Assembly: GCF_003131205.1 (NCBI RefSeq)
Contig: NZ_QFFY01000002.1
Span: forward strand, 333,016 to 397,015
From: Occallatibacter savannae
GTDB taxonomy: Bacteria > Acidobacteriota > Terriglobia > Terriglobales > Acidobacteriaceae
Direction of reading: 5' to 3'
DNA: 64,000 nt
Shown here one piece after another: positions 1 through 64,000 of this stretch. Within the stretch, counting starts at the first letter, position 1; the number at the start of each line of letters is the position of its first letter. The notes below the pieces were generated by a model. That model saw only the letters and a program-made list of their open reading frames with translations, searched no databases and was not told the origin of the DNA. A program made the translations under genes and the position numbers.

Positions 1-130
1 AATACTGCTTCCGTGAAACTCCGCACCCAAAAGCGTCATTCAAATTTCCCCTGAGATCCTGTTAACCGCATTGCCTCCTCGTTCGTTGTCTGGTCAGAAG
101 CCCACAAAGCTCTTCGTTCGAGGATTCAAA

Positions 131-1075
131 ATGCCCAATAAACTCAGCCTCCACCGGGTTCTCTCCGCAGCGGTCATTGGTGCCTCTCTGCTTACCTGTG
201 CGAGCGCCGCTCAGCAGCGCCCCGCCACGCCCGCAAAGGAACCGGCGCCAGCCGTCGCCCCAATGCCTAACGACGGCGACGTCCGCTCCACGCAGACCGA
301 ACTCATCCGTCTCCTCCGCCTGAGCCCCACACTCACAACCGTTGTTTCGCACGACCCGTCGCTCCTCTCCAACCAGGAGTACGTCGCGCGCAATAACCCC
401 CAGCTCGCCGCCTTCCTCGCCGCTCACCCCGAGGTCGCCCGGAACCCCGAGTTCTACCTCTTCTCGCACCTCAAGCACGAAGACGGGCAGCCCGACGAAG
501 CTCTTGAGAAAGCAGTCTGGCCCGACGTCTACCGGGCCCAAAATCCACCTTCCTCTTTCGATCGCGTTTGGAGTGATGTTGTCCCTCTCCTCGCCTTTGC
601 GTGCGGACTGGTCGCCATCATTCTCCTTGCTCGCATGTTCATCGAAAATCGCCGTTGGAGCCGCATCTTCAAAATGCAGAGTGACGTGCACGGGCGCCTC
701 ATCGAGCGCTTCACCACCAACCAGGAGCTCGCTTCCTACATGCAGACCGAAGCGGGCCGCAAGTTCCTCGAAGCCGCGCCGCTTCCCATCGCTTTCGAGC
801 AGCACCAGCGCGTTCCCAGCGCCATCGCCCGCATTCTCACGCCACTGCAGACCGGCATCATCATGGTCCTGCTCGGCATCGGCCTGCTCCTCCTCCGTCA
901 CACCGAGCCGGAAATGAACACACCGATGCTCTTCTTCGGAACCGTCGTTCTCATGCCCGGAATCGGGTTTATCATCTCCGCAGGCGTCTCCTGGTTCCTT
1001 GCTGCACGTCTTGGCCTCGTGCCCAGCGACAGCAGACAAGAGTCGTCACTGAACGCTGCATACCGGGACCGGTAG
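131..1075 (+). CDS. Conserved hypothetical membrane protein with signal peptide, upstream of ECF sigma factor
   Basis: ORF 71-1075; internal Met at 131 gives a signal peptide (MPNKLSLHRVLSAAVIGASLLTCASA); two hydrophobic C-terminal segments. Confidence 0.7.
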   Translation: MPNKLSLHRVLSAAVIGASLLTCASAAQQRPATPAKEPAPAVAPMPNDGDVRSTQTELIRLLRLSPTLTTVVSHDPSLLSNQEYVARNNPQLAAFLAAHPEVARNPEFYLFSHLKHEDGQPDEALEKAVWPDVYRAQNPPSSFDRVWSDVVPLLAFACGLVAIILLARMFIENRRWSRIFKMQSDVHGRLIERFTTNQELASYMQTEAGRKFLEAAPLPIAFEQHQRVPSAIARILTPLQTGIIMVLLGIGLLLLRHTEPEMNTPMLFFGTVVLMPGIGFIISAGVSWFLAARLGLVPSDSRQESSLNAAYRDR

Positions 1076-1084
1076 TGATCCCCG

Positions 1085-1684
1085 GTGCCTACGCCGAAAC
1101 CGAGAAAGCAAAGACCGATGTCCTGGGAGTCGATCATTCCGAACGTGCTGGCGGGCGAATCGCAATCGCTCGCCGGCACTGCGCCCGCCGCGGCGATGGA
1201 TAACGAGCAGTTCGCCGCCTTCTACGCGCGTTCGGCTCGCTCCCTGTGGGCCTATCTCGCCCGCGTCAGCCGCGACCCCGGCCTGGCTGACGACCTCACG
1301 CAAGAGGCTTACGTCCGCTTCCTCTGCGCCGACCGTCCGCAGGATGGCGAAGTCGCCGCTCGCCGCTACCTCTTCAAAATCGCAACTAATCTGTTGCGCG
1401 ATCACTGGCGTCGTCCCCAATCGTCTTCCATCGACGAAATTCCCGAAGCGGTTTTCGCGGCTACGGCTTCTGAAGACCATTCCGAATCAGTCGCGATGCT
1501 TGGCCTCGCGATGGCTCAGATGCGTCCACGCGACCGCCAGCTACTCTGGCTCGCCTACGCGGAGGGCTACTCGCACCACGAGATCGCCCAGATCACCGGC
1601 CTCGCCTCCGCCAGCATCCGCCTGCTCCTCTTCCGCGCTCGCCGAAAAATGGCCCGCTTGCTTCGGGATGGAGGCGAAGCATGA
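1085..1684 (+). CDS. RNA polymerase sigma factor, ECF/sigma-70 family
   Basis: Region 2 (LADDLTQEAYVRFL) and region 4 (RDRQLLWLAYAEGYSHHEIAQITGLASASIRLLLFRARRKM). Confidence 0.9.
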   Translation: MPTPKPRKQRPMSWESIIPNVLAGESQSLAGTAPAAAMDNEQFAAFYARSARSLWAYLARVSRDPGLADDLTQEAYVRFLCADRPQDGEVAARRYLFKIATNLLRDHWRRPQSSSIDEIPEAVFAATASEDHSESVAMLGLAMAQMRPRDRQLLWLAYAEGYSHHEIAQITGLASASIRLLLFRARRKMARLLRDGGEA

Positions 1685-2181
1685 GCCCATTCACCTGCCC
1701 TCGTGAGCGCGAGCTTTCCACTCTCCTCCATAGCGGCCACTGGCCCCGCGCCTGCCCCGATGATTTACACACACACGTGGCATCCTGCCGCAATTGCTCT
1801 GACCTCGTTTTGGTCACCGGGGCGTTGCAAGCTGCTCGCCGCCACACCGTCGAACTCCCACGGCTCGAGCCCGCCGGCGCGATCTGGTGGCGCGCCCAAC
1901 TCCGCCGCAGGAATGCCGCAATCGAAAAAGTCGGTCGGCCCATTCTCGGCGCTCAAATATTCGCAGTCGCCATGGCGCTGGTTGTCGTCGCTGCAATCGC
2001 GATCTCGCAGTTCGGCAACTGGAGCGTCTGGTTCTCCGATCTGCCAGGTACCTTTCACCTCACAGCGCTGATCCCTTCATCGATGTCTGAGAACAGCACA
2101 CTCTGGATCATCGTGCCGGTAATCACCACGATCGCTCTGTTGAGCGGCATCCTCGCGTATTTCGCTTCAGAGAAACAATAA
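1681..2181 (+). CDS. Putative anti-sigma-like membrane protein
   Basis: ATGA overlap with sigma factor gene; HVASCRNCSDLV motif and two TM segments. Confidence 0.65.
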   Translation: MSPFTCPRERELSTLLHSGHWPRACPDDLHTHVASCRNCSDLVLVTGALQAARRHTVELPRLEPAGAIWWRAQLRRRNAAIEKVGRPILGAQIFAVAMALVVVAAIAISQFGNWSVWFSDLPGTFHLTALIPSSMSENSTLWIIVPVITTIALLSGILAYFASEKQ

Positions 2182-2414
2182 GTCGCCTTCACATTTCTAG
2201 CCCGGTTCTCGTTTGGGGACATAGGGCGCCTGTCCTATTCGGTTGAGAACCTCTTCGTTCCCACTCTTGGCGCAGAAACGAAACCGCACCGAGTATGCGG
2301 CCCCCGCTCTTGTTGCGTTGATCTGGAATTGGATCTCGGCAGCTACAATGGAGGCGATTCCGTGGGCTTAAGAGTAGGTGCTGTTCTGATTCTGTATATC
2401 GAGGAGGTTTCTCC

Positions 2415-3125
2415 ATGAAGAAGTTGATTATGTGTGCGGCCATGATTCTGATGGCGGCTCCGCTTTTTGCTGCGAACGATGAGCGCGAAGCTGACCGCGT
2501 GAAGGAAGCGGGAACGGTTTTGAAGGAGATTCTGAACGTTCCGGATGACATTCCGCAGGATCTGCTGAACAAGGCGGAGTGTGTGGTGATTCTGCCTTCG
2601 GTGAAGAAAGCGGCGTTCGGGGTGGGCGGCAGCTACGGGCGTGGTGTGATGGTCTGCCGGGGAGGTGCGAAGTTCACTGGACGCTGGGGCGCTCCGGCGA
2701 TGTATGCGCTCGAAGGGCTGAGCATCGGATTTCAGCTCGGCGGGCAGGCGACGGACTTTGTGTTGCTGGTGATGAATGTGAAGGGCGCGGAGTCACTGCT
2801 GTCGAGCAAGGTGAAGCTGGGTGCGGATGCATCAGCGGCGGCTGGGCCGAAGGGACGAACGGCAGAGGGCGCGACGGACATCGTGATGAATGCGGAGATC
2901 CTGTCGTACTCGAGGAACAAGGGACTGTTTGCCGGCGTGTCGCTGGAGGGTTCGACACTGCGGTCGGATGGTGGGGCGAACGAGAATCTGTACGGGAAGA
3001 AGCTGAGCGCGAAGGAGATTATTCGCGAGGGTCGGGTCGGGGTTCCGGCGAGTGCTCGGGAACTGGTGTCGCTGTTGAACAGCAAGTCGCCGGTTAACCG
3101 TTCGGATCCGCGGTCGTTGAAGTAG
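2415..3125 (+). CDS. Lipid-binding SYLF (Ysc84-like) domain protein
   Basis: Signal peptide; CVVILPSVKKAAFGVGGSYGRGVMVCR and YSRNKGLFAGVSLEGSTLR are SYLF hallmarks. Confidence 0.9.
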   Translation: MKKLIMCAAMILMAAPLFAANDEREADRVKEAGTVLKEILNVPDDIPQDLLNKAECVVILPSVKKAAFGVGGSYGRGVMVCRGGAKFTGRWGAPAMYALEGLSIGFQLGGQATDFVLLVMNVKGAESLLSSKVKLGADASAAAGPKGRTAEGATDIVMNAEILSYSRNKGLFAGVSLEGSTLRSDGGANENLYGKKLSAKEIIREGRVGVPASARELVSLLNSKSPVNRSDPRSLK

Positions 3126-3151
3126 GGTTCCAGTGGTCAGTGGTGAATGAT

Positions 3152-3185
3152 CCAGGTCTCCAACGGCGGGAGACCTGGGGCACCC
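3152..3185. repeat. REP-like palindromic element copy 1
   Basis: CCAGGTCTCC-AACGGCG-GGAGACCTGG followed by GGCACCC. Confidence 0.6.
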
Positions 3186-3199
3186 AATCTGATGTTACG

Positions 3200-4105
3200 T
3201 TATTGGTGCTTGATGAATTTGCCGGTTTGGAGTTCGCGCATGGCGGTCTGCAGTTCGGCCTGGGTGTTCATGACGATTGGGCCGTACCACGCGACGGGCT
3301 CTTCGAGCGGCTTGCCGGAGACGAGCAGGAAGCGGATGCCTTCCGGGCCGGCCTGAACGGCGATCTCGTCGCCGCGGTCGAAGAGGACGAGCGAGTGGTT
3401 TTTCGCGTCGTACTTTGCCGGAGCGTTCGGGTCTACGGCCGACTCGGTGAGGACGGCTTGCGGATCGGAGGCATCGCGAAATGCGCCGCTGCCTGCGAAT
3501 ACGTAAGCGAAGGCGTTGCGCGTGACATCGACCTTAATGCGCCGAAATTTGTTCGGCGGCACCGAGATGTCGACGTAGTTGGGATCGGCCGCTACGCCTT
3601 CGACGGGACCGCGCTTGCCCCAGAATTCGCCGACAATGATGCGGGCCTTTGTACCGTCATCCTCGGTGACTTCGGGGATTTCAGCAGAAGGGATGTCCTG
3701 GTAGCGCGGGTCCGTCATCTTGAGCGAGGCGGGAAGGTTGGCCCAGAGCTGGAATCCGTGCATGCGGCCGCTGGCATCGCCTTTGGGCATCTCCTGGTGG
3801 AGAATGCCGCTGCCCGCAGTCATCCACTGGACGTCTCCCGCAGTCATGCGGCCTTTGTTGCCGAGGGAGTCGCCGTGGGCAACTTCGCCGGCGAGGACGT
3901 AGGTGATGGTCTCGATGCCGCGGTGCGGGTGCCAGGGGAATCCGGCGATGTAGTCGCGCGGGTTCTCATTGCGGAAATCGTCGAAGAGCAGGAAGGGATC
4001 GAATTCCTTGGTTTTGCCGAAACCGAAGGCGCGCTGGAGCTTAACTCCTGCTCCTTCAATGGTGGACTTGGTTTCGAGAATGTCTTTGACGGCACGAAGC
4101 GACAT
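3200..4105 (-). CDS. Pirin family protein
   Basis: Start MSLRAVKDILETKSTIEGAGVKLQRAFG; FPWHPHRGIETITYVLAGEVAHGDSLGN. Confidence 0.93.
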   Translation of the reverse strand: MSLRAVKDILETKSTIEGAGVKLQRAFGFGKTKEFDPFLLFDDFRNENPRDYIAGFPWHPHRGIETITYVLAGEVAHGDSLGNKGRMTAGDVQWMTAGSGILHQEMPKGDASGRMHGFQLWANLPASLKMTDPRYQDIPSAEIPEVTEDDGTKARIIVGEFWGKRGPVEGVAADPNYVDISVPPNKFRRIKVDVTRNAFAYVFAGSGAFRDASDPQAVLTESAVDPNAPAKYDAKNHSLVLFDRGDEIAVQAGPEGIRFLLVSGKPLEEPVAWYGPIVMNTQAELQTAMRELQTGKFIKHQ

Positions 4106-4288
4106 GGTGTACCTCCGAACGGGGTGTTTCTTAGCGTACAGGTAGTAGATGCGCGGAGGAGATATTCGTTGCAACAAGTAAATTTCGGGAGCAGGGACCA
4201 GAGGTCAGAGGTCAGTAATCAGTGAGGTGATGATTCGGGACTGACGGGTTGGTTCGCACCCTAAACGAGTGAGCGTAAAGGACGCAGA

Positions 4289-4321
4289 CCCGGTCCCCAA
4301 ACGCGAGGGACCGGGGGCACC
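4289..4321. repeat. REP-like palindromic element copy 2
   Basis: CCCGGTCCC-CAAACGCGA-GGGACCGGG followed by GGCACC. Confidence 0.6.
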
Positions 4322-4355
4322 GAAAGACGGTGAGGGAGCTTGTCTGGCCGCGGGG

Positions 4356-5231
4356 CTACCAGGCCAGGGTGGGTGGAAGGAACTCGGCGAAGAGGTCGTC
4401 GTAGTAGGGCTTGAGTTCGGCGACGTTGGGCTTCGTGTGGCCCTTGGAGTAGAGGTCGTACTGGTTGAACTTGAGGACCCACTGCATCATGGCACGGTCT
4501 TTGTCATTACAGAGGTGGTCGTATGCTCCGTGTTTGTGCCAGGGGTAGAAGGAGTGGAAGCGGAGCATGTAGAGAGCTTCGTCGCGGAGGTAGGGCTTCA
4601 TGACTTCAGCGATGTAGCCGTCGTGGCCGAAGGACATGTGGACGTTCTCAAGGCCGCAGTTGGGCTCGTAGATGCCGTACTTGGTCTGGTACTCGGGGAC
4701 GTTGCGGTCGGGATTGTTGGCGAAGTACTCGTGAAAGACGATGTCGGGGGACCAGGCGCAGCCGACGGGGAAGGTGTCTCCAACGACGCCCCATTGCGGC
4801 TCGCCGTAGAGGCAGAGGCATTTGCCGAGGTCGTGGAGGAAGCCGACGAGAACCATCCAGCGAGGATGGCCATCGCGACGGATGGCTTCTGATGTCTGGA
4901 GCAGGTGCTCGATCTGGGTGAGATCGGTGTCGGGGTCGCTGTCGTCGACGAGGGTGTTGAGGAACTCGGCGGCTTCCCAGATGGTCTTCTGGCCCTTCTG
5001 GAGCGAGAAGTACTGCTTCTCTTTGCCGAGGACGTAGTCGACGGTCTGGTGCTCGTGATTGAGGCGGTAGAACTCGGCTACGCCGGGGGTAGCCTTGGCG
5101 TCGTAGACGCGAAATTCTTCTTTGCTTTTGCCCTCTTTGTAGCGTCCGGCGAGAAATCCATCCCATTCTTCGAGGTCGTGAAGGGGCTTGTTGGGATCGG
5201 TGGGAGTGGTGCCATGGAGTGCGACGCTCAT
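4356..5231 (-). CDS. Inositol oxygenase (MIOX) family
   Basis: YRLNHEHQTVDYV, VGFLHDLGKCL, MSFGHDGYIAEVMK, MLRFHSFYPWHKHGAYDHL metal-ligand HD motifs of MIOX. Confidence 0.92.
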   Translation of the reverse strand: MSVALHGTTPTDPNKPLHDLEEWDGFLAGRYKEGKSKEEFRVYDAKATPGVAEFYRLNHEHQTVDYVLGKEKQYFSLQKGQKTIWEAAEFLNTLVDDSDPDTDLTQIEHLLQTSEAIRRDGHPRWMVLVGFLHDLGKCLCLYGEPQWGVVGDTFPVGCAWSPDIVFHEYFANNPDRNVPEYQTKYGIYEPNCGLENVHMSFGHDGYIAEVMKPYLRDEALYMLRFHSFYPWHKHGAYDHLCNDKDRAMMQWVLKFNQYDLYSKGHTKPNVAELKPYYDDLFAEFLPPTLAW

Positions 5232-5471
5232 GAGGGCCTCCTAAGGATGTGGGAAAGAGGGCGGGTCAGCATACTGGCCCGGGTGAAGTTAACGCTAACA
5301 CTGGGCCTGGCGGGGTGCAAGTTGCGGGGGTGTGAGCTACCGCCCGCTCGTCCCCTTGAGAAGGGGAGGGTGTAACGCGATGAAAAGGCTGACAGCAAAG
5401 GCGCATCTTTCTTTGGGCAGTCGCAATCAAACCGACGGAGCACAAGTTTGAAGATCCGGAGCGAAAGATAA

Positions 5472-6092
5472 ATGCTAACTGCAAGCGAAGTGAACAAGAT
5501 GAAATATGCCCAGCCGTCCGCGGATGGGGTTTTGCCGGTGTTCCTGGAGCGTTGGAGTCCGCGGGCTTTCGCGGATCGGGATGTGCCGGCGGCGGTTCTG
5601 AAGACCATATTTGAGGCTGGGCGCTGGGCTCCGTCTTCGTATAACGAGCAGCCGTGGCGGTTCTTTGTGGGACACCGGGGGTCGGAGACTTACAAGAAGA
5701 TTCTGGACTCGCTGGTGCCTTTCAACCAGGAGTGGGCGAAGAGTGCGCCGGTGCTCATTATGGGCGTTGCAAAGACCCGGTTCAGCCATAATGACTCGCC
5801 GAACCACTATGCTCTGCATGACCTCGGGGCTGCCATGGCGCTGATCGCGGTGCAGGCGACGGCTTCCGGACTAGCTGCGCACCAGATGGGCGGGTTCGAC
5901 CAGACGAAAGCTCGCGAGGCTTTCGCAATTCCAGAGGTGTACGCGATCGGATCTGTGATGGCGCTCGGGTATCACGGCGAGTTGTCAGATATGCCGGAAA
6001 GTTTCCAGGCGCAGGAGCAGGCGCCGCGGAGCCGGAAGGCTTTGAGTGAGATCGTGCTTGCAGAGATGGACCGGCCGGCGGATCTGGGCTAG
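5472..6092 (+). CDS. Nitroreductase family protein
   Basis: RWSPRAFADRDVPAAVLKTIFEAGRWAPSSYNEQPWRF FMN-binding motif. Confidence 0.93.
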   Translation: MLTASEVNKMKYAQPSADGVLPVFLERWSPRAFADRDVPAAVLKTIFEAGRWAPSSYNEQPWRFFVGHRGSETYKKILDSLVPFNQEWAKSAPVLIMGVAKTRFSHNDSPNHYALHDLGAAMALIAVQATASGLAAHQMGGFDQTKAREAFAIPEVYAIGSVMALGYHGELSDMPESFQAQEQAPRSRKALSEIVLAEMDRPADLG

Positions 6093-6174
6093 CAGTGGGT
6101 CGCCTCTTGAGTTAATACCTTCGTGCAGTGTGGATCGGGGCTGCGCCCGTAGAGTGGAAGTCTGAGGTTTTGTC

Positions 6175-6858
6175 TTGCCTACAGCTGCCACATCTCGAAG
6201 GCGCGCGCCGACACGCCGCCCGCGTCACCGGTACAAGCCCATCAAGATGGGTAAGGCCCGGAGGATTGTGCAGGTATCGGCGGCGATTGTCGGTTTAATT
6301 GGCCTACTGGTGCTCTGGGCAGTTATTGCACGGCGTGTGGCCGCGATGGCGAATACGAGCCGGGAGCATTTCGACGTGATCGTGGTCCTTGGTTCTCCGG
6401 CTGATGAGGACGGAAACCCGACTCCAGAGCAACTGGCTAGGGTGACGGAGGGCGTGCGCGAGTACGACCGGGGCGTTGCGCCGAGGATCCTATTTACGGG
6501 TGGGGCGGCGAGAAATCACTTTGTCGAAGCAGACGTGATGGCGCGGGTGGCGGCGTCGCAGGGGATTCCTCCCTCAGCAATCTTCGTGGAGACCAAGGCG
6601 AAGGATACGATTCAGAATGCATGCTACTCGGCGAGATTGATGGGGAATCACGGGTGGCGTTCGGCGGAGGTAGTATCGAGCGCATATCACCTCCCGCGGG
6701 CGAGCATGATCTTCAGCCGCACCCCGTTGCAATGGCGGATGCACGCTGCCTCGGCGTGGGAAGCGGGGTCTGAGGGCACTCCGGGTTTTGAGATTCTGAA
6801 GACGATTCGGTACCTGGTGTACGCGAACTGGGCTGAGCGGTGTAATCCAGAGGATTAG
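6175..6858 (+). CDS. YdcF/DUF218 (SanA/ElyC-like) membrane protein
   Basis: DVIVVLGSPADEDG, ILFTGGAARNHFVEADVM, VETKAKDTIQNACYS, VSSAYHLPRASMIF. Confidence 0.88.
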   Translation: MPTAATSRRRAPTRRPRHRYKPIKMGKARRIVQVSAAIVGLIGLLVLWAVIARRVAAMANTSREHFDVIVVLGSPADEDGNPTPEQLARVTEGVREYDRGVAPRILFTGGAARNHFVEADVMARVAASQGIPPSAIFVETKAKDTIQNACYSARLMGNHGWRSAEVVSSAYHLPRASMIFSRTPLQWRMHAASAWEAGSEGTPGFEILKTIRYLVYANWAERCNPED

Positions 6859-6950
6859 CACTGAGGGATTCCCGCTCGCAGGTGCGATTTCGGAGCGTCT
6901 AACGCTGAGGCTCCGAAAATTGTCCGCGAAAGGTATGGTCCTGTAAGCTT

Positions 6951-7703
6951 TTGGTGATGCGTCTTCCAGTAAGGTTTTGTTTGTTTTTGGCGGTCCTCGC
7001 CGTGTGCCTGCCTGCCTCGATTGTGCGGGCACAGAGTGGTGTGCAGCGGCCCGCACAGAGCACCGCGTCGCAGACGACGGGCAACGGCACTTACATCGTG
7101 GTGGATCCGCTGGCGAATGTCCGGTACGACAACAAGTACGATGTATCGCTAGGGCTGGCATACGATCACATCAAAGCTGGTCCGAGCCTGCTGCAAGGGT
7201 CGAACCTGGGCGGACTGGATCTGTCGGGTTCGTACTGGTTCAGCAAGCATTGGGGTCTGGAAGGCAGCGGCCGGGCATACGTGGGCACGAGCGGAGCGGC
7301 GCCGAATTCGTTTAAAAACTTGAATGGGCAGAACGAGAGCATTCAGGGTCCTTTTGTGGCGCAGTATCTCTTTGTGGGCGGAGCGGAATGGCTGGGACCG
7401 CATAACAAGCACGGCGCGCTAATCGCGCATGCATTGTTTGGCGGAGCTTACGGGAAGTTCGAGCAGGATCTGCGCGGGCAGTCTCCGGCGCTGGTGGGGT
7501 TCTACAACGACCAGATTGCTCCCGCGGCGATCATCGGCGGGCATATGGATCTGAACCGGTCGCCGCGCTGGGTGTTTCGGATTACGCCTGATGCTGTGAT
7601 TACGCGGTACGGGACCAACTACGGCTCGAAGGTCACGCAGACCGACGTGAATTTTGCTATCTCGGTGGGGGCGGAGTACCGGTTCAGGGCGAAGCGCCGC
7701 TAA
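6951..7703 (+). CDS. Outer-membrane beta-barrel-like hypothetical protein
   Basis: Signal peptide; alternating-residue strands and terminal SVGAEYRFRAKRR. Confidence 0.65.
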   Translation: MVMRLPVRFCLFLAVLAVCLPASIVRAQSGVQRPAQSTASQTTGNGTYIVVDPLANVRYDNKYDVSLGLAYDHIKAGPSLLQGSNLGGLDLSGSYWFSKHWGLEGSGRAYVGTSGAAPNSFKNLNGQNESIQGPFVAQYLFVGGAEWLGPHNKHGALIAHALFGGAYGKFEQDLRGQSPALVGFYNDQIAPAAIIGGHMDLNRSPRWVFRITPDAVITRYGTNYGSKVTQTDVNFAISVGAEYRFRAKRR

Positions 7704-7720
7704 ACGACATGAGGAAGAAT

Positions 7721-7763
7721 GAGAGCCGGGGCGCAAGAGCGTTCCGGCTCTTCTCCTTTTTTT
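7721..7763 (+). terminator. Rho-independent terminator
   Basis: AGAGCCGG...CCGGCTCT stem followed by T-rich tract, downstream of 6951-7703. Confidence 0.65.
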
Positions 7764-7948
7764 GAGCTCATGCGAGATGGGTAAGCGTGAGATGTGCAGG
7801 TGTTTATCCGCGTATGGTATTCTTCGCCGTTCAGAGGGGATTCCCATGGAATTGCTCACTGAGACATGCCGTACCGGATAACGGCAAATACGAATCGCGC
7901 TGAGGAGTGCTCCGGGAAGACAACGCGACAAGGCAGGCTCATACGGAC

Positions 7949-9202
7949 ATGAAAGACACTTTGGGTGTTTTGCTTGCGGGCGGAGCCGGAGAGAGGCTCT
8001 TCCCGCTAACCCGTGACCGCGCCAAGCCGGCAGTTCCATTCGGCGGCCACTACCGGATTATCGACATCACGCTTTCGAACTGCATTAACTCCGGCTTACG
8101 ACGCGTCTACATCATGACGCAGTACAAGGCACTTTCCCTGAACCGGCACATCCGCGAGGGGTGGACCGGTATCGTGGCGCAGGAACTAGGCGAGTTTTTT
8201 GAACTGTTATCGCCGATGCAGCGGACCGGCACGAACTGGTACATGGGGACGGCGGACGCCGTGTACCAGAACATCTACTCGATCGGCAGCGAGCAGCCAA
8301 AGCACATGATCATCCTGGGCGGCGACCATATCTACAAAATGGACTATAGCCGCATGCTCGAATACCACCGGGAGAAGAAGGCTGAGGTCACGCTGGCCAC
8401 GATCCCAGTGGAGCCGGATGAGGTGGGACGGTTCGGTGTGGTGGATGTTGGGGAGTCGGGTGAGGTGCAGGGTTTCCTGGAAAAGCCCGCGAGCACGACG
8501 TTTCGATCGCCTTTCAATCCAGAGAAAGTCGAGGCGTCGATGGGGATCTACATCTTCAATACCGAGGTACTGCTGAAGGCGCTGATCGCCGATGCGGAGG
8601 ATCCGAACTCGAAACACGACTTCGGGCACAACATTCTGCCGAACATGCTGGGCAAAAGGAAGATGATGGCGTACAGCTTCGTCGATGAGAACAAACAAAC
8701 GGCGCTGTACTGGCGGGATGTGGGAACGCTGGACTCGTACTACGAAGCGAACATGGATCTGTGCTCGGTGACGCCGATCTTCAACCTATACGACAAGAGC
8801 TGGCCAATCCGAACGAGGGTCAGGCAGTATCCGCCGGCGAAGTTCGTTTTTGGAGAGCCGGGACGAACCGGCATGGCGATGAATTCAATCATCACGGCCG
8901 GCGTGATTATCTCGGGCGGCACGGTTTCGAACTCGGTTCTGTCGCAGGATGTGCGCGTGAACTCGTACACGGAGATCGACTCGAGCATTATCTTCTCGCA
9001 CGTACAGATCGGGCGGCATTGCCGGATTCGTCGGGCGATAATCGATCGCGACGTGCATATTCCGGAGGGCACGGTGATCGGCTACGACCCGGTTGAGGAT
9101 AAACGAAGATACTTCGTTACGCCTTCGGGGCTGACGATTGTGACCAGGGATGCGTCGCTGTTCGAGAATCCAGTTGAGCCGGAGTTCGGCAACAGTTATT
9201 GA
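7949..9202 (+). CDS. glgC: Glucose-1-phosphate adenylyltransferase
   Basis: MKDTLGVLLAGGAGERLFPLTRDRAKPAVPFGGHYRIIDITLSNCINSG. Confidence 0.96.
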   Translation: MKDTLGVLLAGGAGERLFPLTRDRAKPAVPFGGHYRIIDITLSNCINSGLRRVYIMTQYKALSLNRHIREGWTGIVAQELGEFFELLSPMQRTGTNWYMGTADAVYQNIYSIGSEQPKHMIILGGDHIYKMDYSRMLEYHREKKAEVTLATIPVEPDEVGRFGVVDVGESGEVQGFLEKPASTTFRSPFNPEKVEASMGIYIFNTEVLLKALIADAEDPNSKHDFGHNILPNMLGKRKMMAYSFVDENKQTALYWRDVGTLDSYYEANMDLCSVTPIFNLYDKSWPIRTRVRQYPPAKFVFGEPGRTGMAMNSIITAGVIISGGTVSNSVLSQDVRVNSYTEIDSSIIFSHVQIGRHCRIRRAIIDRDVHIPEGTVIGYDPVEDKRRYFVTPSGLTIVTRDASLFENPVEPEFGNSY

Positions 9203-9226
9203 AGCTGGACTGGATCGGATGTGGGG

Positions 9227-9256
9227 AAGCGGCCTGAATAGGGCCGCTTTTCTTTT
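9227..9256 (+). terminator. Rho-independent terminator after glgC
   Basis: AAGCGGCC-TGAATAG-GGCCGCTT then TTTCTTTT. Confidence 0.75.
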
Positions 9257-9267
9257 GAGATCTAGCG

Positions 9268-10179
9268 CTAGAGACGTTTGCGCATGAAGAGGGTGGCCTG
9301 AGGGTTGTCATTGTAGCGGTCGCAGAGCTCGTAGCCGCGGTTCTGGTAGAGAGCGATGGCGGCTTTCAGGCCGTCGTGGGTGTCAAGGTAGATCCAGTCG
9401 AGTTTGAGGATGCGCGCGTGCTCTTCGAGGGCGTCGAGGAGGAGTGTGGCGATGTGATGGCCGCGGGCCGAGGGACGGACGTAGAGGCGTTTGCATTCGC
9501 CTGCGCGCGGCATGGAGGGGAGGTTGCGAAGGACGACGCAGCCGACGATATCGTCGTTGAGTCGGGCGAGCCACATGGCGGAGTTGGATTCTTTCAGAAG
9601 CGTATGCAGGTCGCCGGGTTTGTCACGCTTCACGACTTGGACGGCTTCGTAGTACTCCTCGAGGATTTCGATGGCTGTGGGTTCGGGTTTTGTGAGGCGC
9701 CCGATGGAGATTTGGGGTTGCTGGGGGCTGGCTAGGATCTGATGTGCGCGATTGAGTGAAGCGATGAGGTCATTGCGGAGTTGTACGTTGATGCCGCGGA
9801 GGATGGTTGCGATGTGGCGATTCGAGCTCTCGTTCAGTTGAGTTGCGGAACGCTGGCCGGCGGTGGTGAGGGTGAGGAGCTTTTCGCGGGCGTCGGACAG
9901 CGAGGCTGTATGGCGGATGAGCTTGCGGCGGGTCAGGGAGGCGAGAAGTCGGCTGATGTATCCGCGGTCGAGGGAGAGGGTTTCGCGAAGCCGGGTGGCG
10001 GTGATTTGAGGATTAGCGCCGATTTCGTAGAGGATGCGGGCTTCTGTGAGGGAGAAGTTGACGTCGAGGTGGTGTTTACGCAGGAGCCCCAGCTTGGCGG
10101 TGTAGAAGCGGTTGAACTCGCGGATGGAGGCGATTTGGTCGGGGATGGCGAAGCCTGAGCTCATGGTGCAGATTAGCAC
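9268..10179 (-). CDS. MarR-type HTH regulator fused to GNAT acetyltransferase
   Basis: N-terminal MarR winged helix (TRLRETLSLDRGYISRLLASLTRRKLI) and C-terminal GNAT (RLYVRPSARGHHIATLLLDALEEHA). Confidence 0.9.
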   Translation of the reverse strand: MLICTMSSGFAIPDQIASIREFNRFYTAKLGLLRKHHLDVNFSLTEARILYEIGANPQITATRLRETLSLDRGYISRLLASLTRRKLIRHTASLSDAREKLLTLTTAGQRSATQLNESSNRHIATILRGINVQLRNDLIASLNRAHQILASPQQPQISIGRLTKPEPTAIEILEEYYEAVQVVKRDKPGDLHTLLKESNSAMWLARLNDDIVGCVVLRNLPSMPRAGECKRLYVRPSARGHHIATLLLDALEEHARILKLDWIYLDTHDGLKAAIALYQNRGYELCDRYNDNPQATLFMRKRL

Positions 10180-10208
10180 ATAGTTGCCAAAAGCAACAAA
10201 CTTCCGAA

Positions 10209-10249
10209 GGGTCTTCCTCGGTCGCCAAATGCGAGGACCCGGGGCACCC
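10209..10249. repeat. REP-like palindromic element copy 3
   Basis: GGGTCttCCTCGGTCGCCAAATGCGAGGACCC followed by GGGGCACCC. Confidence 0.55.
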
Positions 10250-10592
10250 TATACCGGATCGGCGCTCAACCAGCATGACGCGCCTATGCTAAAGAGCTTC
10301 CGCCTGCGCTAAAGCTACGGCGCGACAAGCCGGCGTGACACGTACCGGTTCCTCCGGAACGTGGAACTGCGCAACAAAATGATGCGTATAGGGCTCCATG
10401 GCTTGTGCGGGTACATTAAGCTGGAGCGTGGCAGGAGTGATGGCGCCGACGGCGCCGTCGCGGCGCAAGGAAATCGCCACGAACCAACCCACCCTGAGGG
10501 GATCCGGTTATGGTCCGGCAGCGCAGACCTCGCGCAAGCTGGGCGAGACGCCAAGGACGCCGGCAGCCCGCCACGGTCAGGAAGCAAGAACG

Positions 10593-11198
10593 ATGATGCC
10601 GGATGCACTGGAGATCGACTGGTCGCAGGTCGTACGCCGCTGCATGGATGGCGACTCCGGGGCTTGGGCCGAGCTGGTGAGAACGCATCACCGGCGGGTG
10701 TACGCGCTGTGTTATCGCTTTACAGGGAATCCTGCTGACGCGGAAGATCTTACGCAGGACGTCTTCCTCAAGATATATTCCAATCTTTCCAGTTTCGACG
10801 CGGCGCGGGGCAGCCTACAGGTGTGGATTACGACGATGACCCGCAACCTGCTGGTGGACAATTTCCGCCGGACGCGGAACCAGCGGGTAACGGATTCGCT
10901 GGACGCGGGTTGGGACGAGACGGATGAACTGAGGCCGGTGGATCGGCTTCAGGCCAACGGAGCTTCACCGCATGAAAAGGCAGCCCAGAAGGAACTGGCC
11001 AAGATGGTGCAGGGAGCGCTGGCGAAGGTTTCAGTGGAATTGCGCGAAGCAGTGATATTAAGGGACTTGCAGGACATGGATTATAAGGAAATCGCCCAGG
11101 TGCTGGGCATACCGGAAGGGACGGTTAAATCCCGCATCAGCAGGGGCCGCGCGGAACTGGCGAGGCTTCTGGAACGTAATAAGCGGGAGGTGATGTGA
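10593..11198 (+). CDS. ECF sigma-70 factor (RpoE-like)
   Basis: AEDLTQDVFLKIYSNL; LREAVILRDLQDMDYKEIAQVLGIPEGTVKSRISRGRAELARLL; start at 10593. Confidence 0.92.
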   Translation: MMPDALEIDWSQVVRRCMDGDSGAWAELVRTHHRRVYALCYRFTGNPADAEDLTQDVFLKIYSNLSSFDAARGSLQVWITTMTRNLLVDNFRRTRNQRVTDSLDAGWDETDELRPVDRLQANGASPHEKAAQKELAKMVQGALAKVSVELREAVILRDLQDMDYKEIAQVLGIPEGTVKSRISRGRAELARLLERNKREVM

Positions 11199-12076
11199 TG
11201 GCAGACCGCGGAAACATCCCGAACTCTCCAGCGTGCGGGCAGTGGGAGACACTGCTGGCGGACGCGCTGGACGGGCTGCTGCAGCCGGAAGACGAGGCTG
11301 TCTTCTCCTCACACATGGCTTCTTGCGCGGCGTGTACCGCGATGTTTGAAGAAGCGCGGCGGGGCCGGGAGTGGCTGGAGTTTCTAAGCCCGGAACCAGA
11401 GGTCCCGGAGGGTCTCCTGGATAAGATCCTCGCGCAGACCGGGCCGGGACACACATCCGAATACAAACTGGCCACGGCAGGCGACGTGGTCTCGATGCCG
11501 ATTCCGGCATGGCAGAGACCGGGAATGATGGGGCGGATCCGGCGGTTTGCCGAGCCCCGGCTGCTAATGACGGCTGCCATGGCATTTTTCTCGATTGCGC
11601 TGACGCTGAACATGACCGGCGTGCGGTTAACGGATCTCCGGATTTCGAATCTGAGGCCGAGCGCGGTTCGTTCCTTCATGGAGCGCCGGCTGACGATGGC
11701 TTCAACGCCGATCATTCGCTATTACGATCACCTGCGGCTGGTGTACGAGGTCGAGTCGAGGGTGAAGGAGATGCGGCGCAACAGCCAGCTGCAGCAGCAA
11801 CAGAATCAGACTCAGCCGGCGCTGCCGGGGGAGTCAAAACAAATCCCTAATCGGAAAGACGGCGGGTCTCGCGTCGATCCACCGCAGCAAAGCGGGGCAC
11901 CAGCGCTGAAGGACTCGGATTATCTGGAAACTTCTGTTACGTTTCACGACCGGCAAGACCCCCGGGGCATTGAAGTCGATGGCCTGGGAAATCAGTCCGC
12001 GCATTCCGGCGGATGCTCTTTGACACCCGGTTCAGAAATGGCAGTACGGGAAGGGAGCACAGTATGGACTGCGTAA
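11195..12076 (+). CDS. Zinc-finger (zf-HC2) anti-sigma factor
   Basis: ATGA overlap with sigma gene; HMASCAACTAMFEEA motif; central TM. Confidence 0.8.
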   Translation: MMADRGNIPNSPACGQWETLLADALDGLLQPEDEAVFSSHMASCAACTAMFEEARRGREWLEFLSPEPEVPEGLLDKILAQTGPGHTSEYKLATAGDVVSMPIPAWQRPGMMGRIRRFAEPRLLMTAAMAFFSIALTLNMTGVRLTDLRISNLRPSAVRSFMERRLTMASTPIIRYYDHLRLVYEVESRVKEMRRNSQLQQQQNQTQPALPGESKQIPNRKDGGSRVDPPQQSGAPALKDSDYLETSVTFHDRQDPRGIEVDGLGNQSAHSGGCSLTPGSEMAVREGSTVWTA

Positions 12077-12939
12077 ATCATCAAGGGGTGGCAGCAACAG
12101 CGTACTGCCAGAATTGCGGGAAGCCGCTCTGTGCAGCGTGTATTCGCAATGCGGGGAACGGTCAGATTCTGTGCGAGCCATGCCTAATGGCGTGGCAGAG
12201 CGTGCAGCAGCCGTTTGTGGCTCAGGCGAGCGGGCCGAATCCTTCGGTTGCGGCGGTGCTTGGCATCATTCCCGGCGTCGGCGCGATGTACAACGCCCAG
12301 TACTTTAAGGGATTAATCCACGTCGTGATTTTCGTGGTGATCATCAGCATCACGACGCACTATGGATTATTCGGCCTGTTTATTCCGGCGTGGGTGCTGT
12401 ACCAGTCGTTTGAGGCGTACCACACGGCGAAGGCGATTCGCGATGGGCAGCCGCTGCCGGACCCGCTTGGCTTGAATGAAGTCGGGAACTGGCTGAACCT
12501 GGGCGGGCCGCAGCCGGGTGCGCCGAGGTCTGGAATGCCGGGCCAGCCGCCGGTACCGCCGCCCGGAGCCGGGCCTGCGCCGGGTGCTGGAGCAGCGCCG
12601 GGAGTTGGAAGTTATCAGCAGGTGCCGTACACGCAATATCAGGCAGCGTATACGCCGCCACCACCGCCGGGGTTTATTGATCCTGCTGTGCCGCCGCCGC
12701 CTCCAGTGCCGCCGGTGTTCTGGAAGCGGAAGGAGCCGATCGGAGCTCTGATCCTAATCGGGTTTGGATTGCTGCTGCTGATGAATCAACTCGGATTCTT
12801 GGCAGAGCGCGTGATTCACATTCTGTGGCCGTTGATCTTCATCGCGATTGGTGTGTGGCTGGTGATCCGTCGCATTGGAGATACACCGCAGATTCCGCCG
12901 CAGGGACCGGGAGTTGGACCGCAGGGAGGCGCGCAATGA
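12064..12939 (+). CDS. B-box zinc-finger plus LiaF/DUF5668-like TM protein
   Basis: MDCVNHQGVAATAYCQNCGKPLCAACIRN...CEPC; C-terminal GALILIGFGLLLLMNQLG. Confidence 0.75.
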   Translation: MDCVNHQGVAATAYCQNCGKPLCAACIRNAGNGQILCEPCLMAWQSVQQPFVAQASGPNPSVAAVLGIIPGVGAMYNAQYFKGLIHVVIFVVIISITTHYGLFGLFIPAWVLYQSFEAYHTAKAIRDGQPLPDPLGLNEVGNWLNLGGPQPGAPRSGMPGQPPVPPPGAGPAPGAGAAPGVGSYQQVPYTQYQAAYTPPPPPGFIDPAVPPPPPVPPVFWKRKEPIGALILIGFGLLLLMNQLGFLAERVIHILWPLIFIAIGVWLVIRRIGDTPQIPPQGPGVGPQGGAQ

Positions 12940-13259
12940 ACCGCTACATCCTGATTCGACGTTTACGAGGGCCGGCGATTCTGGTGCTGGCAGGCGTGAT
13001 TGCGCTCTTGCACGAGGCTGGACTCGTGGAGTTCTGGAGCCTGTTCTTTCCGCTGCTGCTGATCACGATCGGCGTGCTGAAGCTAGCAGAGCGCGCGGCT
13101 CTGGCTGCGGCGGGTGATGAGGTTCCGTACGCAGGCTCACAGTATCCATATGGAGCGGCAGCGCCGGGGCCCGGAGTTCCGCAGCCCCCGGCAGGTGCGG
13201 CGATCGTTCCCGCTGCGACTCAGGATTACGGAAGAGGGTCTGAAGGAGGGCAGTCATGA
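12936..13259 (+). CDS. LiaI/LiaF-like TM-domain protein
   Basis: ATGA overlap; GPAILVLAGVIALLHEAGLVEFWSLFFPLLLITIGVLKL. Confidence 0.7.
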   Translation: MNRYILIRRLRGPAILVLAGVIALLHEAGLVEFWSLFFPLLLITIGVLKLAERAALAAAGDEVPYAGSQYPYGAAAPGPGVPQPPAGAAIVPAATQDYGRGSEGGQS

Positions 13260-14854
13260 GCACCGTTCCTCCACCAAATGTGCCACCGGGCGGTTACGAT
13301 CCGCGGACGCAGTGGCGGGTCTATCGCGAACAGCAGAAGGCGGCATGGCGCGCGCAGCGCGATGCGTGGAAGGCACAGCAGTACGCGTACAAGGCGAAGT
13401 ATCAGCACGCGTACGGACCGCGGGTGCCTTCTGTGGTTGGGCCGCTCATTCTGGTTGCGATTGGTGTGGTGTGGCTGCTGATCCATTCTGGGAAGATCAG
13501 CGGTTCCGCCTTCTGGACATGGTATGGCCGCTGGTGGCCCCTGATGCTGATCGCAGCAGGTCTGGCGATGCTGGCGGAGTGGGCGCTGGATCTGAAGCGC
13601 GAGACGCCGGTGCGGCGCGGCGGGGGTTTTGTTGGAGTTTTGATTCTGCTAGCGGTTCTGGGTTTCGCGGCGTCAGGGTGGACACGGGGCTACTGGGGTG
13701 ACTGGAGAAGCAACTGGGGCGACCGCGACGACTTCTTCAACGTCTTCGGAGAGCCGCAGCACGATCTAGATCAGCAGGCGCAGAGTATTCAGATTCCGGA
13801 GAACGCATCAGTTCAAATTGAGAATCCGCGCGGCGATGTGAGCATTACTTCAGGAGACTCGGCGAACATCGAAGTGCAGGCGCACCAGGTTGCGTTCGCG
13901 AACTCGGATGAAGAGGCGAAGAAAATCTTCGATGCCGAGCAGGCACGCGTGACGGTGAGTGGTAGTGCGGTGCTTGTGAAGTCGGACGGCACCAACAAGG
14001 GCCGATCGAACCTGACGGTTACGGTGCCGAAGTCGGCGCATGTGAGCGTGCACTCGGGGCATGGTGATGTGACGGCGGCGAATCTCAATGGCGGAGTCAC
14101 GATCAACTCCAGTCACGGCGATGTGCACTTGAGCGTGATCAAGGGTTCCGTGCAGGTGCATTTTTCAACGGATAAGGGCGACTTTTCTGCACACCAAGTG
14201 GATGGCGACATCACGGCCGAAGGGAACTGTAACGACCTGACGCTGTCTGAAGTCACGGGCAAAGTCTCGATCAATGGTGAGCTGTTTGGCGATGTGCATA
14301 TGGAAAACGTGAGCGGTCCAGTGCACGTACGTACATCGGTGACGGAGATGGATGTGGCCTCACTGCCGGGCGATCTGACGCTGAACTCGGATAATCTGCG
14401 CGTCACCCAGTCGAAGGGACAGGTTCGGGTAATTACGCATTCAAAGGATGTTGACCTGACTCAGATTTACGGAGATATGTATGTTGAGGATCGCGATGGA
14501 CGGATTGCGGTTGAGCCGGCCGCGAGCTATGCGGTGGAAGCGAAGAACCGCAAGGGCGATGTGGAGTTGAGTCTGCCGCCGAATGCGCGCGCTTCAATCA
14601 GCGGCAACACGCGCAACGGCGACGTGGTGTCGGATTTCCCCCTGTCGATCAGCGGGGATGAGAGCAAGAGTGTGAGCGGCACAATCGGCGCAGGTGGGCC
14701 GAAGGTTGTGCTCGAAGCAGAGAATGGGGACATTCACATCAAGCGTGGAGATGAGGCTCCTCCCGCCCCACCGGCGGTTTCGGCAACTCCGGCTCCTCCG
14801 AATGCGCCGCATTTGAAAGCGCCCAAGGTGCCGGCGGCGCCGGTAACGCAGTAA
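13256..14854 (+). CDS. DUF4097-type beta-solenoid adhesin-like protein with N-terminal LiaF-like TM region
   Basis: ATGA overlap; repeated GDV/GDI beta-strand units (NPRGDVSITSGDSANIEV, HGDVTAANLNGGVTINSSHGDV). Confidence 0.8.
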   Translation: MSTVPPPNVPPGGYDPRTQWRVYREQQKAAWRAQRDAWKAQQYAYKAKYQHAYGPRVPSVVGPLILVAIGVVWLLIHSGKISGSAFWTWYGRWWPLMLIAAGLAMLAEWALDLKRETPVRRGGGFVGVLILLAVLGFAASGWTRGYWGDWRSNWGDRDDFFNVFGEPQHDLDQQAQSIQIPENASVQIENPRGDVSITSGDSANIEVQAHQVAFANSDEEAKKIFDAEQARVTVSGSAVLVKSDGTNKGRSNLTVTVPKSAHVSVHSGHGDVTAANLNGGVTINSSHGDVHLSVIKGSVQVHFSTDKGDFSAHQVDGDITAEGNCNDLTLSEVTGKVSINGELFGDVHMENVSGPVHVRTSVTEMDVASLPGDLTLNSDNLRVTQSKGQVRVITHSKDVDLTQIYGDMYVEDRDGRIAVEPAASYAVEAKNRKGDVELSLPPNARASISGNTRNGDVVSDFPLSISGDESKSVSGTIGAGGPKVVLEAENGDIHIKRGDEAPPAPPAVSATPAPPNAPHLKAPKVPAAPVTQ

Positions 14855-14928
14855 AGCAGGGATTAGGGAACAGAGATTAGGGAGTAACGAACGCTAGTAG
14901 TGAGTAGTGAGTAAAAGGCAGAGGCGAA

Positions 14929-14957
14929 GAGGTGCGGAAATTCCGCGCCTCTTTTTG
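14929..14957 (+). terminator. Rho-independent terminator
   Basis: AGAGGTGCGGAA-ATTCCGCGCCTCT hairpin followed by TTTTTG. Confidence 0.7.
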
Positions 14958-15015
14958 TTTTTGGCTGGTTCGTGAATGGTTGGACAGCGCGGCTGACTTG
15001 AATGGTTGAACGATG

Positions 15016-17673
15016 TCACTCGGTGCGGAGAGCTTGCATCGGGTCGAGGCGGGAGGCGCGCCAGGCGGGGAGAAGGCAGGCGAAGACTGCGACTGCCAGA
15101 AGCAGCACCGCCACGGAGGCGAAGACCGCGGGGTCGAGCGGTTCGGTCTGATAAAGCATTGAACGGATCAAGCGAACTGCAAGTGCGCTCCCTGCAAGTC
15201 CGACGAGAAGGCCGAGCAGAGCAGGGCGAATGCCATCGAAGAGGACGGTGCGGAGAAGTTGTTCGCGGCGAGCGCCGAGGGCGATACGAATGCCGAGTTC
15301 TGATGTGCGCTGCGTGACGAGATAGGTGAGAACGCCGTAGAGTCCGGCGGCGGCGAGAACAAGTGCGATCACCGCGAAGGCCAGGACGAGGAGCGAGTCG
15401 AACTGCGAATCGACCGTGGATTTGCCGACCAACTCGCGAAGGGTCTGGATGTGAGAGATGGGCAGGTCCGGGTCGAGCGCGCTGAAGACCTTCTGCACTG
15501 GCATGGCGAGAGAAGTGACTTTGGAGCCGGAACGAACTAGGAGGCTAGCGTTCTGGAAGCCGTGGCCGAGGATGGGCCAGTACATCATCGGCATCGCTGG
15601 CTCCGCGATGTTCCAGCGAACATCGCCGACGACGCCGATGACTTCGCCAGTCCTGTTATCGGTGTCAATTTTGATGTGCTTTCCGATCGGGTCTTCCTTT
15701 GGGAAGCAGAGCTCTGCGGCTTTCTGGCTGATGATGACGACGTCGGCGCGCTGCAGGCGCTCGTCCGACGTGAAGGTGCGGCCGCGCAGGATGGGAAGGT
15801 GCATGGCAGCGAAGTAGCCGGGGTCTGCACCGCGATGCTGCAGGTCCAGGCCTGTGCCTTTTGGCAACGGCGGATGCTCTACGACGGAGACGAGGTTGTC
15901 GCCGTCCCAGCCTTCACCAGGAGCGGAGGTGACGAGACCGGCGGATTGGACTCCGGGCAGTGCGCGCACGCGTGCAAGGAGATCTTCGTAAAAGTCGTTT
16001 TGCTGGATCTGGGTTTTGTAGCGCGCGTCGGGCAAGTTGAAGTGCATGGTGAGAACGTTGTCGATGGGAACGCCGAGGTCGCTTGAACGCAGGCGCTGAT
16101 AGCTCTTGAGGAGCAGGCCTGCACCGATGAGGAGAACGACGGTGAGGGAGACTTCGAGCACCAGGAGAGTGCGGCGGAGACCAGCGCGCGCTCGACCGCT
16201 TGAGGCGGTTCGCGAGGAGTCCTGGAGAACGCTGATAACGTCTTTCAGATTCGAACTGAGTGCGCTGGCCAAGCCGGCGAAGAAAGCTGTGGCGATGACG
16301 GCGAGGATGACAAAGGCGATCTCAACCGCACCGATGTGGATTGCTTCGACGCGGTTCATGTCCTCGCGAGTTCTGACCAGCCATTGAATCGCGGTGTAAG
16401 CGAGCAGAAGACCAAATGCACCGCCGATGGCGGAGAGGATGGCGCTCTCGAGAATTCGTTCGCGCATCATTCGGAACCAGCCGCCGCCGAGCGCAACACG
16501 GATCGCAAGTTCCTTGCGGCGAGATGCCGTGCGTGCAACAAGGAGGCTGGCAACATTCATGGAGGCAATGAGGAGAACGCATCCAGTAGCGGCGAGGAGG
16601 GCGTACAGAGGAGTCTTGTAGTCCTGGACGGCGTCGTCAAGCATGGAGCGGCCGATAACGCTTTCGTGAACGGCAGGCCCAGGGTGGTCCGCCTTTATCT
16701 GTTTCTGGACAGCCTGAAGGCGGCTGATGAGTGCAGAAAGAGTTACTCCTGAATGAAGTCGGGCGACGACGATCATTTCGTGATCTTCGTAGGTCTTCAT
16801 CGTGGATTCCGGCATCTCGTGAGAAATGGGAGTCCAGACCTGGTCTTTGTTTCCACCAAATGCTCCGGTGTAGACGAACGACGGGGGCATGACTCCGATA
16901 ACGGTGTAGGGTTTTGCGTCGAGCCAGATCTTTCTGCCGATGATTGCAGAGTCGCCCGCATAGCGGCGCTGCCAGAAGGAGTTGGAGAGGATCACGGTAG
17001 CTTCAGCGCTGAGGCTGTCGTCTGATGGGATGAAGGAGCGACCGAGGGCCGGATGAACGCCCAGAACGGAGAAGAAGTTCCAGGAGCATGCACCTGCGTT
17101 GATCTTCTCGGGGAGTTTGCCTCCTTCGGCAGAGACGTTGTAGCCCTGGAAGGGCGAGATCATGGCCATGTCGGCGGTGTCGACCGTTGCGCGCTGCCAG
17201 TCGAAGAAGCTGGCGGCATCCACGGGAAGATAACTGAAGCTTTTGTTACCGCCAGTCTCATAAATGGAGACGAGCTGTGCAGGATTCGGGAAGGGTAGCG
17301 GGCTGAGGAGGACGCGGTGAACGAGGGTGAAGAGCGCGACGTTAGCACCGATGCCGAGGGCGATGATGAAGACGGCAATGACGGTGAACCCGGGAGAGTG
17401 CAGGAGAGCACGAGAGACGTAGCGGAGATCGCGACCGACGGAGTCGAGCGATGCGCTGGTCCAGGTGGAGCGTGCCTGATCACGTAGGAGAGCGGGGTTG
17501 CCGAACTGACGGAGAGCGGCTGTGCGAGCCGCAAGGGGCGACATGCCAGCGGAGATGTTCTCGTTAATCTGGCGATCCAAGTGATAACGAAGCTCGTCGT
17601 CGAGACGCGCGGAAGCCTGACTGCGGCGGAAGAGGGATGAAACTGCCATTCGGGTTTGATCGAGCAGACGCAT
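15016..17673 (-). CDS. MacB/FtsX-type ABC transporter permease (ADOP-like)
   Basis: 885 aa; IALGIGANVALFTLVHRVLLSPLPFPNPAQLV; duplicated FtsX regions; ELGIRIALGARREQLLRTVL. Confidence 0.93.
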   Translation of the reverse strand: MRLLDQTRMAVSSLFRRSQASARLDDELRYHLDRQINENISAGMSPLAARTAALRQFGNPALLRDQARSTWTSASLDSVGRDLRYVSRALLHSPGFTVIAVFIIALGIGANVALFTLVHRVLLSPLPFPNPAQLVSIYETGGNKSFSYLPVDAASFFDWQRATVDTADMAMISPFQGYNVSAEGGKLPEKINAGACSWNFFSVLGVHPALGRSFIPSDDSLSAEATVILSNSFWQRRYAGDSAIIGRKIWLDAKPYTVIGVMPPSFVYTGAFGGNKDQVWTPISHEMPESTMKTYEDHEMIVVARLHSGVTLSALISRLQAVQKQIKADHPGPAVHESVIGRSMLDDAVQDYKTPLYALLAATGCVLLIASMNVASLLVARTASRRKELAIRVALGGGWFRMMRERILESAILSAIGGAFGLLLAYTAIQWLVRTREDMNRVEAIHIGAVEIAFVILAVIATAFFAGLASALSSNLKDVISVLQDSSRTASSGRARAGLRRTLLVLEVSLTVVLLIGAGLLLKSYQRLRSSDLGVPIDNVLTMHFNLPDARYKTQIQQNDFYEDLLARVRALPGVQSAGLVTSAPGEGWDGDNLVSVVEHPPLPKGTGLDLQHRGADPGYFAAMHLPILRGRTFTSDERLQRADVVIISQKAAELCFPKEDPIGKHIKIDTDNRTGEVIGVVGDVRWNIAEPAMPMMYWPILGHGFQNASLLVRSGSKVTSLAMPVQKVFSALDPDLPISHIQTLRELVGKSTVDSQFDSLLVLAFAVIALVLAAAGLYGVLTYLVTQRTSELGIRIALGARREQLLRTVLFDGIRPALLGLLVGLAGSALAVRLIRSMLYQTEPLDPAVFASVAVLLLAVAVFACLLPAWRASRLDPMQALRTE

Positions 17674-17698
17674 GGGATCTCCAGGAAAGTGATGGACT

Positions 17699-18028
17699 TC
17701 ATGCTTCGCCGACCACGAGATTGATGGCGGCGGAGAGGCGGTTCCAGTTGGCAGTCTCCTTCTCTAACTGGGAACGGCCCGCAGCGGTGAGGGCGTAGAA
17801 CTTGGCCTGGCGGCCGGTTTCGCTTTCAGCCCACTTAGCCTTGATCCAACCCTGCTGTTCAAGGCGATGCAGGGCGGGGTACAGAGAGCCCTGCTGCACC
17901 TGAAGGACTTCGCGCGAAAGTTGCTGAATTCGCTTGCCTATCGCCCAGCCGTGAAGAGGCTCGAGCAGGAGCGTCTTAAGGATGAGGAGATCGAGGGTTC
18001 CCTGAACGAGGTCACTTGGCTTGCCCAT
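17699..18028 (-). CDS. PadR family transcriptional regulator
   Basis: [33 protein letters not shown]...[16 protein letters not shown]. Confidence 0.95.
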
Positions 18029-18212
18029 ACCTAGACTGTCTACAAGGAGCGATTGTAGATCGTCAAGGTATATGTGACGAGCACTTCGAGCTTGAGGCCT
18101 GAACTCAGATTGCGATGCGATGGGATGCAACTGAAGCCGTTTTCATAGAGTCTAGGTACTTGCCGGGCGTGTGATGTTTCGGTATATGCTCGCTGGCACG
18201 GGAGAGAAAGCT

Positions 18213-18890
18213 ATGAGGCAGACACCGATCCGGGTGATTACGGTTGAACGGGAATACGGTTCTCGGGGAGGTGAGTTTGCCCATGATCTGGCAGACCGGC
18301 TTGGATGGAAACTGCTGGACTCTGAACTGGTGTGTGCGGCGGCGCGGCGCGCGGGCGTTACACCGGAACTGGCGGCGAAGTATGACGAGCGGCTGGATCC
18401 CTGGTACTACCGGTACGGAAAGGTGTTCTGGCATGATACGGCCTATCAGATGACCGGACTTTCAGAAGACCAGGTCTTTGACTCGGAAAGGATGCTGACG
18501 CTAATCAAAGCAGAGATTCTCGATGCTGCGAAGGCGGGCAATTGCGTGCTGGTGGGTCGGGGCGCAGCATGCGCGCTTGCATGCCAGCCGGGAACCTTTC
18601 ATGTGTTTGTGTACGCAACGATGAAGTCGAAGAAGGACTGGTTTGCGCAAGCGTTTCCAAAAGAGGCGCAGCATGCGGAGCAGCGACTGGCGGAGCATGA
18701 CAAGCGTCGAGCGGCGGTGATCAGGAAGTTCTACCAGCAGGAGTGGTGCGCGCGCGGGCTTTATCACATGCTGCTGAACTCGGCGATGGGAACCGATGCG
18801 ATGATCGCGGCCGTGGCAGGTGCTGCTGAGTTGGACATTGCGCTGCCGGTGGGCGCGGGTAGCTCAATCGGCACCGTGGCAAACTGTTAA
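18213..18890 (+). CDS. Cytidylate kinase-like family protein
   Basis: IRVITVEREYGSRGGEFAHDLADRLGWKLLD; GNCVLVGRGAACAL. Confidence 0.85.
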   Translation: MRQTPIRVITVEREYGSRGGEFAHDLADRLGWKLLDSELVCAAARRAGVTPELAAKYDERLDPWYYRYGKVFWHDTAYQMTGLSEDQVFDSERMLTLIKAEILDAAKAGNCVLVGRGAACALACQPGTFHVFVYATMKSKKDWFAQAFPKEAQHAEQRLAEHDKRRAAVIRKFYQQEWCARGLYHMLLNSAMGTDAMIAAVAGAAELDIALPVGAGSSIGTVANC

Positions 18891-20080
18891 ATCTCGACGC
18901 GCGATACGCGCGGCGCGATACGCGTGAGGATCTCCCACGGAACGGTGCCGGCAGCGTGGGCGTGATCGAAGGCTGAGATCGAGTCTTCTCCCTGACGGCC
19001 GATAAGAACGACTTCGTCTCCGGGTACGACATCTGGAATCTCTGTGACATCGAGAACAGTCTGGTCCATGCTGATGCGGCCGATAATCGGTGCGCGCTGG
19101 CCACGAACAAGGAGCGAAAAATGATTGCCGAGCTTGCGATCGAGACCGTCGGCGTAGCCCACCGCGATGAGGGCGAGACGCATGGGTTCTGTGGCAACGA
19201 AGGTGCCGTTGTAGCCGACCACGCTCCCGGGTTGAACGGGACGAACGCTTACGACTTGTGACTTCCAGGTAAGCACAGGCTTTAAAGCGTGACGCGCCTG
19301 ACCGAGCGAGATGGGCTCAGCGGATGAGAATTCCGGATCGAATTCTGGGATTAGGCCGTAGAGAGCGAGGCCGGGGCGGACGAGAGGCTTCATCTCGAAA
19401 CGGGAGGCGAGCTTAGCGATATTGCTTGCTTGTCCGGAAACGAGAGCGGCGGAGTTGCCGACGTTGAGTATGCCAGGATGAATGCCGGCGGATTTGATGC
19501 TGATGAGCGCATCGTTCACACGGGAAAGCTGATCCTCCGTGACGCGACCGTCGGCTTCGTCGGCGGCGAAGAGGTGTGTCATCACGCCTTCAAATCGAAG
19601 CGGAAAGTCGCGACGGAAGCGCGCGAGGAGATGAGGGAGCTGGTCTGGTTGCACTCCCTGCCGGTTCATGCCGGTGTCGAGTTCGAGATGAACGGAGATT
19701 GAACGGACGCTGAGAGAGCGTGCGGCCTCTTCGAGAAGATCGAATTGCCATTGATCCCAAACGACCGCGGTGAGCTTGTTGCGGACCACGTCTTCGCCTT
19801 GATGAGGGAATGCGCCGCTGATGACAAGGATGCGGGCATCGGGACAGAGGCGGCGCGCCTCGATACCCTCTTCAACGCTGGTGACGCCGAGCCAATTGAT
19901 ACCGGCGCGAACCGCTGCCGGACCGCAAACCGCGAGAGAGTGGCCGTAGGCATTCGCCTTGACGATGGCGAGGAGGTCGACGTGCGGGTTTGCGAGCTTT
20001 GAGAGAAGACGGCAGTTGTCTTCGAAGGCGCGAGTGGAGATCTCGACCCAGCAGGGGCGCGTTTGCATGAAGCTGCTCAA
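18887..20080 (-). CDS. alr: Alanine racemase
   Basis: PLP-lysine motif LLAIVKANAYGHS; C-terminal GRISMDQTVLDVTEIPDVVPGDEVVLIG. Confidence 0.95.
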   Translation of the reverse strand: MSSFMQTRPCWVEISTRAFEDNCRLLSKLANPHVDLLAIVKANAYGHSLAVCGPAAVRAGINWLGVTSVEEGIEARRLCPDARILVISGAFPHQGEDVVRNKLTAVVWDQWQFDLLEEAARSLSVRSISVHLELDTGMNRQGVQPDQLPHLLARFRRDFPLRFEGVMTHLFAADEADGRVTEDQLSRVNDALISIKSAGIHPGILNVGNSAALVSGQASNIAKLASRFEMKPLVRPGLALYGLIPEFDPEFSSAEPISLGQARHALKPVLTWKSQVVSVRPVQPGSVVGYNGTFVATEPMRLALIAVGYADGLDRKLGNHFSLLVRGQRAPIIGRISMDQTVLDVTEIPDVVPGDEVVLIGRQGEDSISAFDHAHAAGTVPWEILTRIAPRVSRVEI

Positions 20081-20141
20081 GTAATCAGTCTAGGCGAAAC
20101 CTTTCAGCACAGGTATCGCATTGAGTGACTGTAGAGGTTTG

Positions 20142-21614
20142 CTATTCAGCTACCTGGGCAAGTTGCGCTTCGGAGGGAGCTGGAGTGAACAGGCTGACGA
20201 TGATGAGCGCTGCAATGGCCACGAAGAGCGCCGGAAAGATAGCGTCGCGATCGGAGATGATGTGCGGGAAGAGGCTCTTCACTCCGGGAAGATCCCATGC
20301 GAGGGTGACGACGGTTCCGCTGGCGATGGCGGCTACTGCACCCCATGCGGTGACGCGCTTTGAATAGAAGGCGGCGAGAACGACGGGGGTGAGCGCCGCG
20401 GAGTAGATGGTGTAGGCCCAGAGCATTTTCTGCAGAATGCTTTCGGCATAGATGGCCTGGTAGAGAGCCCAGCATCCGAGAAGAACGACAGCAAGACGCG
20501 AGACGATGAGGACGCGCTTGTTCGAGGCGTTGGGTGCGAGGTATCGAACGAAGACATCGTTGACCAGATTGGTGGCGGGAGAGAAGAGATAGTTTGAAGC
20601 GGTAGAGATCACCTTTGCGAAGACGGCTCCGAGAAGGACGGCACCGAGGATCGCGGGGAGCCCGTGGCGCGCGGTGTAGGGAATGATTTCGCGCGGGTGC
20701 TGCGCGACTTCTCCGGTGGGGTAAAGAGCGCGACCGAAGACGGCGATCGCTACGATGAGTGTTTCGAGGACCACGGTGCCGATGATCCAGCCAATGACGG
20801 AGTTGCGTGCGTCTCTCTCGGATTTGGCAGAAAAGAATTTCTGGTACATGACTTGATTGCCGAGCATGAGAAGCATGGTGGGTACGAGAAACTCGAGAGC
20901 GCGGACGAGCCCCATGGCTGGGGATTGAAGGACGCCGTGTGGTGAGAGACGGTAATTGCCGAAGATCTCGAAGTACTGCGGCGGCAGAGAGGAATGCAGC
21001 GCAGACCATCCTCCGGCTTGGTGGAGGAGAGAAGGCGCAGAGATGATGCAGATGCAGGTGACGAGAGAACCGATGGCGACGTCCATGTAGGCGACGGAGG
21101 ACATGCCTGCGAGCGCGGTAGTGACGATTACGAAGAGTGCGATTATGTACGTGCCGAGCTGCGAGGAGACGGTATCAGGAAAAATGAGGTGGAGGACGTC
21201 GCCTCCGCCTTTGAATTGGTAGCTGGTGATTCCCACGTATGCGAAAAGGATGGCGAGAGTGCCGAGGACGCGTGCGGTCTGGTTGTAGCGAGCTTCGAGA
21301 AGATCAGGCAACGTGAATTGGGCAAATTTGCGGGCCCGTGGAGCAATGAAGTAGATGAGCAGAAGGCCGAGCCACCCTCCGGCTGGCTGCCACAGAGCGG
21401 CGAATCCGTTTTTATAGGCGTTTTCGGCCCCGGCGAAGAGCGAGCCTGCTCCGATCCAGGAGGTGAGCAGGGTGAGTACGAGGACCGCGGCGGGTAGAGA
21501 ACGCCCAGCCACAAGATAGTCGGCCTTTGTTTTGACACGCGTGGCGCGGTAGAGTGCGACCGCGAGAAGCACCGCCACGATAATGGCCAGTACGGCGACG
21601 TAGAGTTGCGACAT
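20142..21614 (-). CDS. Sodium:solute symporter (SSS) family transporter
   Basis: 490 aa, 13-TM-like; LVAGRSLPAAVLVLTLLTSWIGAGSLFAGAENAY. Confidence 0.92.
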   Translation of the reverse strand: MSQLYVAVLAIIVAVLLAVALYRATRVKTKADYLVAGRSLPAAVLVLTLLTSWIGAGSLFAGAENAYKNGFAALWQPAGGWLGLLLIYFIAPRARKFAQFTLPDLLEARYNQTARVLGTLAILFAYVGITSYQFKGGGDVLHLIFPDTVSSQLGTYIIALFVIVTTALAGMSSVAYMDVAIGSLVTCICIISAPSLLHQAGGWSALHSSLPPQYFEIFGNYRLSPHGVLQSPAMGLVRALEFLVPTMLLMLGNQVMYQKFFSAKSERDARNSVIGWIIGTVVLETLIVAIAVFGRALYPTGEVAQHPREIIPYTARHGLPAILGAVLLGAVFAKVISTASNYLFSPATNLVNDVFVRYLAPNASNKRVLIVSRLAVVLLGCWALYQAIYAESILQKMLWAYTIYSAALTPVVLAAFYSKRVTAWGAVAAIASGTVVTLAWDLPGVKSLFPHIISDRDAIFPALFVAIAALIIVSLFTPAPSEAQLAQVAE

Positions 21615-21843
21615 GCGGTGAGGCTCTCCTATGCATTGACTGTTCCGCGGTGAAGGCTAGGTTCCTGACCCGCTTCCGGAGGAATTACTGGGCCGCCGCG
21701 CAACTGATTGGTGGCGCGAGGCTTTTCAAGCTGAGGGCAGGCGGATTCACGGTCTGCGAGTCAGTGTAACGGATCACAAGGCAGGTCAGAATCCCAGTGT
21801 TCTCTGAATTTGACCGGGGCAGGGGGCATTGCTAGACTGTGAA

Positions 21844-21920
<77 letters not shown>

Positions 21921-21934
21921 AAGTTCTGATGAAT

Positions 21935-23347
21935 CTAAACGGCTTCCGGTATGAATTCGGAGGCCGTTTTTGCTTTCACAGACGATTTGGGCAAATCTTG
22001 GGCAAGGAATTCCTTATCCAGAAGTGCTCCGAGTTGCTCGGCAATTCTCACATCGTCCGCTGTTATCACATGGGTGTAGCCCATTGTGGTTTTGGGATCG
22101 ACGTGACCGAGACGTTCTTGCCTGACAGCCATCGGCGCGTGGAGGGAGTCCAGCAGAGTAGCGTTGCCATGTCGGAAGGCATGAGCCCCACCATCCAGCC
22201 CCAACTCTTTCAGAACTGGCTTCAAGGCTCTCTTCACGAAGTTATCTGGTTCGAGCCGAACTCCGCCGCCGATTCTTTTGCCGTTTTTGGTGAGCCGACC
22301 GGGTGTGAGGAATAGGGGTTGGTCTGCTGCTCGTTCCTCCACAAACGGACGCAAATGTTCTGTCAGCGACGGTGACAAGCTAAAGACACGCCGTTTCACC
22401 CGTCCGTTTCTGGCTCCTGCTTTGGGAGCCTTGAGTCGCCCAAGTTTCGTCCGTGACCGCTGCACCACGATGATGCGATGGTTCACGTCCACGTCCCCGA
22501 CATTAAGCCCGCAAATCTCGCCGCGCCGAATGCCTGTCTCAGCTACCAGCCGCCATACCGTCTTGTATGGCTGCGGTGACCGCTCGATAATTCGGCCAAT
22601 TTCCTCGATCGAGAAACAGGGTTGTTCATCCCGCTCCCATTCAGGAAGTTCAAGTCCGTCGTAGGCGGTCTCGGCCGTGTACTTCCAGACCTTAGCCTTT
22701 TCCCAAATCAAGCGAAAAGTGCCTACGCGGTTCTTGATGGTTTTTGCGCTGCAAGTCCAGCCGTTCACGACTTCCTGAAGCAGTTCACATCCAATGTCTC
22801 GGATTTGAACTGCTCCAATTGCCGACGTCCAAGCCTTGATGTCAGATTTCTCGCTTCGCTGCGTGGAATCTTCGTGGTTGACCATGACAAGCATCTTCCA
22901 TCTCTCGGCCAGTTGGCTGAACGTCGCTGTTGGACGCGCCCGGTAATTCGGGCTGTTGACGACGGCCACTCGACCGTCGAGTTCACGTTGAGCGAGGCGC
23001 TTCGTGGGAAAGTCTTTGACCGAGCCCAAAACATCACACCGATGGACTCGCTTGATTGTTCCATCCGGCAGGAGGACATCTTCCAGCCAGCGACCGACCC
23101 AAACTTTCTCCCGCTTGCCCCGCTTAAAGACTGTGCCTCTTTGATACCTTCGTCTCGCCAACGAAATTCCAGCTTTCCGTTGTTGGCTCAACGACTCTTG
23201 ACCGTATTTTATAGAGAGTGACTGGGGCTCAGAACCGTCCTTGTGTTCCAGTTCCGGCCAGAGTGACAACTGAACCGCGTCCAATTGGAACGGGGGATTT
23301 GCTGATCCCGGCTCGAGATTTCGTTCCTTTGCCTTACGGGCACGCAC
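21935..23347 (-). CDS. Tyrosine site-specific integrase
   Basis: Catalytic motifs ETGIRRGEICGLNVGDV, HAFRHGNATLL, RLGHVDPKTTMGYTH; convergent with tRNA, 14-bp gap. Confidence 0.95.
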   Translation of the reverse strand: MRARKAKERNLEPGSANPPFQLDAVQLSLWPELEHKDGSEPQSLSIKYGQESLSQQRKAGISLARRRYQRGTVFKRGKREKVWVGRWLEDVLLPDGTIKRVHRCDVLGSVKDFPTKRLAQRELDGRVAVVNSPNYRARPTATFSQLAERWKMLVMVNHEDSTQRSEKSDIKAWTSAIGAVQIRDIGCELLQEVVNGWTCSAKTIKNRVGTFRLIWEKAKVWKYTAETAYDGLELPEWERDEQPCFSIEEIGRIIERSPQPYKTVWRLVAETGIRRGEICGLNVGDVDVNHRIIVVQRSRTKLGRLKAPKAGARNGRVKRRVFSLSPSLTEHLRPFVEERAADQPLFLTPGRLTKNGKRIGGGVRLEPDNFVKRALKPVLKELGLDGGAHAFRHGNATLLDSLHAPMAVRQERLGHVDPKTTMGYTHVITADDVRIAEQLGALLDKEFLAQDLPKSSVKAKTASEFIPEAV

Positions 23348-23718
23348 GTGCGCAAATCCTCTTAATGGATTTGCTCAGTCGCGTCTCGGAGATGTTCGGA
23401 AACGAAGGCCCCTATGCCCCCTATGGCACCACCCCTCACCGGGGTCCCACTCAGACGCGAGTGCCACTCCCGCCCCGTGCACTCCGTGAGCCAGCCGTTA
23501 GACTGCGGAGTACATCTTCAAATTGTCTTGGCTCACGCCAGAGCGAATCTGTTACCTACCTAAGATCACTCCTGAACGGGTGGTTCGGACATTCGCAGAC
23601 AAAGGGAGAAATAGATAGTTCTCATCTCCTCTGAAGTATTCCCGATCCCCGTTCCAGTAGATATAGGTCGTAGCAGTTGACGTGGCTCGGAAAGGCGTCC
23701 GACCGCCATTCGCTATGG

Positions 23719-24033
23719 TTAAGTCCGTTCCTCGATAAGTCTCAAGTTTTCGACGATAGCGTTTGTTTGCTCAGGAAAATCATCAAGGTCTAGATTCGAA
23801 TCCTCGATGAACTTCAGATTTGCGACGATTGCGGTAGTCTGCTCCAAAAGTCCATCTAAGTCCGCGTCGTCTTCCTCAATAACCTTGAGGTTGGCTACGA
23901 TGCGGCTCGTAAGGTCGGCTAACTCCTTCGCGTCTTCGAGGGACGCAACGCCGAACTGCTTCAGTACGCTTATGGCTTCCATTGGATATTCCTCATCTGA
24001 TCCTGTCGTCATCATGTTCCTCCCTCTCTCCAT
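23719..24033 (-). CDS. Hypothetical protein with three internal ~24-aa repeats
   Basis: Units TSRIVANLKVIEEDDADLDGLLEQ / TTAIVANLKFIEDSNLDLDDFPEQ / TNAIVENLRLIEERT. Confidence 0.6.
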   Translation of the reverse strand: MERGRNMMTTGSDEEYPMEAISVLKQFGVASLEDAKELADLTSRIVANLKVIEEDDADLDGLLEQTTAIVANLKFIEDSNLDLDDFPEQTNAIVENLRLIEERT

Positions 24034-24216
24034 AGAACTGCTGGCTGCGATCTTTGCCGCTGTGCAGAAGCAACCAAGGTGAAGGCCCCACGAAACGCTA
24101 GAACAACCTGCCCGTCGAGCCGCTCTATCTTCGCCGCAAATGCGTCCGGCTGCTGACTATCTGAAATTGAGATTCATCGTCGAATGTCGGTCTGCTTTCC
24201 TGCTCAACAGCCCGGC

Positions 24217-24627
24217 TCAGGGGCCCCAACTCGCATCAGGCTTCTTGAGAAGGCAGGTGTAACCTTCTTCTGGAGAAACACACACACCCATCGGACTTGG
24301 CGTGGACTCGGCTTTGGGGCGTTGCTTGAACAGACCACGCGCCTCGGTCTGCTTGATGTCCCTTACTGAGTAGTCCTCTTCGACCACTGCCCATTCGTTG
24401 ATGCTCCTGTCCGGGCGGCGACCATCACGCTGACCGTAGCGGATGATGTCGCCGGGATGGGCGATGATTTCAGCCTCACCACCGCCATCGTCGCCGCAGT
24501 AGCCGCCGAACTGCAACTCGGGCTTCTGACCGACAGCCCAAGCGACAACACGCGCAATCCAAGGGCGCGAGTAGCGACGAGGGTTGTACGAGTCAAAAGA
24601 GATTGCAACACGATTGCCATTAGACAT
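24217..24627 (-). CDS. Hypothetical protein
   Basis: 136-aa ORF with coding-like composition (MSNGNRVAISFDSYNPRRYSRPWIARV...GDDGGGEAEIIAHPGDIIRYGQRD); 8-bp overlap with next gene. Confidence 0.65.
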   Translation of the reverse strand: MSNGNRVAISFDSYNPRRYSRPWIARVVAWAVGQKPELQFGGYCGDDGGGEAEIIAHPGDIIRYGQRDGRRPDRSINEWAVVEEDYSVRDIKQTEARGLFKQRPKAESTPSPMGVCVSPEEGYTCLLKKPDASWGP

Positions 24628-24994
24628 CGGCTTCCTCCGTCTCGTGCCTCGACTCGTTAGCCAATGGCTTTGCTAACCCAACGCATAACGCCATAATCTG
24701 TGGATGTTCGTATACGCGAATTGTGCAAGGTTTATGGTGCCCAATCTTGCCGTACCTCTGGATGCCCTTCAACAACTGCTCTCGGGAAATTCGAGGAGGA
24801 CCGCCGAATCCCCAAATTGAGGTAAACGCCAGCATAAACGCATCCCATGTGTAGAGGTCACGCCGACTACTATTCTTGTTAGCGATGTACCTGTCCCACA
24901 GTTCCTGCTCAAAAAAGATATCCATTTGCAAGATGCGGTGGGGCTCATCGTTACCAAGGGTTCGAGGGTTAATGTAACCCGGAATGTCAGACAT
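24620..24994 (-). CDS. Hypothetical protein
   Basis: 124-aa ORF overlapping 24217-24627 start, same strand. Confidence 0.6.
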   Translation of the reverse strand: MSDIPGYINPRTLGNDEPHRILQMDIFFEQELWDRYIANKNSSRRDLYTWDAFMLAFTSIWGFGGPPRISREQLLKGIQRYGKIGHHKPCTIRVYEHPQIMALCVGLAKPLANESRHETEEADV

Positions 24995-25113
24995 CTTGAT
25001 CCTGCCTCCTTACTTCAATTGTGTGATCAGGAACGTGAACCAATCGGGGAGGAAGTTCGCACAAAGATGCGCCCAAACTTTTCCCCACTCTCCGACTCGG
25101 GTACACTGCCCGC

Positions 25114-25965
25114 ATGGCCGAGAAGCAAAACCAAGCTGCATATCCCAGTTCACCCGTTGACTTTACGGGGTGGCAGCGGAAATTCAACGAACTGCTCAAA
25201 AATGGTTCTGATGCCCATCGAGGCTTACAGAAGTGGGTTCAGAATGAGAAACGGCAACGCGAAGCGAACATCGCGCAATTTAATCGGGCGATCGAGCACC
25301 ATGGATTGACCCAAGAGGCTGCGAAGAAGTTACTCGACGATCGTGAAAAGCCCGATAGCGCCCGCACCGATTTGATTGAGCGTCTGTATCGGGAATCGAA
25401 CCCAGTAGAAGTGAAAAGCTCCCCTCTTTCTAAGAGCGACATGCAACTTATAAGTCGAATGAAGCGACTGGCCCAAGAGATCGAGGCTTTCGCGATCCAG
25501 ATCGACAAAGGGCCACAGACTTTGAGCACTCAGGATGGCTTTTTCGAGGTAACCATTGGTGCTTTACGCAATCCGTGCCTTGGGCTTTCATCGCTCCTTT
25601 CTCAGCAAGTAGACCGAATACTGAGACCATATACCCAAGCACCAGACATTATCGACCGCTGCTTGCCGCTGATATTTGTGATGGAGGATAGGGCCGGTCT
25701 GAGCCAGCGAGAGTGTCATGACCTAATCAGGATCGCGTTGCTTGCCCATGGGTGCGGCCATGCTGAAGTGGCCCCGTTCGCTGAGAGGAGGGAATCCGAC
25801 TCGATAAGCAGAGGCACCATTCGCAATAGAAAGCGGTCAACGAAACAAGACTTTTTCGACTCTATCCACACCATGCTTTATGGATCAGAATCGGTGAAAG
25901 AAGCCCGGAAGAACACGAAAAAGCCGATCAAGAACGGGTCCTCTCGCGATGCATCGGGGAAATAG
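25114..25965 (+). CDS. Hypothetical protein
   Basis: 283-aa ORF, charged helical N-terminus; no recognised domain. Confidence 0.65.
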   Translation: MAEKQNQAAYPSSPVDFTGWQRKFNELLKNGSDAHRGLQKWVQNEKRQREANIAQFNRAIEHHGLTQEAAKKLLDDREKPDSARTDLIERLYRESNPVEVKSSPLSKSDMQLISRMKRLAQEIEAFAIQIDKGPQTLSTQDGFFEVTIGALRNPCLGLSSLLSQQVDRILRPYTQAPDIIDRCLPLIFVMEDRAGLSQRECHDLIRIALLAHGCGHAEVAPFAERRESDSISRGTIRNRKRSTKQDFFDSIHTMLYGSESVKEARKNTKKPIKNGSSRDASGK

Positions 25966-26143
25966 TTGATGCCGCAATAACGACAAATTCCTCCCCACCC
26001 TCCTTTCATTTTTCGCTCGACAATGTCTTCATGGCAAGCGCGGATTGCGCTCCGATCTCCGGTAGCCATTGTGTCACGTGTGAGTAGCCACCGCGTGACA
26101 GTGACACTCGGAACGGGACGAAAAGTTATGTCACAACGGAGGC

Positions 26144-26917
26144 TTGTTTGTGACATGTGACAGCGGGTGCCATGGGAAGGTCAGAAAAATGCTCAAAAGA
26201 TGCAGGGTGTGCCAGACGGAAAAATCTATTGCTGCCGGGGAGGTATGCGGTGCGTGCCGCATGGCAAAATCACGTGCTCGACAGCAGGGTGAAGATGTCA
26301 CACGAACAAGTCGCATGTTGGAAAGAGCCCAGCAGAAGAAAGAAAAAGAGGACAATGACTTCCGCGTGAATGGACTGAGAGTGCTGGGCCTCGTGAGCAA
26401 GATGAGATCACGAATGCTGCCCGAAGAAGTCACAATGATCCGAGCGATAATGGAGCAATACACGCGACCAATCGACAATGTCGCTTGGTTGAAACCGAAC
26501 GCCATAGCAAATCTCGTCGAGAGCGGCGATCTCGTGGAAGATCAGAAGTGGGACGAGGAACCTGAGATGTCGGCATTGCCTTCAATCGAAGACTTGCGGG
26601 GAACTGCACCTTGTGATTTGCGGAACGAGGTAGTGACCGCACTTTTGGCTCAAGGATTCAAGAAATCTGCGATCAACGATGCAGCGAACAAGTTGAGTTG
26701 GAGCAATGGAGAGTCTTTCGATCAGAAGCTGAGATCGATGCTGACGAGTCTGAGACCGACAGAACGACCAACGAATCAGGGGACTTCGAACAACCCCCGA
26801 TTTGTTGATTCAGGGCCAGAACAGGACTCAGAGGCAGTAGCGGCAGAGCCGACAGCGGATCCCGCAGTAACCCTGCCTCCAACAATTCCACAGCGAGTGA
26901 AGGCGGTGAGCGCATGA
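26144..26917 (+). CDS. Hypothetical protein with N-terminal Cys zinc-binding motif and RuvA-C-like helical segment
   Basis: CRVCQTEKSIAAGEVCGACRMAKSRARQQG; DLRNEVVTALLAQGFKKSAINDAANKL. Confidence 0.65.
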   Translation: MFVTCDSGCHGKVRKMLKRCRVCQTEKSIAAGEVCGACRMAKSRARQQGEDVTRTSRMLERAQQKKEKEDNDFRVNGLRVLGLVSKMRSRMLPEEVTMIRAIMEQYTRPIDNVAWLKPNAIANLVESGDLVEDQKWDEEPEMSALPSIEDLRGTAPCDLRNEVVTALLAQGFKKSAINDAANKLSWSNGESFDQKLRSMLTSLRPTERPTNQGTSNNPRFVDSGPEQDSEAVAAEPTADPAVTLPPTIPQRVKAVSA

Positions 26918-27537
26918 AGCCAACAATTTATCGTCTTGGAGACGGGGCAGAACTCCATCTCTACCCTCAATGGGTCAAGAATCCCCAGTTGAGCTTTGAG
27001 GAGGCTCTCAAGCTATCGTGGACTGATGAGATTGTCACGATGTACGCCAAGCAAAACCTCATCGAGCGACGGACTGTTAATTATGGCCTTCCGTACTCCT
27101 ACAACAAGACCGCGAAGTCTTCAGTGGACTGGGAGCCCCTTGCTCTAGAATTGAAGGAAAGTCTGGATGTCGCCTTCGGAGTCGATTTCCAGCAGTGCGC
27201 TTGCAATGAATATGGCACCCGTTCCGCGTACATCGGGCCGCATCACGACAAAGATACGGTAATCGAAGGACAAAAGCGGGAGCCCCTCTACATCGCCTCA
27301 ATTTCTCTGGGAGCCGAACGGAAGATGGTTCTAACACCCCCCGATGCCAACCTGAAGGGAGTGGCGATAACGGTGAATAGCCTGATGAACGTGCCCGGTG
27401 CGGTTGGAATAGACCTCCCTTCTGGAAGCTTGGTGCTGTTCGCGAACAGCTTCAATAGGTATTGGAAGCACTCGATCCCGAAGGATACAAGAAAGGTAGA
27501 AGGTAAGCGGATCAGTCTGACATATCGGCACTTCTGA
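26914..27537 (+). CDS. AlkB-like 2-oxoglutarate/Fe(II) dioxygenase
   Basis: ATGA overlap; CNEYGTRSAYIGPHHDKD, IASISLGAERKMVL, GSLVLFANSFNRYWKHSIPKD, GKRISLTYRHF (HxD...H...RxxxTxR). Confidence 0.9.
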   Translation: MKPTIYRLGDGAELHLYPQWVKNPQLSFEEALKLSWTDEIVTMYAKQNLIERRTVNYGLPYSYNKTAKSSVDWEPLALELKESLDVAFGVDFQQCACNEYGTRSAYIGPHHDKDTVIEGQKREPLYIASISLGAERKMVLTPPDANLKGVAITVNSLMNVPGAVGIDLPSGSLVLFANSFNRYWKHSIPKDTRKVEGKRISLTYRHF

Positions 27538-27608
27538 CGACGTGCTAGTGCAGGTGGAAGATCGATCCAAGTCAACTCGTCTAGTGACATTGTGGCATCC
27601 AGCATCAT

Positions 27609-28547
27609 TCAGTTACCCTTCCGGCAATTGACCATGAGACAGTTGTCTGAGATCCTCCGCCATACCGCTTCTCCCGTGATGTTGATGTTTTCGTTGTCAG
27701 TCTGATAGAGCCATTTCTGAAACGATTCCAACGACGTATGATTTGTTGTCATGATGAGACGACCCTTGACCTCATCAATGGCGCAAACGATCTCGAATAA
27801 TTTGTTTATCTTGAATTCCGTCAGGCGGCTCTTATCGACCTCCTCAATCGCGATTACCGGGGTACGTCCCTTGGCGGCTGATTCGCGAATGAGACGAGGC
27901 GTCAGCGACGGCGCAGGAGCATTTTCCGGATGATTTTGGTAATCGAGATACTCGCCAATCAGCCTGTCCCAGTTGATGTAGTGTAGCCAGAAGGTGGTGT
28001 CGATCTTATATGGATAGCCATACTCGTCCAAGATGAGACCGATGTTCCAGTTCAGTTCCAGATGAAACCTCATCAGAGCCGTAGCGAACGTCGTCTTGCT
28101 TGTGCCGGGAGGGCCGTAGAAGAAAAAGCTGGAGTTCTTGTTTTCACAGACGTATTTGATGGTCTTTTCCTGTCTCTCAAGGCTCATCTGTGACTTTTCT
28201 GACGGCTTGATACTCCATAGGCTGGAACGCAGGTACCGCTCTGGCAAGAGACGCTTTAAGAACTTTGTCTTCCGACGGATGACAAGCTGGCACAAACATG
28301 CGGTCTGTTCCTTCATCGTGCGGTCGCTTCCTTCCAACTGCCTTGTGTACTCAACGACCTGCTTCCCCGCACAGATTGGGCAAGGCTGATCCCCGAACAT
28401 GATGGCATCGTGCTGTGACGGTGTCCACGACCGGATGCCCTTGGGATAGGCCCAGAGCGGGTTGTCGATCACCCGCCACTGAGGAGTCCCGTGCTTCTGA
28501 TTCAATTCTGCCTGACGCTTTAGTGCCTCAAATTCGTTTTCAGTCAT
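27609..28547 (-). CDS. DnaC/IstB-like AAA+ ATPase
   Basis: Walker A FYGPPGTSKTTFATAL; PVIAIEEVDKSRLTEF (Walker B); LIMTTNHTSLESFQKWL; Cys cluster CPICAGKQ...CLCQ. Confidence 0.82.
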   Translation of the reverse strand: MTENEFEALKRQAELNQKHGTPQWRVIDNPLWAYPKGIRSWTPSQHDAIMFGDQPCPICAGKQVVEYTRQLEGSDRTMKEQTACLCQLVIRRKTKFLKRLLPERYLRSSLWSIKPSEKSQMSLERQEKTIKYVCENKNSSFFFYGPPGTSKTTFATALMRFHLELNWNIGLILDEYGYPYKIDTTFWLHYINWDRLIGEYLDYQNHPENAPAPSLTPRLIRESAAKGRTPVIAIEEVDKSRLTEFKINKLFEIVCAIDEVKGRLIMTTNHTSLESFQKWLYQTDNENINITGEAVWRRISDNCLMVNCRKGN

Positions 28548-28549
28548 CT

Positions 28550-29404
28550 CTAATCCTCCATTCCACGAGTTTTGTATCCGCCGAGATCAGTTTGTAACTT
28601 TGCTTTGGCGGCTTTCTTGTCGATCTGCACCGTTTCTGGAGACCAACCGGGTGGTGTGTCTGCGTCCAGCTTCCGGACGTATGTCTCCGAGTTCATTCGG
28701 GTCATGTTCGGGTAAGCCTTGGTCCGATACCAATCGTCAGAGCTATGGTCGAGTTGGTATCGGAGGCAGTTCCGAAGCCGCGAACCGGGTACGCCAAACC
28801 GCGATTCCGACTCCGGCCAGTTGCGGATATCAGGCAGGTTGACGCTCGGACGGTTGACTATCGGTGGCGATACGGGCTGTATAGCTTGTTCGGCATTGCG
28901 GGGACATTCGGGCTTGTTCCTTCCCGGTTGATCCCTCGAAGAGAGGGAGAGTGTGGCAGCGTTGCTGCTGCTTGCTGCGGCACTACTGCTACTCTCTATC
29001 TGCCTATCCTCTACTTCTGTCTGCTCTCCTCTACTCTGTTTCGCCCCGGACACATTTTTCCCCAATTTTTCTGCGAAAGCTTGCAGCTTTGGGAATGTAA
29101 CCTTTGTGGAGCCTGAATGGAGAAGGGATGGAGATTCCGAGGAAATCTCTTGGAGAGGCTCTGTAAGGAGCCTGTACTTTTCCAAGAATTTTCCAATGGT
29201 TCTCCGGTCAATTCCGAGCTTCTTCGCAAGGCGTGCTTCGCTCCATGAGATGCTTCCATCGCGCCAGTTCAAAGCGATCAAGCTGATGTAGATGCCGCGC
29301 TCTGTCATCGTCATCCCATCCACCGTCTCGGAGGAGAGCCACTGCACGGCGTAGAAGGGAAACCATGGCAAACCGCTAGGGTTTATTGGTCGAGTATTTG
29401 CCAT
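28550..29404 (-). CDS. DUF1376-like replication-associated protein
   Basis: LPWFPFYAVQWLSSETVDGMTMTERGIYISLIALNWRDGSISWSEARLAKKLGIDRRTIGKFLEKY; start at internal Met 29404. Confidence 0.78.
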   Translation of the reverse strand: MANTRPINPSGLPWFPFYAVQWLSSETVDGMTMTERGIYISLIALNWRDGSISWSEARLAKKLGIDRRTIGKFLEKYRLLTEPLQEISSESPSLLHSGSTKVTFPKLQAFAEKLGKNVSGAKQSRGEQTEVEDRQIESSSSAAASSSNAATLSLSSRDQPGRNKPECPRNAEQAIQPVSPPIVNRPSVNLPDIRNWPESESRFGVPGSRLRNCLRYQLDHSSDDWYRTKAYPNMTRMNSETYVRKLDADTPPGWSPETVQIDKKAAKAKLQTDLGGYKTRGMED

Positions 29405-29883
29405 TCGGGCAAGTACCTCACTCTCCGCTTTGCTTCCTCCGAGTTTTTTTGGTATCTGAGGATGGACTCCTCGTTCGATTCGAGCAGCCACTCCATGTAA
29501 GCGACCGTGTAGCCCTCGAACGGGAGGAAGACCGTCCCTTTGTAAAGCCCCACGGGCTTCATGTGCTTTTGATTGATGTTGTACTCCACAAAAAAACTAG
29601 TTGTGCTGAAGTCGAGCAGCAATTCCTTATGGAGGCGGTCTCCGCAAATCATCGCGTGTCTTTCAAAAAGAATTTGGTAAGAGTAATAACGTTTGTCCTT
29701 GAGCATCTCGTATACCTCGCTGTAACGGATTCGGCTTGCCTCGCGGCACTCCGGACAGACTTCATATAGACCCGTGAAAACGAAATCCTCCTCTTGAAGC
29801 TCGTTGTACACAGTTTTGGCGAGATGGAGGATGTGTCCGCAAGTATAGGTGGCGTCAACTTTAAGCTGCTTTGGGTAGCTCAT
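29383..29883 (-). CDS. Hypothetical protein with zinc-ribbon-like CxxC motif
   Basis: YTCGHILHLAKTVYNEL...VCPECREASRIRY; 4-bp overlap with upstream HTH gene. Confidence 0.65.
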   Translation of the reverse strand: MSYPKQLKVDATYTCGHILHLAKTVYNELQEEDFVFTGLYEVCPECREASRIRYSEVYEMLKDKRYYSYQILFERHAMICGDRLHKELLLDFSTTSFFVEYNINQKHMKPVGLYKGTVFLPFEGYTVAYMEWLLESNEESILRYQKNSEEAKRRVRYLPEWQILDQ

Positions 29884-30074
29884 TTCCTGACCTCCAATTT
29901 CTCTACGTCAGCGATCGTCAGACGCTTGCTACCGCGAGACGGTAACCCCGCTTTTCGCGCTATGCGTGTGATTGTTGCTACAGAAGTGCCCAACATCCGT
30001 GCAACTGAGGAATATGTCTCCTCCGGACGCATCTTCTTCAAATATTTGACTAGCTTTTCGTGTGCATCATTCAT
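29880..30074 (-). CDS. Small HTH DNA-binding protein
   Basis: ETYSSVARMLGTSVATITRIARKAGLPSRGSKRLTIADVEKL. Confidence 0.7.
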   Translation of the reverse strand: MNDAHEKLVKYLKKMRPEETYSSVARMLGTSVATITRIARKAGLPSRGSKRLTIADVEKLEVRK

Positions 30075-31328
30075 TACTGCTTTACTCCGTCAATTTTGGT
30101 GTTTACCCGAAAGCGGGTAACACTTACGGTTTCGGTATTTTGTTTTTCACTGATTTATTTTCGTTAGCTTATCTATCCGGCTTGTTTGTGATGATCGGCA
30201 ACGAGAAACGGCATCCCATGAGCGTTTTGGCCGTTCCAACTGGGATTTCTATTTTGTCGCTCGAAAATCAACGCAAAAAGTGCGCTACGCAAGTCATAGG
30301 TAGGCGGTGATGTGATTGCGAACCGCTGCTGGAGCTAAACTCGTGGCAAATTCCAAGGTGAACAAACTCAAAAATGCGATGGACGCCCTGCGGGAAGTTT
30401 TTTCGACGTAGTCGAATGCAGGATTCGATATTCAGGCCGCTCCTACTCCGCCATCTCGGCAGAACTGGGTTGCAGTGAACAACTGGTGTATCAGGTTGCC
30501 AAGCTACGAGGGTGCGGGCGAAACAGCCAGCAGCCTACATCGACTGAGGTCTCTGATGGGCAGTGAAGCAAGGTACACCGAACTCCGTCTGCCCTTACGC
30601 GGTCTTCCATACGTGGCACTCCTTGTTGCACCCTGTCCTCGATACACATTCGTCCGCGCTTTCGACGTATTTCGCGTCGGCGCGGAGCGGCGGGAGGACG
30701 GTAGCGTCGAGGTCGTACATCATCTCCCGGATCAAGACGCTGTTTACGAGATTGACCAGTCATTGAACGGACGGCGGCTTCGCTGGTATGCGGCCACTGT
30801 TCTGGGCGACCCGGTGCATCACCGCATCAGGAGGTTCGGTGCGAAATTGGTCGTCCAAAAGCGGATGTCGATTAGGCAGGTACTTAAAACCTTCACCGAG
30901 TCGCACAAGGTCCCTAGTGAGCAAGAAGACCATGCCTGAGCAGGTGATCGCTTTAGCGAGAAGTTGACCAGCGTGCCTAACAATTTTTCGGGCGGGGATG
31001 CGTGCTCCAACCACTACGTCGAGCAAAGGCTGTTTTGAATGCAGCCCAATGCTGGTCTGGCGCACCATTAAGCCGCTTTGCGTCCGGGGCCGGACGATTC
31101 ACGATCGATCCGTTCATTTGGGTTGAAGACTCGGTCAATCTCGGCTGGCCCATTCTCAGTATTCCATTGATAGGTAGTTCAGATGACCATCTAAACTACC
31201 CTACTTTCGGCAGTGTTTCGAAAGTACAGTATGGGGCGAGACGGCACACTCGCCCCGGCATCAGTGGGGAAGTAATTCTCCTTCCACTTCGAGCCGTTTG
31301 GTCAAATCCAAGTGCTAGGAAAACAGTA

Positions 31329-31571
31329 ATGTCGACGTCGTCACATGAAAGAGAAAAATGCCCGAACTGCGGCCACGCCGCGAGCTACGGCTGGTACGAC
31401 TGCTCCACTAACAGCTACAACCACTGGTGCGATGCCTGCGGCTGGTCTGATTCAAAAGAGCCAGTAACAATCAATGGCGCGGATTTCTGGCGGTTCACCC
31501 GATATGTTCCTCGAAGAGAAGACATCCCGGCCAGCGACATTGATCCAGACCCGTGCCTTACAGAAGTCTAA
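31329..31571 (+). CDS. Small zinc-ribbon hypothetical protein
   Basis: MSTSSHEREKCPNCGHAASYGWYDCSTNSYNHWCDACGWSD; two CxxC pairs. Confidence 0.65.
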   Translation: MSTSSHEREKCPNCGHAASYGWYDCSTNSYNHWCDACGWSDSKEPVTINGADFWRFTRYVPRREDIPASDIDPDPCLTEV

Positions 31572-31839
31572 GAGCGAAGATAGAACATTTCGGTCAGGTC
31601 AATTTTGCCAATAAAACTGGCGAAAACGCTACTCCGCAGTGCTCGTCCTCCGAAGCCCTTTGCAGCCGTCCTCCTGTCGAGGATGGCTGACTGGCTGGTT
31701 CAAAGGTCAGGAAGTCGTCGATGACCTTGTGGACCACTCTCCCGACATATTTGTAGCGGCTCCGAGACCGCCAATGGCGCTCCAGAGCCCGATGACAACC
31801 ACACCGCTGGTCGGCTTTTCAGACGCGACCACACAGGGC

Positions 31840-32562
31840 TCAGTCACCATCTAGGGCAAGAACGTGCCGCGCAAGGGCACTCATGCGTACCTGTACCTGA
31901 CTCGGTAAGCCGTTTCTGAAATCAAATCCTTGTCGAACCGCTCTTCGGACGAAATACCCCTGAATTGAGCGGCGTCCCTGTGAGGTGGTGTTTGCCGTGT
32001 GCCCGTGCCAGATAGCGCCGTCGAACAGGATCAGTGTCCCAACTTCTCCGCACGCCAAAACCTCTTCCGGATGGGGAGCCCGAGTGCCTACCATCAAGTC
32101 GTCTGGAGGGCCCGGCCATCGATGCGAGCCGGGAACAAAACGAGTCGCCCCGTTAGAGTTTCGAAAGGGATCAATCATGAGAATGAAACCAAGGAGAGGA
32201 GAATCCTGCGAACTTCGTGGCAAATCTGCGTGCAGCGCCTGCGCAGGTGTTCCCGCCCTGAGAGTTCTTCCGAGGAATGAACTCAGCTTGAAGTCTCCGT
32301 CCATGAACTCCGAGCAGGCTTCGAGAAGCGGCTCATGCAGGAAGACCTCGTCGAAGATGGGGCTGAAACTGAGCAGGTTCGACAGGCGAGTGGTGGTGCT
32401 ACCTACCTTGAAATGCGGTTCGTGAGCAGCGGCCATGGCTTCGTCGTAAGCATCTCTCAATGTATTGAAGCGTTCGGTCGCGAGAGGGCCGGAGAGGGTC
32501 GAGAAGCCAACGTCTCGAACTTCCTTCACGACGTAGGCGGTCGATGTGCTGTAGTCGGACAT
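31840..32562 (-). CDS. Phytanoyl-CoA dioxygenase (PhyH)-like protein
   Basis: LHADLPRSS (HxD), GATRFVPGSHRW, LILFDGAIWHGHTANTTSQGRRSIQGYF. Confidence 0.85.
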   Translation of the reverse strand: MSDYSTSTAYVVKEVRDVGFSTLSGPLATERFNTLRDAYDEAMAAAHEPHFKVGSTTTRLSNLLSFSPIFDEVFLHEPLLEACSEFMDGDFKLSSFLGRTLRAGTPAQALHADLPRSSQDSPLLGFILMIDPFRNSNGATRFVPGSHRWPGPPDDLMVGTRAPHPEEVLACGEVGTLILFDGAIWHGHTANTTSQGRRSIQGYFVRRAVRQGFDFRNGLPSQVQVRMSALARHVLALDGD

Positions 32563-32815
32563 TTCGTCACTTCTATCCAAGCGACGAGCCTACCAGAAAC
32601 GTGGTGACTTCTCTGAACCGTCCAAGAACGGTTTGGTGCCGAACAAGCGAATGGAGGTGCGGTACGCCCAAACGACCGAATCGTCCTACGCCGTTTGCTA
32701 TGGACCTGCGGATTACCTTCGAGAGGAGACCTGAGAGCAAAATATCGCCAAGTTCCGAGTAACGACCACGCGCCAACTATGATGAAGGGCAGTATTAGAG
32801 CGGGTGGAACAACTG

Positions 32816-33120
32816 ATGAGCGGTAACCTGACTGGGAACCCTATTAGCCTACTGCTGAATGGCTCCCTTACCGACTGTGATTTTGGAGTCATGGAGCATG
32901 GCTTTGCTCCTCATGGAAGAGACTACAGATTCGTCATTCAGGACAGCCTGTGCCGCGATCCGGGAACCTATGAATTAATTTCACGCATATCGTCGATCTC
33001 CATTACAAGACGCGCATTGGTGAGAACAATTGGCAAATTTCGTGGGCAGATGAGTTCACCGACTTCGCTGCGTGGGAAGCCGCTGGAGAGCCTGAGGGCT
33101 ATGTCTTTGGCACGAACTGA
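32816..33120 (+). pseudogene. Hypothetical gene with single-base frameshift
   Basis: MSGNLTGNPISLLLNG...CRDPGTYELI continues in another frame as THIVDLHYKTRIGENNWQISWADEFTDFAAWEAAGEPEGYVFGTN-stop; shift near 32978-32983. Confidence 0.6.
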
Positions 33121-33488
33121 TGCCTCGCCTATCCCGGAATTGAAGTTCCCCTTGCAAGCCCAGAGGCAGAAGATTGGTCAAAGCGACTCCGGCGTCCGAT
33201 GTATTCCGCAAGTATTGAAACTGATCGCTTCTGCATTTCGATGATTTTCAGCGAAGTTCGCCATCGCAAACTGTCGGACGAAACCCGAGTAGTTCGCCAA
33301 TCGGTGATTCATCTGTAGATACTCAGGAAGGCGCAAATCGTTTTACTGTGAGGCACAACGGATGTTCCGGGCGAATCACCGGCCATAACGGATTTTGGGT
33401 TGGTTCCGATTTGCCCAGGGCTTAGTCTGACACAGGTTTCGGCCTAACTTAAAAGGGCGCGGCGACAACTCAGATGGGCGGCGTCCGT

Positions 33489-33701
33489 CTATTTCTCTTC
33501 GTGGGCCTCAAACCCGAGAAGCTTCATCCTCTTTATTGTCATATCGCTTTGTAAAAGCTTGTCGAGACTCGTCTGAATAGCTTTATGCGTAGTGGAGAGG
33601 GTGTCGCTGTGCTGTTCGCGTAAACGGCGGCTGTTTGAGACACTTTCACGTAGTTGAGCCGTGTATTCACGGATACGTATCACTATGTCTTCAAATTCCA
33701 T
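33489..33701 (-). CDS. Small helical hypothetical protein
   Basis: 70-aa ORF; HSDTLSTTHKAIQTSLDKLLQSDMTIKRM. Confidence 0.5.
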   Translation of the reverse strand: MEFEDIVIRIREYTAQLRESVSNSRRLREQHSDTLSTTHKAIQTSLDKLLQSDMTIKRMKLLGFEAHEEK

Positions 33702-33775
33702 AGTGCTCGTATGATGGCATGAAAGCCAGAACAGATATTGTTAAGTGACGATAATCGTCGATTTAGTTCTGCTCG

Positions 33776-33964
33776 TCACTGTGGCTGCAAGTCGCGGATG
33801 ATGGCGTCAGAGCGTTTGATGAGCGCCCAGCTCCTTTCAATTGCTTCCCATGAGTGGCATAGACAGCAATCCGAATTCCGGTCTATGACGTGATAAAGGT
33901 TGAGCAGTTCACGGCTTGCAGCGACAAGATTGATAGAGCGTATCACCAAATCTCCGTCGTTCAT
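33776..33964 (-). CDS. Small helical hypothetical protein
   Basis: Likely start MNDGDLVIRS; CHSWEAIERSWALIKRSDAIIRDLQPQ. Confidence 0.5.
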   Translation of the reverse strand: MNDGDLVIRSINLVAASRELLNLYHVIDRNSDCCLCHSWEAIERSWALIKRSDAIIRDLQPQ

Positions 33965-34618
33965 ACCAGAGAAGATGCAGACAATGTCGTCAGCGTTTGA
34001 CACACTGCACGGCCTCTGTCGCAACAACGATCACACCCCAACACAGCCCCAAGAGGGAATGGAACCAGAAAGGCTTCTTCATAGGAATGTGCTCTGAAAT
34101 CAGCAAAAACAGGATTAGGACGGCGTCTACGATCAATATCGCTTGTCCTTCAAGCGGTGAATACATAAGGCCCACATTCTAAGTAGTTTTACGTCCGTCG
34201 TTCATCCCACTTCGATAACGTTTCGTCACTGATGGTTGCGTAAGGAATTCATAAGACTCCCGTGCCCTCCCACTTTGGCTGTTCGTCCGATCCCTAGATT
34301 CGAGAGACATTCAACGGAAGCGTGATTCGTGCAGTCCAGAGGCATCTTTGAGTTGGTGTTTTGCGCCACCGCGGGGCAGGTGATGCAGAGCCAACTCGAC
34401 TCGAAATAGAGAACGGAGTTTAGATAATGGAGGTTCCCCAGCCCGCTTTTTGTGTTCTGATCGAGTCACCGGCACACTCGGACCTTTGCTGATCCTTCGC
34501 CTTCTAGGGTCCGAGTGCCGATAACACGCTCGAGCAGTTGCTCGGGAAGCAACGTTGCCGCCCGGAACGGGGACGCGGGTGGTGATGGCAGCAGTGCAGG
34601 CAGTTCCGAAAGAGAACC

Positions 34619-35200
34619 TCAGTGATGACTGTCGGAAATAGCGTCAAGGATGTAGCGCACCTTGGTCATGCAAGCAGGACAAGCCGCTTGCAATACTCCC
34701 TGCGACTCTGTACGCGGTTCTGAAAACGAGCGAAGGCAGTCTGGACAAGTCAGAACAACGTAGTCCTTGCCGTTTATCGGAATCCAGACCGGAGCCTTGT
34801 CGGGCTTTGGGAGATGCGGCCTGAGGGGTGAGAGTCCAATCAGTTCTTCGATCTTCGACGCAAGTTCTTCCGGCTTGTACTGACCCTTCAAGAGGAAAGC
34901 ATCCGCAAGAGGAGCGGTGATCCCAGTACCAAAAAACTCTCCGCTAATGGCTATGACAGGGATGTGCGGAAATCGCTGTCTGACGATTGACAGCAACTCG
35001 AAGCCGCTCATTCCCGGCATTCGCAAATCAGAGACGATCAAGTCCGGCAGAACGGAGCGGAGTTCCACGAGCGCACGAAAACCATCTTCAGCCGTTCGCA
35101 CTTCGTGGCCGAAAGTTTTCAGAATGAGAGCAGAAGTCTCCCTGAGTGCTTGGTCGTCATCTACAAACAGAATTCTGAGCTTGAACCCTTGTTGGCCCAT
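34619..35200 (-). CDS. Response regulator: REC domain plus C-terminal zinc-ribbon-like region
   Basis: ILFVDDDQALRETSALILKTFGH, DLIVSDLRMPGMSGFELL; C-terminal CPDC...CPAC. Confidence 0.88.
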   Translation of the reverse strand: MGQQGFKLRILFVDDDQALRETSALILKTFGHEVRTAEDGFRALVELRSVLPDLIVSDLRMPGMSGFELLSIVRQRFPHIPVIAISGEFFGTGITAPLADAFLLKGQYKPEELASKIEELIGLSPLRPHLPKPDKAPVWIPINGKDYVVLTCPDCLRSFSEPRTESQGVLQAACPACMTKVRYILDAISDSHH

Positions 35201-35227
35201 GTCTACGGCTCCGCTGACTGTATTCCG

Positions 35228-35800
35228 TCATTGTAATATCGCTGGCGTTATTGCTCTGAGCTTTTCGATTATCAGTGCCGGATAGACGGGCTTCGCAAAG
35301 ATTTCAAAGTCATGCCCTCGTTCTTGAGCAGCCTTCAACAGGTCAGCAGTTCCTTGATGCCCAGACACCAGCATGACCTTGCATTTCGGCAAAATTTTCC
35401 AGATTTCTAGAGCGGTCTCGATTCCGGTCATTCCGGTCATCACAACATCTGTGATAAGCGCATCGAACGGAGCGGATGTGGCGAGGCGTATCGCGTGCGG
35501 CCCACTGTATGCGCAATATGCGTTGAACCCGAAAGAATTCAGTATTTGACAGAGGGAATCGGCGACAAGATGCTCATCATCGACAACCAGCACGTTCAGT
35601 TTGCGGTTAGGGCCCGTCGTGGTGAGAATCTCCGAGACGTAAGAGCTACAGGGCTTGGATTTCCCTTTGCGAGAGTTGGTTGCACAATCGCGCGACTCTG
35701 CAGCATGAGGACTGCTTACCCGTGTCATGCAAGGCCGCGCCCGTTCTCGCCAGCACACCATGGAACCCTCGCTCTCCGAAGCCAATCTGGTCGATATCAA
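35228..35800 (-). CDS. Response regulator (REC domain); true start probably internal
   Basis: LNVLVVDDEHLVADSLCQILNSFGF; DALITDVVMTGMTGIETALEI. Confidence 0.85.
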   Translation of the reverse strand: MISTRLASESEGSMVCWRERARPCMTRVSSPHAAESRDCATNSRKGKSKPCSSYVSEILTTTGPNRKLNVLVVDDEHLVADSLCQILNSFGFNAYCAYSGPHAIRLATSAPFDALITDVVMTGMTGIETALEIWKILPKCKVMLVSGHQGTADLLKAAQERGHDFEIFAKPVYPALIIEKLRAITPAILQ

Positions 35801-36192
35801 GAAAGGGTTGTGGCCGGATTACCGGCTACTCGGACCCTCGACCTGTCGGCTTGAATGGCGATCACAGTTCGACGCCAACTTGCTTTGCCACTCCCGAATC
35901 GGCAATCGATCACACGGCTTCAAGATAGGCGCTTAATTCGCTCAATGGCGTTAGTTGCGCTACAAGGGCGAGTTCCTTCGGTCGATATAGGAATGACCAT
36001 TCTCCTATCTGTTCCACCTGTATGTCTGGATCGAAGGCTGATGCGGTGATGCCTTTGACGGATTTTCGCTTCAGTTTCGAGTGGCACTGTCTTCGACTTG
36101 CCGCAACGTCACTGGTGGCTGTCACGCAAGCTGAACGCGGGTTCTCGAATGTCCTTCTCTAGAACCGGCGTTCAGAGCTACCAAAGAGCAAT

Positions 36193-36792
36193 ATGCATGC
36201 ACATTTGTGGAATGTGCAATCCGGCTGCTTCACGGTAGGCTTGAACATCCCTCAACGTCCGGCGGCGGGGTCGCCTCGGATGGCGGGAATAAAGCTAGTG
36301 ATGACGATGAACATGACAACTGCTATTGAGGTAGAACACTCCACATTTCAAGTCATTCAGGGCGCTGCCAAGCCATACATGAAGCGGCTTTTACGGTGGA
36401 TTTTTCCTGAGAAACGCATTGCGAACCGTTTTGTAGAGCCGCCCATTATCGCCTATCTTGGCACCGTCCGTGGTTCCGCTGAGTTCAGAATCGGTGATTT
36501 TAGCGTGAGCGGTTTCTACATGATCACGGAAGAGCGTTGGATTGCCGGAACATCGTTCCCTGTCACCCTCGAGCGCGTGGATACGGCAGGCATAGGTCGA
36601 ATCCTCACCGTAACCGCAACTGTCGTCCGGACGGGAAAGAATGGTGTCGGTTTCTCTTTCGTTCCACCTCCCAGTGAAGACTGGATCAAGACTGAGGACA
36701 GTGGGACAACTGTGGTGGACATGACTCGAGTCGCCGACTTCCTAAGCGGACTTCCGTTTGCTCAACCTGATGAGGAACTGATGACTGTTTGA
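36193..36792 (+). CDS. PilZ-like domain protein
   Basis: RFVEPPIIAYLGTVRGSAEFRIGDFSVSGFYMITEERWIAGTSFPVTLER...VVRTGKNGVGFSFV. Confidence 0.7.
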   Translation: MHAHLWNVQSGCFTVGLNIPQRPAAGSPRMAGIKLVMTMNMTTAIEVEHSTFQVIQGAAKPYMKRLLRWIFPEKRIANRFVEPPIIAYLGTVRGSAEFRIGDFSVSGFYMITEERWIAGTSFPVTLERVDTAGIGRILTVTATVVRTGKNGVGFSFVPPPSEDWIKTEDSGTTVVDMTRVADFLSGLPFAQPDEELMTV

Positions 36793-36970
36793 GCTTCCGG
36801 GCGGGTGCTCCCTGTAGGGAGTTTCGATCAACACGTGTTTTCGCGTCGGAAAACGAAGGTTAGGGTCGTCTATTCGGGGTGAAGAGGGACCGGATTTCGT
36901 TCGCGTCTTGCTGTTGATCCATCTCAACGACTTCGAGATGTCCTACGATGCCGACAGAACAGAAGGTTGA

Positions 36971-37582
36971 TCAGTTGACGTTAGTTCGCGTGTAGTCCAG
37001 TTCCGTGACCTTGACTTCATGCCCATTGTGATCCTCGTACCCCTCTTCGATGTACTGATCGCGACCGATGATCTTCAAGACCATGCGAGTTTTGACTCTG
37101 ATTCCGGGTTCCGACTCAACCTCTCCGACGAAGGTTATAGTGTTCCTGATCCGGTCGTAGGTCCCTTCTGAGGACAGGATTCCCGTGTCCCAATGGTTAT
37201 CGATCATTGCACGTACAAATCTCTCCTTTGCATTGTCATATCCTTCGAGGCTCATGTCTTTGTATGGAACCTCCGGCCCATCGGACCACGGCATCTTTAA
37301 TTTCTCCCCCGTAGTTTCAGTCAGAAAGTAACGACCACCCCAGACCGGCTTTCTGGTGAAGGTACCTCTAAACTCAAGCGGCTTCTGGTTCGGATCATCT
37401 GAGAAGTGCTTGCCCGTAAATCTCCATTCGCCGACCAACTCGTTTAGAACTTTGTGATTCTCACCGGGCTTCGAAAGTTCGATCATGTGCCGCATGTCTG
37501 TCTCTGCTGGCTGCTGAGACATCCCAATGCTGGAGAACGCAAAACCAATAAGCATCGAAGCGACTACAGTTTGTCGATTCAT
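36971..37582 (-). CDS. DUF1579-like secreted protein
   Basis: Signal peptide; LNELVGEWRFTGKHF...PVWGGRYFLTETTGEKLKMPW...MSLEGYDNAKERFV. Confidence 0.78.
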   Translation of the reverse strand: MNRQTVVASMLIGFAFSSIGMSQQPAETDMRHMIELSKPGENHKVLNELVGEWRFTGKHFSDDPNQKPLEFRGTFTRKPVWGGRYFLTETTGEKLKMPWSDGPEVPYKDMSLEGYDNAKERFVRAMIDNHWDTGILSSEGTYDRIRNTITFVGEVESEPGIRVKTRMVLKIIGRDQYIEEGYEDHNGHEVKVTELDYTRTNVN

Positions 37583-37752
37583 TAGCTCTCCTCTGGTCGG
37601 AGCGTCAGCCGCGCCGTTCGGGAAAGGGTGGCTGGCTCAAGGACACAATTAGAACATCTACATCGGGTTGTTTCGAGCGCAGAATTCAGCAGTCACCGTC
37701 TTGCCCGGAAATGGCCCCCTTCTTCGGTAAAGCTCCAGCATGCTTCCTTTTG

Positions 37753-39576
37753 TTACGGCATCAGACCCTCGGCGTTGCTGGTCGATGCTTGATTCACCTC
37801 CGCGATGACCGCAGGAAGAAATAAGCGAAAGGTGGTTCCATGTCTCTCACCTTCCGTCTTTGATCGGAAGCGAATGCTTCCTTCGTGTTTTTCAACAAGC
37901 TGCCGCGTCACCCAGAGTCCCAATCCTGTCCCAGTACTCCCTTTGGTCGTGTAAAACGGCTCGAAGATCGAAGCACGCTTTGCAGATTCGATCCCGCCTC
38001 CCGAATCGGATACCGTAATGGCGGCTCCAACTCGACCCGACTTCCTTTCTGTCTCTTTCCGAAGCGCAATATGAATGGAACCGCCGGCCGCGCAAGCATC
38101 CAGTGCATTGGAGAGCAGGTTGGATAGAATTTGCCTAAATTCTCCCGGAGACCCGAACACTTCTACGTCACTTCGTAGGGTTGTCTCGAGAGTCACTCCC
38201 TTAACAGTTGCCCGTGCGGAGTAGAACGCAACGGTCTGGTTAAGCTGATCGGCAGCACTGAACAGCTTCAGAGCCGTCCCATCGCGGAAAAATCCCAAGG
38301 ACTGCCGCGTGATGTGAGCAATGCGATCTACTTCGACTGCTGCTTGTTGAATTAGTGGTTTGGCGCTGGAGCCCTCAACCCGTGCTTCAGCTAGGAATAG
38401 CAGGTTGGTTAGCGCCTCAAGGGGGTTGTTAACTTCATGCGCAATCGCCGCACTGAGACGCCCGGCAGAAGCCAGCTTCTCTGCTTTCAGGAGAGCATCT
38501 TCGGCCTTTCGTCGATCCGTGATGTCGCGAAATGTCAGCACAACTCCAACCATCTCGCCAGTGTGGTCGATGATCGGAGCAGCACTGTCATCGATATGAG
38601 CCTCTCCGCCATCCCGGCGGACGAGGATAGTGTGGTTTGCGAGACCGACTACTGTTCCGAATCGGCGCACCTTCTCAACAGGTGATTCAACGATTGCTCT
38701 GGATGTAGCATTCATGATCCTGAACACCTCGCTCAATGGCCTGTTCTCTGCATCCACGCTTAGCCATCCCGTAAGCCTCTCGGCCACGACGTTCATCAGG
38801 ATGATCTTGCCGTCCTTATTGCAAGCGATTACAGCGTCCCCAATGCTCCGCAAAGTCGTTCGTAGCCATGCTTCCTGTTCAATGGCGAACTGACGTTCCC
38901 TTGCAGCTTGCTCAAGTTGTTGCTCGTAAGCTCGGCTGAGTCGGCGCAAACTGTTGGCAGTGAAGAGACCAATCAGAATTGCTCCCACTGCGAGTGCGGC
39001 AAGGACTGTGCCGTTAAGAGTTCTCGACGAGAAAATAAATGATTGTTCGCGAGATTCTCGAAGGCCTTCTTCGACCGCGATGAAATCATCGATTTCAGCA
39101 CGAAGGGCATCCATGATCTGCTTCCGCTCGATACCTGCGCGAAGACTCGCATCTCCCTCCACGCCAGATTTCGCGCCGAGTCGCCATCGAGAATAAGTGG
39201 AACGGATATTCGTCAATCTGCTGAGTTGACCGGGATTGTCAGAAACAAGTTGAAACAACTGCGCAAACTGCTCTTCTATTCTGTGGTCGGCTTTCTCGAA
39301 CGGCTCTAAGAATTGCTTATCTCTGAACGCGATGTAGCCCCGTAAACCCGTCTCCTGATCGATGATGAGCTTTGTGAGCAGATTTGCGCTTGAGATCACC
39401 TGATCCGTGTGGTCAACGAGGATGGCTCGGTCCTCAAGCTGGTGGATCGTTCGCGCCATCAGGAAGAAGGCTGAAATGAGAATGGCCACTGGAAATGCAA
39501 ACGCCCGGAGAAGCAGGTTCCGGAAGACCCGCTTGTTCATGAGGCCATCTTTGGGGCGCAGTTCAGCTTCTTCCAT
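37753..39576 (-). CDS. Sensor histidine kinase (CHASE3-PAS-HisKA-HATPase)
   Basis: TKLIIDQETGLRGYIAFRD, PAS SIGDAVIACNKDGKIILMN, SAAIAHEVNNPLEALTN, GTGLGLWVTRQLVEKHEGSI. Confidence 0.93.
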   Translation of the reverse strand: MEEAELRPKDGLMNKRVFRNLLLRAFAFPVAILISAFFLMARTIHQLEDRAILVDHTDQVISSANLLTKLIIDQETGLRGYIAFRDKQFLEPFEKADHRIEEQFAQLFQLVSDNPGQLSRLTNIRSTYSRWRLGAKSGVEGDASLRAGIERKQIMDALRAEIDDFIAVEEGLRESREQSFIFSSRTLNGTVLAALAVGAILIGLFTANSLRRLSRAYEQQLEQAARERQFAIEQEAWLRTTLRSIGDAVIACNKDGKIILMNVVAERLTGWLSVDAENRPLSEVFRIMNATSRAIVESPVEKVRRFGTVVGLANHTILVRRDGGEAHIDDSAAPIIDHTGEMVGVVLTFRDITDRRKAEDALLKAEKLASAGRLSAAIAHEVNNPLEALTNLLFLAEARVEGSSAKPLIQQAAVEVDRIAHITRQSLGFFRDGTALKLFSAADQLNQTVAFYSARATVKGVTLETTLRSDVEVFGSPGEFRQILSNLLSNALDACAAGGSIHIALRKETERKSGRVGAAITVSDSGGGIESAKRASIFEPFYTTKGSTGTGLGLWVTRQLVEKHEGSIRFRSKTEGERHGTTFRLFLPAVIAEVNQASTSNAEGLMP

Positions 39577-39861
39577 CCGTCCGTTTGCTCTCCTTCATAG
39601 CGGAGATGTCCCCGTCTTTCCGAGATCACGAGGCGCGAAAATTTGAACTAGTGTGCTGTCTTGCAGGACTCCTCAGCGAGCGGGTGAGCGCATCAGACGC
39701 TTCTAGGGAAACCAGAGTACCAATGGTAAGCGAGGCGTGTAAATTGCTCCCGCAGCTAACGGCTGGTTCACCTGTACACATGCATCGATTTGATCATATG
39801 GTATTTGATCAAGCTTTTTGTTGATTCAACAAGACTCGGCTGTTCGATCTAAACGCTACCT

Positions 39862-40155
39862 TTGTACAATCGACCCGCAATGTCCAACTCAACTAGTGTT
39901 TGTCTGCTATCGGTTCTAGGCCGAGCATTCGAGCTTCGTGTCCGATTTGAGAAGTCGAATCTCTGGGTTTGGTCTATTTGCATGTCGGACGGATCGCTAC
40001 TGCAAGAAGGGCATGAGTCAACTCCGACTGAAGCGCAAGTCGCTGCCCAATCCGCATTTGAACAGCGACTCGAATGGGCTGGACTCTATCGGTGTGCTCC
40101 CAGTGTCTTCCGCTGGGAGGAACTGCTCATTCCAGAGTTTCTGCCCAGCGCGTAG
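39862..40155 (+). CDS. Small hypothetical protein, paralog of 61730-62026
   Basis: FELRVRFEKSNLWVWSI...AQVAAQSAFEQRLEWAGL...FRWEELL. Confidence 0.65.
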   Translation: MYNRPAMSNSTSVCLLSVLGRAFELRVRFEKSNLWVWSICMSDGSLLQEGHESTPTEAQVAAQSAFEQRLEWAGLYRCAPSVFRWEELLIPEFLPSA

Positions 40156-40203
40156 AAGAGGACCATGCTTCACCATTAAGGCCCGTCTGAGAGTACCCCG
40201 GCC

Positions 40204-40671
40204 TTGCTTAACGAGAAATTCAGTTCTGCGTATGAGGTAGATGGTGACCGAATGTTCGGCAAAGTGCGAAAGTACGACGTCATACAACGAGAGAAGCTCG
40301 ACGAATTGATCTTCAGAGTCGAGACAGGACAGCAGCAGATGTCATGGAAGGCCTATCAAAGGCTTAAGGCGAACGCACAGGAGCTAACGAATAGAGAAGT
40401 CCGCCTCTCTGCGGCTCAGAACGGCTCCACCTGTGAGGCGCAGCTTAGGCTCTATCGAAAGGCTCGACACCTAGAGCGAATGGAGGCAATGGTGAGCCGA
40501 CACCTTGCGCTACACCCTGAAGACCAAAGCATGGACCCACTCATCGAAGCACTCGGCTCAGCAAGAGCCGGGAAAGACCTTGACCCGGAACTGATCCGTA
40601 AGTTCCGGAAAAAGTTCGATTATTTGTATGCGAATCGCCCAGTGCCCCCCCACTCAGGGACAAAGCGATAG
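40204..40671 (+). CDS. Hypothetical protein
   Basis: 155-aa charged helical ORF. Confidence 0.5.
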   Translation: MLNEKFSSAYEVDGDRMFGKVRKYDVIQREKLDELIFRVETGQQQMSWKAYQRLKANAQELTNREVRLSAAQNGSTCEAQLRLYRKARHLERMEAMVSRHLALHPEDQSMDPLIEALGSARAGKDLDPELIRKFRKKFDYLYANRPVPPHSGTKR

Positions 40672-41035
40672 CGACGGGCTGGTTCAAAGCGAGGATGAAA
40701 AGGCACAGAGAAGAGGTGTTGACCTCAGACTCAATCTTTTTCGCATCGGTACTCCATCGACCATTGTGAAAGCATCGGACGAAATGCAAGACCTTCAAGA
40801 TCGCGATTCTGAACCGGCGAATCCGCTCGGGTTTCTCGGTGTGGCAGTCGCAGTTCTCGGCATTTGTCCTCTTCCCGAGCCTCTAAGACTGGCATGTCTC
40901 GCCGCCGCATCTATTCTGCTTCCTGTCTTCTTTCAATCCCAAGAAAGTTGGCCTTCCTCGATGCGCTGGATGCTTTACTTACTCGCTAATTGCTTCCTTG
41001 CCTACGTCGCATGGTGTGTTCTTCGACAGAGGTAG
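40628..41035 (+). CDS. Hypothetical membrane protein; start probably internal
   Basis: Hydrophobic segments PLGFLGVAVAVLGICPL and RWMLYLLANCFLAYVAWCVL. Confidence 0.45.
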   Translation: MRIAQCPPTQGQSDSDGLVQSEDEKAQRRGVDLRLNLFRIGTPSTIVKASDEMQDLQDRDSEPANPLGFLGVAVAVLGICPLPEPLRLACLAAASILLPVFFQSQESWPSSMRWMLYLLANCFLAYVAWCVLRQR

Positions 41036-41172
41036 GAGCAAACCCTATCTGTTCCGAGCGCGTAGGACAGACAAGCGGGGATGCCCGCCTTCACCGTGGG
41101 TCGAGTTCGAACGTGGTGCGTGCACCAGCGTGCGTCTGCTATCGTGCGGATTAACCCGAAGGTGTTGCGCCG

Positions 41173-41370
41173 ATGTACTCGTCAGGGCAACTGCTGATTC
41201 TCGTTCTCATGCCGCCATGCCTTGCTGCACTCGTATGGCTGGGCTTCCGGTCGATACTGGCCGAATACGTAGATGCCCGTCCATTCCTGAAAAGGTATGG
41301 CTTTTGGCTCCATTTGGCTCTCGCATATATATGGATGACTGCTGTGTTCCTGATCGAGAACAGGCGGTGA
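41173..41370 (+). CDS. Small membrane protein
   Basis: 65 aa with two TM segments. Confidence 0.5.
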   Translation: MYSSGQLLILVLMPPCLAALVWLGFRSILAEYVDARPFLKRYGFWLHLALAYIWMTAVFLIENRR

Positions 41371-41425
41371 TCCTCATGCGCCCCGAACCGGAACTGTTGG
41401 ATTTTGGTTTGTCCGGCTGTCCGGA

Positions 41426-41821
41426 CTAGCGACGGGAGGCGAAGGATGCACTTCGGGAGCGTTTTCCGGAGAGAATGCCACCTTCCGAGTCTATCGCTCT
41501 TTCGCATTGCTCATATTCAGCAAGTGCGGCACTGTATTTGTGCATGTCCTCGACGACACATTCGAGCCGCTTAGCCCAGAGCCGATAAGATTTTTTGCTC
41601 AAGCTGCCAGAAGACATGACGGTGGTGAGCCGCTGTTTTCTGCTGGCAAGCTCCTCAAGCTTCGACTGAAGGAAGTCTATTCTTCTCGCCTTGATGTGAT
41701 TCGCATTCATCATTGAGATGCGGCATCCTCGCCACTGATTTTCAGACTCGGGCAGCAACAAGTCAGCAGTTGCGCCGAGTCGGCAGTCGGGCGGCGTGCC
41801 TGTAGGATGAACGACAGGCAC
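41426..41821 (-). CDS. Hypothetical coiled-coil protein
   Basis: KARRIDFLQSKLEELASRKQRLTTVMSSGSLSKKSYRLWAKRLECVVEDMHKYSAALAEYEQCE; start probably internal. Confidence 0.45.
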   Translation of the reverse strand: MPVVHPTGTPPDCRLGATADLLLPESENQWRGCRISMMNANHIKARRIDFLQSKLEELASRKQRLTTVMSSGSLSKKSYRLWAKRLECVVEDMHKYSAALAEYEQCERAIDSEGGILSGKRSRSASFASRR

Positions 41822-42070
41822 AGCATATTAGATGTTTCGAAAATGCGAGAGATGTATGTACCTCCTGTGAAGCACTTGCTTGCTTAGTCATCGATTAGCC
41901 GGGGGCACCGTGGTTCTGAGGTCAACTTCTTGTCAGCCGCTGTTGCTCGGGAATCGTTAAGGATATGTGGACTTCCGGAGAGACAACGGTCCGTGACCAT
42001 GCGGGACTTTCAGCATTGATCGTGTCCACCCATCCGGAGGATGGCATCTCATCCGGTGAGGAGGTTACCC

Positions 42071-42277
42071 ATGGCAAAACTCACAACCGCAAAGAAGAAT
42101 GCGGAACCGAAAAGCGATTTCGGGCTTCCGGAGAAACGCAAATATCCCATGCCGGACGCGGCTCACGCCCGCAATGCAAAAGCACGGGCCTCGCAAGCCG
42201 AGCATGAGGGCAAGTTGAGTGCGGCTGACAAGCAGAAGGTTGATCGCAAGGCGGATAAGCTTCTGAAGCAGAAGTGA
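42071..42277 (+). CDS. Small basic protein of a widespread phage/bacterial type
   Basis: MAKLTTAKKNAEPKSDFGLPEKRKYPMPDAAHARNAKARASQAEHEGKLS; preceded by GAGGAGG Shine-Dalgarno. Confidence 0.75.
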   Translation: MAKLTTAKKNAEPKSDFGLPEKRKYPMPDAAHARNAKARASQAEHEGKLSAADKQKVDRKADKLLKQK

Positions 42278-42664
42278 AGGGAAACCAGACCGGACTTGAA
42301 ACTTTCTTCGCGATCCTGCCCTGATGTCCCCCGATTTGTTCGTTGCTCCGCCGAACTGGGTGCTCGACACAGACTTATGCGGGTGTGCGGGAAAGCCGTG
42401 CGCTAAAAACTCAAACACCCGCCGTGAGCTTGTTCGGCAGGTGCTGGAGCAACACTGGCTTCATCTAGAAGCCTAGAACAAGCCGAGCCCCAAGCGGAAT
42501 TCCACATTTAGGGGAGTTCGACCCTGCCTTTGGTTCAAACTGAAATGATCTCGTCCTGTTGCTTGCCATTCAGTAGCAAACGACCACGCCGAGTTAATCC
42601 GTTCACAGACGATCCACCAGCATTGCGAGTCTAGTATCGACCTTGGTATGAGAAACGCAAAAGT

Positions 42665-44533
42665 TCATTGAACCGTAGCGTACACCGAAGTTTCCCACTT
42701 TGTCCCGGCAGTGTTCACCGCGTAGAAGTCGAATTTGTGTTTCCCGGAGGAGAGTGAGAGTGACGCAGATTCCGTCAAGCTCGATGTTTCTGAATACTTC
42801 TTCACTCCGTCCACCCAGATTTCCATTCGGGCGAGCGTTCCACTGATCGCCGCCGAAGCGGTGGCTTGAACGGGTGAACTGACTGTGGAGTTGTTGGCCG
42901 GGCTGCACACGTGAACTCCCGGTGAAGACGGAGCAGTGCAGGAGACGCCACCTACGTTGAAGCTAAAGTTGTATCTCTGAAGGTGATTGTCCACATCTCC
43001 TGCGTAGAATGTGGCTTGGTGAGTCCCGGCGCCAAATGAACCGCTCCAATTGAAGTAGGCGTGTTGATCCCAAGTGTGTTGCTGCTCCTGCACCTTCTTA
43101 CCATCCACCCAGAGTTCAACCTTGCGCAGCTTGCCGTAGGAATTCACCGAAGTGCTGAAAAGTGTCTTCCCATTCAGTGGAGTTCCCGGAGAACACACTC
43201 TGAAACCACTTCCGGAGCGAGGATAGGCACACGGTCCGAACCAGCCGCTACTGGTTGAGTTGATTTCGCTGAGGAAATGGGAAGGCTGGTCCTGCGGAGG
43301 GCTTCCGTAGTTTGAACTCTGATTCAGTGCCACGTCGGGCTTTAGCAAGCTGTTGCCAAACAGTCCAACCACAGGCATTGAGACTTCGGGGTACTTGGCT
43401 GGCATTTGCACTGCTTGTTCGGTGAATTGACCAGCGTTCGCTGTGGCCAGTAGTAGGAGCACGTATGACGCACTATAGGTGGAATTGGATGCGACCGCTG
43501 CTAGGTCCATGCGACCATCGCCGTTGAAGTCACCCAAGATGTATTGTGAAGTGTATTGGTCAGTGCTGTCACTTCCAGCGCCGACAGGATAGCTTCCAGA
43601 CAACGATTGGAAGTAGCTAGCGAAGGTTCTGGATGTCGTTCCATAGAACACGCCAAGCTGCTGGCTTGTGCCGAACCCATTCAACGAGAAGAAGTCTGAC
43701 CTGCCGTCGCTGTTCAGGTCGCCAGCGCCGATCATGAACGGCCCATGTGATTGTGTGTACGGAACTGTGTCTGTGAACGTGAAATCGCCGTTGCCGTAGA
43801 GGACATGGACATGGGTGTTCTGGTTTGTGCCTTCACTGTCCAGCGTGTACTCTGTCGCGATTAGATCAGCCTTGCCATCAGCGTCGAAATCCCCCACATA
43901 GACTTGGAAATCTGGTTCAGGCATCGGCCCCGAGAGAACCAAATGCGGACTTCTGAAACCGCCCGCCCCATCGCCTTCCATCGCGTACAACGCCGTCACC
44001 CCTTCACCGCTGAATTGTCCCGGCAGTAGAGTCCAAGCGATCAGGTCGATCTTCCCGTCCCGATTCAGATCAGCACCAGTAGCCCCTCCCGATTGGAAAA
44101 TCCAGCCCGAGGGCAAGCCAACGGTTGAAATCTTCGGTGCTTGGAGACTTCCGTCGCCATTCCCAGCAAAGAATGCCACTTGGGCGGTGTTGCTCAGAAC
44201 CACGACTACATCAGCTTTCCCATCGCCGTTGAAATCGCCCGTGACGATTGGCTCCGTTCCAATCAGCGATTTCGCGGGAACCGAATAATGAACGGGAGCT
44301 TTGAACGTGCCATCTCCATTGTTGATCGAGACATTGAATCCCGGTGCGGACTGTCCGTCGTCTCCGACGAGGTCATCAAACCCATCATTATTGAGGTCAA
44401 CCGCGTACAAATTCGCGGGAGTCTGGGCATCCGTACTGGTTTTCGGTGTTAAAGTGGCGGAACTCTGGGCTGTTGCTATGCAGGTAGCAGCCGCAGCACA
44501 GAGTGCGAGGTGGGTACATGTGCGGGCAGTCAT
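42665..44533 (-). CDS. FG-GAP/VCBS-repeat secreted protein with Ig-like C-terminal region
   Basis: Repeated GDFNGDGKADVVVV / ADLNRDGKIDLIAW / GDFDADGKADLIATEY / GDLNSDGRSDFFSL calcium-binding loops; signal peptide. Confidence 0.88.
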   Translation of the reverse strand: MTARTCTHLALCAAAATCIATAQSSATLTPKTSTDAQTPANLYAVDLNNDGFDDLVGDDGQSAPGFNVSINNGDGTFKAPVHYSVPAKSLIGTEPIVTGDFNGDGKADVVVVLSNTAQVAFFAGNGDGSLQAPKISTVGLPSGWIFQSGGATGADLNRDGKIDLIAWTLLPGQFSGEGVTALYAMEGDGAGGFRSPHLVLSGPMPEPDFQVYVGDFDADGKADLIATEYTLDSEGTNQNTHVHVLYGNGDFTFTDTVPYTQSHGPFMIGAGDLNSDGRSDFFSLNGFGTSQQLGVFYGTTSRTFASYFQSLSGSYPVGAGSDSTDQYTSQYILGDFNGDGRMDLAAVASNSTYSASYVLLLLATANAGQFTEQAVQMPAKYPEVSMPVVGLFGNSLLKPDVALNQSSNYGSPPQDQPSHFLSEINSTSSGWFGPCAYPRSGSGFRVCSPGTPLNGKTLFSTSVNSYGKLRKVELWVDGKKVQEQQHTWDQHAYFNWSGSFGAGTHQATFYAGDVDNHLQRYNFSFNVGGVSCTAPSSPGVHVCSPANNSTVSSPVQATASAAISGTLARMEIWVDGVKKYSETSSLTESASLSLSSGKHKFDFYAVNTAGTKWETSVYATVQ

Positions 44534-44738
44534 AGCCCCTCCAGAGCGTCTGCGGCGACCAGACAGACGTTCTCACGATTTCGAGTCGAGAAAGGGCATC
44601 CGTGGTTGCTTTAACAAAATGTTGCCAACTGGCTCAGCGCGGGGCTTTGTTGCCCATCAGGCATTAGGCGCAACCTGTTAAGTCCATTCGAGGATTCACA
44701 GACTCTGCGGAAACAATTCAGATTCCGCCGTGATCCCC

Positions 44739-45191
44739 TCAAGGTCGTATTCGGGAGCCTGAGAGGTCGAATGAACGCGGCGTACTGTTGGGTCTTCCCG
44801 GTTCGAATGACGATGCCGTACCAGTACCGCGGAGCGAATCGCCCCTCAATTCAATTGACATGATCAACTCGGTACGACCGACGTATTTGTGGGAGTCTCG
44901 ATCAGCCGATGTTTCGATGAGCTTTGCTTTGAAGTTCCCGTTTTGCGCGGACCATGCCCCAACTAAATTGCTATCGCTGTAATGAGCATTACCTGAATCC
45001 GGATTTGACTGGATGACCGTGCCGTCAGCATGGAAGATGAACAGATGATACGGATACGGCGCTGCGGGAATGTTTACGTACCACGCGCCCACAATCGCTG
45101 GCTGTTCGGGCACGCGAAAACAGCCCTGTAAACAAATGGCTGCTGCGGCTATAAGAAGCGGTGCGGCGACGGTGTGATCCCTTGGCATCAT
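44739..45191 (-). CDS. Putative lipoprotein, hypothetical
   Basis: Signal with lipobox-like ICLQGCF; GAWYVNIPAAPYPYHLFIFHADGTVIQSNPDSG. Confidence 0.6.
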   Translation of the reverse strand: MMPRDHTVAAPLLIAAAAICLQGCFRVPEQPAIVGAWYVNIPAAPYPYHLFIFHADGTVIQSNPDSGNAHYSDSNLVGAWSAQNGNFKAKLIETSADRDSHKYVGRTELIMSIELRGDSLRGTGTASSFEPGRPNSTPRSFDLSGSRIRP

Positions 45192-45396
45192 AGGCTCTCA
45201 CTCAGAGAATGCTTGTTTGTACCGACCATCCGGAGAGGCATCCCTTTGCGATGAAGGAGTGCGGAGCCTTCATGCACTTTCAGCGCAGCGCCGAATACTC
45301 AGCGGCTTCCGATGACGCGACAGCGAAGACCCTATGTCACCGGGGGACCTGAGTCGAGCATGATTACTCGACTCAGGTTCTCATGTGATCAGGGTG

Positions 45397-46163
45397 TTAG
45401 GACTTGTGGAACGTGACTGACATCGTTGAAGGCGACGGTGCTGGCGTGATATCTGTTTCCTTTACTGTTTTGCCATCGCTACTCAATACAAAAGTATTCT
45501 CGCGGGCGACCTTGCCGTCAATGCTGTAAGTCACTTTGAGAGTCCGAGGCCCATCCTGCTTCACGCTCATTGTCCGGCCAGCCGATGTGGTCGTTGGAGT
45601 GCCGTCGAGCTTACAGGTAATCGGCTTCTCGTTTCTTTGAAATCAACACTGTCTCCTTTGACTTCAATGGTGAGCACACCATTGTCTTGCGATTCAGTGA
45701 AGGAAGTCTCCTTCCAAACTCCGGAGAAACCCGGACCTCCAGAAAGCCGCTTGGAAGTGGTCGTAAGCGTGTACGGGCTTCCGTCAGGCGGCGTGATGTC
45801 GATGGTTCGGCTTAGCTTCTTTCCATCTGGGGATAGCTCGATCTTGATCTTGTTGATCTGCTTGCCGTCACGGGTATTTTCGACCTCGTAACCAGAACCA
45901 GATTTGCTGCAAGTGGTGATAACACCGTTATCCGGAGCGTTGGGTTTACCGTCGCAGACTACCTTAGGACCAGCCTTGCCGCCGCGAGTGACAGTGAAGC
46001 CGCTGTCATCCGCAGCCACCGAAACAGTCGGACCATCGTATTTGAGCGTGGAGCGATCCAACTTCCAAGAGCCGTTCCACGGGTTCTGCTGTGCAACGCA
46101 GGGGAGAGCGAATGCGGCGAACGTCGCAAGAGCACACAGGCTTGTTCTACACATTTTGGTCAT
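45397..46163 (-). pseudogene. Secreted hypothetical protein gene with single-base frameshift
   Basis: Signal peptide ORF through ...GDSVDFKET; alternate frame continues EKPITCKLDGTPTTTSAGRTMSVKQDGPRTLKVTYSIDGKVARENTFVLSSDGKTVKETDITPAPSPSTMSVTFHKS-stop. Confidence 0.75.
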
Positions 46164-46509
46164 GGTTCTCCTCGATAGGCAGAGTTGTGGGCTTGCTTTC
46201 GGGGGAGGGTGAACGTGTACCACTAGGCGAAGTAGAGTGTCAACGAGAAACAGTTCTCTGTGAACAAAAAATCGTGATCCAGCTTCTGCTGAAACTATTC
46301 AGTCTGACAGCAAGTTGGGTTTACCGAGTGCTGGAGTTGTCTTGCGAAGATGCGGTGATCACGGGAGAGGAAGCCATCTGAAACGACTTGTGCTCCGCTC
46401 GAGAGGAGGAGGTATACTGCCGCAAAGATTGAGCTACGGAAGGAAAGACCGCGCCAGACTCTAGTGGCCGTTTCGGCCCGGAGCCGAGGTAGCATTCGGA
46501 GGACAGTCA

Positions 46510-46750
46510 ATGATGCAAACCATCACAACCACCATTGAACGCCAATGGTTCAGCCAGATTGTCTCGCGAGAAAAGAAGCTTGAATATCGAGAAGACAAGC
46601 CCGATTGCCGAAAGCGCCTGATCGGCATCGACGTGCCATTCCACCTGAAGTTGATCAACGGGATGCGGAAGGATCGCCGCGTCTCTCGGTCACTGTGCTG
46701 AAGATCAGGAGGAGACAAGGCAACTTCGAATTGCACTTGGTCGCGCGATG
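46510..46750 (+). pseudogene. ASCH-domain-like gene with frameshift
   Basis: TIERQWFSQIVSREKKLEYREDKPDCRKRLIGIDVPFHLKLINGM... then alternate frame VTVLKIRRRQGNFELHLV. Confidence 0.55.
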
Positions 46751-46767
46751 TGCCACCCATAGGCGCA

Positions 46768-47292
46768 TTATCCTTTTCGTCGCTTCATTCCCCTCTTGTA
46801 CCGACGTTCGAAGAATAATGTACCGGGTTCGTAGTCCTTCACGCTTCCAGCACTTATCGAGAGCCGTTTCTTCTTGGTATTGAATTGCAGCAGTGGCCCC
46901 GCTGCTCGGATTAGCAGCGACTCAATCTCCCGTTCGTGCTTCTTATCTTTGACTACATAGAATGAGAAATATTTGAGTTCAAGTTCTTGAGCTTTCTTTC
47001 GCGCCCCGAGCCTCTGAAAAATATCCCCTCGTCCGATATAACGGGCGTAGCTCATTGAATCGTGCGCGATATACACGCCCATTCGAGGAATATTCTGTTC
47101 CTTCAGGTAGCGACGAACATTCGGAAGAGCTTCAAATGGCAGTTTTTCACCCAAGGCCAAAAACAGTCGTTGCGTTAACTCGGGTCGTCCCCGACCGGGT
47201 TTTAGCTTTCCGTACCCCACAGTCCACTGCGAATCGGAGAATACATTCTTGGCCGCGATAGTTTTGACCGACTTCTTCTTGACTCGCTTCAC
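46768..47292 (-). CDS. GIY-YIG nuclease-like protein
   Basis: GVYIAHDSMSYARYIGRGDIFQRLGARKKA...HEREIESLLIRAAGPLLQFNTKKKR (GVY, YIG, R, E, N). Confidence 0.75.
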   Translation of the reverse strand: MKRVKKKSVKTIAAKNVFSDSQWTVGYGKLKPGRGRPELTQRLFLALGEKLPFEALPNVRRYLKEQNIPRMGVYIAHDSMSYARYIGRGDIFQRLGARKKAQELELKYFSFYVVKDKKHEREIESLLIRAAGPLLQFNTKKKRLSISAGSVKDYEPGTLFFERRYKRGMKRRKG

Positions 47293-47318
47293 GTCTGTCC
47301 CCTCTTGCCCGATATGAC

Positions 47319-49577
47319 ATGAACCACTTCATGGCGCGGCTCATCTTTTGCTTCTTCGCTGAAGACACTGGCATTTTCAATAACGACCTATTCACCAAGA
47401 CTGTTGAGCAGATGAGCGACAGGGACTCATCGAACACTCATGAGGTAATTCAGACACTCTTCCTTGCCATGAATACCCGAGCCGAAGACAGAGATGCAGC
47501 CAACATCCCGCGGTGGGCTGTCGGCTTTCCATATGTGAATGGCGGATTGTTCTCCGGCAATCTCGAAGTTCCCCGGTTCAGCAAAATCGCACGTTCTTAC
47601 CTACTCCACATCGGCAATCTGGATTGGCAGAAAATCAACCCGGACATCTTCGGCTCGATGATTCAGGCCATAGCTGAGGACGCTGACGAAGACGACCGGC
47701 ACCAACTTGGAATGCACTATACGAGCGTGCCGAACATCCTCAAGGTGCTCAATCCGCTCTTCCTCGATGACCTGAGAGCAAAGCTGGAGGAGGCTGGCGA
47801 CAATCCACGAATGCTCTTGAACCTGCGGAATCGCATGGCTCGAATCCGTGTGTTTGACCCGGCTTGCGGCTCAGGCAATTTCCTCGTCATTGCATACAAA
47901 GAGATGCGAGCCATAGAAGCAAAAATCAACCGGAGGCGTGGCGAACCTGAACGCCGCTCTGCAATCCCCAAGACAAATTTCCGTGGTATCGAGATTCGCG
48001 ACTTCCCCGCTGAGGTTGCACGCCTCGCACTGGTCATCGCCGAGTATCAATGTGATGTGCTCTATCGTGGACACAAATTGGCACTGGCAGAATTTCTTCC
48101 GCTCGACAAGCAGAATTGGATTACTTGCGGGAACGCGCTGCGGCTTGACTGGCTAAGCATCTGTCCCCCAACTGGGACGGGCGTGAAATTGCAATCAGAT
48201 GATCTCTTCAGTACGCCCTTAGAACAGGCGCAGATTGATTTCGAAAATGAGGGAGGTGAAACCTACATTTGCGGAAACCCGCCCTACAGAGGCAGTAAGT
48301 GGCAGACCGACGCGCAGAAAGATGACCTAGCACATGCATGGCAACTGCATGGGCAGTTGGCAAAGACAACGGACTTCGTATCAGGGTGGATTGCACGCTA
48401 TTTTGACTATGCTGATTCGGAGCCCAACTCTGTTGCGTCCTTCGTGATGACTAACAGCATCTGCCAAGGACAACAAGCTTCCGAGATTTGGCCGGTCGCG
48501 TGGCAACGCGGAATCGAGATTCAGTTCGCTCATACGTCATTCAAGTGGAGCAATCTCGCCAGTCACAATGCTGGCGTGACAGTCATTATTGTCGGGCTCG
48601 GCAAGAAGTCGTCAAAGCCTAAGAGGCTCTATAGTGATGACCTTGTTCGCGACTGCACCCTCATCGGACCGTACTTGGTACCAAACCGCAATGATGTCGT
48701 TCAGAAGTGCAACTCGCCATTGTCCGGGCAATCTCAAATGCTGTTCGGCAACATGCCCCGAGATGGGGGGCATCTGTTCTTGGATGCCGATGAGGCCAAT
48801 GAACTCCGCAAAGACGAACAGACAGATCTGTATGTACGGCGATTTGTCGGTTCAGAGGAACTCATTAATGGGCTGCAACGATATTGCTTGTGGATACCTG
48901 AAGAGAAAGCAGAAGCCGCGTCACAAAACGAGTTCATTGCTAAACGCCTAGAGTTGGTATCTGCCAACCGACTGAAATCGAACGCAGAATCGACACGGCA
49001 GTTTGCGCCGCGTCCATATAGGTTCGTGCAAATTGGAGGCGTGGCGAAAGACCATGCAATTCTGGTACCCGGTGTTAGTTCTGAGAATCGAGAATACCTG
49101 CCTTGCGACTTTTTGTCTGCTGATTACATCGCGTCCAATAAGTGCTTTGCGCTTTACGACGCCCCTGTCTGGAACATCGCGTTGATTGCCTCACGTCTTC
49201 ACTGGGTCTGGATAGCCACAGTCTGTGTACGTCTGGAGATGCGGTTTTCGTATTCCAACACACTGGGTTGGAATACATTCCCAGTTCCCGCCTTGACGGA
49301 CAAGAACAAGCGTGACCTCACGCGGTGTGCCGAAGAAATTCTCTTGGCTCGAGAGGCACACTTCCCGGCGACCATCGCTGACCTGTATGACCCGGAGAAC
49401 ATGCCCGAGAACTTACGCCACGCACATGAGCGTAATGATGAAGTGCTGGAACGCATCTATATCGGTCGCCGGTTTAAGAACGATACCGAACGGATTGAGA
49501 AGTTGTTCGAACTCTATACGAGGATGACCTCAACTGAACAACCCGCCAAAAGGGGGAGGAGTAAAGCACGCGCATGA
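47319..49577 (+). CDS. MmeI-like class I SAM-dependent DNA adenine methyltransferase lacking the N-terminal nuclease domain
   Basis: MARLIFCFFAEDTGIF helical-domain motif at the very N-terminus; FDPACGSGNFLVIAYKEMR (motif I); CGNPPYRGSKW (NPPY motif IV); C-terminal TRD-like region. Confidence 0.88.
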   Translation: MNHFMARLIFCFFAEDTGIFNNDLFTKTVEQMSDRDSSNTHEVIQTLFLAMNTRAEDRDAANIPRWAVGFPYVNGGLFSGNLEVPRFSKIARSYLLHIGNLDWQKINPDIFGSMIQAIAEDADEDDRHQLGMHYTSVPNILKVLNPLFLDDLRAKLEEAGDNPRMLLNLRNRMARIRVFDPACGSGNFLVIAYKEMRAIEAKINRRRGEPERRSAIPKTNFRGIEIRDFPAEVARLALVIAEYQCDVLYRGHKLALAEFLPLDKQNWITCGNALRLDWLSICPPTGTGVKLQSDDLFSTPLEQAQIDFENEGGETYICGNPPYRGSKWQTDAQKDDLAHAWQLHGQLAKTTDFVSGWIARYFDYADSEPNSVASFVMTNSICQGQQASEIWPVAWQRGIEIQFAHTSFKWSNLASHNAGVTVIIVGLGKKSSKPKRLYSDDLVRDCTLIGPYLVPNRNDVVQKCNSPLSGQSQMLFGNMPRDGGHLFLDADEANELRKDEQTDLYVRRFVGSEELINGLQRYCLWIPEEKAEAASQNEFIAKRLELVSANRLKSNAESTRQFAPRPYRFVQIGGVAKDHAILVPGVSSENREYLPCDFLSADYIASNKCFALYDAPVWNIALIASRLHWVWIATVCVRLEMRFSYSNTLGWNTFPVPALTDKNKRDLTRCAEEILLAREAHFPATIADLYDPENMPENLRHAHERNDEVLERIYIGRRFKNDTERIEKLFELYTRMTSTEQPAKRGRSKARA

Positions 49578-51628
49578 CGACCGAGGCGAAGACGATACCC
49601 ACCGTATCTGTTTCTTATGCTCGAAACGGCTCTTCGATGAGGGCGAATGCTCTCGGCATGAGGCCAATGCAGGAGCGCGTCTATGAGAAGCGGGGAGAGC
49701 AGTACCTGATAATCAAGTCCCCTCCAGCCTCAGGCAAGAGCCGTGCCCTCATGTTTGTCGCGCTGGATAAACTCCAGCACCAAGGCATCAAACAAGCCAT
49801 CATTGTGGTGCCGGAACGCTCCATCGGAGCGAGTTTCAATGATGAGCCGCTTTCGCAGTTCGGCTTTTGGGCGGATTGGCATGTTGAGCCCAAGTGGAAC
49901 CTGTGCAATGCCCCCGGTAGTGAAAACGGTGGCAAGGTCAAGGCTGTTGGGGCGTTTCTTGAGAGCACGGATAAGATTCTGGTCTGCACGCACGCAACCT
50001 TCCGCTTCGCTGTGGAACAGTACGGCGTCGAGAAATTTGATGACCGCCTGATAGCCGTCGATGAGTTCCATCATGTTTCCGTCAACGACGAGAACATCCT
50101 CGGCTCATATTTGGGCGAGTTCATCGCGAGGAACCGTGTCCACATCGTCGCGATGACTGGTTCATACTTCCGTGGTGATGCTGAGGCTATTCTCTCCCCG
50201 TTTGACGAGAACAAATTCGATACCGTCACGTACACCTACTATGAGCAGTTGAACGGCTACGAGTACCTAAAGCAACTCGACATGGGCTACTACTTCTACA
50301 GTGGCTCGTACGCCGACGAAATTCTGAGCGTGCTTGACACGTCCGAGAAAACAATTGTCCACATTCCCAATGTGAATTCACGGGAGAGCACGAAGGACAA
50401 AATCAAGGAAGTTGACCACATCATCGGGGCAATGGGCGAGTGGCAGGGCATCGACCCGGCGACAGGCTTTCAGCTTGTGAAGATCCCGAGCGGGAAAGTT
50501 CTGCGAATTGCCGACCTAGTAGACGATGACCCCGGCAAACGAGACCGCGTCGTGAACGCTTTAAAAGACCCCACCCAAAAGTATAACCGTGCCCACGTAG
50601 ACATCATCATCGCTCTCGGGATGGCAAAAGAAGGCTTCGACTGGATTTGGTGTGAGCACGCTTTGACGGTTGGCTATCGCTCCAGCCTGACGGAGATTGT
50701 GCAAATCATCGGGCGTGTAACCCGCGATGCCGAAGGAAAGACTCGCGCCCGGTTCACCAATTTGATAGCGGAACCCGATGCTTCGGAAGAGGCTGTTACC
50801 GAGGCCGTCAATGACACTTTGAAGGCTATCGCTGCCAGTTTGTTGATGGAACAGGTTCTTGCACCACGCTTCGAGTTTCGTCCGAAGAATCCAGAGAACA
50901 AGCCTACCCCCGGCTATTCATACGGGGAGGGCGGCTACAACGCGGACAAATGCAACATCGGCGTCAACCAACAAACGGGCGCGATTCAGATTGAAATCAA
51001 AGGGCTGGCGATGCCCCAAACGACTGAAGCCACTCGCATCTGTCGAGAAGACTTGAACGAAGTGATAGCAGCGTTTGTACAGGACAAGACGGCCATCGAG
51101 CGTGGGATGTTTGACGAAGAGCTAGTGCCGGAAGAGCTAACACAGACGCGGATGGGGAAGATTGTCAAAGAGAAGTATCCCGAACTTAACGCCGAAGACC
51201 AAGAGGCCGTTCGCCAGCACGCGATTGCCGCTCTAAACTTCACACAACAGGGGAAGCTTTATTCCGGTGGTAGCGGCGAGGAACCGAAGGCCAACACGGC
51301 ATTGATTGACGGCGTGAGATTGTTTGCGATGGATGTCCGCGAACTCGACATTGACCTGATCGACCGCATCAATCCGTTCGGTGAGGCTTACGCCATCTTG
51401 GCTAAGACCATGAATGAGGAGAGCCTGAAGCATGTGGCAGCGGCAATCTCGGCCAAGCGAACCGCCCTGACGCCGGAGGAAGCGAAGGCACTCGCAGTGC
51501 GTGCGCTGAAGTTCAAGAAGGAACACGGGCGTGTCCCCTCAGCCACATCCCAAGACCCTTGGGAGAGGAAGATGGCGGAAGGTGCTGCGGCATTCCTCCG
51601 CTTCGACAAGGAGGGTCGCTATGCCTGA
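49574..51628 (+). CDS. SF2 DEAD/DEAH-like helicase
   Basis: ATGA overlap; Walker A IKSPPASGKSRALM; DEFHH box; VAMTGSYFRG; QIIGRVTRDAEGK (motif VI). Confidence 0.9.
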   Translation: MTTEAKTIPTVSVSYARNGSSMRANALGMRPMQERVYEKRGEQYLIIKSPPASGKSRALMFVALDKLQHQGIKQAIIVVPERSIGASFNDEPLSQFGFWADWHVEPKWNLCNAPGSENGGKVKAVGAFLESTDKILVCTHATFRFAVEQYGVEKFDDRLIAVDEFHHVSVNDENILGSYLGEFIARNRVHIVAMTGSYFRGDAEAILSPFDENKFDTVTYTYYEQLNGYEYLKQLDMGYYFYSGSYADEILSVLDTSEKTIVHIPNVNSRESTKDKIKEVDHIIGAMGEWQGIDPATGFQLVKIPSGKVLRIADLVDDDPGKRDRVVNALKDPTQKYNRAHVDIIIALGMAKEGFDWIWCEHALTVGYRSSLTEIVQIIGRVTRDAEGKTRARFTNLIAEPDASEEAVTEAVNDTLKAIAASLLMEQVLAPRFEFRPKNPENKPTPGYSYGEGGYNADKCNIGVNQQTGAIQIEIKGLAMPQTTEATRICREDLNEVIAAFVQDKTAIERGMFDEELVPEELTQTRMGKIVKEKYPELNAEDQEAVRQHAIAALNFTQQGKLYSGGSGEEPKANTALIDGVRLFAMDVRELDIDLIDRINPFGEAYAILAKTMNEESLKHVAAAISAKRTALTPEEAKALAVRALKFKKEHGRVPSATSQDPWERKMAEGAAAFLRFDKEGRYA

Positions 51629-52826
51629 GGAGTTTGACCTTGATGAACTCCGCTCCGGACTATCAGAGTTTGCGGAGCCGGAGAAAGTCAGTGGTCGTTC
51701 CGCCGTCGAAGAAAGGGTTATTGCTGGTTTCGAAGAGATTCAACGCTTCTTCAGTAGCCACGGACACCTGCCACGGCACGGAGAAAACAAGGACATCTTC
51801 GAGCGGCTTTATGCGGTCAGGCTTGACCGACTGAGGGCGCAGGAGGAGTTTCGCACGCTCCTCGCTCCGTTAGACCATCAAGGATTGTTGGCTGCACCAG
51901 CAGCATCTTCCGTGGGAAAGGAAGAGCCCGACCTTGACGAACTGCGTGCCGAACTTGAAGATGCTACCGTCTCCAGCACCCTTACGGAACTTCGCCACGT
52001 TCGCAGCACTGCGGAGAAGCGTGCTGCTGAAGAGATTGCTAATCGTACGGTTTGCGAGGACTTCGAAGAATACAAGCCGATCTTCGAGAGCGTGAGGCTT
52101 GAGTTAAAGGATCGTGTGAGACAAGCCCTGCCATTGCAGAAGATGGACGAAATTAGGCTGACTGAAATTCAGCAAGGCCAATTCTTCATCGTTAACGGGC
52201 AGATTGCATACATCGCCCAAGCTGGCGAGGATTTCAAGACGCAATACGACAGGCGCGATAGTCGTCTGAGAGTCGTGTACGACAACGGTACAGAAAGCGA
52301 TTTGCTCATGCGCTCGTTTCAGCGTGCCTTACACAGAGACGAAGCGGCACGTGTCATAACGACCGTCGATAGCGGTCCGCTGTTCGCGCAAGAGCCAGCG
52401 GGAGATGACCTCGCCAGCGGCACAATCTACGTCCTGCGTAGCAAATCGGACCAGCCCGAGATTGCAGCCCATCGGGACGTTCTGCACAAAATTGGGGTTA
52501 CGGGTGGCAAGGTGGAAACCCGTATCGCCAACGCAAAGCTTGACCCCACGTACCTGTTGGCCGAAGTCGAGGTCGTAGCAACGTATGGTCTCTACAATGT
52601 GAGCCGCGTGAAGCTGGAGAATCTGATCCATCGCGTCTTTGACATCGCACAACTGGATATTGAGCTACGCGACCGTTTTGGCAACCCCGTGAAACCCCGT
52701 GAATGGTTCCTCGTGCCGCTATTTGTTATCAATGAAGCAGTTGAACGCATCAAGGATGGAACGATCACTGAATACGTCTATGACCCTTCGAGAGCGCAGT
52801 TGGTTAAACATGTGGCTCGGGCCTAG
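51621..52826 (+). CDS. GIY-YIG (T5orf172-like) nuclease with long N-terminal extension
   Basis: 8-bp overlap with helicase; GTIYVLRSKS...HKIGVTGGKVETRIANAKLDPTYL...SRVKLENLIHRVFDIAQLDI. Confidence 0.82.
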   Translation: MPEEFDLDELRSGLSEFAEPEKVSGRSAVEERVIAGFEEIQRFFSSHGHLPRHGENKDIFERLYAVRLDRLRAQEEFRTLLAPLDHQGLLAAPAASSVGKEEPDLDELRAELEDATVSSTLTELRHVRSTAEKRAAEEIANRTVCEDFEEYKPIFESVRLELKDRVRQALPLQKMDEIRLTEIQQGQFFIVNGQIAYIAQAGEDFKTQYDRRDSRLRVVYDNGTESDLLMRSFQRALHRDEAARVITTVDSGPLFAQEPAGDDLASGTIYVLRSKSDQPEIAAHRDVLHKIGVTGGKVETRIANAKLDPTYLLAEVEVVATYGLYNVSRVKLENLIHRVFDIAQLDIELRDRFGNPVKPREWFLVPLFVINEAVERIKDGTITEYVYDPSRAQLVKHVARA

Positions 52827-52909
52827 AGCAAATCTCTCAATTTCAAAAAATTGTTGGGAAATCGACCAAAACACGGGCTGTATTCGCCTCGTTCTCCGTA
52901 TACTCTAGT

Positions 52910-53215
52910 GTGCAAAAACGGGTCCTTTCCCCAACAAGCCTCTTCTGCATCGAACTCCAGCGCCACCCGAAAGACCTCGGACTTTCCATTCTTCTCCCTG
53001 CCACCTGCGAACTGATGGCAAGGCGTGAATTCCTCCGCCTATATCCCGAATACCAGCACACTCCAGTTGTAATCCGGGAATACCTCGCTCAATATGCGGA
53101 AATCGATTGGGATTCCGGTCGCACTATTGTGGCTAAACAGCGAGGGCGACCTGAAATTCCTGTTTGTGTTGCTGCTGGAGCGAGAAGGAAGCCACCAAGC
53201 ATTGAGGAGGACTAA
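52910..53215 (+). CDS. Hypothetical protein
   Basis: GTG-start 101-aa ORF between nuclease and resolvase; TATACT -10-like box immediately upstream. Confidence 0.5.
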   Translation: MQKRVLSPTSLFCIELQRHPKDLGLSILLPATCELMARREFLRLYPEYQHTPVVIREYLAQYAEIDWDSGRTIVAKQRGRPEIPVCVAAGARRKPPSIEED

Positions 53216-53220
53216 ACCGA

Positions 53221-53841
53221 ATGAAGCAGTGCGCAATCTATGCGAGAGTCAGCACGTCAGACCAGCGAATCGAAAATCAGCTTCTTGATCTGCGCCAGTT
53301 TGCGGCTCAACGCGGCCTCGAAGTGGTCTGCGAATATACCGATGTCGGAATCAGCGGCTCCAAGGCTCGTCGTCCCGGTCTCGATGCGATGCTACGAGAT
53401 GCTCGGAAACGGAAGTTCACGGTTCTTATCGTCGCGGCCTTTGACCGTTTGGCAAGGAGCACAAAGCACTTCCTCGGCGTAGTAGACGAACTGGATTCTT
53501 TCGGCATCGAGTTCATCTCTCGCCGCGAGAACATTGCGACTGATGGGGCAATGGGTCGCTTGTTCATCACCCTAATCTCGTCCATCGCAGAACTGGAAGC
53601 CGACTTGATTAGGGAGCGCGTCAGGGCTGGAATCCGCAGAAGGAAGCTGGAAGGTCTCCCAGTCGGACGGCAACCTCTCGACGTTGACCATCGCTCATTG
53701 ATTGAAGACAGGTTGCGTGGAATGAGTCTGACGGACGTGGCGAAGCGGTACGATGTCAGCAGGGCTTCCGTGGTCAGGTGGGTTCGAGAGGCTCAACAGA
53801 AGACAGCCATCCATGGGTTCAAGCAGGAGGTCGCTGCATGA
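53221..53841 (+). CDS. Serine recombinase/resolvase
   Basis: CAIYARVSTSDQRIENQLLDLRQFA catalytic Ser motif; FDRLARSTKHFL; ELEADLIRERVRAGI; C-terminal HTH. Confidence 0.95.
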   Translation: MKQCAIYARVSTSDQRIENQLLDLRQFAAQRGLEVVCEYTDVGISGSKARRPGLDAMLRDARKRKFTVLIVAAFDRLARSTKHFLGVVDELDSFGIEFISRRENIATDGAMGRLFITLISSIAELEADLIRERVRAGIRRRKLEGLPVGRQPLDVDHRSLIEDRLRGMSLTDVAKRYDVSRASVVRWVREAQQKTAIHGFKQEVAA

Positions 53842-54059
53842 TGAACCGTGTGATAGTCAGGTTCCGTCCGAGCAAAGCTGTTCGCAATCTACCGAGTGAA
53901 TCGCTGAACGACGCGCTGGTTTCTCTTGCCGGGGCGGACGAACTCCAGCCGCTTCTTAGCGAGGCGACTGAAGAGGGCAAAGCACTTGCCATCGAGGTAT
54001 TCCAAAACCGGGAAGGACGCCCCGTATTCATCAATTTCCGCAAAGAGGACCTCGAATGA
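53838..54059 (+). CDS. Small hypothetical protein
   Basis: ATGA overlap with resolvase; 73 aa MMNRVIVRFRPSKAVRNLPSESLNDAL. Confidence 0.6.
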   Translation: MMNRVIVRFRPSKAVRNLPSESLNDALVSLAGADELQPLLSEATEEGKALAIEVFQNREGRPVFINFRKEDLE

Positions 54060-54083
54060 TGGTTCTCTCCTGCCGGGTGTACC

Positions 54084-54368
54084 TTAACGCTTTCGTCCGC
54101 CCTTCCGACGCATCACGACATCGAAATTTACCTTCTCGTAGACACCGTTCTTGTCCAGCCCATTCACCAGCTTTGAAATAGGCGTTTCGAAGACTTCGCA
54201 GATTCGCAGCAGAGTGGTAACGGTAATGGGGCGTCCAGCCTCCACCTGCTGCCAATGCCGTGTGGAAAAACCAAAGCTAAGCATGTCCTCTTGCGAGAAC
54301 CCGCGTTTCTTCCGGATATCCCGAACTCTTGTACCCAAGGCGCGGAAGAACTGGTCTTGATTCGCCAC
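54084..54368 (-). CDS. XRE-family HTH regulator
   Basis: RVRDIRKKRGFSQEDMLSFGFSTRHWQQVEAGRPITVTTLLRICEVFETPISKLV. Confidence 0.92.
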   Translation of the reverse strand: MANQDQFFRALGTRVRDIRKKRGFSQEDMLSFGFSTRHWQQVEAGRPITVTTLLRICEVFETPISKLVNGLDKNGVYEKVNFDVVMRRKGGRKR

Positions 54369-54441
54369 GCATTGAGATGTAAAGATTTACGAGCAGAAAC
54401 GCCACGAGCAGATTAGCGTATTGGTTCCTTTCAGGAGGAGC

Positions 54442-54609
54442 ATGATGCAGGAATGTTCGAAGTGCAACGGCACTGGAAAGTGTCCAAGCTGCAAGGGGAC
54501 AGGGCATCTCGGTTATCCCGGCTATGGGCCAATTGGGAACCGGCCTCATTGCAGCTATTGCCAAGCTTCAGGAGCTTGCCGCGTGTGCAAAGGAAGCGGC
54601 AAGAAGTAG
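54442..54609 (+). CDS. Small DnaJ-type zinc-knuckle protein
   Basis: CSKCNGTGKCPSCKGTGHLGY...CSYCQASGACRVCKGSGK: four CxxC(x)GxG-like repeats. Confidence 0.75.
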   Translation: MMQECSKCNGTGKCPSCKGTGHLGYPGYGPIGNRPHCSYCQASGACRVCKGSGKK

Positions 54610-54630
54610 CCCATCGGAGGAGACCTTAGG

Positions 54631-55905
54631 ATGGAGTTCACAACAAGTGAACTGGTGTGGCCTGTCGCTCTGGCGTTTGGGTTTGTAATCCTCGTATTCT
54701 CCGCTCAGCGCGAGAGCGCGGGCAGGATTCTTTTTCCCGCTTTGATGGCGTCTGGCATCGCTGGCTTGGTTTATGGCCGAACCGACTCTCTGAATCACAC
54801 GCAGTGGCTCGTCGCGCTTTCAGAGGCGGGCGGCTATATCTGGTTCGTCAGAATCCGTAAGCAGAGAGTGCTGATGGAGGAACGGGAACAGCAACAGCGT
54901 GAGCGCGAGGAGGAGCAAAGGCGGAACAGAGAACGTGCTCTCCGGGCGCAGGAAGAGGAACGCGAACAACAGCGCAAACTCGCTCGTACGGAGCGCCGTT
55001 TGAGCGAACGGCGAGACAAAGCGAAGCGGCAGGAACAGAAGCGAGACGTTGAAACAACGCTCCCTTCCAGAGTTCGTACTACGCGAGGGGGTCTCAAGGC
55101 CGTCGCTGGAATGGCATCTCTAAAGAAGCTTCTTCGAGAGCAGGTCATAGAGGTTTACAAAAGGCCTGACAAGCCCCGACAATACGGGCTTTCAATACCG
55201 AATGGCATTCTTCTCTACGGGCCACCGGGCTGCGGCAAGACGTTCATCGCCCGCCAACTAGCAAGCGAACTGAAGTATCACTTTTTCGAGATTTCGCCGT
55301 CCGACGTTGCTGATTCATACGTTCATGGAAGCACAATTAAAATCCGTGACATTTTTGAGCGGGCAATCAGCAAGGCACCTTCCGTGCTGCTTATCGACGA
55401 ATTCGATGCTCTTGTACCCAGTAGAGCGGCTCTCGGCGGACATCACCATAAGGCTGAGGAAGTGAACGAGTTCCTTGCTCGTATGGCGACCTGCTCTGAG
55501 AAAGGTGTGCTACTCATACTTGCCACGAATGCACCAGAGAAGATTGACCCTGCCGTCCTGCGTTCTGGCCGAATTGACAAGAAAATCTACGTCGGCGCTC
55601 CAGACCAAGTTGCACGAGAAGAAATCCTTAGACATCATTTGAGGGGTCGCTACACTGCACCCGAACTTCACCTTGAGGTAATTTCGGAAGTTCTCAAAGG
55701 ATACTCATCAGCAGACCTGAACCTGTTAGTGGACGAGTCGGCCAGACTCGCGATGAAGGCAAGTGAGCCAATTGGAGAACAACACTTGCAGTCAGCCCGA
55801 AATCTCGTCGCACCTTCCGTATCGGCACAGGATGAGGCCGCGTACGAAAGGTTCGGGGCACCAGCGGTACAGACCGAGACGCGAACAATAGGGTTTAGAG
55901 CCTGA
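54631..55905 (+). CDS. Membrane-anchored AAA+ ATPase with coiled coil (FtsH/CDC48-like core)
   Basis: N-terminal TM segments, E/R-rich coiled coil, LYGPPGCGKTFIARQLASEL (Walker A), SVLLIDEFDAL (Walker B), ATNAPEKIDPAVLRSGRIDKKI (SRH). Confidence 0.92.
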   Translation: MEFTTSELVWPVALAFGFVILVFSAQRESAGRILFPALMASGIAGLVYGRTDSLNHTQWLVALSEAGGYIWFVRIRKQRVLMEEREQQQREREEEQRRNRERALRAQEEEREQQRKLARTERRLSERRDKAKRQEQKRDVETTLPSRVRTTRGGLKAVAGMASLKKLLREQVIEVYKRPDKPRQYGLSIPNGILLYGPPGCGKTFIARQLASELKYHFFEISPSDVADSYVHGSTIKIRDIFERAISKAPSVLLIDEFDALVPSRAALGGHHHKAEEVNEFLARMATCSEKGVLLILATNAPEKIDPAVLRSGRIDKKIYVGAPDQVAREEILRHHLRGRYTAPELHLEVISEVLKGYSSADLNLLVDESARLAMKASEPIGEQHLQSARNLVAPSVSAQDEAAYERFGAPAVQTETRTIGFRA

Positions 55906-55935
55906 GTTTAGGGTGGTTCACAAACCCGAAATCCT

Positions 55936-55960
55936 AGCCCCCGATTTCCGGGGGCTTTTT
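55936..55960 (+). terminator. Rho-independent terminator
   Basis: AGCCCCC-GATTTCC-GGGGGCT followed by TTTT. Confidence 0.85.
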
Positions 55961-56242
55961 GCTGCTTGATGCCCTCCGAGTGGCTGGTTCACTTGGTTTA
56001 GTCTACGAACCGGAGCCCTCTTTCTACCCTGCTGCTTCCACTTGTACGCCAATGTAGATGGGCGCGTACTGAAAGACCATACCTAATTGTGCGCCGTTCT
56101 TTGGAAGTCGGATCAAACCGACCACCTCCAGTGAAGTGGTGAATGGCCGCAAAAGGTTCGTTCGAGTCCAGCGCGTCAGCCGTCCTCCTTCAGCTTTGGT
56201 GTGAATCATCTCAATCATCCAGCGCACGCATCTAACGGCGCG

Positions 56243-57520
56243 ATGAGCGAGCAACACACGTCCGGTCGGCAGCATACGGTTCTCAGGTCTCTCGGGTTGG
56301 GGTTAATTACGGGTGCTGCCGACGACGACTGCTCGGCAATCGGAACCTATGCACAAGCCGGAGCCCAGTTCGGCTACAAGTTGCTATGGACTGCCCCGGT
56401 CACTTTCCCAATGATGGTTGCGGTCGTCTACCTCTCGGGAAAGCTTGGCCAAGTCACCGGCGAGGGCTTGTTCAGTGTTCTACGCAACCACTACTCACGA
56501 TGGTTCGTTTACCTCGTCTTGGCGGCAGTCGTTACGGGCAACACAATTGAGGCGGGCGCTGACATAGGAGGGATGGCGGCTGGGATCGGTATCCTCGTGC
56601 ATTGGCCTCGGTGGGTTCTGGTGCTCTGCATTACAGTCGCGACCCTTGTTCTACAAATCTGGGGTTCCTACAAGCTGATCCGGAACATCTTTCGAGTCAT
56701 AGCCTTGTCTCTTGCCGCTTACATCTTTTCGGCATTCCTTGCGCACCCTCAACTTGGTCAGGTTGTTCGAGGAACGTTTGTGCCGACGGTCGGCTTCAAC
56801 AAAGATTTCCTTTCGATTGTTGTTGCGATCATCGGAACCTCTCTTTCTGCCTATCTATATACGTGGCAGTCGAACGAGGAGGTGGAAGAGAAGGTAGCTG
56901 CCGGAAAACACAGTGTTCGCGAACGGCGGGGCACTTCGGAGGCGGAATTGCGAAGTAGTCTCTGGGACGTGATTTTCGGCATGCTGTTCTCAAACATTGT
57001 CATGTACTTTATTATTTTGGCGACTGCTGCCACACTTTTCGTCGCCGGTAAACACAACATCAATACCGCTGCCGAAGCTGCTCAGTCCCTCACCCCGCTG
57101 GCTGGGCGAGCAGCGGGGCTTCTTTTCACGCTCGGAATCATCGGCGTCGGCTTCCTCGCGGTTCCCGTGATGACGACCGGAGCCGCTTACGACGTCAGCC
57201 AATCCTTCGGTTGGAAGAATGGGCTTTACCAAAAGCCTTCAGAGGCGAAGAAGTTCTACGCTGCGATAACATTCATTACTCTTGTTGCGATGGGGCTCAA
57301 CTTTGTCGGGATCAATCCAATGCGTGCGCTGGTGATCGCGGGTATCGTACAGGGGTTCTCGACGCCACCTCTAATGATGCTCATCATGGTAATGACAAAC
57401 AATGGCTCCATCATGGGAAACCGCGTGAACGGACGATGGGCGAATATTTTGGGATGGATTACAACTGCGATGATCTTTTCCGCGTCACTGGGGCTCATCA
57501 TCAGTTGGTTCTTGCATTAG
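56243..57520 (+). CDS. Nramp-family divalent metal transporter
   Basis: GLGLITGAADDDCSAIGTYAQAGAQFGYKLLW; multiple TM; VVTGNTIEAGADIGGMAAG. Confidence 0.9.
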   Translation: MSEQHTSGRQHTVLRSLGLGLITGAADDDCSAIGTYAQAGAQFGYKLLWTAPVTFPMMVAVVYLSGKLGQVTGEGLFSVLRNHYSRWFVYLVLAAVVTGNTIEAGADIGGMAAGIGILVHWPRWVLVLCITVATLVLQIWGSYKLIRNIFRVIALSLAAYIFSAFLAHPQLGQVVRGTFVPTVGFNKDFLSIVVAIIGTSLSAYLYTWQSNEEVEEKVAAGKHSVRERRGTSEAELRSSLWDVIFGMLFSNIVMYFIILATAATLFVAGKHNINTAAEAAQSLTPLAGRAAGLLFTLGIIGVGFLAVPVMTTGAAYDVSQSFGWKNGLYQKPSEAKKFYAAITFITLVAMGLNFVGINPMRALVIAGIVQGFSTPPLMMLIMVMTNNGSIMGNRVNGRWANILGWITTAMIFSASLGLIISWFLH

Positions 57521-57579
57521 CAGTAGGGCAAATACCATCTTCTTTCGCGATGTTCTATTTGAGCCAACTGAAAACCTTT

Positions 57580-57795
57580 TTAAGCCGTGAACACCTCACC
57601 CAATGCCATCAGAGAGAACTTCAGTTGTCCAAGTTTCTCAACCAGTTCCCGTGCCTGTTGATCTGAGAGGATGAATTTGAGTCTCTGATCCGATATTGCG
57701 TCGTAGACCTCTCGCGAGCGTCGAACACCCTCGATCTTGTTCGCCAAGTTCGTGCGTTGGGATGCGATATGTGCAAGCGTCAGTCCCAATTCCAC
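57580..57795 (-). CDS. Small helical hypothetical protein
   Basis: 71-aa ORF, helical. Confidence 0.45.
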   Translation of the reverse strand: MELGLTLAHIASQRTNLANKIEGVRRSREVYDAISDQRLKFILSDQQARELVEKLGQLKFSLMALGEVFTA

Positions 57796-58013
57796 ATCTG
57801 TGAACAGAAGGTCGATTCCTATTTGGTTGTATCGTCTCGTGTATCGGGCACCTGTGAATTCTACTCTTTGACTTGAGAGCTTGCGCTCTCCAGTTGAGAG
57901 TTCAAGACAGTTAAATTTATGTCCAGTTGAGCAACATCGTTACCCGACATAACGGCAAATGCTCGTTCTAGCGGTGCAAATTTATATACCTCTTCCGCTA
58001 GCCTGTACCGTCG

Positions 58014-58274
58014 TTAGGTGCCCCTGACCACTGCATCGGGCGCGGTTGAGTCCACGCTCACCATTTTGCTTCGGAGCTTCTCAATCAGTTGATCGGTTCT
58101 TCGAATTTGGGCGCGTGAATGCAGGAGAGCGCGATGTGTCTCGTTGATCCGGTAATGGCTAAGGGTGAGAACAGATCGGCTCGAGACGAGCCGATCCAGA
58201 GAGGTTCGCAAAATGTCCAATACCCCGCACATGCTATGCGTCGGCCAATCAGCAGCCATACGAAATCCTTGCAC
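58014..58274 (-). CDS. Small helical hypothetical protein
   Basis: 86-aa ORF; HYRINETHRALLHSRAQIRRTDQLIEKLRSK. Confidence 0.5.
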   Translation of the reverse strand: MQGFRMAADWPTHSMCGVLDILRTSLDRLVSSRSVLTLSHYRINETHRALLHSRAQIRRTDQLIEKLRSKMVSVDSTAPDAVVRGT

Positions 58275-58379
58275 AGGTGACGCACGGACGGAACTAGGTT
58301 TATTCCTAGCTTCCTCGCCATTGGAACACTCATCCTCGCAGACTGAGAGGAACAGAGAGAGACCGGGTGCAAGTCTAGC

Positions 58380-59342
58380 CTATTCCCGCACAACCAGCCG
58401 AGGATTCTTGTCATTCCTCAGCCCCATGAACTTGATATGCCTGACGTGGCTTGAATCCGTCCATTCGAGGAATTCGAACTGCGCTACCAATTTCGGCTTT
58501 ACCCAGACGCAATCCTTCATCTTCGCCGCTGTTAATCCCTGACCCCATCTGCCGCTTTTCGGCTCCGGCAGATTAACGAACGGGCACCGCTGCACGAATA
58601 ATGGTTTCAGACGTGCGTACAGGTCGCGGCGAGTCGCGGGAACCAGACCTGCTCGAACTCTCGCCGCGTACATCAGTTCGTCGCCGTCATAGAAGCCAAC
58701 TACGAGCGCATCGACTCCGTTGCTGCCCGGAATGAAGCCGCCAAGCACGAATTCTTGACCGATATTGATTCGCTTCTTTGACCATGCCCCGCTTCGTTTG
58801 CCGGGTTCGTAGAGGGAGGTTAGCCGCTTTGCGACTACGCCCTCTCCACCCATCTCCCGAACGGCGGCGAGGAAGCGTGGCAGGGGGCCGGGAAAATGCT
58901 CCGATAGCTGCACTCGCTCAGATGGAGTGATTGCCTCTTCGAGGAGTGTCCGCCGTTCGCTAAGAGGCAGAAGCTTAGTGTCCTTCCTGCGGTTCACAAG
59001 CACATCGAAGACGAACAGCACGACATTGCTTTCAGTAGTGGCATTCTGGATGGCGTTGAAGCTCGGGCGTCCGTCTTCATCGAATGCGACTAATTCGCCG
59101 TCAACGGCAGTTCCGATGGGCAGTGTTTTGCCGAGTGCCGCGAATACCTGCGGAAACTTCTTGGAGAAGTCCTTGCCGTTGCGCGACAGCAGGTGAACGC
59201 CAGCCTTGTCTCGAATCGCTTGACCTCGGAAACCGTCGAGCTTCAGTTCGTAAACCCAGTCGGAGCTTTCCGGGAGATTGGCGACAGGCAAACACTCCAT
59301 CGGAGGAGTGAACGGAATCTCGTTTTCGTTGGTGCGAGTCAT
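58380..59342 (-). CDS. ATP-dependent DNA ligase (LigD/LigC-like adenylation plus OB fold)
   Basis: YELKLDGFRGQAIRD (KxDG motif I), SRNGKDFSKKFP, DGELVAFDEDGRPSFNAIQ, GGEGVVAKRLTSLYEPGKRSGAWSKKR. Confidence 0.93.
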   Translation of the reverse strand: MTRTNENEIPFTPPMECLPVANLPESSDWVYELKLDGFRGQAIRDKAGVHLLSRNGKDFSKKFPQVFAALGKTLPIGTAVDGELVAFDEDGRPSFNAIQNATTESNVVLFVFDVLVNRRKDTKLLPLSERRTLLEEAITPSERVQLSEHFPGPLPRFLAAVREMGGEGVVAKRLTSLYEPGKRSGAWSKKRINIGQEFVLGGFIPGSNGVDALVVGFYDGDELMYAARVRAGLVPATRRDLYARLKPLFVQRCPFVNLPEPKSGRWGQGLTAAKMKDCVWVKPKLVAQFEFLEWTDSSHVRHIKFMGLRNDKNPRLVVRE

Positions 59343-60073
59343 TCAAAAAGGGAGGGAGTGGGATTTACCTCGATTTCCTTGAGGGGCTCAATCAGGCTCG
59401 GGTCGTCGTTACGAGTATTCCCAACCGCTTTGCTCACCTTCCATACCTTCATCTCCTCGGCAGGGTAGGGTCTCAGCAAATCAATGGGCAGATGTGCCGG
59501 GTCGGTTGGTGCCAACCAACGCTCGTAGTCTCTGCGATGCAGGATTACGGGCATTCGATTGTGAAGAGGCTCCACCAATTCATTGGGGTCAGTTGTGAGA
59601 AATGTATACGTCCGCAGCTTTCGCCCTGTGGTTTTATCCTTCCACGTCTCCCAGAGTCCGGCAAAGGCAAACATCTCTCCGTTCTTCAACGCAATCGCAT
59701 GGGGTTGCTTTGTTTTCTCATCCACCTTCTGCCACTCGTAAAACCAGTCCGCTGGCACGAGGCAACGTCGTGTTTTCCATGCCTCCCGAAACGCGGGGCT
59801 AGTAGCGACCGTTTCGGACTTCGCATTGATTGTGCTGAATGATGCTTTGCCGTCTTTCGACCAGTACGGGACGAGACCCCATCGCATCACGGTGAGTTCT
59901 CGCCCACCTGTCTCACCATTCAGGCGCACAACTGGTTGCACACTCTGAGGCGCAACATTGAAGGATGGAGCAAGGCTTATTTCATCGAATTCATCGAAGA
60001 CATTCGTATTGTGCGTCTGCATCCATTCAGCGATGCGCTGCTTGTCTCCGCGTCTTCCATAGCGACCACACAT
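59339..60073 (-). CDS. SOS response-associated peptidase (SRAP/YedK/HMCES family)
   Basis: MCGRYG start with catalytic Cys2; MRWGLVPYWSKD; INAKSETVATSPAFREAWKTRRCLVPADWFYEWQ; MPVIL. Confidence 0.96.
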   Translation of the reverse strand: MCGRYGRRGDKQRIAEWMQTHNTNVFDEFDEISLAPSFNVAPQSVQPVVRLNGETGGRELTVMRWGLVPYWSKDGKASFSTINAKSETVATSPAFREAWKTRRCLVPADWFYEWQKVDEKTKQPHAIALKNGEMFAFAGLWETWKDKTTGRKLRTYTFLTTDPNELVEPLHNRMPVILHRRDYERWLAPTDPAHLPIDLLRPYPAEEMKVWKVSKAVGNTRNDDPSLIEPLKEIEVNPTPSLFE

Positions 60074-60280
60074 CTACTTCGCAGCCTTCTGTTTTGCCCA
60101 TCTCTTCCGCTGCGCCTCTGCAATTCTCTTCCGAGCAGCGGCACTCATCTTTCGGCGTTTGCGTCTAGGTATGGTCGTAGTGGATTTCTCATGTGCTTCG
60201 TTGGAGGAGAGCAGAGCGCGGACTTGCCGAAGACGCGAGATTTCGTTGTCGATTTCTGAAATGATTGCTTCAAGACTCAT
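60074..60280 (-). CDS. Small basic protein with Lys/Arg/Ala-rich tail
   Basis: MSLEAIISEIDNEISRLRQVRALL...RRKRRKMSAAARKRIAEAQRKRWAKQKAAK; abuts SRAP gene start. Confidence 0.7.
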   Translation of the reverse strand: MSLEAIISEIDNEISRLRQVRALLSSNEAHEKSTTTIPRRKRRKMSAAARKRIAEAQRKRWAKQKAAK

Positions 60281-60592
60281 GTGACCAGTCTAAAGGTCGG
60301 GCGACGTTGTTCTTCTTAGACTGCCCAAATTAAGCCGAGCGGAAGCTGCTGAAGTTGTAAGCAGCGATAGCGTATTGCTGACCGAGTATCATCATGCCGG
60401 TGCTGGCTGAGAAGATCGCGCGGCTGCGGTAGGCGGCGAGGAAGAGACAGAAATTCGCCAGTTTGTCATCGTCGAGAGGCGGAGAGCGTGACGACAACCT
60501 GCCCGGAGCAGTTGCAAAGTTTAAATTGGTCGCCTCGTCACTACGGAAACGGTGGCATCAAGAGCTACTTAGGGCAGGAACATTTCCGATGT

Positions 60593-60751
60593 TTATCTCT
60601 GGTGCACGGCGTTCAGAAACTCACGTTGTTGAATGTCAAGTCGGTGGCGGGAAAAACTGATGACCAACGCAAACGCAAGGACGACTGTTGCAAAGACCAC
60701 CAGCACAAATATTCGGCATATGCGACGTGCGTGGCGTTCCTCGAGGTTCAT
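60593..60751 (-). CDS. 52-aa single-pass membrane protein
   Basis: Reading minus strand: MNLEERHARRICRIFVLVVFATVVLAFALVISFSRHRLDIQQREFLNAVHQR-stop; below the ORF-track length cutoff. Confidence 0.45.
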   Translation of the reverse strand: MNLEERHARRICRIFVLVVFATVVLAFALVISFSRHRLDIQQREFLNAVHQR

Positions 60752-61361
60752 GTCTAAATAGCTCTAGTACAAACTTTTTTTGAAGGCGCTGTCCGTCAGA
60801 GCGTGGCGTAGCTGGGTTCGGGCAGCGCCCCTGTGCATCGTCGCAGGCCCCGCATCTGTGGGCGGGGTGGATGCAGCAACGGACGCACCTGCTTTGTAGA
60901 TGCCCTCCAACGTATTCAGGTTGTGAGTACAAATCCGCACGCACAGCGACTCGAAGATTGACCGTAGCATCGTGAAGTTGCCAATGAACGAAGCAATTAA
61001 ACCGTCGCACGATGTCAGTTCGGCAAAGAGCCATTGTCTGCGAACGCACGATTACTCTAGCCCGTTCATGGCACCCTTCTGCGTTCTCCACGTAAGTATC
61101 GAACTTCTGCTGCGTCGTTGGCGTCTTGCTGAATAATGTAGAGCAAATTCGTCAACGACTTTGACCAATCGATTTAGTTCATCGTAAGACACATTCAAAG
61201 GGATCGCCGCACCGATGTGGAATGAGTCAAGGTGGGCGGCGATTGCTCCATGAAAACCTTGCCGACAATTTCTTGACATTACAGAACCACTTGACGGATC
61301 AACAGCATTCGGCGTATCCAGTTGTGCAAACATCCTTTTCAGGGGAGGCTCCGATACGAAT

Positions 61362-61568
61362 ATGGCTTCCAATGAATTTGTCCACCGTTACAACCCCGAT
61401 GGAACCATCGATTCCATCTGTTGCCAGTGCTTCGCCACTGTTGCGAACGTAAGCCGAGAGTGCGAGCTTTTCACGTGTGAAAACCAGCACGTCTGTGAGC
61501 AGGGCACACGGGATCGCTTCGAACATTGGAAAAGACCAACAGAGGAACTCGGGCAGCAGGCAAGCTAG
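61362..61568 (+). CDS. Small Cys-containing hypothetical protein
   Basis: MASNEFVHRYNPDGTIDSICCQCFATVANVSRECELFTCENQHVC. Confidence 0.5.
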   Translation: MASNEFVHRYNPDGTIDSICCQCFATVANVSRECELFTCENQHVCEQGTRDRFEHWKRPTEELGQQAS

Positions 61569-61729
61569 TCAGCGCCCGGTTATATTGCGATTAGCCGTTT
61601 TGCGTTGTGGAATGAGGTTTTCCCCAGCTTTCTGATCCACAACCAGATGGCCTAATCTCCTACTCCGTCACAAAGATTCTTGCGAGGTTCGGGTAGCCAG
61701 AGCCGACGAATCAATGATTCCGTGAATGA

Positions 61730-62026
61730 CTATTGATCGGAGAGCAACTCTCGCCATTGGTATGCACATGGCGCTTCGGTACCTAGCCCCGCCCTGTGAA
61801 GCCGCTCCTCGAAAGCTCTTTGAGCCTCGACTTGTGCGGCGGTCCTAGTCGCAGTCCGGCCTCGCTGCAATCTGACTCCAGTCTTGCCGCGAAGTGACCA
61901 TACCCATACCTCCGGACTCTCACGTTCGACGCGCAGTTCAAATTTGCTTTCGCCGACGGGTACAGGACAGATCAGGTTGGTCATCAACAGGGCCCAGAAT
62001 CGGAACGGAATACCCGAGTCTAGCAC
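61730..62026 (-). CDS. Small hypothetical protein, paralog of 39862-40155
   Basis: FELRVERESPEVWVWSLRGKTGVRLQRGRTATRTAAQVEAQRAFEERLHRAGL...YQWRELL. Confidence 0.65.
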   Translation of the reverse strand: MLDSGIPFRFWALLMTNLICPVPVGESKFELRVERESPEVWVWSLRGKTGVRLQRGRTATRTAAQVEAQRAFEERLHRAGLGTEAPCAYQWRELLSDQ

Positions 62027-62081
62027 GAGAGTAGCTGGAACTTCGCCGAACGCCGATGCTCCGGGCGGATCAGCCCTGAAC

Positions 62082-62357
62082 TCAGCTTCTTCCTTGGTGC
62101 CAGTCCGCAGGTTCTGGTTGCGGGTCCGGCTCCGTGTCTGAGGCCCTGACTTCTGCGATCAGCCGTCCCAGCGCGATGTTCTGTTCAGCAGTGCCGATGC
62201 GTATGTAGCGATATGCAGGTTCTGGGCTCGGCTGGCAAAGCTCGGGGAAGTTTCTCTGAAATGCGTTTACAAGCCTTTTCCCGACAGACCCTAATCCAAT
62301 GAATTCGTACCCATTTCTAGTTCGGACGACTTGTGACATCCCCCCTCCAACTGCCAA
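62082..62357 (-). CDS. Small hypothetical protein
   Basis: 91-aa ORF; MSQVVRTRNGYEFIGLGSVGKRLVNAFQRNFPELC. Confidence 0.45.
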   Translation of the reverse strand: MAVGGGMSQVVRTRNGYEFIGLGSVGKRLVNAFQRNFPELCQPSPEPAYRYIRIGTAEQNIALGRLIAEVRASDTEPDPQPEPADWHQGRS

Positions 62358-62523
62358 AGTCTCGGATGCAAATACCTTCGACAGCGGATGCCAATCGCGA
62401 TGCTTATGCGAAATGGGCTATGACGCGAACGTGGGCGACCGTACGTTGTATGCACTCTGGGTAGACAGCGATCTACGCTGAAATCATGTTCTCTGTTCCC
62501 GAAAACACCCGGTAGAAGTTAAG

Positions 62524-62562
62524 AAAACCCCCGCAACGGTATGAGCCATTTGCAGGGGTTTT
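62524..62562 (-). terminator. Bidirectional-looking terminator hairpin
   Basis: AAAACCCCCGCAA...TTGCAGGGGTTTT inverted repeat downstream of ferritin-like gene. Confidence 0.65.
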
Positions 62563-62581
62563 GTTGCCATCGAGGCTTCGT

Positions 62582-63384
62582 CTACTGAGTCGTGATTCCG
62601 CCGTTCATGCCGTTCGGAAAGAAACCGCCCATTGAACGGCCACCCGCATAGACGATATTGAGGACTTGCGAGGGGGTGCGTGGAATAGCCAAAGCCTTGG
62701 TATTCAGGTCAAAGATAGCTTGTCTCGTTGGTGGAATGTCGATGGAATCCACTGCCGGACTACTGACACCATTGCCGACGCACTCCCAACGGATAGCGCC
62801 GGAGTGCATCGCCTCGGCACTGAGTATTGCGGCTGCGGCTGCAAGATACGCCGAACTACTGATGAGAGGAGCAGCGCCGAGATATGCGCTTACTCCCACA
62901 TCTTCGAACTGACGCGCCAGTTTAAGCCAGCTACTCACGCTCGAATATCCGTATCCCAAGGCATTAAGGTTGATAGCTGGTTTCTTGGCTGCGGAGGAGC
63001 CCAACGCCGAGCGTAGATACTTCACGTGATCGATTTCGTCGTTGCGTAGAGCAGAGGCGACACCGGCGGGGGGAGAGGCTGAGAATTTGGGTACCCGACT
63101 GCCTCCGGTTGTCGGTCCGGTTTCGTCGTCTGCGGAGATTACGCCGAGCTTTACGAGAGTGGAACCGTAGGTCGATACCGCATAAAACTCGGCTTCGAGG
63201 TATTCGAGGTTGAGAGCGAAGTTGAGAATGTCCACATCGCTAAACGCAGCGGCCTCGACTTTAGTTGTGGTCAGAGACGCAGGAAGACCGACGAACGCTG
63301 TAGCAAAGCCAATGCCGGTTAGCCCAGCGCCTTGAGGAAGTTGCGACGGTTGGCTTCAATTGGGGAAACTTGATGACCTGACAC
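62582..63384 (-). pseudogene. Ferritin-like domain protein gene with frameshift in the signal region
   Basis: VSGHQVSPIEANRRNFLKALG then frame change to LTGIGFATAFVGLPASLTTTKVEAAAFSDVDILNFALNLEYLEAEFYA; body ORF 62582-63235 and beyond is intact. Confidence 0.7.
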
Positions 63385-63799
63385 GAAGACCTCCGAAACG
63401 TGGTGGTTCGTTCGTTACTGGGAAAGCGGTACAGTGAGACTCGTTCACCGCTGGTTGCGTCCGCTCCTCCTACAGCGGAATTCAGGGTGCTCGATACTTC
63501 CGACGCGACCAAGGTCTGCGCCTAGAACAAATGACGTGTCGCTGATCCTTGAACGGGGCGGGAAATCGGCCGTCGCCCGATGAGAGGTACGAACGGGGGA
63601 GTCAACTGGATTTGGTGGTGTAGGAGGAAATTCTATCCCTCAGCCATCACAGCCACGCCCGACCCGTTCGAGGAGAGCAGGAAAGAGGGCGGGCGCTTCG
63701 ACGCAACCGGATACATTGAGTACCAACTTCAACGACCTAAACTTCTCCCTCACACGCATTCAGCAAAGTGCATCAGAACTGCAAGAGGGGTCTTAACCT

Positions 63800-64000
63800 T
63801 TGTCTGGACGCATTCTAAGTTTTGAGCGAACCTTGAGTTCCCACCGTGAGGTCGTCGAGTTGGATGCGTTACTCATCCGCAGTGGCGTTCGCATTCCGTG
63901 CCGAGTTCGTGCGGTGAGAATTTCCATGCTGCAATTAGATACATGTGTCTACGTGAAGCCTGACGTAGTCAAGATCAACGTTGACCTGCCGGATGGCGTC
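63800..64000 (+). CDS. Partial hypothetical CDS running off the window
   Basis: Open frame from TTG: LSGRILSFERTLSSHREVVELDALLIRSGVRIPCRVRAVRISMLQLDTCVYVKPDVVKINVDLPDGV. Confidence 0.35.
   Translation, partial: MSGRILSFERTLSSHREVVELDALLIRSGVRIPCRVRAVRISMLQLDTCVYVKPDVVKINVDLPDGV

Follow-up and report, generated by a model that had tools for sequence, protein, structure and literature searches.

A copy of the dnmA(yeeA)-yeeB-yeeC cluster with a 5'-truncated methyltransferase gene, most likely impaired, on a tRNA-Met island of Occallatibacter savannae

In Bacillus subtilis, the methyltransferase (MTase) YeeA, now named DnmA, makes GACG-m6A-G (PMC7261158). The same study places DnmA in a set of MmeI homologues that have no endonuclease motif and lie next to yeeB (helicase) and yeeC (nuclease), and cites Morgan et al. 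2009 for the earlier suggestion of a Type I-like restriction-modification (RM) system, which we give as cited there. A neighbourhood survey of many species placed a helicase at +1 and a GIY-YIG family protein at +2 of dnmA homologues (PMC9973331). Deletion of yeeB or yeeC in B. subtilis left three phages unaffected and this copy was called a relic; the YeeB and YeeC of B. subtilis were also reported to be short of C-terminal stretches compared to those of Vibrio crassostreae (PMC9973331). In V. crassostreae, according to work cited in the same paper, deletion of dnmA or yeeB resulted in higher sensitivity to some phages.

We analysed a window of 64,000 nucleotides, the whole stretch of O. savannae DNA under study, which holds three plus-strand genes that overlap by 4 bp (MTase/helicase) and 8 bp (helicase/GIY-YIG), at the coordinates where the earlier note had placed them:

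47319-49577, plus strand: DnmA/YeeA-type MmeI-family N6-adenine MTase with TRD, 5'-truncated and without MmeI_N, 752 aa (Pfam, PADLOC and alignments)

49574-51628, plus strand: YeeB-type SF2 helicase/ATPase, 684 aa (Pfam DEAD/ResIII; PPASGKS, DEFHH, QIIGRVTR)

51621-52826, plus strand: YeeC-type GIY-YIG/T5orf172 nuclease, 401 aa from the ATG (Pfam T5orf172 and MUG113)

The Pfam matches of the MTase are MmeI_hel, MmeI_Mtase (2.4e-107), MmeI_TRD (1.6e-80) and MmeI_C, and those of the GIY-YIG protein, for which an alternative GTG start at 51531 gives a length of 431 aa, are T5orf172 (4e-11) and MUG113. The motifs by which the three proteins had been recognized are all kept in the window copy and are invariant or nearly so across 68-81 aligned sequences. 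Within this set, DPACGSGNF and NPPY of the MTase are invariant or nearly so in the alignment of relatives, the Walker A, DEFHH and QIIGRxTR residues of the helicase show no variation among 81 sequences, and Y270, K290-x-G292, R301 and E333 of the GIY-YIG protein show none among 79. Strong Shine-Dalgarno sequences are present at the starts of the helicase gene (GGGGGAGGAG) and the GIY-YIG gene (AAGGAGG), and inspection of the MTase start (ATG 47319) revealed none.

Based on domains, gene order and published papers, we assigned the operon to the B. subtilis cluster, and found it to be a copy of the widespread, already described dnmA/yeeA-yeeB-yeeC cluster. As in B. subtilis, an MmeI-like m6A MTase without an active PD-ExK site (the domain is wholly absent in the window copy) is followed in the same order and on the same strand by an SF2 helicase at +1 and a T5orf172/GIY-YIG protein at +2. 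Unlike B. subtilis DnmA, the window MTase also lacks the entire MmeI_N domain and so is not the full-length MTase of the cluster, and unlike B. subtilis YeeB and YeeC, the window helicase and GIY-YIG protein align to relatives over nearly their full length. The V. crassostreae DnmA-YeeB-YeeC proteins form a homologous three-gene set. Since identity to two intact members (L010 and L011) is high (69-72% for the MTase, 86% for the helicase and 78% for the GIY-YIG protein), the missing MmeI_N is read as damage to a cluster member and not as a ground for exclusion. The earlier note had suggested a composite RM-like system of a new type, matching none of the textbook Type I, IIL, III, BREX or DISARM layouts, while allowing that it might already be catalogued. 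While YeeB and YeeC have no model of their own in PADLOC v2.0.0, with weak partial matches only for the helicase, the same cluster has been described and surveyed in the literature (PMC7261158, PMC9973331) and is common across phyla; the published cluster rules out the claim of novelty, to which we assign almost no probability.

MmeI (Type IIL, PDB 5hr4) is matched by the window MTase over its MTase, TRD and C-terminal parts, and by an intact relative over the helical spacer too. However, MmeI has an active PD-ExK nuclease of its own and works without a helicase, whereas this domain is absent in the window and apparently dead in relatives; the single-chain active PD-ExK nuclease that defines Type IIL is missing from the window MTase. 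Type I RM systems (HsdMSR) similarly divide methylation and recognition from translocation and cutting. The window operon differs from them in having no HsdS, with recognition and methylation in one chain, and in having a GIY-YIG rather than a PD-(D/E)XK nuclease, with helicase and nuclease in separate chains. None of the three proteins matches HsdS or HsdR in Pfam, NCBIfam or PADLOC (the MTase core gives weak MTase_I matches), and the combination of HsdR, HsdM and HsdS that defines Type I is not found in the operon. The window MTase scores 24 bits against BREX-1 MTaseX (cut-off of 500 bits) and has a partial DrmMI match (1.5e-26); PglZ, BrxC, DrmA and DrmB have no match among the neighbouring genes searched, and the locus is neither BREX nor DISARM in its gene content.

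In one scan of genome contigs, relatives of the helicase were recovered at no fewer than 580 loci. The best 80 of these at least 580 loci have 75-86% identity to the window helicase and, by record labels, belong to Acidobacteria, many Proteobacteria, Bacillota (Cohnella, Tumebacillus), Bacteroidetes and Spartobacteria; the Bacillota relatives L079 and L080 have a YeeB 76% identical to the window helicase. An MTase gene lies upstream and a GIY-YIG gene downstream of the helicase in nearly all of the best 80 where the contig allows. Gene order is therefore kept among relatives of several phyla, which bears out the expectation that the triad is conserved in unrelated genomes, and the gene set, the conserved motifs and this recurrence uphold the description of the locus as an RM-like defence operon. 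The helicase was found in 7 of 396 genomes of the window's own phylum, and plasmid records contained relatives of the MTase (409 records) and of the GIY-YIG protein (225 records).

We place the operon in a tRNA-Met island of ~46.5 kb because it is flanked by 47-bp direct repeats with an integrase:

21844-21920: tRNA-Met, followed by the tyrosine integrase

21874-21920, plus strand: left 47-bp att repeat, equal to the 3' end of tRNA-Met (repeat search)

21938-23347, minus strand: the island's tyrosine integrase (Pfam Phage_integrase, 1.3e-15)

53221-53841, plus strand: serine recombinase (resolvase), a mobile context 0.4 kb downstream of the operon (Pfam Resolvase, 3.8e-43)

Contig 401388-401434, about position 68373-68419 when the numbering is continued past the end of the window: right 47-bp att repeat (genome search)

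No complete tRNA was found at the right att repeat.

Position 47319, previously taken as the start of the MTase gene, turns out to be an internal methionine; the gene itself has lost its 5' end. The MTase frame has 764 codons from stop to stop in the window compared to mostly 920-970 in relatives, and each of the 67 relatives for which upstream sequence exists has at least 171 further codons ahead of the window's start methionine; judged by this comparison, the MTase gene has lost its first fifth. In relatives, the lost 5' part encodes the MmeI_N domain (Pfam, at about 1e-32 in L010 and L011). MmeI_N has no Pfam match in the window MTase and was found nowhere in its own 6.28-Mb genome by a search that recovers B. 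subtilis as a control, and the window MTase aligns to the PADLOC model REase_MTase_IIG (PDLC03598) only from model position 189. Matches in blastn start abruptly, at 47314-47316 in nearly all relatives and at 47309 in two, and the truncation point lies at the boundary of MmeI_N and MmeI_hel. The features at this boundary are:

46768-47292, minus strand: orphan ORF of 174 aa, located where the lost 5' part of the MTase gene would be, with codon usage that fits a real gene

47314-47316: junction at which homology with every relative ends (blastn of window positions 46301-47400 versus relatives)

The start codons of the MTase and of the divergent orphan ORF are 26 bp apart, and a search of this gap gave no promoter-like site on the plus strand. 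Two other whereabouts of the domain were considered and rejected: displacement of the N-domain to elsewhere, by the own-genome search, and a gene split in two, with its N-domain part directly 5' in a different frame. The DNA at that place shows no homology to the relatives, and its coding strand is the opposite one. An assembly artefact, with the true locus intact, would also account for the junction, which is supported by one assembly only. However, the locus sits on a 992-kb contig that also carries both att repeats at a plausible spacing, the genome is 100% complete yet without any MmeI_N, and a coding-like ORF lies right at the junction; we regard an artefact as very improbable.

The orphan ORF has no Pfam match up to E=5, and plasmids, viral contigs and its own phylum yielded no clear relative. 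A GIY-YIG-like pattern (GVY...YIGRG...RL...E) can be picked out in it by eye only, and its fold model has a pLDDT of 37; as a GIY-YIG protein it is a candidate by eye, without a profile match.

The N-terminal domain was aligned between the YeeA-like family and more distant Type IIL-like proteins of the same class (L110-L120). These putative Type IIL enzymes keep the nuclease signature D-L-[FL]-W-x4-[LI][VI]EHKS or a close form, whereas the YeeA-like family has GGVLQTNNIHI where they have L[VI]EHKS, the E-x-K site being replaced. Because of this replacement, MmeI_N is, to judge from its sequence, a degenerate nuclease domain across the sampled YeeA-like family. With MmeI_N apparently dead in intact relatives, outsourced cutting would be a family-wide and already published property; the proposal that cutting is separated from methylation, with an SF2 helicase and a GIY-YIG nuclease supplied in trans, is thus right for the family, in which the MmeI_N nuclease site is lost. 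The degenerate domain is nevertheless well conserved and retained in all intact relatives examined. Its presence in every one of the 67 for which upstream sequence exists points to a probable function, which may be to dock the helicase and nuclease. Having lost its nuclease site and still been kept, it is a natural place to seek the coupling between MTase, helicase and nuclease.

For intact copies, a Type I-like mechanism appears most likely. The MmeI-type subunit would use its TRD to read an asymmetric site and would methylate one adenine; unmethylated DNA would lead to recruitment of the YeeB helicase/translocase, after which the YeeC GIY-YIG nuclease would cut, and the dead N-terminal nuclease domain of the MTase may have been kept for docking. 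The window copy has lost the N-domain together with the native start and the signals upstream of it, which would leave an impaired system that is improperly expressed or acts at most as a methyltransferase without coupled restriction.

We found no stops or frameshifts in the three window genes, and the window MTase does not depart unusually often from residues that are otherwise invariant. Compared with L010 and L011, dN/dS is 0.03-0.06 for the helical-MTase part (the L010-L011 comparison itself gives 0.07) and 0.07-0.08 for the helicase, like that of relatives among themselves. These observations suggest that the truncation is recent or that the short MTase is still used. The shortened MTase could accordingly be a working variant that has shed only the dead N-domain, with the three proteins still acting together as an RM-like defence; the cut is clean and at a domain boundary, an in-frame ATG stands at the junction, dN/dS is low, and every catalytic residue is kept. 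Some bacterial genes can start without a Shine-Dalgarno sequence. However, a domain conserved in all those relatives is the one that was shed, the new start lacks a Shine-Dalgarno sequence and the truncation is unique in the sample, and we consider a working variant unlikely. If it were true, the N-domain would be dispensable and so could not be the docking site of YeeB and YeeC. Impairment is judged more likely because the start is lost, a domain kept by all relatives examined is missing and another relic copy has been published as inactive. We hold with good confidence that the locus is a known dnmA(yeeA)-yeeB-yeeC copy on a tRNA-Met island, with a 5'-truncated MTase and most likely impaired; it probably does not represent the system in its usual working form. 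Its import is modest, as a damaged copy added to a widespread, biochemically unsolved family.

Other damaged copies were seen among the relatives, one (H34) with an IS5 transposase annotation underlying its two-piece MTase match and one (L062) with a broken MTase frame. In ~40 of 74 related loci, extra varied genes lie between MTase and helicase, and their families, judged by eye, differ by locus. Among relatives L010-L089, this part of the operon is a hot spot for insertions, and the window has none there. One further gene downstream of the operon matched a defence model:

54631-55905, plus strand: AAA ATPase, IetA-like (PADLOC IetA, 1.4e-32)

This gene probably encodes a lone IetA-like ATPase. 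The adjacent next gene encodes an Nramp transporter, not an IetS protease. Within the island there is also an AlkB-like 2OG-Fe(II) oxygenase (PF13532) at 26914-27537 on the plus strand.
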